Virus record (IMG/VR): IMGVR_UViG_3300030451_003001
Coordinates: 1 to 42,984 of that record
Origin: a virus
DNA length: 42,984 nt
Strand: one strand, 5' to 3'
Shown one piece after another: positions 1-42,984 of the stretch. The translations under genes were made by a program, and so were the position numbers. Positions within the stretch are counted from its first letter, which is position 1; each line of letters opens with the position of its first letter. Under the pieces are notes generated by a model. It made no database searches. It worked only from the letters and a program-made list of their open reading frames with translations, and was not told the origin of the DNA.

Positions 1-131
1 ACGCCCTTTGTTCCACTATAGTGATGACAACAATAAGGTGCAGTCTCGTACTCGTAATCGTTTAAATTACCACGCTTATAGTCTATGTATTTACAAGCGT
101 CTACTATCAGTCTAATCAATTTCTTTTTCAT
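1..131 (-). CDS. Hypothetical small protein, cut by window start
   Basis: An open reading frame starts at ATG 131-129 and runs off the left edge without a stop (43 complete codons). The visible part begins MKKKLIRLIVDACKYIDYKR and then becomes rich in Tyr, Asp and Glu, with a CCHH stretch near the visible end. Its start lies inside the end of the neighbouring minus-strand gene (20-base overlap, different frame), as expected for translational coupling in a compact phage operon. The family is not recognised. The Cys/His cluster could bind metal, but that is a guess. Confidence 0.55.
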   Translation of the reverse strand, partial: MKKKLIRLIVDACKYIDYKRGNLNDYEYETAPYCCHHYSGTKG

Positions 132-267
132 CTGTCTGTGTTATTAGGTTATACAATTCCATTGGTTTTATCTGAGTCCACTTACCCTGTCCATTGAGCC
201 TGTAGAAATTTCCACAGGCATCAATCCTTACCAACTTGCCCTCGATTACTATTGCTTTTGCTTCCAT
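112..267 (-). CDS. Hypothetical 51-residue protein
   Basis: A 51-codon frame from ATG 267-265 to the stop at 112-114. The product starts MEAKAIVIEGKLVRIDACGN and continues with a predicted short beta-strand pattern (FYRLNGQGKW) and an acidic C-terminus. It sits between two other minus-strand small genes, and its end overlaps the start of the gene at the window edge by 20 bases. No family is recognised. The alternation of hydrophobic and polar residues suggests a small beta-sheet protein. It is accepted as a gene because of its position in the run of minus-strand genes and its coupling to the next. Confidence 0.55.
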   Translation of the reverse strand: MEAKAIVIEGKLVRIDACGNFYRLNGQGKWTQIKPMELYNLITQTDEKEID

Positions 268-271
268 AGTT

Positions 272-424
272 TTAATCTTTATTTAGGTGAAAATTAATTA
301 ACATAACACTGCTGAATATTAATGTTATCCAAACAATATTACCACTCAATGCGAATGCGTAAATCGTACTTATCGTACTTGCTAATAGCAATACAAAGAT
401 TGCCCAATAATTAAACTTTTTCAT
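272..424 (-). CDS. Small two-span membrane protein
   Basis: A 50-residue product beginning MKKFNYWAIFVLLLASTIST. Two hydrophobic segments are visible (about residues 8-25 and 30-45) separated by a short SGN turn, with Lys at both ends, so it is probably an inner-membrane hairpin. The start at ATG 424-422 is supported by the leader TAAAACCAAATTATT directly before it, which matches the leaders of three other minus-strand genes here. Only four bases separate its stop from the next gene downstream (start 267). Function is unknown; small early phage membrane proteins often act in superinfection exclusion or host takeover, but nothing here shows that. Confidence 0.6.
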   Translation of the reverse strand: MKKFNYWAIFVLLLASTISTIYAFALSGNIVWITLIFSSVMLINFHLNKD

Positions 425-492
425 AATAATTTGGTTTTAAGTTTCCGTTTCGACCTTTTGGTCTCATCAGCACAAGCACTCACTTGTGGACG

Positions 493-557
493 GAGGGCAT
501 CCGTCCGTTTGAACGGACACCCGGAGAGAGGGCATCCGTCCGTTTGAACGGACACCC
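493..557. repeat. Tandem 30-bp repeat, each copy holding the 16-bp palindrome
   Basis: Two identical 30-base units (493-522 and 528-557), each beginning GAGGGCAT and ending in the palindrome GTCCGTT-TG-AACGGAC (503-518, 538-553), are separated by five bases. Just upstream, GGACGGA (488-494) can pair with TCCGTCC (500-506), so the first palindrome could form two mutually exclusive hairpins. The element lies between the amidoligase-like gene and the small membrane-protein gene, both on the minus strand, and may control transcription or mRNA processing between them. Confidence 0.75.
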
Positions 558-562
558 ACAAA

Positions 563-1525
563 TCATCTCTCAGTGGCTCTGCGTAGGCTCGTAGTGTAGT
601 GAGCAGAAAGCCTATTGTATTGGTCAACCCATTGCACAACCTCAGCGTTAATCTTACCGGTCATTAGCATCTTTCTGAACGCCTTTGATAGAGTAACAAT
701 CTCATCAACCTTAGCTTCATTGCCATCGTACATATACAAGAGTATAGATTTAATCTTCTTGATGAATCCTGCGTACGTGCCGTTTGGCTTGTTGATAGCG
801 TAATTCATCAACTCATACATAAGCCTATAGCGAAGATTAATGCTTCTAACTGATTCCACTCGGTTAGGTAGGCGGAACTCAATTCTATCGTCCATAATCT
901 TACAAACGTGATACTTACTGCTTGACGTATGTCCAACCCAATCACCATGATAATCACTTGTATTCATCATCAAGTTTCCATAGCAATATGAATTGCGTAA
1001 TCTGAATCGCCATAGAGCGTAGATAATACCCGCATATGGTCTTAGCTTATCAGCCAAGTCTTGTCCGCTCATACCAACGCAAGAAAGAGTAATGTGACCA
1101 CCACATCTTTGATTTGATGGTGAGTATCTATCTTCGATAATCTTACTTGCTTCAGAGAACATACCAAGCACTTTGTTACGCCAAACTGATTTGTCCACCA
1201 ATGGTAGCAAGTTAGTCACTGCTTCAACTCCACATGATGAATCGTACTCGAAATGACTGAATAATGGATATTCTTTGACTGCTCCACGATGAAAGGTATT
1301 CTTCTCAATCTCAAAGCCTATCGCAAACTTTGACTGAAACTCGCCCTCATCATTGGTAAAGGTAGTCAAGTCACGTGTAGCCCTCGGTAAATGAGTCAAG
1401 TCACGCTCAAACTCAGTCTTGTTTAGCTTTCTGAATGGTAGACCGATTCTACTCGCTTCATGGTATCTTAGCATTCGACCTCTGTTCGAATTGCCCTCAG
1501 CTACATAATTAATTCCTTGTATCAT
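563..1525 (-). CDS. Amidoligase-like enzyme (putative COOH-NH2 ligase, Amidoligase_2 type)
   Basis: A 320-residue protein. Motifs in the order expected of the glutamine-synthetase-like amidoligase family are visible: GFEIE (70-74), DSSCGVEAVT (95-104), CGGHITLS (141-148, in place of the usual G-x-HVH) and RIEFRLPNRV (214-223). In that fold the acidic and His residues of these motifs bind metal and ATP. Such enzymes join a carboxylate to an amine, often on peptides; the substrate here is unknown (host cell wall peptide, host protein or a small metabolite are all possible). The start ATG 1525-1523 is preceded by the shared leader AAAAACCAAATAGTT, and a palindrome copy lies 19 bases upstream. 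The assignment is from motif pattern only; no similarity search was possible. Confidence 0.6.
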   Translation of the reverse strand: MIQGINYVAEGNSNRGRMLRYHEASRIGLPFRKLNKTEFERDLTHLPRATRDLTTFTNDEGEFQSKFAIGFEIEKNTFHRGAVKEYPLFSHFEYDSSCGVEAVTNLLPLVDKSVWRNKVLGMFSEASKIIEDRYSPSNQRCGGHITLSCVGMSGQDLADKLRPYAGIIYALWRFRLRNSYCYGNLMMNTSDYHGDWVGHTSSSKYHVCKIMDDRIEFRLPNRVESVRSINLRYRLMYELMNYAINKPNGTYAGFIKKIKSILLYMYDGNEAKVDEIVTLSKAFRKMLMTGKINAEVVQWVDQYNRLSAHYTTSLRRATER

Positions 1526-1543
1526 AACTATTTGGTTTTTGTA

Positions 1544-1559
1544 GTCCGTTTAAACGGAC
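1544..1559. repeat. Palindrome copy GTCCGTT-TA-AACGGAC
   Basis: A perfect 16-bp dyad lying 19 bases upstream of the amidoligase-like start and just after the end of the upstream minus-strand gene. It is one of seven copies with an invariant 7-bp arm in this window. Confidence 0.8.
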
Positions 1560-1571
1560 ATGGTTAATTTA

Positions 1572-1820
1572 TTAAGCTAATTGTATTATAATTTCATCTG
1601 AATCATCTGCAGGATATATTGCACCATCATCTTCACGCTCAAATACCATAGTCTCATCGCCAAAAAATACTTCTACAGCATCTTGTTCTTCTTTGCATCC
1701 ATTGATAACCTTGCATCCCTCAAGAGAATTGTCAAGGATGAATTGCTCGTATCCATACTCAGAACATACATCGAATGAGCATAATTTGATTCCGTTTGCA
1801 TTTTGAATTGTAATTGTCAT
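1572..1820 (-). CDS. Hypothetical acidic protein, 82 residues
   Basis: The product starts MTITIQNANGIKLCSFDVCS and is strongly acidic in its second half (EREDD, DDSDE). The N-terminal part reads like beta strands (MTITI, IKLCSFDV), so a small beta-rich fold with an acidic face is likely. Four Cys occur in the first half. The start is supported by the leader AAAAAACAAATAGTT before ATG, nearly identical to that of the next gene in the operon. No family is recognised. Small acidic phage proteins may mimic DNA or bind host proteins, but the sequence gives no direct proof. Confidence 0.65.
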   Translation of the reverse strand: MTITIQNANGIKLCSFDVCSEYGYEQFILDNSLEGCKVINGCKEEQDAVEVFFGDETMVFEREDDGAIYPADDSDEIIIQLA

Positions 1821-1855
1821 AACTATTTGTTTTTTATTGGTTAAGACTCAAGTCC

Positions 1856-1871
1856 GTCCGTTAGAACGGAC
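1856..1871. repeat. Palindrome copy GTCCGTT-AG-AACGGAC
   Basis: The 7-bp arms are intact with a different central dinucleotide (AG). The copy sits in the 85-base gap between two minus-strand genes and is flanked by ACTCAAG on both sides (1847-1853 and 1870-1876), so the imperfect repeat extends beyond the core. Confidence 0.8.
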
Positions 1872-1905
1872 TCAAGTTTCGTCTATTCAAGACTCGTCAG
1901 TTAAC

Positions 1906-2520
1906 CTATGAATTTAGTTCTACTCTCATCTCATTGAACGAACGACTAACCATTGGAGGAATCTTATCCTCATCGCCACTGATATGAATTTGCCCGTCAG
2001 CAGTCAAACGCATAGAAACACCTTTGCCATCGTCAAAGCACTCGCCTTTGATAGCGAACGTCATCAGAGTAGTAGATGTAGTTTCAACCTCAGCATCATC
2101 GCCATCAGTCTCAACAGCCTTAGCGTACTTTAGTAGATTCTTGATGCTTCTCGAAGCAGTCTTGTCGTTTTGGTTTTCTAGCTTCGTACATTCTCTCTTG
2201 TACTTAGTGATAGTGTCATTAGACTCATCACGTAGCTTACCAACCTTAACCATGTCGTAAAAGAATGATTTGTTGTAACCGAATATTTGCTTGTGAAATT
2301 CTTCGGTAGTCATCACTACACCAATGTAATCCATCTGTTGCTTACATTCGGCTGATTTGAAATACTCGAAAGTTTTGTAAATCTTGTGAGCCAATTTGAT
2401 TTGCTTGTCAAACGTCTTTTTCTCTGAGTCTTGTAACTCAGTTACTAACGTCAATGCACCATTGAACTCATTACAATTGTTTCCTAACAATTCCTCGAAA
2501 ATTGGATTAATTTGTCTCAT
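1906..2520 (-). CDS. Hypothetical protein, 204 residues, first gene of the minus-strand operon
   Basis: The N-terminal two thirds are predicted largely helical and charged, including a segment TTEEFHKQIFGYNKSFFYDM (about residues 71-90) that reads like a DNA-binding or replication/partition-type helical region. The C-terminal third (from about 150) is beta-like and acidic (MTFAIKGECFDDGKGVSMRL). It is the first gene after the divergent control region and the nearest to the only clear minus-strand promoter (2583-2612), so it is probably expressed early. The leader AAAAATCAAGTAATT precedes its ATG. No family can be named; a regulatory or DNA-binding role is an inference from position and helix pattern. 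Confidence 0.65.
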   Translation of the reverse strand: MRQINPIFEELLGNNCNEFNGALTLVTELQDSEKKTFDKQIKLAHKIYKTFEYFKSAECKQQMDYIGVVMTTEEFHKQIFGYNKSFFYDMVKVGKLRDESNDTITKYKRECTKLENQNDKTASRSIKNLLKYAKAVETDGDDAEVETTSTTLMTFAIKGECFDDGKGVSMRLTADGQIHISGDEDKIPPMVSRSFNEMRVELNS

Positions 2521-2582
2521 AATTACTTGATTTTTAGTTATTTAAGTTAAATTATCGGAGTACGTTTCTCGGACTCACTTTA

Positions 2583-2612
2583 CAAATATAGTTTAATTCT
2601 CGTACAATACAA
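2583..2612 (-). promoter_or_regulatory. Bacteroidota-type promoter for the minus-strand operon
   Basis: On the minus strand a TATATTTG box (2583-2590, matching TAnnTTTG) lies 19 bases from an upstream TTG (2610-2612), the arrangement of the flavobacterial housekeeping promoter. It lies 63 bases before the 204-residue gene and is the only such box seen on this strand before the six minus-strand genes. Confidence 0.6.
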
Positions 2613-2656
2613 TACCTAAACGTATTTTTTTTCATTTTTTTTACATCTCTTGTCTA

Positions 2657-2677
2657 ATCTCAGTATATACTTGAGAT
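2657..2677. repeat. Inverted repeat, operator-like
   Basis: ATCTCA (2657-2662) and TGAGAT (2672-2677) flank GTATATACT, giving a near-perfect 21-base dyad with one extra T. It is placed between the minus-strand promoter and the plus-strand genes, where a regulator could act on either direction. It could also simply form a hairpin. Confidence 0.45.
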
Positions 2678-3041
2678 GTGGACGGAACAAATCCCCAAGA
2701 AAAGTTTAACGTGCTTTTGCCCGGGAATGGGCTGTGCATCCTTTCTTTGCATCTGTTAAGATATTCTGCTCTAATTTTCAGTCTTAAGTCCGTTTCAACG
2801 GACAAAGCAGTTAATCATGGTGAATCCGAGCATTACAAACGTGAATCCGATACACTCCGACAAACGTACTGCAAGGCTTGTAGATGTACGGCAGTAAAAC
2901 GGCAAAAAATCCGATTGCACCGAGCAAAAACACACCCCCACCCCCAAGAAAAAAATCGGTTTTCTGAGGGCGACCGACACGCTGCACGCGACACATAACC
3001 TTTTAGTTCTATATATCTAATTTTTTTTATACCTTTACCCT
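2678..3041. other. Divergent control region without a convincing gene; repeat-rich
   Basis: This stretch looks G+C-richer than the surrounding sequence. It holds a palindrome copy (2788-2803), two copies of GTGAATCCGA (2820-2829, 2841-2850), a third AATCCGA (2908-2914), two ACAAACGT copies and a C-rich tract near 2935-2945. Reading frames of about 60-106 codons exist on both strands but none is convincing. The position between divergent gene blocks and the short direct repeats would fit a replication origin or a regulatory region; this is inference. Confidence 0.4.
2788..2803. repeat. Palindrome copy GTCCGTT-TC-AACGGAC
   Basis: The arms are intact with central dinucleotide TC. It is the only copy inside the divergent control region. 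A minus-strand 61-codon frame of doubtful reality has its stop codon inside this element. Confidence 0.8.
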
Positions 3042-3194
3042 GTGTATGAAATAGAAATACAAAATAGAATCAAGATAGGTTTTTGTTTAGGCTTTGCTTA
3101 TTTTAGTTCTGATGAGCAATATGATTACTCTGAGTTTATTTTATACTTAGGACTTATTAGTGTGCATTATAAAAATTACGTTGACGATATTTAA
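3042..3194 (+). CDS. Small conserved-looking phage protein, 50 residues
   Basis: The frame opens with GTG at 3042 (an in-frame stop lies at 3018-3020 and no ATG lies between) and ends at TAA 3192-3194. The product contains RIKIGFCLGFAYF followed by an acidic stretch SSDEQYDYSEF and a hydrophobic FILYLGLISVHY, the pattern of very small phage proteins with two beta/hydrophobic blocks separated by an acidic loop. It is followed after about 50 bases by a strong terminator, so it is probably a single-gene transcript. The GTG start is a choice by elimination. Function unknown. Confidence 0.6.
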   Translation: MYEIEIQNRIKIGFCLGFAYFSSDEQYDYSEFILYLGLISVHYKNYVDDI

Positions 3195-3245
3195 GGTTCA
3201 TTGTGTTTGATGAGAGGTGAATGGGTAGTGACGTTCACTTCAAAG

Positions 3246-3270
3246 AAGAGGGTTAATCCCTCTTTTTTTA
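3246..3270 (+). terminator. Intrinsic terminator after the 50-residue gene
   Basis: Stem AAGAGGG (3246-3252), loop TTAAT and CCCTCTT (3258-3264) are followed by a run of T. Energetically plausible and correctly placed to end the small plus-strand transcript before the chaperonin block. Confidence 0.8.
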
Positions 3271-3457
3271 TTTATATTTTAATTATCGACATATACTATG
3301 ATGTTTTAATGTTATTTTTTTTTCTTTAACTATCTGATTATCAATACTAATGTTAATAATGTTGATTTTATTTTTATTTTAGAGTAAATAAAAAAATATA
3401 TAAAGGGATAATATATATATATATAGTAGGGGAGGAAAAAAAGTATCATTACTACAT

Positions 3458-3487
3458 TTTGGAATAAAATAAAATATACTATCTTTG
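3458..3487 (+). promoter_or_regulatory. Promoter of the groEL-phoH-groES operon
   Basis: TTTG (3458-3461), an 18-base spacer and TATCTTTG (3480-3487) match the Bacteroidota -33/-7 consensus. The groEL start follows 22 bases later, so the leader is short. Of the plus-strand promoters in this window it has the best -33 element. Confidence 0.75.
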
Positions 3488-3509
3488 CGTAAATCAAATT
3501 TAATATACA

Positions 3510-5099
3510 ATGAATCCAAAAGAATTACACTTTGCTGATGAGGGTAGAAAAAAACTTTTCAGCGGACTAGAAAAAATTACTAACGCAGTAAAGAGCACTC
3601 TCGGTCCTAGAGGTAACACAGTGCTAATTGAATCAGAAAATCATACTCATGGAATCACCGTTACTAAAGATGGTGTTACAGTTGCTAAGTCTATTAGCTT
3701 GCTTGACTCTGTGGAAAATCTTGCAGTACGTATTGTAAAGGAAGCTTCGGAAAAGACAGCGACTAATGCCGGTGATGGTACTACTACTGCAATCGTATTA
3801 TCGCAAGCTTTATCTCTTGCGGGTAATGAAATGATAAAGTCCGGTATGAATAAGACATTAGTTCTTAGAGAGCTAGTTGAAGCGACAAAGGTTGTAGTGG
3901 AAAATCTTAAGAAGATGAGTAAGCCTGTTGATAATAATAAGCTTGAGGATGTTGCTACCATCTCTGCTAATAATGATTCGTATATAGGTAATATAATATC
4001 TAAAGTATATAATTCAGTTGGTACAGATGGAATAGTTACGGTTGAGAACTCTCAGTCTTCTGAAACATATTTTGAGGTTACTAACGGTATTAAAGTTGAC
4101 CGTGGTTACTCTAGTAACTTGTTTATCAATAATCACAAAAAGGACGAGTGTATTTATGAGGATGTAAATATTCTTGTTAGTGATGCTGAGATAACAAATG
4201 TATTACAGATTGAGAATGTTTTAAAACCAATTATTAATAAGGGTGAAAAGTTATTGATTATAGCTAATGCATCTTCTAATGTGTTAAACACTCTTGCTGC
4301 TAATGTTATGAAGAACGGTTTGAAGATATGTGTTATATCACCACCGAGTTTTGGTTACAAGCAACATGAGTTGATGAATGATATTGCATTATCTGTTGGT
4401 GCTACATATTTTTCTGAAAAGACAGGTGACGACCTTAGTTTGATACTACCTAAAGATTTAGGTAAAGCTAAAAAAATTATAGTAGGTAAAGATTCATCTA
4501 TAATTATTAAAGATGAAAATGTAGTATCTAAAGATGATATTGATAAGCGAGTATCTGAGCTTCGTGATGCACATGACATAACTGATAAGAAAGCTGACCG
4601 TGAGTTTATACTATCACGTATAGCTTCATTAACAGGAGGTGTAGGTGTTATATATGCAGGAGGTAAAACTGACCTAGAGCAAAAAGAACTATATGACCGT
4701 ATTGATGATGCTGTATGTGCTGTTCGTTCTGCTACTGTTGAGGGTATACTTCCGGGAGGAGGAGTAGCTCTTGAAAACATATCACGTAAATTAGCTGTAA
4801 AAGATAATTGGTCTGATGAAAAGAAGTGTGCGTATGAGATACTTAAAGTGTCTTTACTATCACCTATTATCACAATACTTGAAAACGCAGGATTAAATTA
4901 CAACTCAATATACTCTGATAATTTTTCAAAGGGTTGGGGTTATGATGTAAAAAATGATAAATATGGTAATATGATGAAGATGGGTATCATTGACCCAATG
5001 AAAGTTACTAAGAACGCTCTTCAAAATGCTGTGTCAGTTGCTGTCACACTACTTAGCACTAATGCTATTATTACCATGATGAGAAGTAATGGAAAATAA
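3510..5099 (+). CDS. groEL: GroEL-type chaperonin (Cpn60), phage-encoded
   Basis: A 529-residue group I chaperonin, slightly shorter than the usual 545 or so. Hallmarks seen: LGPRG (31-35), TKDGVTVAK (52-60), the nucleotide-binding GDGTTT (88-93), and the late equatorial DDAVCAVRSATVEGILPGGG, which contains the Asp corresponding to catalytic Asp398 of E. coli GroEL. The hydrophobic Gly-Met tail typical of bacterial GroEL is absent; the protein ends TMMRSNGK. It presumably folds phage proteins (capsid or others) in an ATP-driven ring with the GroES encoded 650 bases downstream. Its end overlaps the phoH-like start by 11 bases. Sequence between the conserved blocks is divergent, typical of viral chaperonins rather than a recent host copy. 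Confidence 0.95.
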   Translation: MNPKELHFADEGRKKLFSGLEKITNAVKSTLGPRGNTVLIESENHTHGITVTKDGVTVAKSISLLDSVENLAVRIVKEASEKTATNAGDGTTTAIVLSQALSLAGNEMIKSGMNKTLVLRELVEATKVVVENLKKMSKPVDNNKLEDVATISANNDSYIGNIISKVYNSVGTDGIVTVENSQSSETYFEVTNGIKVDRGYSSNLFINNHKKDECIYEDVNILVSDAEITNVLQIENVLKPIINKGEKLLIIANASSNVLNTLAANVMKNGLKICVISPPSFGYKQHELMNDIALSVGATYFSEKTGDDLSLILPKDLGKAKKIIVGKDSSIIIKDENVVSKDDIDKRVSELRDAHDITDKKADREFILSRIASLTGGVGVIYAGGKTDLEQKELYDRIDDAVCAVRSATVEGILPGGGVALENISRKLAVKDNWSDEKKCAYEILKVSLLSPIITILENAGLNYNSIYSDNFSKGWGYDVKNDKYGNMMKMGIIDPMKVTKNALQNAVSVAVTLLSTNAIITMMRSNGK

Positions 5100-5745
5100 A
5101 TCTAAGAAGCCACCAAAGGGTAGCGTTAAGTTTAACATATCCTTGTCTGAAGAACAAAAAAGAGCTAAGGAGCAAATGATAAAGCATCCGTATAGCTTTG
5201 TTGTAGGTAAGGCAGGGTCAGGTAAGACATTACTTGCTGTTCAAGTGGCTTTAGATATGTTTTTTAAAAGGCAGTATAATAAGATAATTATTACAAGACC
5301 AACTGTTGCGACTGAAGACAATGGGTTTCTCCCCGGTACTGAAAAAGAAAAGCTAGAACCTTGGCTTGTACCTATCATGTCTAATATGCGTAAGGTCTAT
5401 AACAAGCCTGATAAGATAGCTAAGATGGTGGAGCAAGAGGAAATTGAGCTAGTCTCTCTTGCCCACTTTCGAGGCAGAACATTTGATGGTGCTGTAGTTA
5501 TAGTAGATGAGTTTCAGAACTTAACTAAGGCACAGCTAAGAATGGCTTTAGGTAGGTTGGGTAAAGACTCTATAATGATATTCTGTGGAGACAATCAGCA
5601 GATTGATTTATCTACAGAGCTTAACTCAGCAATTGACGATGTTCATAAAATAAAAGGTAGCGACTATGTGTTTAAAGTTATACTAGAAGACAATCATAGA
5701 AATAAAGCTATAGACGATGTATTAAAACTTTTAACAGGATACTAA
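5089..5745 (+). CDS. phoH: PhoH-like P-loop ATPase
   Basis: A 218-residue protein with Walker A GKAGSGKT (40-47), the PhoH signature FRGRTFDGAVVIVDEFQN (127-144, containing Walker B with DE), and the sensor-like CGDNQQID (166-173). The family corresponds to the ATPase half of superfamily 1 helicases and is widespread in marine phages, where its role (RNA or nucleotide metabolism, possibly stress response) is unsettled. It is sandwiched between groEL (11-base overlap) and groES (adjacent start, no gap), an unusual position suggesting co-expression with the folding machinery. The start ATG 5089 gives the full family N-terminus. Confidence 0.95.
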   Translation: MENKSKKPPKGSVKFNISLSEEQKRAKEQMIKHPYSFVVGKAGSGKTLLAVQVALDMFFKRQYNKIIITRPTVATEDNGFLPGTEKEKLEPWLVPIMSNMRKVYNKPDKIAKMVEQEEIELVSLAHFRGRTFDGAVVIVDEFQNLTKAQLRMALGRLGKDSIMIFCGDNQQIDLSTELNSAIDDVHKIKGSDYVFKVILEDNHRNKAIDDVLKLLTGY

Positions 5746-6003
5746 ATGAAACCAATAGGAAAATATATTGTAATCAATGAAATTAAAGAAGAGGTAAAAA
5801 CACAATCAGGTATTTTACTTTCAGGAGATGACGTTGATAAGATAAGATATAAAAAGGGTACTGTTGTAAAACCCGGTACTGAGGTAACAAAGATAAATGA
5901 GGGTGACACAATCTATTACGACACACGAGCAGGTTACTCTATGTTTATAGAAGACGTGCAGTATACGATTATTCGTGAGAACGATGTCGTTGTTGTCTTA
6001 TAG
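5746..6003 (+). CDS. groES: GroES-type co-chaperonin
   Basis: An 85-residue protein, close to the 95 of bacterial GroES. It has the GroES order: beta strand KPIGKYIVI, a mobile-loop candidate TQSGILLSGDD (about 20-30, with the GIL tripeptide that docks on GroEL), GTVVKPG, GDTIYYD and a final acidic-hydrophobic strand IRENDVVVVL. It would cap the phage GroEL or possibly the host one. The gene begins immediately after the phoH stop. Its last 35 bases overlap the end of the convergent winged-helix gene. The tyrosine-containing region YYDTRAGYSMF replaces the usual roof-loop composition, as is common in viral forms. Confidence 0.88.
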   Translation: MKPIGKYIVINEIKEEVKTQSGILLSGDDVDKIRYKKGTVVKPGTEVTKINEGDTIYYDTRAGYSMFIEDVQYTIIRENDVVVVL

Positions 6004-6403
6004 AAGCGTTCATTTCTTTTATAAAATTTCGGTACACCTTGTCGGTGTACTTGACATTCTTAGCGAACATAGGGTTTGCTGATAGGCTAGTGGGGATTTC
6101 TTCTCCACTTAGTTTTTTATATATAGAGGTGCATACCCTTTTAGCTTTATAGGACAACACATATATTGCACGTGTAGGACCACATCTTTTTCTAAACACT
6201 TCTATCCATCCATCTCTTAGTAGTTTATCAAATCTGTTTTCATTCCAACTAAGAAGCTCGTTAAACTCTTCAAACTTTGCTTTGTCAAAATATCCTTCTG
6301 ACTTTAGAAACAATATTACATCTAGTTCAGCTTGTGATAAACCATATTTAGCTTTGATAAAATATCGGATGACTCTCCAATATTTAAGATAGTCGTTATT
6401 CAT
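5969..6403 (-). CDS. Winged-helix (MarR-like) DNA-binding protein
   Basis: A 144-residue protein on the strand opposite its neighbours. Residues about 18-85 fit a winged helix: helix GLSQAELDVILFLKSEG, recognition-helix candidate SWNENRFDKLLRDGWIEVF, and a wing with basic residues RKRCGPTRAIYVLSYKAKR. The C-terminal half is helical and basic, and could give dimerisation. It overlaps the end of groES by 35 bases (tail to tail) and is transcribed from a promoter back to back with that of the virion genes, so it is a good candidate for a regulator of the early-late switch. That role is inferred from fold and position. Confidence 0.7.
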   Translation of the reverse strand: MNNDYLKYWRVIRYFIKAKYGLSQAELDVILFLKSEGYFDKAKFEEFNELLSWNENRFDKLLRDGWIEVFRKRCGPTRAIYVLSYKAKRVCTSIYKKLSGEEIPTSLSANPMFAKNVKYTDKVYRNFIKEMNASIRQQRHRSHE

Positions 6404-6422
6404 TTGATTAGATTTATGATTA

Positions 6423-6430
6423 CAAAGTTA
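6423..6430 (-). promoter_or_regulatory. -7 box for the winged-helix gene
   Basis: On the minus strand TAACTTTG matches TAnnTTTG, 19 bases before the ATG. No clear -33 element is seen. It is back to back with the plus-strand box 14 bases away. Confidence 0.55.
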
Positions 6431-6444
6431 TAATTTTTTTTAGT

Positions 6445-6452
6445 TATCTTTG
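6445..6452 (+). promoter_or_regulatory. -7 box for the virion gene block
   Basis: TATCTTTG, 14 bases before the start of the 53-residue gene. The divergent box on the other strand is so close that the two polymerases, or one bound regulator, would interfere with each other. Confidence 0.6.
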
Positions 6453-6466
6453 TAAAAATTTAGAAT

Positions 6467-6628
6467 ATGAAATCAAAAGGACTCGGAGACACAATAGAAA
6501 AATTTACTAAAGCAACAGGTATTAAAAAAGTTGTTGACAAAGTGTCTAAAGCTACAGGTAAAGATTGTGGTTGCGGTCAAAGAAAAGATACACTAAACAG
6601 AATTTTTCCATATAAACAAAATAAATAA
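6467..6628 (+). CDS. Small conserved phage protein with C-terminal DCGC motif
   Basis: A 53-residue product starting MKSKGLGDTIEKFTKATGIK, followed by a basic helix and the ending DCGCGQRKDTLNRIFPY. The D-C-G-C...R...LN..FPY ending is a pattern I associate with small proteins of other Bacteroidota phages, of unknown function; the two Cys could bind metal. The stop and the next start share one base (TAATG), so translation is coupled with the structural gene that follows. The start is the first ATG after the promoter at 6445-6452. Confidence 0.75.
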   Translation: MKSKGLGDTIEKFTKATGIKKVVDKVSKATGKDCGCGQRKDTLNRIFPYKQNK

Positions 6629-7107
6629 TGGCTACTCAAAAATTACAAGCAAGCAGATTACTTAAGGTTATACCAAGCAATACTGTAGATATACCTAATC
6701 CGGCTGCTATTGCTCAGTCAGGAACAACAGATGCAGGAACTACAAATAAGTTAACTGATTCAAGTGGTGACTTTATAAATAAACGTGTAAAGGTTGGTGA
6801 TATTATATATGCTGATGGAGCAGCACCAAGAGCTGTAAAAGTTACTGCAGTAGATAGTGCTACCGTTCTTAGTGTAACTTCAACTGTACCTAGTTCATAT
6901 ACATATGTTATATACTCAACAGTTGATAATCGTCCAATGGGTTGTGCATTGTATTGTGGTGGAACAGGAGATATATCAGTTACTACTATGAGTGGTGATA
7001 CTGTTGTTTTAAGTGGTGTGCCTACAGGTTTATTTGTTCCTATAAATGATATAAAAAGAATAAATTCAACTGACACTACTGCTACTAACCTAGTAGCTCT
7101 TTGGTAA
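6628..7107 (+). CDS. Virion structural protein with beta domains
   Basis: A 159-residue protein. The first half contains a compact beta module around KLTDSSGDFINKRVKVGDII (residues 41-60) followed by VTAVDSATVLSV, a pattern also present in the 192-residue virion protein at 27621 and, more loosely, in the capsid protein. The second half (GDISVTTMSGDTVVLSGVP and the ending DTTATNLVALW) matches small phage head or tail decoration proteins. No signal peptide or membrane segment. It is one base into the preceding stop codon and three bases before the large fibre gene, so probably a particle component made with the fibre. Exact position in the virion is unknown. Confidence 0.65.
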   Translation: MATQKLQASRLLKVIPSNTVDIPNPAAIAQSGTTDAGTTNKLTDSSGDFINKRVKVGDIIYADGAAPRAVKVTAVDSATVLSVTSTVPSSYTYVIYSTVDNRPMGCALYCGGTGDISVTTMSGDTVVLSGVPTGLFVPINDIKRINSTDTTATNLVALW

Positions 7108-7110
7108 GTT

Positions 7111-10100
7111 ATGTTAAATATTATAGGTAATATAATATTAAGTGCAACATCTGCAGTAGCAACTGTTGTGTCTCAAGTTGTACTTGAAAATCTAAGATTT
7201 TGGCTTCCTTTTGAAAGAACTGAAAAACAAGATAAAGAGCTAGTTACTAATGTCGATTTTTCTAGTGAAGGTAATTGGATTTATCGTGGGTCTCAAGGTT
7301 ATAGTATATCTAACGGAACTCTTAATTATGATGGTTCATCCGGTCAATTTAGAAGAGCATTACAAAACTTAAACACAAAAACAGGTGCTCAGTATGAGTT
7401 AACTATTACAATAGATAGTATAAGCACCGGTAGTTTAAACTTTGGATTTGGAAGTAAAAATGTTGGTAGTTTTTCGGGAACTGTTCAACAAAGTTTTTCT
7501 TCTGTTGGTACTCATAAAAGAATTGTGACCGCTACTTCTGATGAGCACTCTATAGTTATTCAAAATAATGTTGCTGCTCAAACTTGGTCAATTAGTCATG
7601 TATCAGTAAAAGAAATAACTCAGGTTGTGCCTGATGCTTCAAGAGGTTTAACTGAAAATGTTGGCTCTGAATTAAATGATGGAACGTGGAATCCTAATGG
7701 TGGTTGGAGTGTATCAAATGGTGTAGCTACTAATGACGGTACAGGAAGTACTCTTACAAATGACATCCTTACTATAGGTAAGGTTTATAGAATGACTGTA
7801 AAGTTTTCAAGCTACACCCCACTGACTCCTCCTGCGTTAGGTGATTTTAGTATGTTCCTTGGCGTAAACTCAGAATCTTTTAATTTTAATGGGACAGAAG
7901 AATTTACTTTTACTGCTCAATGTACAGGTGATACTAATGCAAGAATAAAATCTAAAAACGGAGGTATTGGTTCTATTAATATTAGTGACATTTCAATAAA
8001 AGAATTAACGTATAGTGATATAGGTCCAATAAAAAATCCTGCAACTCTTTTTACAGGTAAAGCACTTAATTTTGATGGTGTAAACGACCAAGTTTATAAT
8101 ACCTCAAGTTTTCCAATAAATATTTCTTCAGGAAGTTGGACTGTAGCCGTTTGGTTTAATGTTGATGAATTACAAGATGGAAACCAAAACCCAATTAACC
8201 AATGTATATTTAATAATGGAATAGACGTTGATAATAGGTTTGGAATAGGTATAAAAAATAAGATACTTGTAGTAAATAAATATGACACTACAAATAGTTA
8301 TGTTAATGTAAGACCTATTAAAAGTGGTGTAGCTACTCTTATAAAACAAACTTGGCAAAGAATTGTAGCTGTTATTGTTGATGGTGATATAACTGTATAT
8401 TTAGATGGTCAACCCGGTCAAGAATCAACAGGTACATCTCCATATAGGTATTTTGAGGGCTTTGCAATTGGAGCTACAGGAAGTGTTGCAAACCCAAGGT
8501 ATTTTGGTGGTAAGATTGCAGATGTACAAGTTTATAATGCAGCTTGGACTGCTGAAGATGCCTTATATGATTATCAAAATCCTAATCATCTTGTTTTAGA
8601 TAATCCTAACACTAATATATTACCAAATAATTTACGAGGATATTTTCCATTAAATGAAGGTAGCGGGAGTCTTGCTATTAACAGTGGTTATAATGAAGAA
8701 TTATCAATAGTAGATGAAAATCTTACAAACACTTTTGAAAATCATCAAAATAGATTTAATTTAACTATTGTTCCAAACTTAATTGTTGTAGGTCCTGATA
8801 CTCAAAATAATCAATTTAGAATAGCTAAGAAAAAATCTACTGCACCATCACTAGATGTAGGAGAAAAATATTTAATTTCATTTAAATATACTGTTAATGG
8901 AGGTGGCTCAATAGAATTTAAAACTGATAATGCTGAAATTTCACTTACCCCTACATCAGATGCTACAAATAAAACAATTAATGAAGTTATTATAGAATCA
9001 GGTTCAGGAAATTATAATTTTACTTTTGGTCCAACAACTTCAGCTATAGTAGGAGATATTGAAATTAAAAATGTTGTTGATAGAGATACCGAAATTGATG
9101 GTGCAGTATATAATAATTCTCAGTCTATGATACCTCAATTAGGTATGATGGACTATACTTATAATGCTGAAAATTTAATTCTTCATAATGAAGATATAAG
9201 TAATGTAGTATTTGGAAAAGCCGGAAACCCAACTGTTTCTGAATATATAAAAGATTTACCTCCGGGAGTTAGTCAAGCATGGAAAGTATCCACACCACAA
9301 CCTAGTAACACGTATATTGCTATAAATGAAGCCGATAATTTAAGTGTTAGTGCAAATGGTAAAGCTAAAGGTATTTGGGCTAAAACAGTTAGTGGCTCAG
9401 GTAAGGTAGCTTTAAATGTTTTTCATGGATATTTTACAGGTAGTACTTTACAATATCTTCCTGTTGTTACAAATGAGTGGCAATTTTTTCAAGTTCAATT
9501 TACAAATTCTAATCCTCATTACTATGCAGTAGATTTTAGACACCCTGATAATGAATTAAGTGAAGTAATTATTGCGGGTGCTCACATGACTAGTACTGAT
9601 GCAGGCACAAATATATTAAAACCTTATATAAGAGCTACTAGTTCTCATCCTTCAGGTGCAAGTATTATACAAGACCCAAAATATAAAGGTAAGGATAGTT
9701 TTGATAATTCTATAAGACTTAGAGAGCATTCATTTAATTTAGATGGAACAGGTTATGCTCTTGTAGCTGAGTCTACTAGTTTAAATATAGGAAGTGGTCC
9801 TTTCACATTAGAAGCTTGGGTTAAAGCTGATTTTATAAATACAGGTAGTAGTGTTAATGTTATATGGGTTCTTGATGGTAGTGAAAGTGTTACTGCAGGA
9901 GGTAATGTTGGATTAGTAACATTTAGCTCAAATAAACTAGGTGCTTATGTTTCAGGTGTAACAATAGATTCACTTACAACATTTGTTAAAGGACAATGGT
10001 ATCATGTTGCTATTGGAAGAACTCCAAGTGGTGTTTCAAGTTTATACATTAATGGAGATTTAGCAGCTATACCAACTTCACCTTCTGCTGTAAGTTTAAA

Positions 10101-10290
10101 TACAGCTCAACCTAAAATAGGTATTGATAACACTTCAACAAGACATTATAAACAGCTAATAGATGATGTTCGTCTTTATAATAGACTTTTAACTACAGAT
10201 GAAATAGAACAAAATTATCTAGCAGGTTTAGATACACATACAATTGGTTCATCATTTAGTGATGACTTCTCATCGGATTATGGAAATTAA
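7111..10290 (+). CDS. Large tail fibre / adhesin with two LamG-type lectin domains
   Basis: A 1059-residue protein. The N-terminus (1-25) is hydrophobic and may anchor it to the particle. Two jelly-roll, carbohydrate-binding-like domains follow (about 44-167, 184-300), then a LamG/concanavalin-like domain (about 318-490, with FDGVNDQVYN, WTVAVWF, ITVYLDGQ and IADVQVYNAAWT), two more beta-sandwich regions (about 530-655, 684-830) and a second LamG domain (about 874-1036, with FTLEAWVKAD, WYHVAIGRT and IDDVRLYNRLLT). Such proteins bind polysaccharide. This is the best candidate for recognition of the host surface glycan. The gene is preceded by a virion protein gene and followed by two small tail-type genes. 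Confidence 0.8.
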   Translation: MLNIIGNIILSATSAVATVVSQVVLENLRFWLPFERTEKQDKELVTNVDFSSEGNWIYRGSQGYSISNGTLNYDGSSGQFRRALQNLNTKTGAQYELTITIDSISTGSLNFGFGSKNVGSFSGTVQQSFSSVGTHKRIVTATSDEHSIVIQNNVAAQTWSISHVSVKEITQVVPDASRGLTENVGSELNDGTWNPNGGWSVSNGVATNDGTGSTLTNDILTIGKVYRMTVKFSSYTPLTPPALGDFSMFLGVNSESFNFNGTEEFTFTAQCTGDTNARIKSKNGGIGSINISDISIKELTYSDIGPIKNPATLFTGKALNFDGVNDQVYNTSSFPINISSGSWTVAVWFNVDELQDGNQNPINQCIFNNGIDVDNRFGIGIKNKILVVNKYDTTNSYVNVRPIKSGVATLIKQTWQRIVAVIVDGDITVYLDGQPGQESTGTSPYRYFEGFAIGATGSVANPRYFGGKIADVQVYNAAWTAEDALYDYQNPNHLVLDNPNTNILPNNLRGYFPLNEGSGSLAINSGYNEELSIVDENLTNTFENHQNRFNLTIVPNLIVVGPDTQNNQFRIAKKKSTAPSLDVGEKYLISFKYTVNGGGSIEFKTDNAEISLTPTSDATNKTINEVIIESGSGNYNFTFGPTTSAIVGDIEIKNVVDRDTEIDGAVYNNSQSMIPQLGMMDYTYNAENLILHNEDISNVVFGKAGNPTVSEYIKDLPPGVSQAWKVSTPQPSNTYIAINEADNLSVSANGKAKGIWAKTVSGSGKVALNVFHGYFTGSTLQYLPVVTNEWQFFQVQFTNSNPHYYAVDFRHPDNELSEVIIAGAHMTSTDAGTNILKPYIRATSSHPSGASIIQDPKYKGKDSFDNSIRLREHSFNLDGTGYALVAESTSLNIGSGPFTLEAWVKADFINTGSSVNVIWVLDGSESVTAGGNVGLVTFSSNKLGAYVSGVTIDSLTTFVKGQWYHVAIGRTPSGVSSLYINGDLAAIPTSPSAVSLNTAQPKIGIDNTSTRHYKQLIDDVRLYNRLLTTDEIEQNYLAGLDTHTIGSSFSDDFSSDYGN

Positions 10291-10301
10291 AAATAGATAA
10301 A

Positions 10302-10655
10302 ATGGCAAAAGGAGATTACAGAGATTCGTCAACAAGAAACGCATACAAAACTAAAGTAAGACAACAAACTCTTACTAAGGTTGTAGTAGACTCAACTGAA
10401 AAAAGAACAAGAGCAGAACTTCTTGATATGGTAGAAGAGCTTTTTGAAACTACAGGAGAAAAGTCTATTACTGCTGAAACACTAAGAGCTTTTTGTCACA
10501 TACTTTTAAAGTCTGTTCAAAATACATCAGATGATGATGTTGTTGCAGATAGCCTAAGTTCAACTGTATCAGGCTTATCTTTACCATTATCAGACCCTAG
10601 AGTATCAGGTCAATTATGGAATGATAGAGGTATTATAAAAGTTTCAAGAGGATAG
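10302..10655 (+). CDS. Small virion-associated protein
   Basis: A 117-residue protein with a basic N-terminus (MAKGDYRDSSTRNAYKTKVR), a helical middle (RAELLDMVEELFETTG) and the ending SDPRVSGQLWNDRGIIKVSRG. The DP-x-V-x-G-x-LW-N ending is characteristic of small phage proteins found beside tail fibre genes. It lies 11 bases after the fibre gene and two bases before the next gene. It may be a fibre-associated or chaperone-like component; function is not established. Confidence 0.6.
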   Translation: MAKGDYRDSSTRNAYKTKVRQQTLTKVVVDSTEKRTRAELLDMVEELFETTGEKSITAETLRAFCHILLKSVQNTSDDDVVADSLSSTVSGLSLPLSDPRVSGQLWNDRGIIKVSRG

Positions 10656-10657
10656 TT

Positions 10658-11017
10658 ATGAGAGGAAACGTATATATCAGTTTAAATGAGTCAACCTATG
10701 AAGGCTCAATTCCAACAGAGTTAGTAAATAAATATGGAATCCCTGTGTTTGATGATGAAGGTGTTGAGACAGGTAAAACTACACCTACATTTAAAGAATT
10801 AGGTGAAATTAATAAATCTCTTTTTGGAGCTGTAGTAACAGTTACTGTTGATAGTGTAAATTATTATGTTATGGAGTTAGAAGCAAGTTGGACATCTTCA
10901 GAGGTCTCTGCTTTAATAGCGTTAGGTTCGGGTCTTAGTAGTCCTAATAATACCTTAATGACAAATAAAGAAGCAATTGCTTTTATTAACGCAAACATAC
11001 CTGAAGAAGAATTATAG
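10658..11017 (+). CDS. Hypothetical protein, 119 residues
   Basis: The product starts MRGNVYISLNESTYEGSIPT. It is mixed alpha/beta and neutral to acidic, ending TNKEAIAFINANIPEEEL. No signal peptide, membrane span or catalytic motif is visible. It sits between a fibre-associated small protein and a 22-codon frame, so it is likely another fibre or tail accessory. I do not recognise a family. Confidence 0.55.
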   Translation: MRGNVYISLNESTYEGSIPTELVNKYGIPVFDDEGVETGKTTPTFKELGEINKSLFGAVVTVTVDSVNYYVMELEASWTSSEVSALIALGSGLSSPNNTLMTNKEAIAFINANIPEEEL

Positions 11018-11018
11018 T

Positions 11019-11087
11019 ATGTGGGTAACAACTGCAACATTTCCTCCTTGTAAAATAATCTATAAAGTAGTTAAGGATGATAAGTAA
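11019..11087 (+). CDS. Very short open frame, 22 residues
   Basis: ATG 11019 to TAA 11085-11087 encodes MWVTTATFPPCKIIYKVVKD plus two residues. It fills the only gap between the 119-residue gene (one base between) and the basic protein gene, whose start it overlaps by 11 bases. It may be a genuine microprotein or a translational bridge that brings ribosomes to the next start. The evidence is position only. Confidence 0.35.
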   Translation: MWVTTATFPPCKIIYKVVKDDK

Positions 11088-11391
11088 AAAACAAAAGAGT
11101 GCTGCACTAAAACGTGCAGGAGTAAGTGGCTTAAACAAGCCAAAAAGAACTCCTAGCCATAAAACAAAGTCACACGTTGTTGTAACAAACTGTAAAGGTA
11201 AGTTAAAGACTATACGTTTTGGTCAGCAAGGTAAAAAAGTAGGTACAGTTTCAGGAACAGCAGGTGCACCTAGAAAAGGTGAAAGTGCTAGAATGAAAGC
11301 TAAAAGAAAATCATTTAAAGCAAGGCACGCAAAAAACATTAAAAAAGGAAGATGTTCAGCAGCCTATTGGGCTGATAAAGTTAAATGGTAA
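11077..11391 (+). CDS. Conserved small basic phage protein
   Basis: A 104-residue, strongly basic protein. The second half carries IRFGQQGKK, RMKAKRKSFKARHAKNIKKG and SAAYWADKVKW. The combination of FGQQG, a K/R-rich helix with RH..NI.KG, and a final AYWA..VKW is shared by small proteins of many marine phages. The charge suggests DNA or RNA binding, perhaps as an internal head protein; function is unproven. It ends one base before the T9SS-cargo gene. Its own start is overlapped by a 22-codon frame. Confidence 0.7.
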   Translation: MISKKQKSAALKRAGVSGLNKPKRTPSHKTKSHVVVTNCKGKLKTIRFGQQGKKVGTVSGTAGAPRKGESARMKAKRKSFKARHAKNIKKGRCSAAYWADKVKW

Positions 11392-11392
11392 A

Positions 11393-13561
11393 ATGAAAAA
11401 AGTATTATTATTTATATGCCTGCTGATAGCAGGTATTTCTTATTCTCAAGATACTATTATAGATTGTTTTGGAACACCTTCACCGCAAGATTGGATAGGT
11501 GATGGATTTTGTGATAATGGCTCTTATACTTGGAATGGAGTTCCTATAGATTTTAATTGTGAAGAATTTGGTTATGACGCAGGAGACTGTGAAATTCCAA
11601 TAGACGAATCTGCAGTGCTTGGTTGTACAGATATAGAATCACCAAATTTTAATCCTTGGGCTACCTTAGATGATGGTAGCTGTGTTGTTTCTGAATGTTC
11701 TTCAGGGTTTTCATTAATTAAAATAGAGCTTACTTTAGACCAATTTCCTAGTGAAACAGGACTTATTGTAACTGATATATCTAATGGTGAATATATAGAA
11801 AATATTCCTGCAGGAACATTTAATTATAATCAATCAAACCAAACTATTGTATATGATATTTGCGTACCTGAAACGGGTGTTGAAATCATTCTTAGCGACA
11901 CATATGGTGATGGGCTTGCAGGCTCTTTGTATAATGGTGGTTCTGATGGAGACCTTATCATATATGGTGACTACCCTTGTGGTAATGGTCCTGATGTATT
12001 TTTTGACTTAGACACAGCTAATTTTGGAAATGCTGCTTATTCAGGACCTTTATGGATTCCTCCTTGTGGTGTTGAGGCTATACCGGGTTGTTTAGATACA
12101 GATTATATTGAGTTTAACCCTAGTGCTAATATAGATGATGGTAGCTGTGAAACATTACACACTTTAGGGTGTATAAATCCTAATGCTTTTAATTTCAATC
12201 CTGAAGCTACATTAAACGAAATAATACCTCAATGTGAATATACTTTAGTATTAGAAGATGATGGTGGTGATGGTTGGGGTAGTTCCTATATAGGTATATC
12301 TCAAGGTAATGATATAATAGGTGAATTTAGTGTTGAGCCCGGATTGTATCAAAAAGAATTTACTCTTCAATTACATACAGACCAACCAATAAAAGTATTT
12401 TACTTTCAAATAGCAGGACCTCAACAACCTATTCAAGAAGCTAGTTTTCAAACTATGCACAATTCATTTAGGCTTATAAATTCAAACAATAATGTAACAC
12501 TACAGGGTGGTGTATTTCCATTCTCTTTTAATGGACAAGGAGCACTTCAACCATATGGTCCACCTTTTTGGACTATATATGAAGCAATGCCTTTTTGTGG
12601 TGATTATTGTATACCTACGGTTTATGGTTGTTTAGATGAACAATCTCTTAATTACGATTCTTTAGCAAATACAGATGATGCTAGTTGTATTGAAATAGTA
12701 GAAGGTTGCACTTCACCCTTCGCATTTAATTATGACTCACTTGCTAATGTAGATAACGGTAGTTGTGTAGCAGTAGTTGTTGGCTGTATGGATGAAATAG
12801 CATGGAACTATAACTTTGCTGCTAATACAGAAGATGGGTCTTGTTTGTATTTTGGCTGTATGGACACCTTAGCTGATAACTATGACCCTATAGCAAATGT
12901 AGATAACGGTTCTTGTTTTATTACAGTGTTAGGCTGCACAGACCCTGAAGCTTTTAATTATAATGAAGAAGCTAATACAGAAGACTTTAGTTGTATACCA
13001 TTTATATATGGTTGTATGGATAGTACAGCATTTAATTACGACTCATTAGCTAATTCAGAAGATGAATGTGAATTAATTGTAGAAGGCTGTATGGATGTAA
13101 ATGCGTATAACTATGATATTTTTGCAAACACAGAATCTGAATGCTTGTATGATGCAGGTTGTGTAGGAGAGCCGGGTGACCCTTATTGGTTAAATGACAC
13201 TTGTTATGCTTGGGTTATTATGGTAGACCCTTATTGTTGTAATACAAATTGGGATGAAAAATGTCAGCAGTTATATTGGAGTTGTTCAGACGACAGTCCT
13301 TTAGATACAAGAGATTTACTTAGAGGGCATAACATAGTTATGTATCCTAACCCTATGGGTGATGTTTTAAATATACTAACAAATGGTCCTGTAGGTATAG
13401 AGGTATATGATGTAACGGGTAAACTTATAATAAAAGTTAAAGAAAATCAAACTGCAGAAGGACTAAATCAATTAGATGTAAGTTTACTACCTGCAGGTGT
13501 ATATAATTTTAGTGTAACATATGATGGTAATACAAGTACTACAAAAGTATTAAAGAGATGA
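11393..13561 (+). CDS. Secreted Cys-rich surface protein with T9SS C-terminal sorting domain
   Basis: A 722-residue protein. A Sec signal peptide (MKKVLLFICLLIAGISYSQ, cut after Gln19) is followed by a Notch/LNR-like module (about 33-66: WIGDGFCD ... YDAGDC), ten repeats of the form GC-x-D-x-x-A-x-NYD-x-x-AN-x-DDGSC (about 77-97, 232-252, 259-281, then a run from 412 to 584), two beta domains between them (about 105-225, 283-400), a DPYCCNTNWDEKC motif (612-624) and a C-terminal domain (648-722: MYPNPMGDVLNI, VEVYDVTGK-like core, LLPAGVYNFSV, TKVLKR). That ending is the type A sorting signal used by the type IX secretion system to cross the outer membrane. All these modules are typical of flavobacterial surface proteins, so capture from a host is likely. 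The next gene overlaps by 4 bases. Confidence 0.88.
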   Translation: MKKVLLFICLLIAGISYSQDTIIDCFGTPSPQDWIGDGFCDNGSYTWNGVPIDFNCEEFGYDAGDCEIPIDESAVLGCTDIESPNFNPWATLDDGSCVVSECSSGFSLIKIELTLDQFPSETGLIVTDISNGEYIENIPAGTFNYNQSNQTIVYDICVPETGVEIILSDTYGDGLAGSLYNGGSDGDLIIYGDYPCGNGPDVFFDLDTANFGNAAYSGPLWIPPCGVEAIPGCLDTDYIEFNPSANIDDGSCETLHTLGCINPNAFNFNPEATLNEIIPQCEYTLVLEDDGGDGWGSSYIGISQGNDIIGEFSVEPGLYQKEFTLQLHTDQPIKVFYFQIAGPQQPIQEASFQTMHNSFRLINSNNNVTLQGGVFPFSFNGQGALQPYGPPFWTIYEAMPFCGDYCIPTVYGCLDEQSLNYDSLANTDDASCIEIVEGCTSPFAFNYDSLANVDNGSCVAVVVGCMDEIAWNYNFAANTEDGSCLYFGCMDTLADNYDPIANVDNGSCFITVLGCTDPEAFNYNEEANTEDFSCIPFIYGCMDSTAFNYDSLANSEDECELIVEGCMDVNAYNYDIFANTESECLYDAGCVGEPGDPYWLNDTCYAWVIMVDPYCCNTNWDEKCQQLYWSCSDDSPLDTRDLLRGHNIVMYPNPMGDVLNILTNGPVGIEVYDVTGKLIIKVKENQTAEGLNQLDVSLLPAGVYNFSVTYDGNTSTTKVLKR

Positions 13562-14592
13562 GAAGAATACTATTAATATTATTATTTATCCCTTTTTTAA
13601 CAAGTGCTCAGGGATTACACAAAATATTTAAATACTCTACTATTTATGCCGCAGTTAATGGTGGAACGTCATTAGGTGATAATCAAATATGGTCTGTAAC
13701 TACAGGTTCTTTGCAAGAGCAAACAATAGAAACGCCTTTTGATTATACTTTTTCTGTAGGTATAAGAAAAATAAAAAGATTTGGTTATGAAAATAGAGCT
13801 CTTACTTTTTATAATGGTACAGAAAATTCTTATTCTGATGCCGCAACCATTGGTAGAGTGGATGGTTTTGAATATTTATTTGAAGCTGATTTTGTAAGAA
13901 GATTAGGTATAAACTATACTAATCAACATCATTTTGTTAGATACGTTGCTGACAAGTGGGTTAGTAAAATAGAATATTTAGAAGATGGGTTTGCTGATAT
14001 AAAATACTTTGAAGCGTCTGAAAGATTTAGATTAAAAGTAAGGGATGGCAAGCTTTCGTTTAACGGGGGTTTAGTGCAAAGACTTGCCGAACCTTACGGA
14101 TTTGACCCTCTTGAAGATTGGGTACTTGATAATGGAACTTTACATTATACATACCTTGCACTTCAAGAAGGATACAACATAACCCTAGGGGGAGAATATT
14201 TTTCACCTGACGGAGAGCTTGTAGCTAACAGTCAAGAAGTATGGGAAGAGGTTGTTATACCTCAAGTTATAAATAATTATGTAGAAAAACAAAGAAACTC
14301 TTTATCAAATATTGTTGAGTATTCTTTTGTTTTAGGTTTAGATTATTACCATTTTACAAAAGACTTTTGGTTTCACACTTGGGGAAACATTATGCCATAC
14401 CACGTAGATACTGATAATTTATACTCATATCATAAATATAATAATGGTCAATGGATTGACTATTCTTTAGGTTTAATTTATGGTTATAGATTTAATAAAA
14501 GTTTAGGTATATTTGTAGAAGGAAGATATAATAAGTATTGGAATAGAAAATGGCACAACTTTAGTGTTGGACTTAATTATGTAATATTTTAA
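13558..14592 (+). CDS. Outer-membrane beta-barrel-like protein
   Basis: A 344-residue protein with signal peptide MRRILLILLFIPFLTSAQ, then alternating aromatic/hydrophobic strands, and a final strand NFSVGLNYVIF ending in Phe, the usual signal for the BAM outer-membrane assembly machinery. Strands such as YSFVLGLDYYHF and YSLGLIYGYRF support a barrel. No plug or catalytic motif is seen. It overlaps the T9SS cargo gene by 4 bases (ATGA), so the two are probably made together. It resembles proteins I associate with other flavobacterial phages, so it may be a general feature of the group: receptor blocking, outer-membrane lysis, or a virion component are all open. Confidence 0.72.
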   Translation: MRRILLILLFIPFLTSAQGLHKIFKYSTIYAAVNGGTSLGDNQIWSVTTGSLQEQTIETPFDYTFSVGIRKIKRFGYENRALTFYNGTENSYSDAATIGRVDGFEYLFEADFVRRLGINYTNQHHFVRYVADKWVSKIEYLEDGFADIKYFEASERFRLKVRDGKLSFNGGLVQRLAEPYGFDPLEDWVLDNGTLHYTYLALQEGYNITLGGEYFSPDGELVANSQEVWEEVVIPQVINNYVEKQRNSLSNIVEYSFVLGLDYYHFTKDFWFHTWGNIMPYHVDTDNLYSYHKYNNGQWIDYSLGLIYGYRFNKSLGIFVEGRYNKYWNRKWHNFSVGLNYVIF

Positions 14593-14594
14593 AA

Positions 14595-14879
14595 ATGGCA
14601 AAAGAATTAAGCGAAGAAACGTCTTTTAATATAAGTTTAAAAACATTAGCAGGTATTGCTGCACTTATATTTACATTAGTAGGTATGTGGTTTACACTTC
14701 AAAACGATATAGCAGATGCTAAAGAGTTGCCATTACCTCCTGACCCTGAGATTACTCGTATGGAGTATGACATGAAAGACCAACTTATACGTCAAACTAT
14801 TATGACTACTCAAGAAGATGTAAAGGAAATTAAAGACCATATGTTAAGAATGGAGAGTAAGATTGATAACTTAAAATAG
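14595..14879 (+). CDS. Single-span membrane protein with coiled coil (holin- or i-spanin-like)
   Basis: A 94-residue protein with one transmembrane segment (about 17-36, LAGIAALIFTLVGMWF), a Pro-rich hinge (LPLPPDPE) and a C-terminal coiled-coil candidate (about 55-94). A single N-terminal span followed by a coiled coil is the shape of inner-membrane spanins, and also of some small holins. It lies between an outer-membrane protein gene and a secreted protein gene, in the same run as the endolysin and the 3TM holin, so a lysis role is likely. The choice between holin and spanin cannot be made from sequence. Confidence 0.6.
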   Translation: MAKELSEETSFNISLKTLAGIAALIFTLVGMWFTLQNDIADAKELPLPPDPEITRMEYDMKDQLIRQTIMTTQEDVKEIKDHMLRMESKIDNLK

Positions 14880-14883
14880 TAAT

Positions 14884-15219
14884 ATGAGAATATTATTAAT
14901 ACTTTTTTTAACACCTTTTTTAAGCTACTCACAAGACTTTCCTGACGGAATGGTTGCTGTTGAGTTTAATGCAAGTTTTAATAAAGCTAATGAAGTAACT
15001 TGGTTGCCTAAGCTTACAGACTGCGAAACTCAAAGAGTTGATATAGCTGCAGATTCAAGGTGGTCTAAAGAATATAAAATAGTAGTTGTGCCTACTATTG
15101 TTATATTTAACAACAATGAAGAAGTAAAAAGATTTCAAGCAAATATAATGATGACTATGGAAGCTACTAAGAGTGAAGTTCAAAACTCTATAGATGAAAT
15201 AGTTATGGAAGCATTTTAA
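14884..15219 (+). CDS. Secreted thioredoxin-fold protein lacking the CXXC active site
   Basis: A 111-residue protein with signal peptide MRILLILFLTPFLSYSQ. The mature part follows the thioredoxin order: strand MVAVEFNASF, then a helix, strand RVDIAADS, and the cis-Pro segment VVVPTIVIFNNNEEVKRFQA (Pro70-Thr71). The position of the WCxxC motif reads NASFNKANEV, without Cys; the only Cys in the mature chain is at 47. It should therefore be a periplasmic binding or scaffold protein rather than a redox enzyme. It lies in the envelope/lysis block. A degenerated oxidoreductase is an alternative. Confidence 0.65.
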   Translation: MRILLILFLTPFLSYSQDFPDGMVAVEFNASFNKANEVTWLPKLTDCETQRVDIAADSRWSKEYKIVVVPTIVIFNNNEEVKRFQANIMMTMEATKSEVQNSIDEIVMEAF

Positions 15220-15229
15220 ATAAATAAAA

Positions 15230-15679
15230 ATGAAGTTAAGTAAAAACTTTACTCGTGCTGAAATAGAGCACAGTAATACAGCAAAAAGATTAGATATTAG
15301 CAATGAAATGTCTGATGAACACTTGGAAAATATGCAAAGGGTTATTGATAATCTCATACAACCTATGCGGGACGCTATTGGTCCTATTCGTATTAGTAGT
15401 GGTTATCGCAGCCCAAAACTTAATAAGGCTATTGGGGGAAGTAGTCGCTCGCAACATTGCAAAGGTGAGGCTTTGGACCTTCAATTTTGGAAGGAAGGAA
15501 AAATGAATAACAAAGTTATTTATGATTGGGTTATAGATTCAGGTATAGAGTTTGACCAAATGATAAATGAATTTGATTTTGCTTGGATACATATATCATT
15601 AAAGTCAAAGGAAAATAGAAAAGAAATTCTTGAAGCGTATAAAAACGAAAAAGGAAAAACAAAATATAAATATGTTTAA
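15230..15679 (+). CDS. M15-type peptidoglycan peptidase (endolysin)
   Basis: A 149-residue protein of the peptidase M15 (M15_3) type. Zinc ligands are evident: His76 and Asp83 in SRSQHCKGEALDL and His121 in FAWIHIS. The N-terminal FTRAEIEHSNTAKR and the ISSGYRSPKLNKAIGG segment are typical of the family. It cleaves the stem peptide of peptidoglycan and is the lysis enzyme. There is no signal peptide, so it needs the holin encoded next for release; the holin start lies inside its last codons (8-base overlap). Confidence 0.9.
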   Translation: MKLSKNFTRAEIEHSNTAKRLDISNEMSDEHLENMQRVIDNLIQPMRDAIGPIRISSGYRSPKLNKAIGGSSRSQHCKGEALDLQFWKEGKMNNKVIYDWVIDSGIEFDQMINEFDFAWIHISLKSKENRKEILEAYKNEKGKTKYKYV

Positions 15680-16061
15680 AAATATAATAAGTAAATTAGT
15701 TGGTCAAGCTTCAACTATTATAGATGAGGTTGTAACAACTGATGAAGAAAGATTAGCTCTTAAAAATAAATTAGAGCAACTAGGAAAAGAACACGAGCAA
15801 GAAATTTTTAGATTAGAAGTAGAAGATAGAAAAAGTGCTAGAACAATGTTTAGTGATGATAGTATTATACAAAAACTATTGGCTATAATATTTACTTGTG
15901 CTTATTTTTTTATTTCTTATTTTATGTTTAAGTATTTTGTAATGAATACTTTGGAGTTGTCAGACTATGAAATAGGTTTTATATCTACAGTGTTTGGTGC
16001 TATGTCAAGTAAGGTTAATACTATTATTGACTTTTTCTTTGGAGGTTCGTCTAAAAAATAA
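15672..16061 (+). CDS. Phage holin, 3TM/GTA-holin type
   Basis: A 129-residue protein read from ATG 15672; a longer frame from TTG 15630 is possible but would lie inside the endolysin gene and adds only Lys-rich residues. Features: amphipathic N-terminus MFKNIISKLVGQ, TTDEERLALKNKLE, a charged helix ending in EDRKSARTMF, a long hydrophobic block (about 66-90) and a last one ending KVNTIIDFFFGGSSKK. That ending is characteristic of the 3TM holin family. It makes the inner-membrane lesion that frees the M15 enzyme. No terminator follows; a new promoter begins directly after the stop. Confidence 0.8.
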   Translation: MFKNIISKLVGQASTIIDEVVTTDEERLALKNKLEQLGKEHEQEIFRLEVEDRKSARTMFSDDSIIQKLLAIIFTCAYFFISYFMFKYFVMNTLELSDYEIGFISTVFGAMSSKVNTIIDFFFGGSSKK

Positions 16062-16066
16062 TTTAT

Positions 16067-16074
16067 TATCTTTG
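16067..16074 (+). promoter_or_regulatory. -7 box before the repeat fibre gene
   Basis: TATCTTTG lies 21 bases before the ATG at 16096, overlapping the end of the lysis block by position. A TTTG at 16038-16041 is a rather distant -33 candidate (25-base gap). Confidence 0.55.
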
Positions 16075-16095
16075 CAATAACAAAAAAAGAAACCT

Positions 16096-17106
16096 ATGCC
16101 TAAGATTAGTTCATATACAACAGCCACTCCTGCCCTTACAGATAAACTTATAGGTTCAGATGCTAACGGTACTCCAACTAACGCAACTAAAAATTTTACA
16201 GTAGAAAGCGTTACTGAAATTACTAAAAATACAATATTGCCTGAAACAACAACAGAAACACCGGCACTTACAGATAAAGTATTTGGAAGTAATGATTCAG
16301 GTAATCCACGTACACCAAATAGAAATTTTACACTTGAAGGTGTTAGGGATACAATAATACCTCAAACAACAGCAGGGTCAGCTACATTATCAGATAGATT
16401 ATTTGCTGCTAATCCATCAGAAGCTAATCCAAGAATTGCAGACCGAACTTTTACTATTGATAGCGTTAAAAATGCAATATTACCTGTAACAGGACTTCAA
16501 GCTCCTGCATTGACAGATAAAATATTTGCAACTGATGTAGCTAGTCCACGAGTTCCAAATCAACATTTTACTTTACAAGGTGTTAAAGATTTAATAGCAC
16601 CATGCAATCTTATTCTTGACTCAGCAAGTACTGTTGACCAAGAATTAAGTGCGGCTAATACAAAAACATTGGTTGCATTTGGTTCTGCAGTAGACACTAA
16701 TTTTGTTCAATTAAACGTAACAGGTGATGTTATTATTAAAATAGCAGGAAGTTATTCAGTTAGAGTAGCTATAAATTGCGGGTGTAACGGTATTACATCT
16801 CAAATAGCCCGTCACATAGATTATTATTTTTCAGTAGATAAAGATGGAACTCAAGCTTTTCAAACTTCTCAAAATACTGTATATTTTGATAACGGTGATA
16901 CTGACCCTGCACAAACATTAATAAAAGAATATCCATTTTATGATATTGCTGCAAATACTACTCTTCAGTTTTATTGGTCGGGTAGTTATTATGTCAATAC
17001 TCCTAGTCCGGGTGTATTTAAAACAGCTTTAGTTAACAGACCTACAGGAACTACAGGTATATTAGGTGTTCCTTCAGCACATATACAAATAGTTAAATTA
17101 AATTAG
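16096..17106 (+). CDS. Repeat-containing tail fibre or spike protein
   Basis: A 336-residue protein built from four imperfect repeats of about 40 residues (about 1-49, 50-89, 90-130, 131-169), each with the pattern ALTDK-x-x-G-S/T followed by P-R-x-x-N-x-x-FT-x-x-x-V-K. The C-terminal half (170-336) is a beta-rich globular domain resembling trimeric tail-fibre heads (FVQLNVTGDVIIKIAGSYSV, HIDYYFSVDKDG). The repeats likely form a stalk and the C-terminus binds the host or another fibre. It has its own promoter, separating it from the lysis block. Confidence 0.65.
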   Translation: MPKISSYTTATPALTDKLIGSDANGTPTNATKNFTVESVTEITKNTILPETTTETPALTDKVFGSNDSGNPRTPNRNFTLEGVRDTIIPQTTAGSATLSDRLFAANPSEANPRIADRTFTIDSVKNAILPVTGLQAPALTDKIFATDVASPRVPNQHFTLQGVKDLIAPCNLILDSASTVDQELSAANTKTLVAFGSAVDTNFVQLNVTGDVIIKIAGSYSVRVAINCGCNGITSQIARHIDYYFSVDKDGTQAFQTSQNTVYFDNGDTDPAQTLIKEYPFYDIAANTTLQFYWSGSYYVNTPSPGVFKTALVNRPTGTTGILGVPSAHIQIVKLN

Positions 17107-17327
17107 TGGATATTAGAAAAATATCAATAGGTGCTGATTACAAAGGAAGTGCTATGCACTACATTGTAGGTCAAAGTATTTTAAATGGAAACTATAAAAT
17201 TCATTTAATACGGCAAGAGCATGATTCTTCTGTAAGAATATGGATTATAAAAAATGATGAGATTGTTCTTTGGAAAGAGTTCAATCATAACATACCAATT
17301 TCAATAGAATATAATATAAATTTTTAA
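17106..17327 (+). CDS. Conserved hypothetical protein, 73 residues, GTG start
   Basis: The GTG start shares one base with the previous stop (TAGTG). The product contains ISIGADYKGSAMHYIVGQ, HLIRQEHDSSVRIWI and the ending FNHNIPISIEYNINF. The composition is that of a small beta-rich protein. I associate this pattern with other flavobacterial phages but no function is known. There is no ATG alternative that would keep the conserved-looking beginning. Confidence 0.65.
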   Translation: MDIRKISIGADYKGSAMHYIVGQSILNGNYKIHLIRQEHDSSVRIWIIKNDEIVLWKEFNHNIPISIEYNINF

Positions 17328-17328
17328 A

Positions 17329-17457
17329 ATGAGTAAAGACCAACAGGAAGCTCTTAAAGAACTTAAAAGAGCTGATGAGGCAAGAGACAACACCTTTGAC
17401 TCTTGGATTGTAGACTTAGAAGAAGAAGAAGAAAATTCTGAAGATTCTGAGTCGTAA
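17329..17457 (+). CDS. Small acidic protein, 42 residues
   Basis: The product starts MSKDQQEALKELKRADEARD and ends in a Glu-rich tail (LEEEEENSEDSES). It is predicted helical with an acidic end. The start lies one base after the previous stop and the stop shares one base with the next start (TAATG), so it fills its slot exactly, which supports it as a real gene. Function unknown. Confidence 0.65.
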   Translation: MSKDQQEALKELKRADEARDNTFDSWIVDLEEEEENSEDSES

Positions 17458-18023
17458 TGAAATCTCCATATAGTTTTATAGTAGAACCTTTACAAGGTAA
17501 AAGGTATACAAACACAAAGTCAATAGGTGGTATTGAGTTTGTTGTAAGTACTTCTGAAGAAGACCATAAGTTTTCTAACAGAGAAGCTGTTGTAGTAGAA
17601 ACTCCAATAAATTATTCAGGACCTATTAGTAAAGGAGATATTCTTTTAGTTCATCACAATGTTTTTAAATTTTATAATGATATGAAAGGAAGAAGACAAA
17701 GTGGTAAAAGTTACTTTAAAGATAATTTATTTTTTATAGATGAAGGTCAATTTTTTTTATACAAAAAAGATAATGATTGGATTACTTTTGATAAGTATTG
17801 TTTTGTAAAACCTATTGAAAAAAAAGAAAGCTTTCTTTCTAAAAGTGGTAGATATGAGCCTTTGACAGGAGAAATAGTTTATCCTAATGATTATTTAAAA
17901 TCTCAAGGAATAAAGTCAGGTGATACAGTAATATTTCAACCTGATAGTGAATACGAGTTTTATGTAGATGGTCAAGTTTTATATAGAATGTATGACAGTA
18001 ATATAACAATTAAAATGTCATGA
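17457..18023 (+). CDS. Two-domain GroES-like protein (putative)
   Basis: A 188-residue protein whose two halves each follow the GroES pattern. First half: IVEPLQGKRYTNTKSIGGIE, then EAVVVETP, SKGDILLVHHNVFKFY. Second half: CFVKPIEKK, GEIVYPN, KSGDTVIFQPDSEYEFYVDG, LYRMYDSNITIKM. The GGIE segment is where the GroES mobile loop would be. If right, it is a fused tandem co-chaperonin-like fold next to the terminase genes. It could assist capsid folding or be only a structural relative. This is by eye; no fold search was possible. It overlaps the next gene by 4 bases. Confidence 0.45.
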   Translation: MKSPYSFIVEPLQGKRYTNTKSIGGIEFVVSTSEEDHKFSNREAVVVETPINYSGPISKGDILLVHHNVFKFYNDMKGRRQSGKSYFKDNLFFIDEGQFFLYKKDNDWITFDKYCFVKPIEKKESFLSKSGRYEPLTGEIVYPNDYLKSQGIKSGDTVIFQPDSEYEFYVDGQVLYRMYDSNITIKMS

Positions 18024-18304
18024 GTTCATCTAAAGAATTAAAAGAAGAAATAATAAAAGCAGGTCGTAGAGCTGTATCTCAACTTATAAAAGTTGCTAAG
18101 GAAGAAATTATAAAACCTGACCCTGAAGATGAATTAGCAGCAGATAGATTAAAAAATGCTGCAGCAACAAAAAAGCTTGCAATATTTGATGCTTTTGAAA
18201 TATTAAAGCGTATTGATTTAGAAGAAGAAAATCTTTTAATAGAATCAAAAGGTCGAAATAAAACAGATACTAAACAAGGATTTGCAGAACGAAGGTCAAA
18301 ATAA
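18020..18304 (+). CDS. Probable small terminase subunit
   Basis: A 94-residue protein, helical and charged (MSSSKELKEEIIKAGRRAVS, then KNAAATKKLAIFDAFEILKR). It is directly upstream of the large terminase and overlaps it by 23 bases, the standard place for the small subunit that recognises packaging sites. No helix-turn-helix is clear by eye. Position is the main evidence, with compatible size and helix content. Confidence 0.55.
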   Translation: MSSSKELKEEIIKAGRRAVSQLIKVAKEEIIKPDPEDELAADRLKNAAATKKLAIFDAFEILKRIDLEEENLLIESKGRNKTDTKQGFAERRSK

Positions 18305-20525
18305 ACTTTATAGAGTAATACCTGAATATATACCGAATAGACCTCTTACTAAAAAAAATAATAATAAGAGTTGGATGTATGGATATAATCAGGAGTATGA
18401 CTTTGTTAACATATCTAAAACCGGTCAAGTAGGTGAAATTGTAGAAATATCAGGTTTAAAGATAGGGCTACCATTAAAACCCAAAAATGTTTATAAACGT
18501 AGTAATACAAGAAAAGAGCAGTATTGGGAAAGAAAAATTTATCCAAAAGAACTTAGTAAAATAAATTCAATATTTCAATGGAATGAGATGCCGTCTTCGT
18601 TTAAAGATAGATGGGTTGATTATGTTGAAAATGAATTTGATAGAAGAGAAGATGGTTATTGGTTTATGAACTGTGGCGACCCTGTTTATATAACCGGCTC
18701 TCATTATATGTATCTTCAATGGACTTCAATTGACGTTGGCTATCCCGATTACCGTGAAGCTAATAGAATCTTTTTTATTTTTTGGGAAGCTTGCAAAGCT
18801 GATAAAAGGTCTTTTGGAATGACCTACTTAAAGATAAGACGTTCAGGTTTTTCTTTTATGGGTTCATCAGAAGCGGTAAATACAGGTACATTAGCACGTG
18901 ACTCAAGAGTAGGTATACTATCTAAAACAGGTAGTGATGCTAAAAAAATGTTTACAGATAAAGTAGTACCTATAAATAGTAGACTACCTTTCTTTTTTAA
19001 ACCTATTATGGATGGTATGGATAAACCTAAAACTGAATTAGCTTTTAGGATTCCTGCATCCAAGATTACAAAAAAGAATATGTATGAAAATGATTCGGAA
19101 GAGCTTGAAGGTCTTGACACTACAATAGATTGGAAAAACACAGATGACAACTCTTATGATGGTGAAAAACTTTTATTATTAGTTCACGATGAAAGTGGTA
19201 AGTGGATAAAGCCTAACAATATATTAAATAATTGGAGAGTTACTAAAACTTGTTTAAGACTAGGTAGTAAGATTATAGGTAAATGTATGATGGGGTCTAC
19301 CTCTAACGCATTAAGTAAGGGTGGTAGTAATTTTAAAAAGCTATACGAAGATTCAAATGTTTTAGAAAGAAACTCTAATGGTCAGACTAAAAGTGGTATG
19401 TATGCCTTGTTTATTCCTATGGAATGGAATATGGAAGGATTTATTGATAGGTATGGATTACCTGTATTTAAGAAGCCATCTAAACCTTTATTAGGTGTTG
19501 ATAATGAAATGATTGATAATGGTGCTGTTGACTATTGGGAAGCTGAAGTAGAGTCGCTAAAAAACGATGCTGATGCTTTGAATGAATTTTATAGACAATT
19601 TCCTAGAACAGAGTCTCACGCATTTAGAGATGAAAGTAAACAAGCATTATTTAACTTAACAAAAATATACCAACAAATAGATTACAATGACTCTTTAATA
19701 TTGGAGCGTCATGTTACAAGAGGTTCTTTTCATTGGAAGAATGGACAAAAAGATACTGAAGTTGTTTTTAGCCCTGATAAGAGAGGTAGGTTTTTAATTA
19801 GTTGGATGCCAAACAAAAATTTACAAAATAGATTTATTTTAAAAAGAGGTGTAAAGTATCCTGCAAATGAACATATAGGTTCTTTTGGTTGTGACTCTTA
19901 TGATATATCAGGAACTGTAGGAGGTAAAGGCTCTAATGGTGCTCTTCACGGTCTCACAAAATTTAATATGGATGAGGCTCCTAGTAATGAGTTTTTCTTA
20001 GAATATATAGCAAGACCTCAGACAGCAGAAATATTTTTTGAAGATGTTCTTATGGCTTGTGTGTTTTATGGAATGCCTCTTCTTTGTGAAAATAACAAAC
20101 CTAGATTACTTTATCATTTTAAAAATAGAGGTTATAGAGGCTATTCTATGAATAGACCTGATAAAGTATATAACAAGCTCTCTAAGACAGAAAAAGAGCT
20201 AGGTGGTATACCTAACTCATCTGAAGATGTAAAGCAAGCTCATGCTGCAGCTATAGAGTCTTATATAGAAAAGTATGTAGGCATTGATTTAAGTGGTGCA
20301 TATAGAGACCCTGATGATATGGGTAGTATGCCATTTATGAGAACGCTAGAAGATTGGGCAAAATTTGATATTACAAATAGAACAAAGTTTGATGCGTCTA
20401 TTAGTTCAGGTTTAGCTATTATGGCTAATCAGAAGCAGTTATATCAACCCGAACAAAAACAGTCAAAAATAAGTGTTACCTTTGCAAGATACAACAACAA
20501 AGGTTCAATAAGTGAATTAATATAA
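18282..20525 (+). CDS. terL: Large terminase subunit (TerL)
   Basis: A 747-residue packaging motor. ATPase domain: the P-loop region lies near KIRRSGFSFMGSS (about 183-195, atypical as in many phages), Walker B with catalytic acid in LLLLVHDESGKW (about 295-307), and the coupling motif GSTSNA shortly after. Nuclease domain: GCDSYDIS (about 537-544, first Asp), LLCENNK (about 600-606, acidic) and EDVKQAHAAA (about 645-655, last Asp). The start is TTG at 18282; no ATG exists between the in-frame stop and this point. Flanked by TerS candidate and portal. Confidence 0.85.
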   Translation: MQNEGQNKLYRVIPEYIPNRPLTKKNNNKSWMYGYNQEYDFVNISKTGQVGEIVEISGLKIGLPLKPKNVYKRSNTRKEQYWERKIYPKELSKINSIFQWNEMPSSFKDRWVDYVENEFDRREDGYWFMNCGDPVYITGSHYMYLQWTSIDVGYPDYREANRIFFIFWEACKADKRSFGMTYLKIRRSGFSFMGSSEAVNTGTLARDSRVGILSKTGSDAKKMFTDKVVPINSRLPFFFKPIMDGMDKPKTELAFRIPASKITKKNMYENDSEELEGLDTTIDWKNTDDNSYDGEKLLLLVHDESGKWIKPNNILNNWRVTKTCLRLGSKIIGKCMMGSTSNALSKGGSNFKKLYEDSNVLERNSNGQTKSGMYALFIPMEWNMEGFIDRYGLPVFKKPSKPLLGVDNEMIDNGAVDYWEAEVESLKNDADALNEFYRQFPRTESHAFRDESKQALFNLTKIYQQIDYNDSLILERHVTRGSFHWKNGQKDTEVVFSPDKRGRFLISWMPNKNLQNRFILKRGVKYPANEHIGSFGCDSYDISGTVGGKGSNGALHGLTKFNMDEAPSNEFFLEYIARPQTAEIFFEDVLMACVFYGMPLLCENNKPRLLYHFKNRGYRGYSMNRPDKVYNKLSKTEKELGGIPNSSEDVKQAHAAAIESYIEKYVGIDLSGAYRDPDDMGSMPFMRTLEDWAKFDITNRTKFDASISSGLAIMANQKQLYQPEQKQSKISVTFARYNNKGSISELI

Positions 20526-20528
20526 TAA

Positions 20529-22964
20529 ATGGAAGAGGTAAATGTTAACATATCACCTTCAGGATTTCCAAGTCAATTTGTTTCTGATTCTGAAAAAGCT
20601 ACAAAAGAATTTGGGCTTCAGATAGGTCAGGCTATTCAATATGAGTGGTTTAAAAGAGATGGTGGGTCTTGTAGGTATTACGACCAATTTAGAGAATTTC
20701 ATAGGTTACGATTATATGCTCGTGGAGAGCAATCAATTGGTAAGTATAAAAATGAACTTGCAGTAGACGGAGACCTTTCTTACTTAAATCTTGATTGGAC
20801 TCCTGTTCCTATTTTACCAAAGTTTGTTGACATTGTTGTTAATGGTATGCAAGACCGAATGTTTAAGGTTAATGCGTATGCTGAAGATGCTATGTCTCAG
20901 TCAAAGAGAAGTAAGTATCAGGAGATGATACAAGGTCAAATGGTAGCTAAAGATGTTCTTACAACCATACAGGAAAATACAGGTGTAAACCCATTTACTA
21001 TGGACCCTGATGATTTACCTGAAAATGATGAAGAGCTTTCTCTTTATATGAACCTTAACTATAAACCTGCTATAGAAATAGCTGAAGAAGAAGCTATTAA
21101 TACTCTTTTAGCAGACAATAAATATACAGACCTTAGAAAAAGATTTGATTACGACCTAGCAGTTTTAGGAGTATCAATGGCAAAGCATGAGTTTTTAGCA
21201 GGTTCAGGAGTAAAAATTGATTACGTTGACCCTGCGAATGTTGTATACAGTTATACTGAAGACCCTTACTTTAAAGATTGTTTTTATTGGGGTGAGATAA
21301 AAACACTTCCTATTTTAGAATTAAAAAAAATAGACCCAACACTAACTAATGAAGATTTAGAAAAAATATCTAAATATTCTCAAAGTTGGTACGACTATTA
21401 TAACACAGCACAGTTTCAACAAAATGACATCTTTTATAAAGACACTGCTACTGTTATGTACTTTAATTATAAAACAACCAAAAAGATGGTTTATAAGAAA
21501 AAAGTATATGACAATGGTAACTCTAAAATGATAGAAAAAGATGACCAATTTAATCCTCCTGCGGAGATGATGGAAGAGGGCAACTTTGAGAAGATGGAAA
21601 AAACTATTGATGTGTGGTATGAAGGTGTTATGGTTATGGGTACTAACATAATGCTTAAGTGGGATATGTCTGAAAACATGGTGAGACCTAAATCAGCAAG
21701 TCAACACGCTATTCCTAATTATGTTGCAGTAGCTCCTCGTATGTATAAAGGTAACATTGAGTCTTTGGTAAGACGTATGATTCCTTTTGCAGATTTAATA
21801 CAGATAACACATTTAAAGCTTCAACAGGTTATTGCTAGAACAGTACCTGATGGTGTATATATAGATGCTGACGGATTAAATGAAGTTGATTTAGGTACAG
21901 GTGGTTCTTATAATCCTGAAGATGCACTACGTTTGTATTTTCAAACAGGTAGTGTAATTGGTAGAAGCTATACTCAAGATGGTGAATATAATCAAGGTAA
22001 AGTTCCTATTCAACAATTAACATCAAACTCAGGTGCAAGTAAAGCAAATATGCTTATTAATAACTACAATCATTACTTAGGTATGATTAGAGCCGTGACC
22101 GGTCTTAATGAGGCTAGAGATGGTTCAACTCCTGACCCTAACTCTTTAGTAGGTGTTCAAAAATTAGCTGCACTTAACTCAAATACTGCTACAAGACATA
22201 TTCTTGATGGTAGTTTATACATATATAGAAGTATTGCTGAAGCTTTAACTTATAGAGTTTCTGATATTTTAGAGTATGCAGATTTTAAAGATGAGTTTAT
22301 AAATCAAATAGGTAAGTATAATGTATCTATATTAAATGATGTAAAAGATTTATACTTATATGACTTTGGTATATTTATAGAAGTTTCTCCTGATGAAGAA
22401 GAAAGAGCTCAGCTAGAGCAAAATATACAAATAGCATTATCTAAACAAGATATTAATTTAGAAGATGCTATTGATATTAGAGAAATTAAAAATCTTAAAC
22501 TTGCTAATCAATTACTTAAGGTTAAAAGAATTAAAAAGCAAGAAAGAGATGAAAAGATGGCTATGCAAAAGCAAGCTATAACAGCTCAGCAACAATTAAA
22601 GTCTCAAGAGTTGGCAGCAAAAACAGCTATGCAAAAAGTTCAAGCTGAGTCGCAAGCTAAGATGCAGCTCAAGCAAGCAGAAATTGCTTTTGAGATTGAG
22701 AAAATGAAAAACGAGGCTATGCTTAAAACTCAACTTATGGATAAAGAGTTTCAGCTTAATATGCAATTAAGAGGTGTAGATGAAAAAGCGTTAAGCAAAA
22801 GAGAAAGTGAAAGAGAAAAGGCTAAGAGCGATAGAATTAGTCAACAAAACACTCAGCAAAGTGAATTAATAAACCAAAGAAAAAACAATTTACCTCCTAA
22901 GAACTTTGAGTCAAATGAAGATTCTTTAGATGGATTTGATTTTTCAGAATTTAACCCACGATAA
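20529..22964 (+). CDS. Portal protein
   Basis: An 811-residue protein following TerL by three bases. It contains the portal-type features: an early YEWFKRDGG and RLRLYARGEQ region, a stem/wing region with DYDLAVLGVSMAKHEFL, and a crown made of a long Gln/Lys/Glu-rich coiled coil (about 670-770, many Q-A-K repeats). Length and the long C-terminal coiled coil are in the range of podovirus and crAss-like portals. It forms the dodecameric vertex through which DNA passes. The stop shares one base with the next small gene. Confidence 0.85.
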   Translation: MEEVNVNISPSGFPSQFVSDSEKATKEFGLQIGQAIQYEWFKRDGGSCRYYDQFREFHRLRLYARGEQSIGKYKNELAVDGDLSYLNLDWTPVPILPKFVDIVVNGMQDRMFKVNAYAEDAMSQSKRSKYQEMIQGQMVAKDVLTTIQENTGVNPFTMDPDDLPENDEELSLYMNLNYKPAIEIAEEEAINTLLADNKYTDLRKRFDYDLAVLGVSMAKHEFLAGSGVKIDYVDPANVVYSYTEDPYFKDCFYWGEIKTLPILELKKIDPTLTNEDLEKISKYSQSWYDYYNTAQFQQNDIFYKDTATVMYFNYKTTKKMVYKKKVYDNGNSKMIEKDDQFNPPAEMMEEGNFEKMEKTIDVWYEGVMVMGTNIMLKWDMSENMVRPKSASQHAIPNYVAVAPRMYKGNIESLVRRMIPFADLIQITHLKLQQVIARTVPDGVYIDADGLNEVDLGTGGSYNPEDALRLYFQTGSVIGRSYTQDGEYNQGKVPIQQLTSNSGASKANMLINNYNHYLGMIRAVTGLNEARDGSTPDPNSLVGVQKLAALNSNTATRHILDGSLYIYRSIAEALTYRVSDILEYADFKDEFINQIGKYNVSILNDVKDLYLYDFGIFIEVSPDEEERAQLEQNIQIALSKQDINLEDAIDIREIKNLKLANQLLKVKRIKKQERDEKMAMQKQAITAQQQLKSQELAAKTAMQKVQAESQAKMQLKQAEIAFEIEKMKNEAMLKTQLMDKEFQLNMQLRGVDEKALSKRESEREKAKSDRISQQNTQQSELINQRKNNLPPKNFESNEDSLDGFDFSEFNPR

Positions 22965-23119
22965 TGGCTACTAAAGGAAGAACAAAAGGAAATAAGATAT
23001 GCCCTGCAGGAATAGCTTGGGCTAAAAGAACATTTGATAAATACCCTTCAGCATATGCAAATATGGCTGCAAGTAAGTATTGTAAAGACCCTAACTACGC
23101 TAAAAAATCTAAGAAATAA
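22964..23119 (+). CDS. Tiny basic Cys-containing protein, 51 residues
   Basis: The product MATKGRTKGNKICPAGIAWA continues with KRTFDKYPSAYANMAASKYCK. It is Lys-rich with two Cys. Start and stop each share a base with the neighbouring genes (TAATG twice), so it belongs to a coupled chain portal - this gene - next gene. Similar small basic proteins with a YPSAYAN-like segment occur in marine phages. The high charge suggests DNA contact inside the head. Confidence 0.7.
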   Translation: MATKGRTKGNKICPAGIAWAKRTFDKYPSAYANMAASKYCKDPNYAKKSKK

Positions 23120-23235
23120 TGAGTAAACTTACTAATAGACAAAAGAAAATCGCTAGGGTTACTAAGCCTTACGATAAAATTACTAAGTCAGATTTTGTTA
23201 AACTAAGAAAAAAGAAAAAAAATGCCTACAGTTAA
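23119..23235 (+). CDS. Tiny basic protein, 38 residues
   Basis: The product begins MSKLTNRQKKIARVTKPYDK and ends KLRKKKKNAYS. It is made almost entirely of a basic helix and a Lys cluster. Translation is coupled to the preceding gene (shared base) and its end overlaps the next start by 14 bases. Function unknown; nucleic acid binding is likely from charge. Confidence 0.65.
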   Translation: MSKLTNRQKKIARVTKPYDKITKSDFVKLRKKKKNAYS

Positions 23236-23383
23236 ATACAAGTGTCCGGTAACTAATAAGAAGAAAACAAAAAAGTTTCCTTACAGTGCAACAGGTAAAG
23301 CTCAAGCTAACTCTTTTGCAAACCAAATGAGTGGAAGCTTAAGAAATAATCCGGGTTACGGGGAAGAAAAAAAATCTTATTAA
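23222..23383 (+). CDS. Small basic protein, 53 residues
   Basis: The product starts MPTVKYKCPVTNKKKTKKFP, with an ATGKAQANSFANQM helix and an ending GYGEEKKSY. It is the third of five tiny basic genes between portal and scaffold. The start is inside the preceding gene (14-base overlap) and the stop is one base before the next start. Function unknown. Confidence 0.65.
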   Translation: MPTVKYKCPVTNKKKTKKFPYSATGKAQANSFANQMSGSLRNNPGYGEEKKSY

Positions 23384-23384
23384 T

Positions 23385-23570
23385 ATGAAAGGAGTACCTC
23401 ACTTTAAAAAAGATGGAACAATCTATAAAGGATTGACTCATAAAGATAATAAAGGCAAACTTATGTCAGGTAAAAATCACACAAAAAACAGTGTGTATGT
23501 TTATCATATAAATGAATTGCCTAAAAAGTCTTTAAAGAAAGCATATAAACAAGCAGGTCTTTTAAAATAA
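23385..23570 (+). CDS. Small basic protein, 61 residues
   Basis: The product begins MKGVPHFKKDGTIYKGLTHK and includes SGKNHTKNSVYVYHINELP. The H-F-x-K-D-G-x-x-Y-x-G...HK...SGK.HT pattern is found in small phage proteins of unknown role. It is followed two bases later by the next small gene. Confidence 0.7.
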   Translation: MKGVPHFKKDGTIYKGLTHKDNKGKLMSGKNHTKNSVYVYHINELPKKSLKKAYKQAGLLK

Positions 23571-23572
23571 TT

Positions 23573-23827
23573 ATGGGTGAATTAAAAAAATGGAGAGAAG
23601 AAAAATGGGTTCGTATTGGAACTGATGGCTCTATAAAAGGAGCTTGTGGTACTAGTAAAAATAAAAAGAATCCTGACAGATGTCTACCACTAGCAAAAGC
23701 TAGAAGTATGTCAAAAGCTGAAAGAGCTGCGACTGCTAAGAAAAAGAAAAGAAGTGGAGGTAAAAAGCAGTTTGTACCTAACACTAAAGCAGGTAAGGTT
23801 ACTAAAAAATACACGTCTAAAAGATAA
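23573..23827 (+). CDS. Small basic protein, DUF6321-like
   Basis: An 84-residue protein with KWREEKWVRIGTDGSIKG, CGTSKNKKNPDRCLPLAKA and KAERAATAKKKKRSGGKKQF. This combination matches the DUF6321 family as I know it; function is undefined. It is the last of five tiny basic proteins between portal and scaffold; a new promoter starts 12 bases after its stop. The Lys-rich tail suggests DNA binding. Confidence 0.7.
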   Translation: MGELKKWREEKWVRIGTDGSIKGACGTSKNKKNPDRCLPLAKARSMSKAERAATAKKKKRSGGKKQFVPNTKAGKVTKKYTSKR

Positions 23828-23839
23828 ATAAATTTTGTT

Positions 23840-23847
23840 TAACTTTG
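23840..23847 (+). promoter_or_regulatory. -7 box before scaffold and capsid genes
   Basis: TAACTTTG lies 19 bases before the scaffold ATG. It would give the scaffold and the capsid gene a dedicated transcript, ended by the terminator at 26432-26472. Confidence 0.6.
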
Positions 23848-23866
23848 CATAACTAAATTAAATCAA

Positions 23867-24979
23867 ATGGAAATTAAAGTTAGAGACCTCGGACAAGTTG
23901 AAGAAAAATCAGTTCAACAAGTTGAAGAGGAGCTTTTAAAAAAGCACGAAGAAAATTTAAATGATGATTTAACTAAGGAAGAAGTTTCAAATGAAGAAGC
24001 TCCTGTTGTTGAGTCAGAAGTAAAAGAAGAGGTTCAAGAAGAACCTCAAGAAATAGAGCTCACAGAAGAGCAAGTTCTTTCACATATTAGAAATAGATAT
24101 AATAAGGAGATTACATCTATAGATGATTTGTTTGCTGAGAGAGAAACTCAAGATGAATTACCTGAGGATGTAGCTGCTTATTTTAAGTACAAAAAAGAAA
24201 CAGGAAGAGGTATCGAAGATTATGTTAAGTTACAACGTAATTTTGATGACATGAACCCTGATGCTTTGCTAAAAGAATATCTAAAAGCTACTGAAGAAGG
24301 TTTAGATGATGAAGATATTGATATGCTTATGGAAGATTATTCTTTCGATAATGATATTGATGAAGAATCAGAAATTAGAAAAAAGAAGTTAGCAAAGAAA
24401 AAAATGATTGCAAAAGCTAAAAGCTATTTCAATCAGCAAAAAGATATGTATAAGCAACCTCTTGAGTCAAGAGATAGCGGTATGTCGGATGCTGAGAAAA
24501 AAGAGTTTGAAGCGTACAAGCAATATATAAATGATGCTGCTACACAGCAAGAGGAAACTAAAAGAAAGTCTGAATGGTTTACCAAAAAGACAGATGAAGT
24601 TTTTAGCCAAGAGTTCAAAGGTTTTGAGTTCAGTATTGGAGAAGACAAAATTACTTTTAATCCCGGTAGTGCAGAAGAAATTAAGAAAGCTCAGCTTTCA
24701 CCTATGAATTTTGTAAATAAATACTTAGATGAAAACGGCTTGATGAATGACGCTGTAGGATACCATAGAGCTCTAGCGGTTGCAATGAATCCTGAAAAGT
24801 TTGCTCAGTTTTTTTATGAGCAAGGTCGGTCAAGTGCAACAGAAGATGTTATGAGAAAGACTAAAAATATTAATATGACTACTCGTAATGCTCCTGCATC
24901 GACTCCTAAATCAGGAACAACATATAGGTCTTTAAATACCGACTCAGGTCGTGGTTTAAAGATTAGAAGTAGAAAATAA
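23867..24979 (+). CDS. Probable capsid scaffolding protein
   Basis: A 370-residue protein with a very acidic N-terminus (Glu-rich through about residue 75), a long helical middle, and a basic C-terminal end (SGRGLKIRSRK). No enzyme motif. The composition (acidic, helical, basic C-terminal tail able to touch the capsid shell) and the position 25 bases before the major capsid gene are the usual signs of a head scaffold. No protease domain was seen. Confidence 0.7.
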   Translation: MEIKVRDLGQVEEKSVQQVEEELLKKHEENLNDDLTKEEVSNEEAPVVESEVKEEVQEEPQEIELTEEQVLSHIRNRYNKEITSIDDLFAERETQDELPEDVAAYFKYKKETGRGIEDYVKLQRNFDDMNPDALLKEYLKATEEGLDDEDIDMLMEDYSFDNDIDEESEIRKKKLAKKKMIAKAKSYFNQQKDMYKQPLESRDSGMSDAEKKEFEAYKQYINDAATQQEETKRKSEWFTKKTDEVFSQEFKGFEFSIGEDKITFNPGSAEEIKKAQLSPMNFVNKYLDENGLMNDAVGYHRALAVAMNPEKFAQFFYEQGRSSATEDVMRKTKNINMTTRNAPASTPKSGTTYRSLNTDSGRGLKIRSRK

Positions 24980-25004
24980 TTTTTAATATTTTAAAAAAGG
25001 AATT

Positions 25005-26420
25005 ATGGCAATTTCAGGAACTCCGGGGTTTGATTTAACTCCAAGTGCAACGCAACAAGCGTTGGCTAGTAATTATATTACTAACTTTGACTTTTTAAGT
25101 CAATATTTACCTGACACCTATGAGAAAGAATTTGAGCGTTACGGAAATCGTTCAGTTTCTTCTTTCTTGCGTATGGTAGGTGCAGAGATGCCTTCTAACT
25201 CAGACCTTATTAAGTGGGCTGAGCAAGGTCGTTTACATACAAAATACGTTGACTGTTCTTCAGGTGCAGCGGCTACGTCAGATATAGCTACTATTACTAT
25301 TGCAGATGCTGCTGTAGCTAATATTGGTGACCAAGCTATACGTGTAGGTCAAACTGTTTACATCTATGACAACGCAGGTGGAGGTAGTAACAAAGGTATT
25401 GTAACTGCTGTTAACTCTACAAATGCTAAAGCCTTTGATGTTGCTTACTATGAAGGAGGCGGACAAAATTTTGGTACTAGTGAAACTTTAAGCGTATTTG
25501 TTTACGGTTCTGAGTTTAGAAAAGGTACTGAAGGTATGGTAGGTTCTTTAGAAGCTGATGACCAAATTTTTGAGTGTAGCCCAATTATCATTAAAGATAA
25601 GTACGCAGTATCAGGTTCTGATATGGCTCAAATTGGTTGGGTTGAAGTAACTACTGAGAATGGTGCAACAGGTTACCTATGGTACTTGAAGTCAGAGCAC
25701 GAAACTCGTTTACGTTTTGACGACTACCTAGAGACAGCTATGTTGGAAGCAGTTCCTGCAGAAACAGGTTCAGGAGCAATTGCATCAGCAGTTGGTGCAA
25801 AAGGTACAGACGGTGTATTCCATGTTGTTAAAAACAGAGGTAACTTATGGTCAGGTGCTAATCCTTCTTCATTAAATACAGGATGGGACACTATTGTTCA
25901 GCGTTTAGATAAGCAAGGAGCTATCGAAGAGAATGTTCTTTTCGTTGACCGTGATTTTTCTTTCGACATTGACGATATGTTAGCTTCTCAAAACTCTTAT
26001 GGTCAAAATGGTACATCTTACGGTTTATTTGATAATGACCGAGATATGGCACTTAACTTAGGATTTACAGGATTCCGTAGAGGTTATGACTTCTACAAGT
26101 CTGATTGGAAATACCTAAATGACCCTACAATGAGAGGTAACATGAGTACTAATGCAGGTTCAGGGCGTATCAATGGATTATTAGTACCTGCAGGTTCTAC
26201 TACTGTGTATGACCAAGTGTTAGGTAAAAACGCTAAGCGTCCATTCTTACACGTACGTTACCGAGCTTCAGAAACTGAAGACAGACGTTACAAAACGTGG
26301 ATGACAGGTTCTGCCGGTGGTGCTATGAATTCTAGCTTAGATGCTATGGAAGTTCACTTCCTATCTGAGAGAGCTTGTTGTACTATGGGTGCAAACAACT
26401 TCTTCTTATTCGAGCAATAA
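25005..26420 (+). CDS. Major capsid protein
   Basis: A 471-residue protein, the expected size of an HK97-fold capsid protein. An N-terminal arm (about 1-55) is followed by a beta insertion (about 85-165, IRVGQTVYIYDNAGG, GIVTAVNST) and the core; the ending FLSERACCTMGANNFFLFEQ resembles those of capsid proteins of other Bacteroidota phages. An AAAAAAGGA stretch precedes the start. Position after the scaffold, isolated by its own terminator, and a visibly more G+C-rich codon choice than its neighbours agree with a highly expressed gene. Confidence 0.88.
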   Translation: MAISGTPGFDLTPSATQQALASNYITNFDFLSQYLPDTYEKEFERYGNRSVSSFLRMVGAEMPSNSDLIKWAEQGRLHTKYVDCSSGAAATSDIATITIADAAVANIGDQAIRVGQTVYIYDNAGGGSNKGIVTAVNSTNAKAFDVAYYEGGGQNFGTSETLSVFVYGSEFRKGTEGMVGSLEADDQIFECSPIIIKDKYAVSGSDMAQIGWVEVTTENGATGYLWYLKSEHETRLRFDDYLETAMLEAVPAETGSGAIASAVGAKGTDGVFHVVKNRGNLWSGANPSSLNTGWDTIVQRLDKQGAIEENVLFVDRDFSFDIDDMLASQNSYGQNGTSYGLFDNDRDMALNLGFTGFRRGYDFYKSDWKYLNDPTMRGNMSTNAGSGRINGLLVPAGSTTVYDQVLGKNAKRPFLHVRYRASETEDRRYKTWMTGSAGGAMNSSLDAMEVHFLSERACCTMGANNFFLFEQ

Positions 26421-26431
26421 GATGATAAATA

Positions 26432-26472
26432 AAAGAGGGTCCGTTTGAACGGACTCTCTTTACTTTTTTTTT
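26432..26472 (+). terminator. Strong terminator after the capsid gene, built on the palindrome
   Basis: A 15-bp stem (AAAGAGGGTCCGTT pairing with AACGGACTCTCTTT, one G-T pair) contains the palindrome copy GTCCGTT-TG-AACGGAC (26439-26454) and is followed by a run of T. It is well placed to end the scaffold-capsid transcript. Confidence 0.85.
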
Positions 26473-26495
26473 AAATTAAATTAAATTTTACTCAA

Positions 26496-27245
26496 ATGAA
26501 AAAAAATACACTTGTAGATGTAACCTACAAACTCAAAAGAAAAGCTACTCCGCTATCTCTTATAATACAGTCTAAAAGTACTAAAAGACAACCTTTGCTT
26601 TGGTTTGATAATGATACAGGTCAGAACAGAGAGCTAAGGTATGCAAGAAATCAAAACTCACCATTCGTTGACGAGCAGGACGGTAATGTAATATTAGAGC
26701 CTGTAGAATTTATAGACGGATTTTTACACGTAAAAAAAGAAAATCAATCTTTACAAAAGTTTTTAGAATGTCACCCTGCACTTAATAAAATATATGTTAG
26801 GGTAGATAAAGCTAAAGATGCTGCTGATATTGTTGAAGACCTAAACTTAGAGGTAGATGCTTTAATAATGGCTAGAGAGCTAGATATAGAGCAAATTGAA
26901 GCTATAACAAAAGTAGCTTTTGGTACAGACCCAAGCACTATAACATCTTCTGAGTTAAGAAGAGATATATTAATATTTGCAAAGAATGACCCTAAAGGTT
27001 TTATGACATTAGCTAAGGATGCTTCATTGAGTATGGACGCTAAGGTTAAAACATTTATTGATAAGAGTATTCTTACATTTAGAAAGAATAAAAGTGAGGT
27101 GTATTTTAACACACCAACTAATAAGAAACGAATGTTAGTAATACCATTTGGTGATGACCCTGTTCACTCAATAAGCTCATATCTTCAAAGTGATGAGGGG
27201 TTAGAAACTCTATCATATTTAGATAAAATACTTGAAACCAAGTAA
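26496..27245 (+). CDS. Conserved head-associated protein, 249 residues
   Basis: The first gene after the capsid terminator. It has an N-terminal beta domain (VTYKLKRKATPL, LRYARNQNSPFVDEQDG) and a helical second half (ADIVEDLNLEVDALIMARE, SELRRDILIFAKNDPKGFMT). The ARNQ..F.DEQ...EFIDG pattern recurs in phage proteins coded next to the capsid gene, suggesting a head completion or accessory role. No promoter box was seen before it, so it may depend on terminator readthrough. A terminator follows at 27251. Confidence 0.6.
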   Translation: MKKNTLVDVTYKLKRKATPLSLIIQSKSTKRQPLLWFDNDTGQNRELRYARNQNSPFVDEQDGNVILEPVEFIDGFLHVKKENQSLQKFLECHPALNKIYVRVDKAKDAADIVEDLNLEVDALIMARELDIEQIEAITKVAFGTDPSTITSSELRRDILIFAKNDPKGFMTLAKDASLSMDAKVKTFIDKSILTFRKNKSEVYFNTPTNKKRMLVIPFGDDPVHSISSYLQSDEGLETLSYLDKILETK

Positions 27246-27250
27246 GAAAT

Positions 27251-27278
27251 GGAAGCAGAAATGCTTCCTTTTTTTTTA
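27251..27278 (+). terminator. Intrinsic terminator
   Basis: GGAAGCA (27251-27257), loop GAAA, TGCTTCC (27262-27268) and ten T follow. The GAAA tetraloop adds stability. A promoter box begins immediately after the T run. Confidence 0.9.
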
Positions 27279-27279
27279 T

Positions 27280-27287
27280 TATCTTTG
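27280..27287 (+). promoter_or_regulatory. -7 box after the terminator
   Basis: TATCTTTG lies 29 bases before the ATG at 27317. It restarts transcription directly behind the terminator at 27251-27278. Confidence 0.6.
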
Positions 27288-27316
27288 TGCTTATATTAAA
27301 CTAAGAAAATTTTCTT

Positions 27317-27610
27317 ATGGCTAAGTTTTTAAAATTAAATGTTGATGGCGTAACATTAGGTCCTAAACTTTTAAATGTTTCAAATGTAAATTTTGCATTT
27401 ATTTCTGCAATGGGAAGCACTATGATTGATGTGTTTATTTCAAACAAACTTGTTTATTTAGGAGAAACTCCTTTTGTTGTAAAGCTTGAAGGTGGAGTTA
27501 AAGAAGCACAACAATTAATAGACGCTATATATGAAGCAAAAACTTCTTCTCTTACAAATAATATTTTTGAAATACCTAACGCACCTACCGTAGTGTCAAT
27601 AACTTTTTAA
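27317..27610 (+). CDS. Small virion-type protein, 97 residues
   Basis: The product begins MAKFLKLNVDGVTLGPKLLN and is mostly beta with a helical stretch near VKEAQQLIDAIYEA. Small beta proteins of this kind follow capsid genes in other phages and often decorate the shell. It is followed by a related-looking gene 10 bases later. No family is recognised. Confidence 0.6.
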   Translation: MAKFLKLNVDGVTLGPKLLNVSNVNFAFISAMGSTMIDVFISNKLVYLGETPFVVKLEGGVKEAQQLIDAIYEAKTSSLTNNIFEIPNAPTVVSITF

Positions 27611-27620
27611 GTAATATAAT

Positions 27621-28199
27621 ATGTCAGTTATAAAAATTAAAACGCCAAAAATTGTAGCAAGTTTTGGCGGTTCTAAAGCAGCTACTAGTGATAGTGCAAC
27701 TCAATTAATAGATACTGCAGCTAGTTTTGCAACTCAAGGTGTTCAAGCAGGTGATTTAATATATAAATATATTCCTCTTACAAACACAAATGTTCAATTA
27801 TTTGTTGTAGATACTGTAGTTGACGAAAATACAATAACATTTGAAACTAATGCTGCAGGGTTTTCAATTGGTGATAAATATGTAATAGTAAGACCTTCTG
27901 AAACAATGACTATTTATCTTGAGCCTGAGAACATTGAATATTTTGAAGTTAGTAATTCTGCTGCATTAGGCTCTTTTATAAGGCTAATGGTTGCTACCGA
28001 TGATTCAACAGAAAATGAATATAGAATATTTTATTATAGAAAATCTGATGTTCTTTTAAATGTAGGAGCAACAAATAATGAAAAAATGGCTAATAAATTT
28101 ATTGATATTGTAGATGAATCTTTAAGAGGTTCATATACTAAAGAAACAGAATTTACTCCTATTTCAAATATAGGAATGTTGTTTTATAAAATTAGTTAA
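27621..28199 (+). CDS. Virion protein with repeated beta module, 192 residues
   Basis: The first 90 residues carry QLIDTAASFATQGVQAGDLI, then FVVDTVVDENTITF and GDKYVIVRP, the same module as in the protein at 6628 (TDSSGDF...VKVGDII...VTAVDS). The rest is mixed beta with a final ISNIGMLFYKIS. The module appears in many phage virion proteins. Head or connector decoration is the likely role. A terminator follows. Confidence 0.62.
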   Translation: MSVIKIKTPKIVASFGGSKAATSDSATQLIDTAASFATQGVQAGDLIYKYIPLTNTNVQLFVVDTVVDENTITFETNAAGFSIGDKYVIVRPSETMTIYLEPENIEYFEVSNSAALGSFIRLMVATDDSTENEYRIFYYRKSDVLLNVGATNNEKMANKFIDIVDESLRGSYTKETEFTPISNIGMLFYKIS

Positions 28200-28217
28200 T
28201 AGATTAATACTATATAT

Positions 28218-28248
28218 AAAGAGCTCTTTTATAGGGCTCTTTTTTTTT
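28218..28248 (+). terminator. Intrinsic terminator
   Basis: AAAGAGCTC (28218-28226), loop TTTTATA, GGGCTCTTT (28234-28242) with one G-T pair and a run of T. It ends the two-gene unit 27317-28199. Confidence 0.85.
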
Positions 28249-28251
28249 GCG

Positions 28252-28259
28252 TATATTTG
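28252..28259 (+). promoter_or_regulatory. -7 box for the connector and tail genes
   Basis: TATATTTG lies 15 bases before ATG 28275. Again a promoter follows a terminator at once. Confidence 0.55.
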
Positions 28260-28274
28260 TAAAAATATTTAAAA

Positions 28275-29036
28275 ATGATAGATTCAGTAAGAAGTACGGT
28301 TCTTGCCGCTTTAAATAAAAACAACTACGGATATCTTTCACCGTCTGATTTTAACTTGTACGCCAAACAAGCTCAACTAGAAATATTTGAAAACTTGTTT
28401 TACCAATATAACACTCAAATAAATTTAGAAAATGTAAGAAGGTCCGGGACAGATTATGCTAATATTACTAAAGGTATACGTGAAGTAATAGATTTGTTTT
28501 TAGTTAATGTAAATTTAACTCAAGTTAGTGTTAATCAAAACTTTTATTATATGCCTTCAGTATCTACAACAGGTTCTGATTTTTATTATATAAATAATAT
28601 AAGCTGTTTAAAAAATGGTGTATTTTTAAATGAAGCTGAAAAAGTAGATGTTAACAAGTTAGATATTTTAAACGCATCTTTACTTACAAAACCTAGCGAG
28701 TCTTTTCCAATATATGTTGTTACAGGAAACCAATTAGGTGTTTATCCTAACACAATTAATGGTGCTACAGACGTTCTTTGTAGATATGTAAGATACCCTA
28801 AAGACCCTATTTGGACTTACAGTAGTGCTTTATCAGGTCAAGCTCCATTATTTAATCCATCAGCAACTGATTATCAAGACTTTGAATTACCAAAAGATTA
28901 CTTTAATGATTTAGTCAATAATATATTAAAGTACGCAGGATTAGAAATTAGAGAACCTATGGTTATGTCTTTTGCAAATAATGAAGAAATGAAAGGTAAT
29001 CTACAAAATACACAGAAAAAAACTAGTAAAAAATAA
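28275..29036 (+). CDS. Head-tail connector or ring protein
   Basis: A 253-residue protein starting MIDSVRSTVLAALNKNNYGY with a helical N-terminal region (SPSDFNLYAKQAQLEIFENL), a beta middle and the ending region FELPKDYFNDLVNNILKYAG. It shares its stop base with the next start (TAATG). Gene order after the capsid, and the pair with the following 307-residue gene, fit the ring or connector proteins found between portal and tail of podoviruses. The exact ring cannot be told. Confidence 0.55.
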   Translation: MIDSVRSTVLAALNKNNYGYLSPSDFNLYAKQAQLEIFENLFYQYNTQINLENVRRSGTDYANITKGIREVIDLFLVNVNLTQVSVNQNFYYMPSVSTTGSDFYYINNISCLKNGVFLNEAEKVDVNKLDILNASLLTKPSESFPIYVVTGNQLGVYPNTINGATDVLCRYVRYPKDPIWTYSSALSGQAPLFNPSATDYQDFELPKDYFNDLVNNILKYAGLEIREPMVMSFANNEEMKGNLQNTQKKTSKK

Positions 29037-29959
29037 TGGCATATTTAACTGAGTATCAATATTACGAAAATAACGGTAACAGTCCTAAAAATAAAAATTG
29101 GGGTTCTTATCAATACGTTAGCTTAAAAGATATTGTAAATAATTTTATGCTTATGTATCAAGGAAACCACTCATTAGTAAATAATGAAGAAAGGTTTAAA
29201 ATATTATTTCATGCTAAAAGAGGTATCCAAGAATTAAACTATGATGCTTTTAAAGAAATAAAAGCTTTAGAGCTTCAAGTTGATGATACTTGCAGATTTA
29301 TTTTACCGGCTGATTATGTTAATTGGGTTAGAGTTTCTTTAAACAAGAATGGTTTATTACAGCCGTTAACTGAAAATATTAACTTAACTTCAGCAAAAGG
29401 TTATTTACAAGACAATAATTATGATATACTTTTTGATGAAAACGGAAATGCTTTAAGTCCTGAATACTCACAATTAGATATTGACAGAATTACAGGAAGT
29501 AAAAAAAGTATATACTTAAATGACAAAAGTCCTTTTGATAATAAAGAAGGATATTGTTGTGATGGAAAATGGTATTTTGATTATACCGTAGGAGCTCGTT
29601 ACGGATTAAATACAGAGACTGCCAACTGTAACCCTACATTTAAGATAGATAAACGCTCAGGAGTTATTAATTTTGATTCTACAATGGCAGGTGAACTTGT
29701 AGTTTTAGAGTATGTTTCTGATGGTATGGAAAGTGGGGATGACTCATTAGTTTCTGTAAATAAACTATTTGAAGATTACATATATGCTTATGTTGAATAC
29801 GCTTTATTAAATAGTAAACTTGGTGTTCAAGAATATGTTGTTAGAAGAGCACAAAGAAAAAAATCTGCGTTGTTAAGAAATGCAAAAATTAGAATGAGTA
29901 ATATTCATCCGGGTAGATTGCTTATGAATCTACGTGGTCAATCTAAGTGGATAAAGTAA
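29036..29959 (+). CDS. Connector/ring or tail-stabilising protein
   Basis: A 307-residue protein with HAKRGIQELNYDAFKEIKAL, LPADYVNWVRVSLNKNG and a C-terminal basic helix region (VVRRAQRKKSALLRNAKIRM). The IQELN-D...KE.KALEL...LP.DYVN pattern is one I associate with crAss-like and other Bacteroidota podovirus connector proteins. The Cys-Cys at YCCDGKW may be structural. It lies one base before the giant tail gene. Confidence 0.6.
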   Translation: MAYLTEYQYYENNGNSPKNKNWGSYQYVSLKDIVNNFMLMYQGNHSLVNNEERFKILFHAKRGIQELNYDAFKEIKALELQVDDTCRFILPADYVNWVRVSLNKNGLLQPLTENINLTSAKGYLQDNNYDILFDENGNALSPEYSQLDIDRITGSKKSIYLNDKSPFDNKEGYCCDGKWYFDYTVGARYGLNTETANCNPTFKIDKRSGVINFDSTMAGELVVLEYVSDGMESGDDSLVSVNKLFEDYIYAYVEYALLNSKLGVQEYVVRRAQRKKSALLRNAKIRMSNIHPGRLLMNLRGQSKWIK

Positions 29960-29960
29960 T

Positions 29961-32900
29961 ATGGCGAAAAGTAAAAGGCATTTTATAAAAGGGAGAATGA
30001 ATAAGTCTCTCGATGAAAGACTTATACCTAACGGTGAATATGTAGATGCAATGAATGTTCGTCTTGGTTCTACCGAAGAGTCTGAAGTTGGTTCTGTTGA
30101 ATCAACAAAAGGTAATGAAGTTTTAACAACAATAAACTTAGGTGTTTTTGGTGGAATTGAATATAATTTAAGTAATGATGCAAAATGTATTGGAGCTTTT
30201 GAAGACGGTGCTAATGAAACAATATATTGGTTTATACATGACAGCAATCAACCTTCTGTATCTACAGGTAAAGCTGACTTAATTGTTTCTTATAATGTAA
30301 ACACAAAAAGTACTGAATACCACATAGTAAGTTTTAAAAGTCAAACAGACCCTACTAACACAACATTAAATTTTAACCCTCAATATTTAATTACTGAGGT
30401 TAATATGGTTGATAATTTATTGTTTTTTACAGACAATTATAATCCTCCAAGAAAAATAAATGTAAATAAAAGCTATGCTTATCCTACAGGGTTAGCTGCT
30501 GATGATGGATTTTTATCAAGTGATATTTTAGTAATAGTTAAGCCGCCTGCACAAGCTCCTGAAGTAGTAGGAGTTAGGTCTGATGAAACAAACTACTATT
30601 TAGAAGATAAGTTTATTTGTTTTGGGTATCGTTATAAATATGAGGATAACGAATTTTCTGCTACATCTCCTTTTTCTAACCCTGTTTTTAGCCCTAGTTC
30701 TTTTAATTTGTCTGTTGAGTCAAATTTAAATGAAGGTATGTTAAATCAATTTACCTCTGCTGAGGTAACTTTTAACTCAGGTGATAGTAGAGTTACTGAT
30801 GTAGAAATATTATTAAAAGAATCAGACTCATCTCAGATAAGAGTGATTGAAAAAATAAATAAATTTAAATCTAACTATTTAGATAACACAAACTACAATC
30901 ATTTATTTAGTGATAGCAAAATATTTACAGTTTTATCATCAGGTGAAATATTAAGGTTGTATGATAATGTTCCTTTAAAAGCTAAGACTCAAACTTTAAT
31001 GGGTAATAGATTAATGTATGGGAACTATGTTGAGAATTATAACTTAGAAAGAAGTAATGTAGGCACTAACTTAGATTATTCTACAGAATTAGTATCTGAA
31101 GAAATAGATACAGTAACAATAGTTCCTAATACGCCACTTAGTAATACTTATACATTGCAAGGTTCTGTAACATCTAATGGTCAACTTGAAATACCTTTAG
31201 CTAATATAGAAAATAAATTAACTGCAGGAGCTATATTAACAGTAAATTTTAGAGTAAGCCATAATCAATTTAGTGGTGTCGTTACACCTATGCCATTAGG
31301 AACAAATGAAAATATATTTGTTGGATTTAGCTATGTTTTAAAACAAGATTTTGATTCTGTAGCTGATATGGTAAATAGTAATGATTTTCAAAAAGCTGTA
31401 GGTATTCCTTCAAATATTACACCTAATGCTTTCCCTACTCCTGATTATTGCAGTGGAGATACTTTTACAGATAAATTTAATTGTGCATTATTAAACTCTA
31501 TATCTGATGTAAATGGTGTAGCTTATATAAAAAATCAATCGGGTATAAATAATCTTGGAGACCCTATTTCTGCAACTGTTACACAAGGAAACTCTTTACA
31601 GTTTATAATACCTGCTATGGCTTATTTGCAGCAAGGTCAAAGCTCTTTTAGTAATCCTTTTGTTGTTTATGAGTATTTTAACATTGAAGCTGCTAATTGT
31701 TTTTTCCAACAGGTAAGCAGTCCTATAAGCCTTCACAGTAACAGAGGCTATCAAATAGGTATCGTTTATATGGATGAGTTTAATAGAGCTACAACAGTTT
31801 TAACAAGTAATGATAATACAGTAAAGGTTCCTAGTGATAAAAGTAGTTCTGTAAATAAAGTAAAGGTTACAATCCCTTCAACTCAAATAGCACCTGAGTT
31901 TGCTAAAAGATATAAGTTTGCAATAAAACCTGATGCTGAAAAATATGAGTCAATATTTACTAGATTTTATTACACAGACCCTGATGAAGGTTATACTTAT
32001 TTCCTTTTGCAAGGTGAGAATATAGCTAAAGTTGAAGAAGGCGATGTTTTAATCGTTAAAAAAGATGCGTTAGATGCTACAGCTTCTTTGGTAAAAGCTA
32101 CTGTTTTAGAGAAAAAAGCTCAATCTGCAGACTTTATATCAGGTGTAGAATCCCCTGCGGGTGTCTACATGAAAATGCTTGCAAACAATTTTTCAGTTGT
32201 AAAAGAAGGAGGGACCGATATATTACCGGGGCAGCAATCAAAAGAAGAAAATTCAGGAGGTCAAAATGTTGCTCTTCAGTATAAAGGATTTTCTACAGAC
32301 GATGGCTCAGGTAACTTTAGCAACCCAACTATTCCTGAAGGTAGTATAATTAAAATAGATTTTAACTTATATAGAAATCAACAAGGTAACGGTAACTCTT
32401 GTGAGTATAGAAAGTATAGATTAAAAAAGGAGTTTGTATCACCTAACACATATAATAATATAATTGATTGGTGGAATGGTGAAAACATAGGTGATATTAT
32501 AGATACAGGAACTGAAAAAGAGCCTTCAAGTATAAACAATGTTTATATAAATACACTTTTAACTACTTCTTCTGAAATAGAAGCTTTTGAAGCCGGTGGT
32601 CAGTTTGGTACTAATAGATACCAATGGTTTCAATCATCATCAGGTGAAATTAGATTTTTAATTACCGGAACTGATTCGTGTCCGGGTAGTGGTGGTGACG
32701 CAAAAATTAGAGCTACATTTGAAGTTTTTAGAAGTGCAAATGTTATAGCTTTTGAAACAGAGCCTTCAGAGGCTTTGCCTGATGTATGGTATGAGGGTCA
32801 AGATTCATATCCTGTTAGTCCGTCAGGTCTTCATTTAGATGGTGGTAACTTTGCTGATATTAACGACCAAGACCAAACATCTTCTCAACCTGCTATACTT

Positions 32901-34604
32901 AATTTAAGGTTTGGAGACTGTTTCACTTTTGGTAACGGTGTTGAAAGCTTTACTATAAAAGATTCCATAAAAGGTAAATCTATGGAAATCGGTAATAGAG
33001 CTATTGGTTCTTTACAAGACGATTATAAAGAGTCTCATAAAAAGTTTGATATTACATATAGTGGTATATATAATGATGAAACTAATTTAAATCGTCTTAA
33101 TGAATTTAATTTAGGCTTAGCGAACTTTAAACCATTAGAAGAATCTTTTGGTAACTTAAATAAGTTATATGGAAGAGAGACTGATGTGTTAGCACTTCAA
33201 GAAGATAAAATATCTTACGTGCTTTCAGGTAAAAACTTATTGTCTGATGCTTCAGGTGGTGATGTATTAACTTCTGTCCCTGAGGTATTAGGTAAGCAGA
33301 TAGCAAGAATTGAAGAGTTTGGTATAAGTAATAACACTGAAAGTTTCGCTGCATATGGATATGATAAATATTTTACTGACGCTAAACGTGGTGCTTTAAT
33401 ACAATTAAAAGGAGCTGCCGGTTCTTCTGAACAACTAATTGTAATATCTGAAATAGGTATGAAAAGTTGGTTTAGAGATTTATTTAAAAACAATTTTAAG
33501 ACTCAAAAATTAGGTGCTTATGACCCTTATATGAATGAGTATGTTTTAGCTAGTAACGATACTGAAATACCTTTTACAATAGATTGCACGCCTTGTAATC
33601 AAAGACAATCTTTTATACTAAAACAAGGAGATGTAACTACTTTCTGTGTAGAAACTAGCTCAGGTATTGGTTCTGTGTCAATAGATTCTCAAGTCCCTGT
33701 TGCTTCACCTGTAAATTTACAAGTATTTTATAATGGTTCTACTGTTATAAATCAAACTCTTTCTGCAATTTCATCTCATTCTTTTAATAAAAATGTAAGA
33801 AACTTAAATAAATATACAGTTCAGCTTACACCTAATACATCTGATTCTGACTTTAACTTGACAGCTAATTGTCCTGTAGGTATTCCATTAACAGTTATTG
33901 ATATAGTTTTAACAAATAATGAAGATGCTAATAAAACTATACATCATAATTGGAGGTACACTGATGGGGTTCAGGCTGAATCTTCACCTGAATTACCCGC
34001 TGTATTTCAGTCTTCTGATAAATACATAAAAGCATCTTTTTATCAAATATTAGAAGGAAATGAAGGTGACGGTGCTATACCAATTAGAAGTCAAGATTTA
34101 ACTATGAGAACTATTAAATATAGTTCAGATACTTACAATTTAAAAACTACAAATAGATTTGGTTATCATACCTCTAATACATTATATAGTATTCAGCCTG
34201 ATGATTTATTAACTCTCGCTAGTAATTTAACACTATTAACACCAACTATTTCAAGAAATAATGCAGAGGCTACTTTTACTGTTCCTTCGGGAAGTTATAC
34301 TTACTTGTATTTAGTTTGGGATTTAAGATTAACAGTACCAACAACTTTGTGTTCTGACAATATTAATAACCTTCAGGATGTTTGTTGTAATTGTGGTTGT
34401 GCAACAACAAATACCTTGTACACTGTAAGTAATAATAGTACTAGTCAAGTTCAAATACAATACACAAATACAAGTGGTAACTCTGTTAGTCAAGTGTTAG
34501 CATCAGGTAATAGAAGTGTAGATATATGTTCTCAAACATTTCCTGTTATTAATCCTGCTACTGCTAGTGTTACTGTTGTAGTTAAAGAGTGTGACTGTAC
34601 TTAA
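29961..34604 (+). CDS. Giant tail hub protein, nozzle/muzzle-like
   Basis: A 1547-residue protein. The N-terminus has FIKGRMNKSLDERLIPNGEY followed by DAMNVRLGS and, near residue 155, NLLFFTDNYNPPRKINVNKS; such repeated blade-like segments occur in beta-propeller nozzle proteins of podoviruses (T7 gp12) and crAss-like muzzle proteins. The middle is beta-rich. The last part is rich in Cys (CTPCNQ near 1210, CCNCGC near 1474, KECDC at the very end), which is unusual for a cytoplasm-assembled virion protein. It would build the short tail tube end. The gene is the largest complete one in the window. Confidence 0.62.
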   Translation: MAKSKRHFIKGRMNKSLDERLIPNGEYVDAMNVRLGSTEESEVGSVESTKGNEVLTTINLGVFGGIEYNLSNDAKCIGAFEDGANETIYWFIHDSNQPSVSTGKADLIVSYNVNTKSTEYHIVSFKSQTDPTNTTLNFNPQYLITEVNMVDNLLFFTDNYNPPRKINVNKSYAYPTGLAADDGFLSSDILVIVKPPAQAPEVVGVRSDETNYYLEDKFICFGYRYKYEDNEFSATSPFSNPVFSPSSFNLSVESNLNEGMLNQFTSAEVTFNSGDSRVTDVEILLKESDSSQIRVIEKINKFKSNYLDNTNYNHLFSDSKIFTVLSSGEILRLYDNVPLKAKTQTLMGNRLMYGNYVENYNLERSNVGTNLDYSTELVSEEIDTVTIVPNTPLSNTYTLQGSVTSNGQLEIPLANIENKLTAGAILTVNFRVSHNQFSGVVTPMPLGTNENIFVGFSYVLKQDFDSVADMVNSNDFQKAVGIPSNITPNAFPTPDYCSGDTFTDKFNCALLNSISDVNGVAYIKNQSGINNLGDPISATVTQGNSLQFIIPAMAYLQQGQSSFSNPFVVYEYFNIEAANCFFQQVSSPISLHSNRGYQIGIVYMDEFNRATTVLTSNDNTVKVPSDKSSSVNKVKVTIPSTQIAPEFAKRYKFAIKPDAEKYESIFTRFYYTDPDEGYTYFLLQGENIAKVEEGDVLIVKKDALDATASLVKATVLEKKAQSADFISGVESPAGVYMKMLANNFSVVKEGGTDILPGQQSKEENSGGQNVALQYKGFSTDDGSGNFSNPTIPEGSIIKIDFNLYRNQQGNGNSCEYRKYRLKKEFVSPNTYNNIIDWWNGENIGDIIDTGTEKEPSSINNVYINTLLTTSSEIEAFEAGGQFGTNRYQWFQSSSGEIRFLITGTDSCPGSGGDAKIRATFEVFRSANVIAFETEPSEALPDVWYEGQDSYPVSPSGLHLDGGNFADINDQDQTSSQPAILNLRFGDCFTFGNGVESFTIKDSIKGKSMEIGNRAIGSLQDDYKESHKKFDITYSGIYNDETNLNRLNEFNLGLANFKPLEESFGNLNKLYGRETDVLALQEDKISYVLSGKNLLSDASGGDVLTSVPEVLGKQIARIEEFGISNNTESFAAYGYDKYFTDAKRGALIQLKGAAGSSEQLIVISEIGMKSWFRDLFKNNFKTQKLGAYDPYMNEYVLASNDTEIPFTIDCTPCNQRQSFILKQGDVTTFCVETSSGIGSVSIDSQVPVASPVNLQVFYNGSTVINQTLSAISSHSFNKNVRNLNKYTVQLTPNTSDSDFNLTANCPVGIPLTVIDIVLTNNEDANKTIHHNWRYTDGVQAESSPELPAVFQSSDKYIKASFYQILEGNEGDGAIPIRSQDLTMRTIKYSSDTYNLKTTNRFGYHTSNTLYSIQPDDLLTLASNLTLLTPTISRNNAEATFTVPSGSYTYLYLVWDLRLTVPTTLCSDNINNLQDVCCNCGCATTNTLYTVSNNSTSQVQIQYTNTSGNSVSQVLASGNRSVDICSQTFPVINPATASVTVVVKECDCT

Positions 34605-34616
34605 TATATATAAACT

Positions 34617-35684
34617 ATGGCAAATTTTGATACATTTTACATAAACGGGAGGACCCTTTCTGATGCTACTGCTGTTTTTACTGACGCAGCTATGACAACT
34701 TTAGCTCCTCAAAACCTATATAGTGATGGTAACGTAATTAGATTTCAATCTGCAGCACTTACTAATGATATAGCTTTATTTTCAGACCAATCTGAAAACT
34801 GTAATGCTTGTACTACTGATTGTAATTCAGCAGTTAGTTTCTCTCAAAGTTATCAAACATCAGCATCTATGCAGGGTAGTGTAAACTTTGGCACAGAATC
34901 AGGTGCTATAAAAGTTACAATAAAAGGTGTTGGGCTAAGACCTATCGGTGTTGATTTACAGTTAGGTGGTAATCGTTATAATTATTTCTCAAGTAATAAT
35001 TTTCAAGCTACACCTCAAAGATATAACACACCAAATTACTTGTTGGAAAAATCATATTTTTGGTCACTAAACGGTGTAGGTGCTTGCGGTAATTGGACTA
35101 ATGGAACTGCTGATTTAGATATATTAAACTATAATCCTAATAGTGGTGTTTGGGAAGACACAGGAAATGATATTTTAAATCAAAGTTTAGCTAATAAATT
35201 GACTAATGGTTTTCCTCCTATACCTCCTACTAGTGTTGGTTCTGTAGCAGGTAACCTTATAACATATATACCTAAAAATTCTAATGCATCTGAAAATTTA
35301 GATGTCATATTTGAAACTCCTTGTGGTGCTATAGAATCATCTAATAGTGCGGGGAGAGGTTCTGCTATTATTACAGGTCCGATATTATCTGTTGATTGTC
35401 CTGTGGTGTTATCAAGTTTTGCATCAAGCATTGCTTTAGCAAGTCATAGTATAGCGTGTCAAGGAGGTCCTGCTATAAATGTACCAAGATATATAGGTCC
35501 TGTAAGGTCAACTAGTGCAGGAATTTTAGCTTTAGGAGACTTTTTATTTGATAGTCCTAGTGCTGCTGCCTTCACAGCTAACGGCTTTTATAGAACCAAT
35601 GGCTCTAGCTTAAATGGAGTATCAACTTCTTTTGGAAGTTTTAAAGTTGAAAACGGAGTAGTAACAGAAATACAATCTTGTTAA
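34617..35684 (+). CDS. Tail-associated protein, Cys-containing, 355 residues
   Basis: The product begins MANFDTFYINGRTLSDATAV and contains scattered Cys (CNACTTDC near 63, CGNW, PCGAI, DCPVV, ACQGG). It is low in charge and rich in Ser, Thr, Asn and Gly, as expected of beta-rich tail or fibre proteins. It lies between the giant tail gene (12 bases) and another tail protein gene (4 bases), in the same unit. No family is recognised. Confidence 0.55.
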   Translation: MANFDTFYINGRTLSDATAVFTDAAMTTLAPQNLYSDGNVIRFQSAALTNDIALFSDQSENCNACTTDCNSAVSFSQSYQTSASMQGSVNFGTESGAIKVTIKGVGLRPIGVDLQLGGNRYNYFSSNNFQATPQRYNTPNYLLEKSYFWSLNGVGACGNWTNGTADLDILNYNPNSGVWEDTGNDILNQSLANKLTNGFPPIPPTSVGSVAGNLITYIPKNSNASENLDVIFETPCGAIESSNSAGRGSAIITGPILSVDCPVVLSSFASSIALASHSIACQGGPAINVPRYIGPVRSTSAGILALGDFLFDSPSAAAFTANGFYRTNGSSLNGVSTSFGSFKVENGVVTEIQSC

Positions 35685-35688
35685 TAAT

Positions 35689-36501
35689 ATGCCAAATTAC
35701 ACAATAACATACAGCGAAAGCTCTAAAGGTTTTCCATCTTTTTATAGTTTTTACCCTGACTTTATGATAGGTATGAATAATTACTTGTATAGCTTTAAGG
35801 GTGGTCAATTATACAGACACAATACTAATTCAGTAAGAAATAATTTTTACGGAAGTCAAAATCAGTCTAGAATTTCAACTGTTATAAATCAACAACCTTT
35901 AGATAATAAACTTTTCAAAACAATAGGTTTAGAGTCTTCACATAGTTGGAGTGCTAATGTAACAACTGACATTTCACAACAACAAGCTACAGTGTTAGCA
36001 GGCAATTTTGAAGAAAAAGAAGGTCAGTATTTTGCTTATCTGCGTAATGTTGGTGTAGATGCTTCAGGACCTACCCTTACTGAGTCTGATTATAAATCAA
36101 GAAGCGTTAGAGGTGTAGGTGAATGCACGAGTGTTTCAGGTCCTGCCAACGCTACATCAATAGTTTTTAATATCAATATAGATATTAGTAGCTCTGTAAA
36201 TATAAATGACTATATATACTTTGTTTCATCAGGTGATACATCCGCTACATATGGAGGTAGGATAACGTCTATCACAACAGACCAAGTAGCAGAGACAACA
36301 ACTGTAGTTATAGATACTACTATTGGCTCAGGTGCTGCACCGGTTGCAACCGACTATATACTTGCAGCAAAAAATTCATCAGCAGAGTCTACAGGGGTGT
36401 CAGGTCACTATGCTGAAATAACTTTGAGTTTACCTTCGTCAGTTACTACTGCAAGTGAGTTATTTTCTATAGAGTCTGACGTAATTAAAAGTTATCCTTA
36501 A
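35689..36501 (+). CDS. Conserved virion protein, 270 residues
   Basis: The start MPNYTITYSESSKGFPSFYS, then FMIGMNNYLYSFKGGQLYRHN and FKTIGLESSHSW, is a pattern (Y-x-E-x-x-K-G-F-x-SF-x-SF-x-PD) I associate with tail proteins of Bacteroidota phages. Second half: a beta module INDYIYFVSSGDTSATYGG followed by ITSITTDQ, related to the modules at 6628 and 27621. It is the last gene before a new promoter. The structural role in the tail is inferred. Confidence 0.6.
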   Translation: MPNYTITYSESSKGFPSFYSFYPDFMIGMNNYLYSFKGGQLYRHNTNSVRNNFYGSQNQSRISTVINQQPLDNKLFKTIGLESSHSWSANVTTDISQQQATVLAGNFEEKEGQYFAYLRNVGVDASGPTLTESDYKSRSVRGVGECTSVSGPANATSIVFNINIDISSSVNINDYIYFVSSGDTSATYGGRITSITTDQVAETTTVVIDTTIGSGAAPVATDYILAAKNSSAESTGVSGHYAEITLSLPSSVTTASELFSIESDVIKSYP

Positions 36502-36507
36502 ATTTAG

Positions 36508-36515
36508 TATCTTTG
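36508..36515 (+). promoter_or_regulatory. -7 box placed right before the acetyltransferase-like gene
   Basis: TATCTTTG ends only 7 bases before the ATG at 36523, so transcripts would begin at or near the start codon. Confidence 0.55.
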
Positions 36516-36522
36516 CTGATAA

Positions 36523-36933
36523 ATGAAATTCAATATAATACCATTAAAATATGAGGACTACGACAATATACTTGTTGGGTGGTGGAAAGATTGGGGATGG
36601 GAAGCACCGATGCGTGAGTTCTTACCTCAAGATGGTGAAGGTGGTATTATAGTTTATGATGGTGACACACCTGTTTGTGCAGGTTTTTTATATAACACAA
36701 ACTCTAAAGTAGCGTGGGTAGATTGGATTATCTCTAATAAACAATATAGAGTAAAACCAAACAGAAAAGAAGCTATAGAGTTACTCATAGATAGCCTAAC
36801 AAATATGGCTAAGGGTATGGGTAAAGGTTTTACTTATGCTCTGATAAAGCACGATGGTCTTATAAAAACTTATAAGTCCTTAGGTTATACTCAGGGTGAT
36901 TCGTATAATAAAGAAATGATAAAGGCATTATAA
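36523..36933 (+). CDS. GNAT-fold acetyltransferase-like protein
   Basis: A 136-residue protein with LVGWWKDWGWEAPMREFLPQ, GGIIVYDGDTPVCAGFLYNT, AWVDWIISNKQYR and the helix ELLIDSLTNMAKGMGKGF followed by KTYKSLGYTQGDS. Strand-helix order and the final N/K-T-Y-K-x-x-GY are those of GNAT proteins; the acetyl-CoA P-loop (Q/R-x-x-G-x-G/A) is at best degenerate. It may be an acetyltransferase acting on a host or phage protein, or a structural relative. It lies among virion genes, two bases before an internal protein gene, and similar genes occur there in related phages. Confidence 0.65.
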   Translation: MKFNIIPLKYEDYDNILVGWWKDWGWEAPMREFLPQDGEGGIIVYDGDTPVCAGFLYNTNSKVAWVDWIISNKQYRVKPNRKEAIELLIDSLTNMAKGMGKGFTYALIKHDGLIKTYKSLGYTQGDSYNKEMIKAL

Positions 36934-36934
36934 T

Positions 36935-37636
36935 ATGGCAGCATTTACAACTATAGCGGCAGGAGTATCAGCAGCAACTGCATTAGCAGGGACAACAGCT
37001 AGTTTTGTACAGGCAAGCAAGCAAAGAAAACTTGCTGAGCAAGCTCAAAAAGATGCAGATAAAGCGTTTGCAGAGGCAGCAAAAGAGCTTGATGTAAACT
37101 ATATGAAAGAGCTTAGTATAGCTAAGCAACCTTATAAGATACAAAGAGAAAGACTTGCTTCGTTAGCCGCTCAAGGTATGGATATTGGTGCTGAATCTGA
37201 TAGATTAGCATCTGCTACAGCAGGTAGAGTTCTTGCACAAGCTCAAAAAACTGAACAAGATATTACATCTCAACAGATAGCTGACATCCAAGCGTTAGAA
37301 GAAAAGATTGCAACAGAAGAAAAAGACTTAGCAACTAAAAGAGCTAACCTTGGATTAAAAGTGGCTGAAGGTGCAGGAGCTGCAGCAGCACAAGCACAAC
37401 AACTACAACAACAAGCAACTCAGCAAGGTGTTGAAGGTATTGGTGAAACTTTAAGTTCAGCCTTATCTGAGGAGTTAATTCCATTATACGGCTTTGGTAA
37501 TCAACAACAACAAACTGATGTTATCGATACATCATCTTTTGATATTAACGCTATAGACCCATCATCAAATATGTTTAGTGGCTCAGGCTCAGGTATGGCA
37601 AGCGTTACAGGAGTAAATAATTTAATTACACCTTAA
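36935..37636 (+). CDS. Internal virion / ejection protein candidate, helical
   Basis: A 233-residue protein with an Ala-rich hydrophobic N-terminus (AAFTTIAAGVSAATALAGTT), long Ala/Gln/Lys/Glu helices (about 30-160) and a Gln-run plus Ser/Gly-rich tail. This build (short hydrophobic N-terminus, coiled-coil body) resembles T7 gp14-like internal proteins that leave the head to form the ejection channel. No enzyme motif. It is followed by two further large internal-type genes. Confidence 0.6.
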   Translation: MAAFTTIAAGVSAATALAGTTASFVQASKQRKLAEQAQKDADKAFAEAAKELDVNYMKELSIAKQPYKIQRERLASLAAQGMDIGAESDRLASATAGRVLAQAQKTEQDITSQQIADIQALEEKIATEEKDLATKRANLGLKVAEGAGAAAAQAQQLQQQATQQGVEGIGETLSSALSEELIPLYGFGNQQQQTDVIDTSSFDINAIDPSSNMFSGSGSGMASVTGVNNLITP

Positions 37637-37640
37637 TAAT

Positions 37641-39035
37641 ATGGCTGAAGGTAGATATTATGGCTTTAAGGCTCAAGAAGATGCTCAAGTAATAAATTGG
37701 GCGAGTGTTGCTAAAGGTTTAGGTGACACTCTTACTGAAGAAGCAAAAAGAAGAGAAGAAAAAAAGAAGTCTATTGACGATGCTTCTGAAGCGTTAGGGG
37801 ACTTTATTGCTAACTCACCTTTAGGTGGTCATGAAGGAACGGTTGCTGCAACAGCAGATTTAGCTAATCAAGCTCAAGAAATGCGACTTATGCAGGACCG
37901 TATGTTAAAAAGTGGTGAACTTAACATCAAAGATTATAATACTATGAGGGGTAATCTTGAGAAAGATGTCAAAACTCTTTATCAAAGTGCAAAAGAGTTT
38001 CAAGAATTATATGCTGAAGACATTAAAAGAAGTGGACCGGGTGGTTCTGCTGCTCTTCAAGAAACGTGGATGAACTCTCAGCTAGAAGGATTCTTAAACC
38101 CTAGTAATACTAAATATAGATTTAACCCTCGAACAGGAGAGTTAATGATAGGTACATTAGATGCCGATGGTAACTTAGACCAATCAACTATGAGACCCAT
38201 GAGTGCTATTCAAAACGATGTACGAACTCGTATTGACGCTCTTGATGTTCCTCAGGCTGTATCTAATATCACTAAACAACTTCCGGGTAAATTCAGAATT
38301 GCTATAAACAATAAGAATATTAAAGATATTGAAGGCTTTGTTGACAACGAAGACTTTCAATCTGCTATAGATAAAGCTGCAAAAAGCTTAATAGTAGACC
38401 CTAGCAGTGAGGCTAGTGTTTTAACTAACTACTTAGGTGAGTATGGTATAGAAGACTTTACAACTAATCCTGATGAGAAAGGTGATGATAAGATATTAAT
38501 GATACCAAACCCTAAGAATCCGGGTAGTGGTGCAATGATTCCTGACCTTACGGTTAATCAAAAAGAAAAAGCTAAAGAAGCCATCAAAGAGGCATTCTTG
38601 CTAAGCATAGGTTATAGAGAAACGGCTCAAACTAAAACAAAAGACTCGAAAGATAAATCGAAACCAAAAAGTACTTTAATACCTGACACTATGGCTTATA
38701 TAGCTTCAGGAATAAAAGACTTACCTACAGATGAAACAGAAGCTGTATCGGTACTTACAGATAAGTTTAGTGCATTAGGATTTGATTTTAGCGAGGCAGA
38801 TGCGTTTGACAGTACAACTGTTAAAGTTAAAATAGGTAAGTTAAGCCAAGAGTTTGACTTGAGTGATGACAATGGTATAGCTCGATTACAAAAATATTTA
38901 GAAAGTCAAGTTTCTGATAAAGATGTTTTACAAAGAGCCGCTGTAATGTATAAGGCTAATCAAATACCTAAGAGCAATAGTCAAGAGACTACTACTACTA
39001 CTAAAGTTGACGCATTCGGAAACCCTATAGAATAA
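37641..39035 (+). CDS. Internal virion protein candidate, 464 residues
   Basis: The product starts MAEGRYYGFKAQEDAQVINW and is mainly helical and acidic in the first half (DTLTEEAKRREEKKKSIDDA), with mixed regions later and a Thr-rich end (QETTTTTKVDAFGNPIE). No signal peptide or membrane span. It sits between a T7 gp14-like protein and the giant polyvalent-type gene, the place of ejected proteins (cargo proteins of crAss-like phages). Role inferred from position and composition. Confidence 0.55.
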   Translation: MAEGRYYGFKAQEDAQVINWASVAKGLGDTLTEEAKRREEKKKSIDDASEALGDFIANSPLGGHEGTVAATADLANQAQEMRLMQDRMLKSGELNIKDYNTMRGNLEKDVKTLYQSAKEFQELYAEDIKRSGPGGSAALQETWMNSQLEGFLNPSNTKYRFNPRTGELMIGTLDADGNLDQSTMRPMSAIQNDVRTRIDALDVPQAVSNITKQLPGKFRIAINNKNIKDIEGFVDNEDFQSAIDKAAKSLIVDPSSEASVLTNYLGEYGIEDFTTNPDEKGDDKILMIPNPKNPGSGAMIPDLTVNQKEKAKEAIKEAFLLSIGYRETAQTKTKDSKDKSKPKSTLIPDTMAYIASGIKDLPTDETEAVSVLTDKFSALGFDFSEADAFDSTTVKVKIGKLSQEFDLSDDNGIARLQKYLESQVSDKDVLQRAAVMYKANQIPKSNSQETTTTTKVDAFGNPIE

Positions 39036-39038
39036 AAA

Positions 39039-42000
39039 ATGGACAAATTAAAAGCTCTCTACAACAGCTATATTGAACAAGGAATATTAAGTAGTCAAAC
39101 TACCTTTGAACAATTTTCTTTAGCAGATTCTAGTACTCAAGAAAACTTATACCAACAAGGTATTGACAATAAAGTATTAAGCTCTCAAACAGATATTAAT
39201 ACTTTTCAATCTGCTTGGGATGAAGTAAAAAAAAAAGACGAGTCCGTTTCTATTTCTCAAGAGGATGTTACGGAATCTGTTACACCGACAGAGCAGGAAG
39301 AAGTTATCTCATCGGATGTTTCCGAGACAATAAGTCCTCAAGAAGAAATTGACTTTCAAAATTGGATGGCTACAGACCCAAATGTTGTAGCTTGGAGAGA
39401 AGAGTTTAAGCAAACCTACGGTGAAGAGCCTCAGATTGACAATTCAAACTACGACTATCGTGGAGCTTGGAAAGCAGGTATTAAGCCTCAACCTAGTAAG
39501 GTTGATGGTATGTATCATTGGGGTAGCAAAGGTATTGATGGTGTTGATTTAAAATCAGAAAACCATCCAACACGATGGAAGTCTGACTACATGGATGCTA
39601 CCGGAATAAATCCTGATGAAAGTGGTATAACAAAAGAAAAAGCTTTAGAGGTTATATCTAAGTCCGTTCAAACGGACGAACCTGTTGAAAGAGAATTAAC
39701 GCCAACAGAGTTAGACGAGCGATTATATCAAAGCATTTATGGTAAAGCAATAGAAGCCGGTGATGTATCTGTTCCTTCTTTAGAGGATTGGAAAAAAACT
39801 CCTCAGCTTTATTCTCAAAAAGCAGATGAAGAGGATTTATTAACAATACCAAGAACTTTAGAGAAATCTTATGATGATTCTTTTACAGGTCTTATTGTGA
39901 GAATGATATCTAGTAGTGGTGCTACTCCCGGTCCTGTTTTAGGTCCTGTTTATACGGGTAAAGATGAACCCATAATTCCTACAGCAGATAAGTATACTAC
40001 AGAGCCAATGTTTAATATAACAGATTATAAGGATGGAGATACTAATGAATTTGTTACAGGTATTTTAAGCACAGTCTTAGACTTTTTTGTTATGCCTGAG
40101 GTTGGAGTTGGAAGTGCTTTAATTAAAAGTGCTTCACAAGTTTTACCAAAACTACCAATCCTAGGAGCAGGTAAATACACCGTTGATGCTTTAGTTAAGA
40201 GAGGGATGAAACCTGAAGTTGCATCAAGAATAGTTCAAGAACAGCTACCTAAAGTTGTTAATCAATTAGATAAAGCAGGTTCTAAGTTCGGTTTTTTTGA
40301 AACTGCAAAAAATTTTCAAACCCAAGTAGAAGAATTAGGAGGTATAGAAAATGTAGACTTTACTCAATCTCCTGAAGCGTTTTCACAAGGTTATGGTCTT
40401 GGTGTAGGGTTAGGTTTAATAGGTCAAGTTGCTAGGCAAATACCTAGACTAGGTACAGCGTTAAAAACAGATGGAATTAAGAGTGTTTCACAAAAAGGTG
40501 TTACAGGTGTTTTAGGTGAAAGAGGTTTAAATAATTCTAGGATATTAGGTGCAGTAGGTGAGTCATTTGGTTTTACGGGTGAGGTAGGTACATTTGGTTA
40601 TATTAACGCAACTACTCCAACTCTTAAAAACCCTAAGGGTGAGCTTACAGCAGAGTCTTTCAAAGATGGTATGACTGATGCTTTGAAATATGTTATAGCT
40701 TTTAGAACCGTTGGTTTAGCGTCTAAGATAGCTCAAGGTAAGTCCGTTTTCGATAAGCAATTCACAGAGTTTAATGAAGCTGAAAAAGAGCAAGCTTGGT
40801 CTTTAATCACTGATATAAATAGTAAGATTGAAAGCGGTGAGATTAACCCTAAACAGGCACGAAAATATTTAGATGGTGTTATAGATAGAGCAAATACACC
40901 TATAACTTTAGTTGAAAAAGTTATGCAAGAAATTTCAGGTCTAAAAAGTAATTTACCTAGACAAGAAATTTTCAATAAAGTTTTTGACATAAAAGCTGAG
41001 GCTCAGCCTAATGGTACATATAAAATTAATACGTTTTCAAAAGACGGGTTATTACTAACAAGTGTAACTGTTGAGGGTCCAATAGAGGTTAGTAACTATA
41101 TAAGTGAATTTAGCAAAGAAAGAGATAATCAAATAAAAAAAACTAATGATGGTGAAGGCAACTACCCTGTTAATAACACCGTAAATTTTACTATTAATAA
41201 CGACCCAACTCCTAAACAACCAACGACTGACTTAGCTTCTATTGATGAGCAAATAACAACAGATGATGTAGAAGAGTTATCACCTGAAGTAAAAACAGAG
41301 GTAGATGCAATTAAAGCAGATGAGAATATAGATTTATCAGAGCTTGATGAAATAACTACAACGGAAGAAGCTCCTGAGTTTAGAAGAAAACCTCTTACTA
41401 CTCTGACTGAATCTCAAAATACAGAAACAGATGCTAAGGAAGCTCAGATATTAGAAACATTAAATGAAAGAGCTGACAACTTTATAAATGTAAGTGAGAT
41501 TAAGGAGACTGAAGCCACACCTTCTCAAATAAATGTTGAGGCTTTGAATCAAAGAACCGGTGGTAACTTCAAGGAGATAGATATAAAAACACTTGATAAT
41601 GTTCCGGTAATGTTTAACATATCAGACCAATTAACAACGGGTAACTACAATCCAAATGTTACTGATGTAAACCAAAACTACTCGGTAACAAATCCATTTA
41701 CAGGAAATGAAATAATAAATCTAAAAGGTGGTTTAGGATTTAGCTCTGTCAAAGGTCACGAGAATATAGCTTGGGCTAGTGTTACTCAAGATAAAGTTAA
41801 CAACCAAATAAACTCAGCTATAAAGATATACGAAAACAATAAACCTAAATTCGATAAGCTTTGGGCTGAAGGTGTTTTACCTGACGGTCATATTCCTATG
41901 GTTATTGTTAAGATGGGTAATGACAGTATGAAGAGTAATGAAGCCTTAATAAGAGTTATTAAAGATAACTTGGCATCATTCCCTGCTAAAAATAAAATAG

Positions 42001-42984
42001 CCGCTCTAAAAGCTTTAAATGAAGAGCTATCAAATGTTAAGGATAAGTATAAAAAAGTAGTTGATACAGGTCTTACGATGCGTGGTAAAAAAGCATCAAG
42101 TGAAACAATTAAAAACTACTCTAATTTTATTGCAGAAATACAGGATGTTCAAGATATGATTAAGCAATCAAAGGCTAAATCTATTGAGGATATATTATCT
42201 ACTGAAAACTTACAGTCACTAAAAGGTATAACATCGGTAGCTCAGATAACAAACCTTATAACAACAGGTAATTTTAATGTATTAAAGAAGCAGCCGGGTA
42301 AAAGTAAAAAGCCTGTATTAAAAGCATTGTATGGTGACAACCCTTCTCAGCAAGACATAAATAAGTTTAACATTAAAAAGATTGCAGATGTAATAACAGA
42401 GCCTGAGCTCGCAAACGTACCTCAAAGAAGTGCGTTTATGGTTACATCTATTGACGTTAAGAACCCTCAGACAATTAGAACAAGTCATCCTAACTATCCT
42501 GTTGGACCAAAAGGACAAGTACTTGGTATATTAAAACAACCTATATCAATAGTTAACTTAGTTCCTTCAGCATATAATAATGTGGCTTTAGGTATTGCAG
42601 AGGAGATTACCGGTGAGAGAGGGTCAAGAAGTGATGCAGAAAGATTAGTTCAAACTATACCTGTTCAAGCAGGTTTAGTTAATAGAGAACTTCTTGGTAC
42701 ACCTATAGGTATAAACCCGGACAGTAGATTTATAGACTTCTTGCAACGCTCATTCCCTGAAACCAACATGGTTGTTGATGCAGAAACTTTTAATAGTGTG
42801 ATGGAGCGTGACGGTGTGAAGAAATATTTAAAAGACGGTGATGTTATATATGGTGTTACTGCTAACGGAGAGATATTTATAAACCCTGAGGTTCACAATA
42901 CAAGTTCAGCTTTATATAACACAGCGATTCACGAGATGGGTCACGTGTGGACTAAGTACATAAAGCAAAGTCCGAAAGGTAGAA
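39039..42984 (+). CDS. Giant polyvalent-type protein with zincin motif, cut by window end
   Basis: An open frame from ATG 39039 runs 1315 codons to the window edge with no stop. The N-terminus is a duplicated motif (about 1-28 and 29-57: LYNSYIEQGILSSQT and LYQQGIDNKVLSSQT). A glycine-rich hydrophobic part follows (about 345-385, 445-475), then a Thr/Glu-rich linker (about 730-815) and, near the right edge, TAIHEMGHVWTKY with HEMGH at 1298-1302, the zinc-binding motif of metallopeptidases. Large multi-domain proteins with a protease near other catalytic parts are known from phages as polyvalent proteins, carried in the head and ejected with DNA. The remaining third ligand and further domains lie outside the window. 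Confidence 0.75.
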   Translation, partial: MDKLKALYNSYIEQGILSSQTTFEQFSLADSSTQENLYQQGIDNKVLSSQTDINTFQSAWDEVKKKDESVSISQEDVTESVTPTEQEEVISSDVSETISPQEEIDFQNWMATDPNVVAWREEFKQTYGEEPQIDNSNYDYRGAWKAGIKPQPSKVDGMYHWGSKGIDGVDLKSENHPTRWKSDYMDATGINPDESGITKEKALEVISKSVQTDEPVERELTPTELDERLYQSIYGKAIEAGDVSVPSLEDWKKTPQLYSQKADEEDLLTIPRTLEKSYDDSFTGLIVRMISSSGATPGPVLGPVYTGKDEPIIPTADKYTTEPMFNITDYKDGDTNEFVTGILSTVLDFFVMPEVGVGSALIKSASQVLPKLPILGAGKYTVDALVKRGMKPEVASRIVQEQLPKVVNQLDKAGSKFGFFETAKNFQTQVEELGGIENVDFTQSPEAFSQGYGLGVGLGLIGQVARQIPRLGTALKTDGIKSVSQKGVTGVLGERGLNNSRILGAVGESFGFTGEVGTFGYINATTPTLKNPKGELTAESFKDGMTDALKYVIAFRTVGLASKIAQGKSVFDKQFTEFNEAEKEQAWSLITDINSKIESGEINPKQARKYLDGVIDRANTPITLVEKVMQEISGLKSNLPRQEIFNKVFDIKAEAQPNGTYKINTFSKDGLLLTSVTVEGPIEVSNYISEFSKERDNQIKKTNDGEGNYPVNNTVNFTINNDPTPKQPTTDLASIDEQITTDDVEELSPEVKTEVDAIKADENIDLSELDEITTTEEAPEFRRKPLTTLTESQNTETDAKEAQILETLNERADNFINVSEIKETEATPSQINVEALNQRTGGNFKEIDIKTLDNVPVMFNISDQLTTGNYNPNVTDVNQNYSVTNPFTGNEIINLKGGLGFSSVKGHENIAWASVTQDKVNNQINSAIKIYENNKPKFDKLWAEGVLPDGHIPMVIVKMGNDSMKSNEALIRVIKDNLASFPAKNKIAALKALNEELSNVKDKYKKVVDTGLTMRGKKASSETIKNYSNFIAEIQDVQDMIKQSKAKSIEDILSTENLQSLKGITSVAQITNLITTGNFNVLKKQPGKSKKPVLKALYGDNPSQQDINKFNIKKIADVITEPELANVPQRSAFMVTSIDVKNPQTIRTSHPNYPVGPKGQVLGILKQPISIVNLVPSAYNNVALGIAEEITGERGSRSDAERLVQTIPVQAGLVNRELLGTPIGINPDSRFIDFLQRSFPETNMVVDAETFNSVMERDGVKKYLKDGDVIYGVTANGEIFINPEVHNTSSALYNTAIHEMGHVWTKYIKQSPKGR
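39662..39677. repeat. Palindrome copy GTCCGTT-CA-AACGGAC inside the giant gene
   Basis: The only copy within a coding sequence, read as S-V-Q-T-D in frame. The arms are intact although several third-codon positions were free to change, which suggests the DNA or RNA sequence itself is kept. Confidence 0.7.

Follow-up and report, generated by a model that had tools for sequence, protein, structure and literature searches.

The repressors of the Lambda CI type read symmetric operators with one helix-turn-helix (HTH) per half-site, and their specificity separates immunity groups. The operators of KorB in plasmid RK2 are palindromic and dispersed. KorB itself is a global regulator and some of its operators (O_B) are located far from promoters (PMC11790492). 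In the cluster A mycobacteriophages (L5, Bxb1, TipsytheTRex) a single regulator acts on many sites dispersed in gaps between genes, the stoperators (PMC6550527, PMC9283540). Hammerhead ribozymes flank genes in phages and it was proposed that they process long transcripts into mRNAs of the size of a gene (Perreault et al., PMC3088659). Our analysis of a viral sequence indicates that a repeated 16-bp palindrome very probably represents the dispersed DNA operators of a phage-encoded 204-aa regulator (ORF 1906-2520, minus strand), a reading to which we give a probability of about 0.8. We found no description of the palindromes of these phages in the literature.

The sequence analyzed (the window) is a virus record of 42,984 bases and it is a fragment of a phage of ~60 kb that resembles the crAss-like podophages. 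The nearest match to its capsid-like protein (25005-26420) was in MW202828.1, a circular podophage of 60.9 kb from Manatee Spring (66.5% identity), followed by phages of Maribacter, Flavobacterium and Cellulophaga, which are kin of the crAss-like podophages. The phages under study are uncultured and the ORF calls are mechanical. One block of the window (3510-6003) encodes a GroEL, a PhoH-like ATPase and a protein of GroES size. Among cellular bins the nearest matches to the GroEL are at 55-60%, and one of these comes from a contig of 61.6 kb, probably a phage binned by mistake.

The initial annotation had reported seven copies of GTCCGTT-NN-AACGGAC, and all were recovered at their positions with both 7-bp arms exact (Table 1). 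It had also judged chance copies very unlikely, in agreement with the zero found in 100 dinucleotide shuffles versus the seven observed. Allowing up to three mismatches, no further copy appeared in the window. The half-site GTCCGTT is found 16 times in the window against 1.2 expected, 14 of them within the palindromes; the two single ones, at 39242 and 40742, are both in the giant gene and on the same strand. The contexts were correctly described too: copies 1 to 4 occupy gaps of the minus-strand block, copy 5 is in the control region, copy 6 forms the centre of the terminator that follows the capsid-like gene, and copy 7 is within a long gene. The control region, located between the divergent blocks, contains as well a hairpin-forming stretch at 2640-2680 (CATCTC...GAGATG around TATATACT).

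Table 1. Coordinates of the candidate operators and of the predicted elements associated with them in the window.
Feature	Coordinates	Strand	Remarks
Candidate operator copy 1	503..518		Just 5' (minus strand) of the type III hammerhead
Candidate operator copy 2	538..553		Local tandem duplicate of copy 1 (~35 bp); single copy there in G001-G003
Candidate operator copy 3	1544..1559		Upstream of ORF 563-1525, 18 nt from its start
Candidate operator copy 4	1856..1871		34 nt past the end of the regulator gene; provides stem III to the type I hammerhead
Candidate operator copy 5	2788..2803		267 nt upstream of the regulator start codon; likely autoregulatory
Candidate operator copy 6	26439..26454		Intrinsic-terminator core behind the capsid-like gene 25005-26420
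Candidate operator copy 7	39662..39677		Within the long ORF that starts at 39039, where it encodes S-V-Q-T-D
204-aa predicted HTH regulator gene (P0001)	1906..2520	-	Candidate binder of all seven sites
Type III hammerhead	444..494	-	Cut predicted between 489 and 488; small ORF 272-424 lies downstream; same element in G001-G004
Type I hammerhead	1839..1906	-	Stem III is copy 4; cut predicted between 1845 and 1844
Intrinsic terminator	26431..26472	+	13-bp stem and T run; built around copy 6

Three IMG/VR contigs of ~60 kb (G001-G003), 91-95% identical to the window over the aligned parts, carry 9-13 exact copies of the palindrome, and smaller IMG/VR contigs close to the window have a few each. 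Many positions are common to the window and its close relatives, while others were gained or lost. An exact-pattern search of IMG/VR gave many single, chance-like matches, and only the multi-copy contigs were informative. The relatives found through the capsid lack this word and several of them carry another repeated palindrome. Altogether, the words of the relatives are either the same one or a dialect of it (GTGTCTT, GTGTCGT, GTCTCTT, GTTCGGT), in 5-18 copies. MW202828 has 14 copies of GTGTCGTTAACGACAC, G021 and G008 use GTGTCTT-NN-AAGACAC, G019 uses GTTCGGT-N-ACCGAAC and G009 has GTCTCTT/GTCTCCG half-sites; in eight relatives no repeated palindrome was found. When 24 whole records were examined for GTGTC-N6-GACAC, 5-18 copies appeared in 24/24, versus none of a control pattern. 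Absence from every close relative, with no conservation of position, had been named at the outset as a refutation. The word is indeed missing from the distant ones, but another word stands there at the same positions, and absence in the capsid-based relatives was dropped as a refutation once these other words turned up.

We clustered all the ORFs of 20 records, 19 related genomes plus G005, which is not a relative. The family of ORF 1906-2520 was present in all 10 records first known to have a repeated palindrome, and also in G009, whose GTCTC word was recognised only after the family had been found there. It was present in 0 of the 8 relatives without repeated palindrome, a perfect phylogenetic profile over the 19 related genomes. 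A winged-helix protein, presumably ORF 5969-6403, had been put forward as the binder; we rejected it because its family is also found in seven relatives without repeated palindrome, while ORF 1906-2520 matches palindrome presence exactly. A search with the family alignment retrieved the regulator in 71 viral contigs, and the 75 regulator-encoding loci contained 452 sites versus 0.59 expected. The gene has a site within 400 nt upstream in 62 of 70 loci (median 214 nt) and within 100 nt behind it in 51 of 71, a layout that the window follows with copies 5 and 4. The claim that the palindrome is a protein-binding site is strongly supported by the gene profile, by the conserved layout and by the match between word and predicted helix described below. 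G005 (43% GC) contains three GTCCG sites and no regulator. L218 (IMG/VR 3300010157_000323), a contig of 43% GC that lacks the regulator family, has three clustered TGTCCGT-N4-ACGGACA sites at 18551-19900 that are probably the operators of an unrelated repressor.

The words have changed in concert at homologous positions. In a helicase-like gene the same codons encode S-P-F-E-R-T with the GTCCG word, S-V-F-E-D-T with GTGTC and S-L-F-S-E-T with GTCTC, the site of G001 having one mismatch. In all six compared relatives that lack the regulator gene, the codons at this place are unrelated; MW202828 and G019 carry the gene but not the site. The capsid terminator carries the lineage's own word in the window, G008 and G021 (three lineages), and the last two have theirs inside a giant gene similar to that of the window (copy 7) as well. 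This concerted change of distant sites indicates that local structure alone is insufficient as explanation. It also contradicts a mobile palindromic or host repeat that spread without function, to which we give hardly any credence. The copies are nearly identical within a genome and one pair is a local duplication, as could be expected from such a repeat, but a site is retained at homologous positions even where lineages use different words, and the flanks are not repeated as a unit. Besides, the regulator family was not found in bacterial genomes (GTDB species genomes) and no copy was present in the two MAGs tested, which have a similar GroEL.

No Pfam or PHROG family fits the regulator. The PDB provided no sequence match and, by Foldseek, no fold match, and a viral structure library only matched unnamed members of the same family. 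The AlphaFold model, made with 65 sequences (pLDDT 86), predicts an HTH formed by helices 72-80 and 84-99; because Foldseek gives no solved homologue, the HTH function rests on this model. The second helix contains residue 89, which is K in 68/68 GT[G/C]TC loci, D in 6/6 GTCCG loci and E in the GTTCG phage. The GTCCG phages are one clade nested among GTGTC phages and the tree shows only about two origins of D/E at this residue; few independent events are therefore behind the association with the word. An acidic residue replacing lysine when bases 4-5 go from TC to CG would be chemically sensible, as judged from these two or so events. Sequence evidence ties the regulator to the word: each phage has a single word in 5-18 copies, its presence follows the gene and its spelling follows the putative recognition helix.

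Dispersed 16-bp palindromes that would all be read by one candidate protein could also serve a ParB/KorB-like protein for partition, or for organising the genome, in an episomal or carrier state. The upstream site is in fact far from the promoter: no overlap of the regulator-upstream operator with a promoter was found, and the predicted one is ~160-185 bp away, too far for simple occlusion. One member of the family, moreover, gave a weak PHROG ParB-like match. However, no ParB-family Pfam domain was detected in any of 66 regulator members, the deposited annotation of MW202828 includes no ParA, integrase or recombinase, and the sites crowd the gaps of early genes instead of forming one cluster. 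KorB/O_B is a plasmid system with a ParB-family protein and KorA/ParA partners, whereas here we deal with a phage in which no such partner was seen (for ParA, in that same annotation). We regard this possibility as quite improbable.

Across the loci, 247 of 413 sites (60%) are located in gaps although 88% of the sequence lies in ORFs. The gap sites are most often found 10-30 nt before an ATG in the early block, a position that would suit promoter hairpins for an N4-like virion RNA polymerase. Genes and terminators contain sites too, others directly follow a stop codon (several in MW202828 begin 4 nt behind one), eight relatives have no such site at all and the gene profile points to an HTH protein, all of which makes promoter hairpins a very improbable explanation.

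Two hammerheads were recognised when the minus strand was read near 1856 and at 444-494, and others were afterwards identified with a finder script. Both elements of the window, for which self-cleavage is predicted, have the CUGANGA and GAAA core, three stems and a NUH cut site. The type I element folds as expected (z -4.3), with its predicted cut 24 nt before the ATG at 1820. At the gathering threshold there was no Rfam match; the best one for 1839-1906 (minus strand) was Hammerhead_1, below gathering (E 0.012). The finder returned 132 distinct hammerheads in the fetched loci and 0 in 2.8 Mb of shuffled sequence. Covariation supports the stems, with 30 different stem I sequences among type III and 5 among type I; since the finder demands pairing, stem pairing in its matches is partly by construction. 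In the regulator loci, a candidate operator is located within 40 nt upstream in 42 of 47 type III elements and acts as stem III in 16 of 22 of type I, that is, coupling in 58/69 versus a random mean of 2.2. In both types the palindrome is just 5' of the predicted cut. Hammerheads are abundant in related phages, and ordinary stem III caps without operator were seen in G004:17719, G018, L264, L266 and L268. Different from the phage hammerheads described before (PMC3088659), those found here form composite cassettes with the operator nested in stem III or just upstream, and this pairing with candidate operators is what our data add to that work. The shape of an intrinsic terminator (G+C-rich stem followed by a T run) was found only at copy 6 among the seven sites of the window and in 8 of 413 across loci.

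This coupling raises the question of recognition as RNA. The initial annotation had offered a hairpin recognised at the RNA level as a reason for the conserved letters, and covariation in related phages as a check. In a set of 390 GTGTC sites, changes at the inner positions 6 and 11 are independent of each other and often uncompensated. C6-A11 mismatches (11) occur as often as T6-G11 wobbles (8), which goes against RNA pairing. The central step was YR in 382 of these 390. Of the regulator-upstream sites, 39/57 are between divergent genes, in probably untranscribed regions. The independent variation of the half-sites together with this position favours DNA, and RNA-hairpin recognition is disfavoured as the reason for the conserved letters. 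What stands of an RNA-level role is the use of the hairpin in places, at the terminator (26439) and as hammerhead stem III (1856). An RNA element could be an mRNA hairpin (6-bp stem, U-NN-A loop) bound by the regulator protein, or a 3'-end protector or processing mark beside the hammerhead cuts. The ribozyme coupling would fit it, and so would the position of the hairpin at the 3' end of the upstream RNA in both types, the location of most gap sites between co-directional genes and the orientation of the central dinucleotide, which on the coding strand in gaps is CA 128 times versus TG 16 (GTGTC sites, L379-L448), a bias unexplained by a symmetric operator alone. Against it, apart from the unpaired changes and the divergent upstream sites, exact words are kept within coding genes and the regulator has a predicted HTH. 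We consider an RNA element unlikely.

Taking the palindromes as DNA operators, the best supported mechanism is a phage global regulator with autoregulation. The protein would bind as a dimer that places a recognition helix on each GTCCGTT half-site, where bases 4-5 would be read by residue 89 (D in the window, K in the GTGTC phages). It may control its own expression through the upstream site at 2788, against which counts that the predicted promoter is too distant for simple occlusion. Less certainly as well, it might damp or block transcription of the early block at sites between co-directional genes in a stoperator-like manner. Its binding could result in repression, a roadblock, activation or another effect. 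In transcribed copies the hairpin has a further use. It provides the terminator stem at 26439, and in hammerheads it is stem III (1856) or lies just 5' of the ribozyme (503/538). These ribozymes probably cleave the early transcript a short distance ahead of the start codon that follows.

The closest working analogy is the stoperator system. As in the mycobacteriophages (PMC6550527, PMC9283540), the sites are dispersed mainly in short intergenic gaps and subgroup-specific words co-evolve with the protein. Stoperators are oriented along transcription, and here the arms are palindromic with the CA bias on the coding strand. In the mycobacteriophage system the repressor stops elongation and confers immunity to superinfection. 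The L5 site is asymmetric, of 13-14 bp, and is bound by a monomer with two DNA-binding domains, in contrast to a 16-bp palindrome and one predicted HTH; there are 20-30 stoperators versus 5-18 copies here, and the two proteins are unrelated. Hammerhead coupling and no sign of lysogeny also set our phages apart. Because protein, symmetry and copy number differ, we do not class the regulator as a member of the stoperator system. Lambda CI-type operators resemble what we propose in the symmetric site, one HTH per half-site and immunity-group-like specificity, but they cluster at two promoters, which is not the case here, and there is no detectable relation between the proteins. A broader and clearly tentative scenario is that one 16-bp palindrome is read twice, as DNA operator and then as stem III or 3'-end hairpin of a hammerhead, so that in crAss-like phages a single protein might couple the transcription of early genes to the self-cleavage of polycistronic RNA, and the dialects would keep the lineages apart.

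An undescribed protein family of uncultured crAss-like phages gains with these data a candidate target sequence and a testable role, and the natural series of protein and operator dialects is one from which rules of specificity may be read. The coupling of operators and hammerheads suggests that control of transcription and self-cleavage of RNA are linked. No lysogeny modules are known in the crAss-like phages and yet they persist in their hosts, as has been discussed for crAss001 (PMC8375218). A candidate for the way in which some of them may restrain lysis or exclude each other is an early regulator that acts genome-wide through words specific to the lineage.

Follow-up and report, generated by a model that had tools for sequence, protein, structure and literature searches.

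Phage genes bearing signals of the type IX secretion system (T9SS) have precedents. Cryophage encodes three T9SS cargo genes that are thought to use the host system and for whose products superinfection exclusion was suggested, according to the accessible part of the report (PMC7468147, 2020), and crAss-like phages have BACON genes near or carrying T9SS domains, as far as the available portion of an earlier paper goes (PMC6949934, 2019). The initial annotation of the DNA studied here had supposed that a virus exploiting T9SS was rarely or never described, a claim that does not survive these two reports, and phage T9SS cargo is already known. What appears to be new is the setting, which the initial annotation had overlooked: the cargo gene is the first gene of a conserved four-gene cassette, which is not described in the open literature that we searched, most subscription papers lying outside it.

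The window, by which we mean the whole stretch of DNA analysed, is a 42,984-base virus record of a podovirus-like phage with terminase (phrog_6681), portal, head protein and M15 endolysin genes. The cassette consists of the cargo, an outer-membrane (OM) beta-barrel, a 94-aa inner-membrane coiled-coil protein and a periplasmic thioredoxin-fold protein without CxxC, and in the window these genes are followed, in that order, by the M15 endolysin and a holin-like gene. The features are as follows.

11393..13561, + strand: predicted T9SS type A cargo, cassette gene 1, 722 aa (single ORF)
11393..11449, + strand: Sec-type signal peptide, residues 1-19 (by inspection; crude rule)
11465..11590, + strand: LNR-like Cys stretch, residues 25-66 (sequence; without a Pfam Notch match)
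11705..12052, + strand: first beta-rich GDG module, residues ~105-220 (AlphaFold strands; invariant D/G residues)
12236..12592, + strand: second beta-rich module with GGDGWG and FQTMHNSF, residues ~282-400 (alignment/AlphaFold model)
12626..13144, + strand: main block of GC-D repeats, residues 412-584 (pattern count)
13226..13264, + strand: DPYCCNTNWDEKC motif, residues 612-624 (sequence; family conservation)
13340..13558, + strand: T9SS type A sorting domain, residues 650-722 (TIGR04183, PF18962, AlphaFold model)
13558..13561, + strand: ATGA overlap of cargo stop and barrel start (sequence)
13558..14592, + strand: OM beta-barrel, 344 aa, with signal peptide and ~12 predicted strands (AlphaFold pLDDT 73; OM-barrel matches; alignment)
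14595..14879, + strand: 94-aa protein with N-terminal membrane helix and periplasmic coiled coil (alignment; topology by inspection)
14884..15219, + strand: secreted thioredoxin-fold protein, no CxxC (Pfam PF00085, 19.6 bits; alignment)
15230..15679, + strand: M15 peptidase endolysin (phrog_894, E=3.8e-36; PF08291, 55.9 bits)
15630..16061, + strand: holin-like membrane protein (phrog_3427, E=2.3e-6)

The N-terminus of the cargo, MKKVLLFICLLIAGISYSQ/D, reads by inspection as a Sec-type signal, and a crude, home-made signal-peptide rule is passed by 92 of the 137 cargo family members compared with 59 of 1648 other ORFs in the same loci. At the other end, the protein exceeds the cut-offs of both TIGR04183 (45 bits, cut-off 23) and PF18962 (48.1 bits, cut-off 27), each of which matches 48 of 49 aligned family members at E<=0.01. 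In the AlphaFold model, which is of middling quality (pLDDT 71.6, pTM 0.33), this end matches the NucA sorting domain of the T9SS complex 8glk_D (TMt 0.76, rmsd 2.5, 28% identity), and the sorting domain also matches 8gl6_D (TMt 0.73). Whole-model matches to GH2 enzymes were taken as spurious (TM ~0.1), and Pfam revealed no catalytic or enzyme domain in the window's cargo. Given its signal and sorting domain, the cargo is very probably exported by the host T9SS.

Between the two ends, a strict pattern counts nine GC-x-[DNS] repeats (at most one in 2000 shuffles), with copies outside the main block at residues 77-97 and 259-281 and, by eye, at 232-252; across the family these tandem, Cys-rich repeats number 3 to 29. 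An LNR-like stretch is visible by eye and kept in near relatives, and no Notch/LNR Pfam model matches the 722-aa protein at E<=1, a range in which HMMER filters remove most very weak matches. The initial annotation was right about the signal peptide, the type A sorting domain and the DPYCC..NWDEKC motif, in which most Cys, Asp and Trp residues are invariant across the family. Nine of its ten repeats are found by the strict pattern and the tenth by eye only, its LNR-like module stands as a conserved resemblance that failed the HMM test, and TIGR04131, a model that it had named, is unmatched in the cargo at E<=1.

Retention of the sorting domain was assessed in 48 whole records, chosen from the loci at hand with the longest contigs first, 45 of which carry it over the PF18962 cut-off. 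The exceptions are MW202828 and MT497068, two INPHARED relatives of the window without cassette and without PF18962, and G024, a cassette-bearing record whose cargo has a degenerate tail. The domain is therefore over cut-off in 45 of the 46 cassette-bearing records, as a single copy in 43 and as two copies in G014 and G015. Six cargo genes (L152, L277, L298, L299, L303 and L307), five of which cluster on the barrel tree (0.97), have a degenerate, shortened tail of the DILGR...GTVEKKFIK type without YPNP; these count against universal use of the standard signal and are possibly a variant of it. When the tail end was used as a query against phage records, one match reached E=3e-3, a weak sorting-domain-like stretch in a 635-kb uncultured phage (LR745206.1, 298384-298605), and four others had E values of 3 to 8.

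As the initial annotation had stated, the T9SS type A cargo is encoded by a phage, with terminase, portal, head protein and endolysin genes present and integrase absent. Among named records, the terminase is closest to that of Caudoviricetes sp. ctfjg026 (76%) and next to those of Flavobacterium phages (45%), and Cellulophaga phages are also within the 91 terminase-matched records. A scan of viral contigs yielded 74 loci encoding cargo relatives (best-segment identity 44-97%), and the gene order around the cargo in three contigs of 60,383, 61,117 and 60,829 bp is identical to the window's, which rules out the chimera that the initial annotation had considered at this point. A prophage gene was rejected because no integrase was found in 37 records, the window among them, and a plasmid gene because bases 1-25000 had no plasmid match in a search run in near mode only. 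The window's cargo, barrel and coiled coil had no match in 50,697 phage records, and the sole hits of the thioredoxin-fold query were thioredoxins of Streptomyces phages, which covered 35-37% of the query. Elsewhere in the window, 3510-5099, 5089-5745 and 5746-6003 hold a phage GroEL (Pfam Cpn60), a PhoH-like ATPase and, by position, a GroES-like protein, and the first 3000 bases (1-3000) have a GC content of 0.39 versus ~0.32 and carry opposite-strand genes, including one for a 320-aa protein without Pfam match.

The four genes form a conserved unit. By BLAST, the 74 cargo loci, truncated ones counted, include 69 with the barrel, 64 with the 94-aa gene, 66 with the thioredoxin-fold gene and 52 with the M15 endolysin. 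Barrel-seeded scans were run so that the cargo was not the seed. The first (80 loci, 42 of them removed for short flanks) had cargo, coiled coil and thioredoxin-fold gene all within 5.5 kb in 38/38 full-flank loci; the second (76 new loci, four of 80 being already in the set, and 44 removed for short flanks) had the cargo and thioredoxin-fold gene in 32/32 and the coiled coil in 29/32. These 70 full-flank loci represent 64 distinct barrels, 36 of which are absent from the cargo-seeded set, and among all 156 barrel-seeded loci, whatever their flanks, the cargo is present in 148 while the other eight end close to the barrel. Seeding with the coiled coil, once 37 loci with short flanks and two in which no coiled-coil ORF was called had been set aside, found the four genes together in 34 of 35 loci, with L268 as the sole exception. 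The 137 distinct cassettes fall into three gene orders (105, 19 and 13), the genes always being together, and cargo and barrel share the 4-nt ATGA overlap in 93 of 120 adjacent pairs, a pattern that includes the window. Distance correlations between cassette genes were not used as evidence because they had no terminase control. Relatives of the barrel abound among uncultured viral contigs: two scans that overlap gave at least 522 stretches and 547 stretches, respectively, up to 80 of which were examined in each.

The partner proteins point to the cell envelope. Structural matches of the barrel are weak and belong to generic OM barrels of many kinds, including the channels NanC, KdgM and CymA; its match to 8gl6_F of the T9SS complex is also weak (TMq 0.30), no NCBIfam or Pfam family of the T9SS barrels PorV or PorP/SprF was found for it at E<=1, and conservation by barrel region did not single out the outer loops. 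The 94-aa protein fits, by inspection, an N-in inner-membrane protein with a periplasmic coiled coil. The thioredoxin-fold protein scores below the PF00085 cut-off (19.6 versus 23.5 bits), and given that the member L071 reaches 25.5 bits, the fold is likely common to the members, 27 of 27 of which lack the CxxC active site in the alignment.

Three of the four genes also occur without the first. L268 and L320, the latter a contig in a Flavobacteriales-order genome, have these three genes together with an M15-like gene, and no cargo. Scans with their barrels covered four relatives for L268 and 80 fetched of 150 for L320. Across the 85 loci L320-L404, the coiled coil is present in 77 and the thioredoxin-fold gene in 80, with no sorting-domain or cargo match in any, and PF18962 is matched in none of 46 whole records with other barrel types (43 of the cargo-less clade B, three of the L268 type). 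The clade-B barrel and coiled coil and the L062 barrel were unmatched among isolate phages. On the barrel tree, cargo-type and L268-type barrels group together (0.998), with weak support for the cargo type alone (0.57). Given the absence of the cargo from other barrel types, the cargo belongs to a single barrel type, while the trio makes up a broader unit.

The cassette is common to phages with unlike terminases. The window's terminase family is matched by 35 of the 46 cassette-bearing records, four of them weakly and over part of the model, and not by the other 11; six of the 15 records with no or weak match carry a Terminase_6N-type terminase of 520-535 aa, whose model the window, used as a control, does not match, and the remaining nine, in which neither model finds a terminase, may be fragments. 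Identity to the window often lies at 75-95% for the barrel, coiled-coil and thioredoxin-fold proteins where that of the terminase is 46-57%. Cassette-bearing records span 39 to 246 kb, and the phages are probably virulent and of Bacteroidota. The cargo is under purifying selection, with dN/dS of 0.09-0.13 when the window is compared with its three closest relatives (reaching 0.18 once two more are added), unlike two tail-like proteins in the same comparison: a Laminin_G_3 fibre-like protein (7111-10290; 0.85-0.94) and a 336-aa tail-like protein (16096-17106; 1.0-1.5), both of which are likely fast-evolving host-range proteins.

Two peptide patterns of the cargo, run against the genome collection, hit two loci, each of them in a MAG bin. 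SprA, the T9SS translocon, is encoded (2384 bits) in a Flavobacteriales MAG that includes a phage contig bearing the cassette; a cassette fragment (L159) lies in a MAG labelled Nitrosopelagicus, an archaeon, without SprA, and is probably a mis-binned phage contig. A host gene caught by accident was rejected, given that barrel relatives occurred in 2/395 and coiled-coil relatives in 2/296 sampled genomes of the order and that both barrel contigs are viral or phage-like: one is a 43,296-bp contig also known as a viral contig, and the other (G419:C16) is phage-like by reading, with reductase-like, thymidylate-synthase-like and M15-like genes. The Flavobacteriales MAG's own exoproteins, which by reading include a subtilisin-like and an M43-like protease, contain the same repeats, and some also have GDG modules or sorting-domain tails, suggesting that the phage cargo was assembled from host-type surface modules.

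An endolysin gene, of one of two unrelated types, lies within 5.5 kb of 36/67 cargo-type barrels (M15 in 28, amidase in eight), or 37/68 with L268 included, and five queries recognised none near 31/67 cargo-type cassettes; clade-B barrels have an M15 endolysin within 5.5 kb in 29/34 cases. Among ten neighbour genes of other lineages searched with Pfam, three code for amidase endolysins, one for a nuclease and one for a DUF protein, and five are unmatched. Using a home-made, relaxed lipobox rule that returns false positives in control loci, we found no lipoprotein o-spanin candidate in the window and, in three 20-kb pieces (60,000 of 60,383 bases) of a near-identical relative, only a 40-aa antisense ORF, and so no ordinary o-spanin; the same scan of seven other loci gave one plausible lipoprotein, in MW202828 and remote from the lysis genes, plus false positives. 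No OM lipoprotein partner of a two-component spanin was found, the linked OM gene being the barrel, and the PHROG spanin match of the coiled-coil member L069 was non-significant (phrog_739, E 0.43).

Croceibacter belongs to the flavobacteria. Its phages are listed as spanin-less in the accessible part of a study in which an OM protein was proposed as a possible o-spanin (PMC6139136). Bacteroidetes phages are said to use unimolecular spanins only in the available portion of a 2025 survey (PMC12596118), a statement that is not borne out here by the lipobox result. In MW202828.1 (L002), a 207-aa membrane protein with a beta-rich end is encoded at 15506-16129, directly before the M15 endolysin, the same slot as the cassette's and with no homology to the cassette seen; it is possibly a unimolecular spanin in an equivalent position, the equivalence of the slots being itself presumed.

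On these grounds we propose that the large, Cys-rich cargo would cross the inner membrane by Sec, reach the surface via the host T9SS and form there the surface component of an envelope cassette of four proteins. Translation of the barrel is probably coupled to that of the cargo, and it is fairly likely that the two act jointly at the outer face, while the coiled coil and the thioredoxin-fold protein may bridge or service the periplasm. The late job of this assembly might be to weaken or open the outer membrane for progeny exit, replacing a lipoprotein spanin, which is the weakest step of the proposal. Given that the trio, with or without cargo, often adjoins an endolysin, a late egress job seems the most likely one, and we give slightly less than an even chance to the cargo being the surface arm of a module, next to endolysin and holin, for OM disruption or egress. 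The full picture is somewhat unlikely: a new OM disruption or egress machine, with a barrel co-translated with a T9SS-exported protein and a periplasmic link, that replaces lipoprotein spanins, is swapped as a unit between unlike phages and has its outer half loaded by host secretion. Among the uses suggested in the initial annotation, OM rupture is strengthened by the linkage of the cargo to the barrel of the outer and the coiled coil of the inner membrane and, frequently, to an endolysin, and receptor masking is still a rival. Several observations weaken egress: no reason is evident why an OM disruptor should need a surface cargo, which clade B does without; no recognised endolysin lies near 31/67 cargo-type cassettes; the cargo modules resemble host exoproteins, fitting surface modification equally; and the barrel resembles generic OM barrels only.

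The main rival, which we consider unlikely, is superinfection exclusion, in which cargo and barrel would coat or remodel the surface of the infected cell or occupy the T9SS, so that receptors or adhesins on which other phages depend would be masked or kept from export. T9SS and gliding genes do matter to flavobacterial phages, some of which gld/spr mutants resist (PMC9233685, accessible part), and two T9SS adhesins, SprB and RemA, are possible receptors (PMC13288928, likewise in part); the modules shared with host exoproteins and the single cargo per phage in 43/45 would suit this role too, which the Cryophage authors had in mind for their own cargo (PMC7468147, in the part available). However, endolysin genes adjoin the cassette in about half of the loci, cargo-less sister modules exist, and purifying selection on a four-protein unit in phages with unlike terminases would, in our judgement, be unusual for exclusion. 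The host exoproteins with the same modules, together with the varying number (3 to 29) of tandem Cys-rich repeats and the beta-rich modules, would also be consistent with a surface adhesin or matrix by which infected cells adhere to one another, to particles or to algal material, to the benefit of spread or protection; this is improbable, and it would leave unexplained why the cargo is so closely linked to one type of barrel and to partners in the periplasm. That the barrel is a porin for oligosaccharides or nutrients, for which the cargo captures substrate during infection, is very improbable: NanC, KdgM and CymA are among its structural matches, but these are weak and spread over many kinds of OM barrel, and the window's cargo has no catalytic domain. 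The GC-D repeats match a Synechococcus phage S-CAM3 gene annotated as virion structural protein (NC_031906.1, 36562-36966, L405; 12% of the query, 36% identity), and cyanobacteria are not known to have a T9SS, as would fit an unsecreted virion component with the repeats as structural decoration. Against this reading, to which we attach hardly any probability, stand the signal peptide, the sorting domain kept in 45/46 records and a purifying selection that differs from that on tail-like proteins.

The cassette offers a testable idea of what uncultured phages do at the outer face of the host cell. If the egress reading is true, it suggests how some phages without lipoprotein spanins open the Bacteroidota outer membrane; if exclusion is true, it would be a T9SS-based surface defence of phages. 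Either could be tested through the sorting domain and T9SS mutants of Flavobacterium johnsoniae.

Compared with known systems, the cassette resembles the two-component spanins, such as lambda Rz/Rz1, in pairing an inner-membrane protein that has a periplasmic coiled coil with an OM partner, often by an endolysin. No sequence match places it in that group, and in contrast to spanins, whose outer partner is a lipoprotein, the cassette has a beta-barrel in this place and two further proteins, one of them T9SS-tagged. The cargo resembles Bacteroidota T9SS type A cargo such as NucA/Endonuclease I (8glk_D) in its sorting domain, by HMM and model, and chromosomal exoproteins of the Flavobacteriales MAG in its repeats and GDG module; unlike these, it has no enzyme domain found, is phage-encoded and is coupled to a phage OM barrel. 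With Cryophage it shares phage genes that have T9SS type A sorting domains. However, whereas the Cryophage cargo, as described in the accessible part of that report, is encoded by three variable genes of a single phage, for an endoglucanase, a GH39 protein and a PA14 protein (PMC7468147), here one conserved Cys-rich protein, nearly always single per record, occurs with three partner genes on many contigs.
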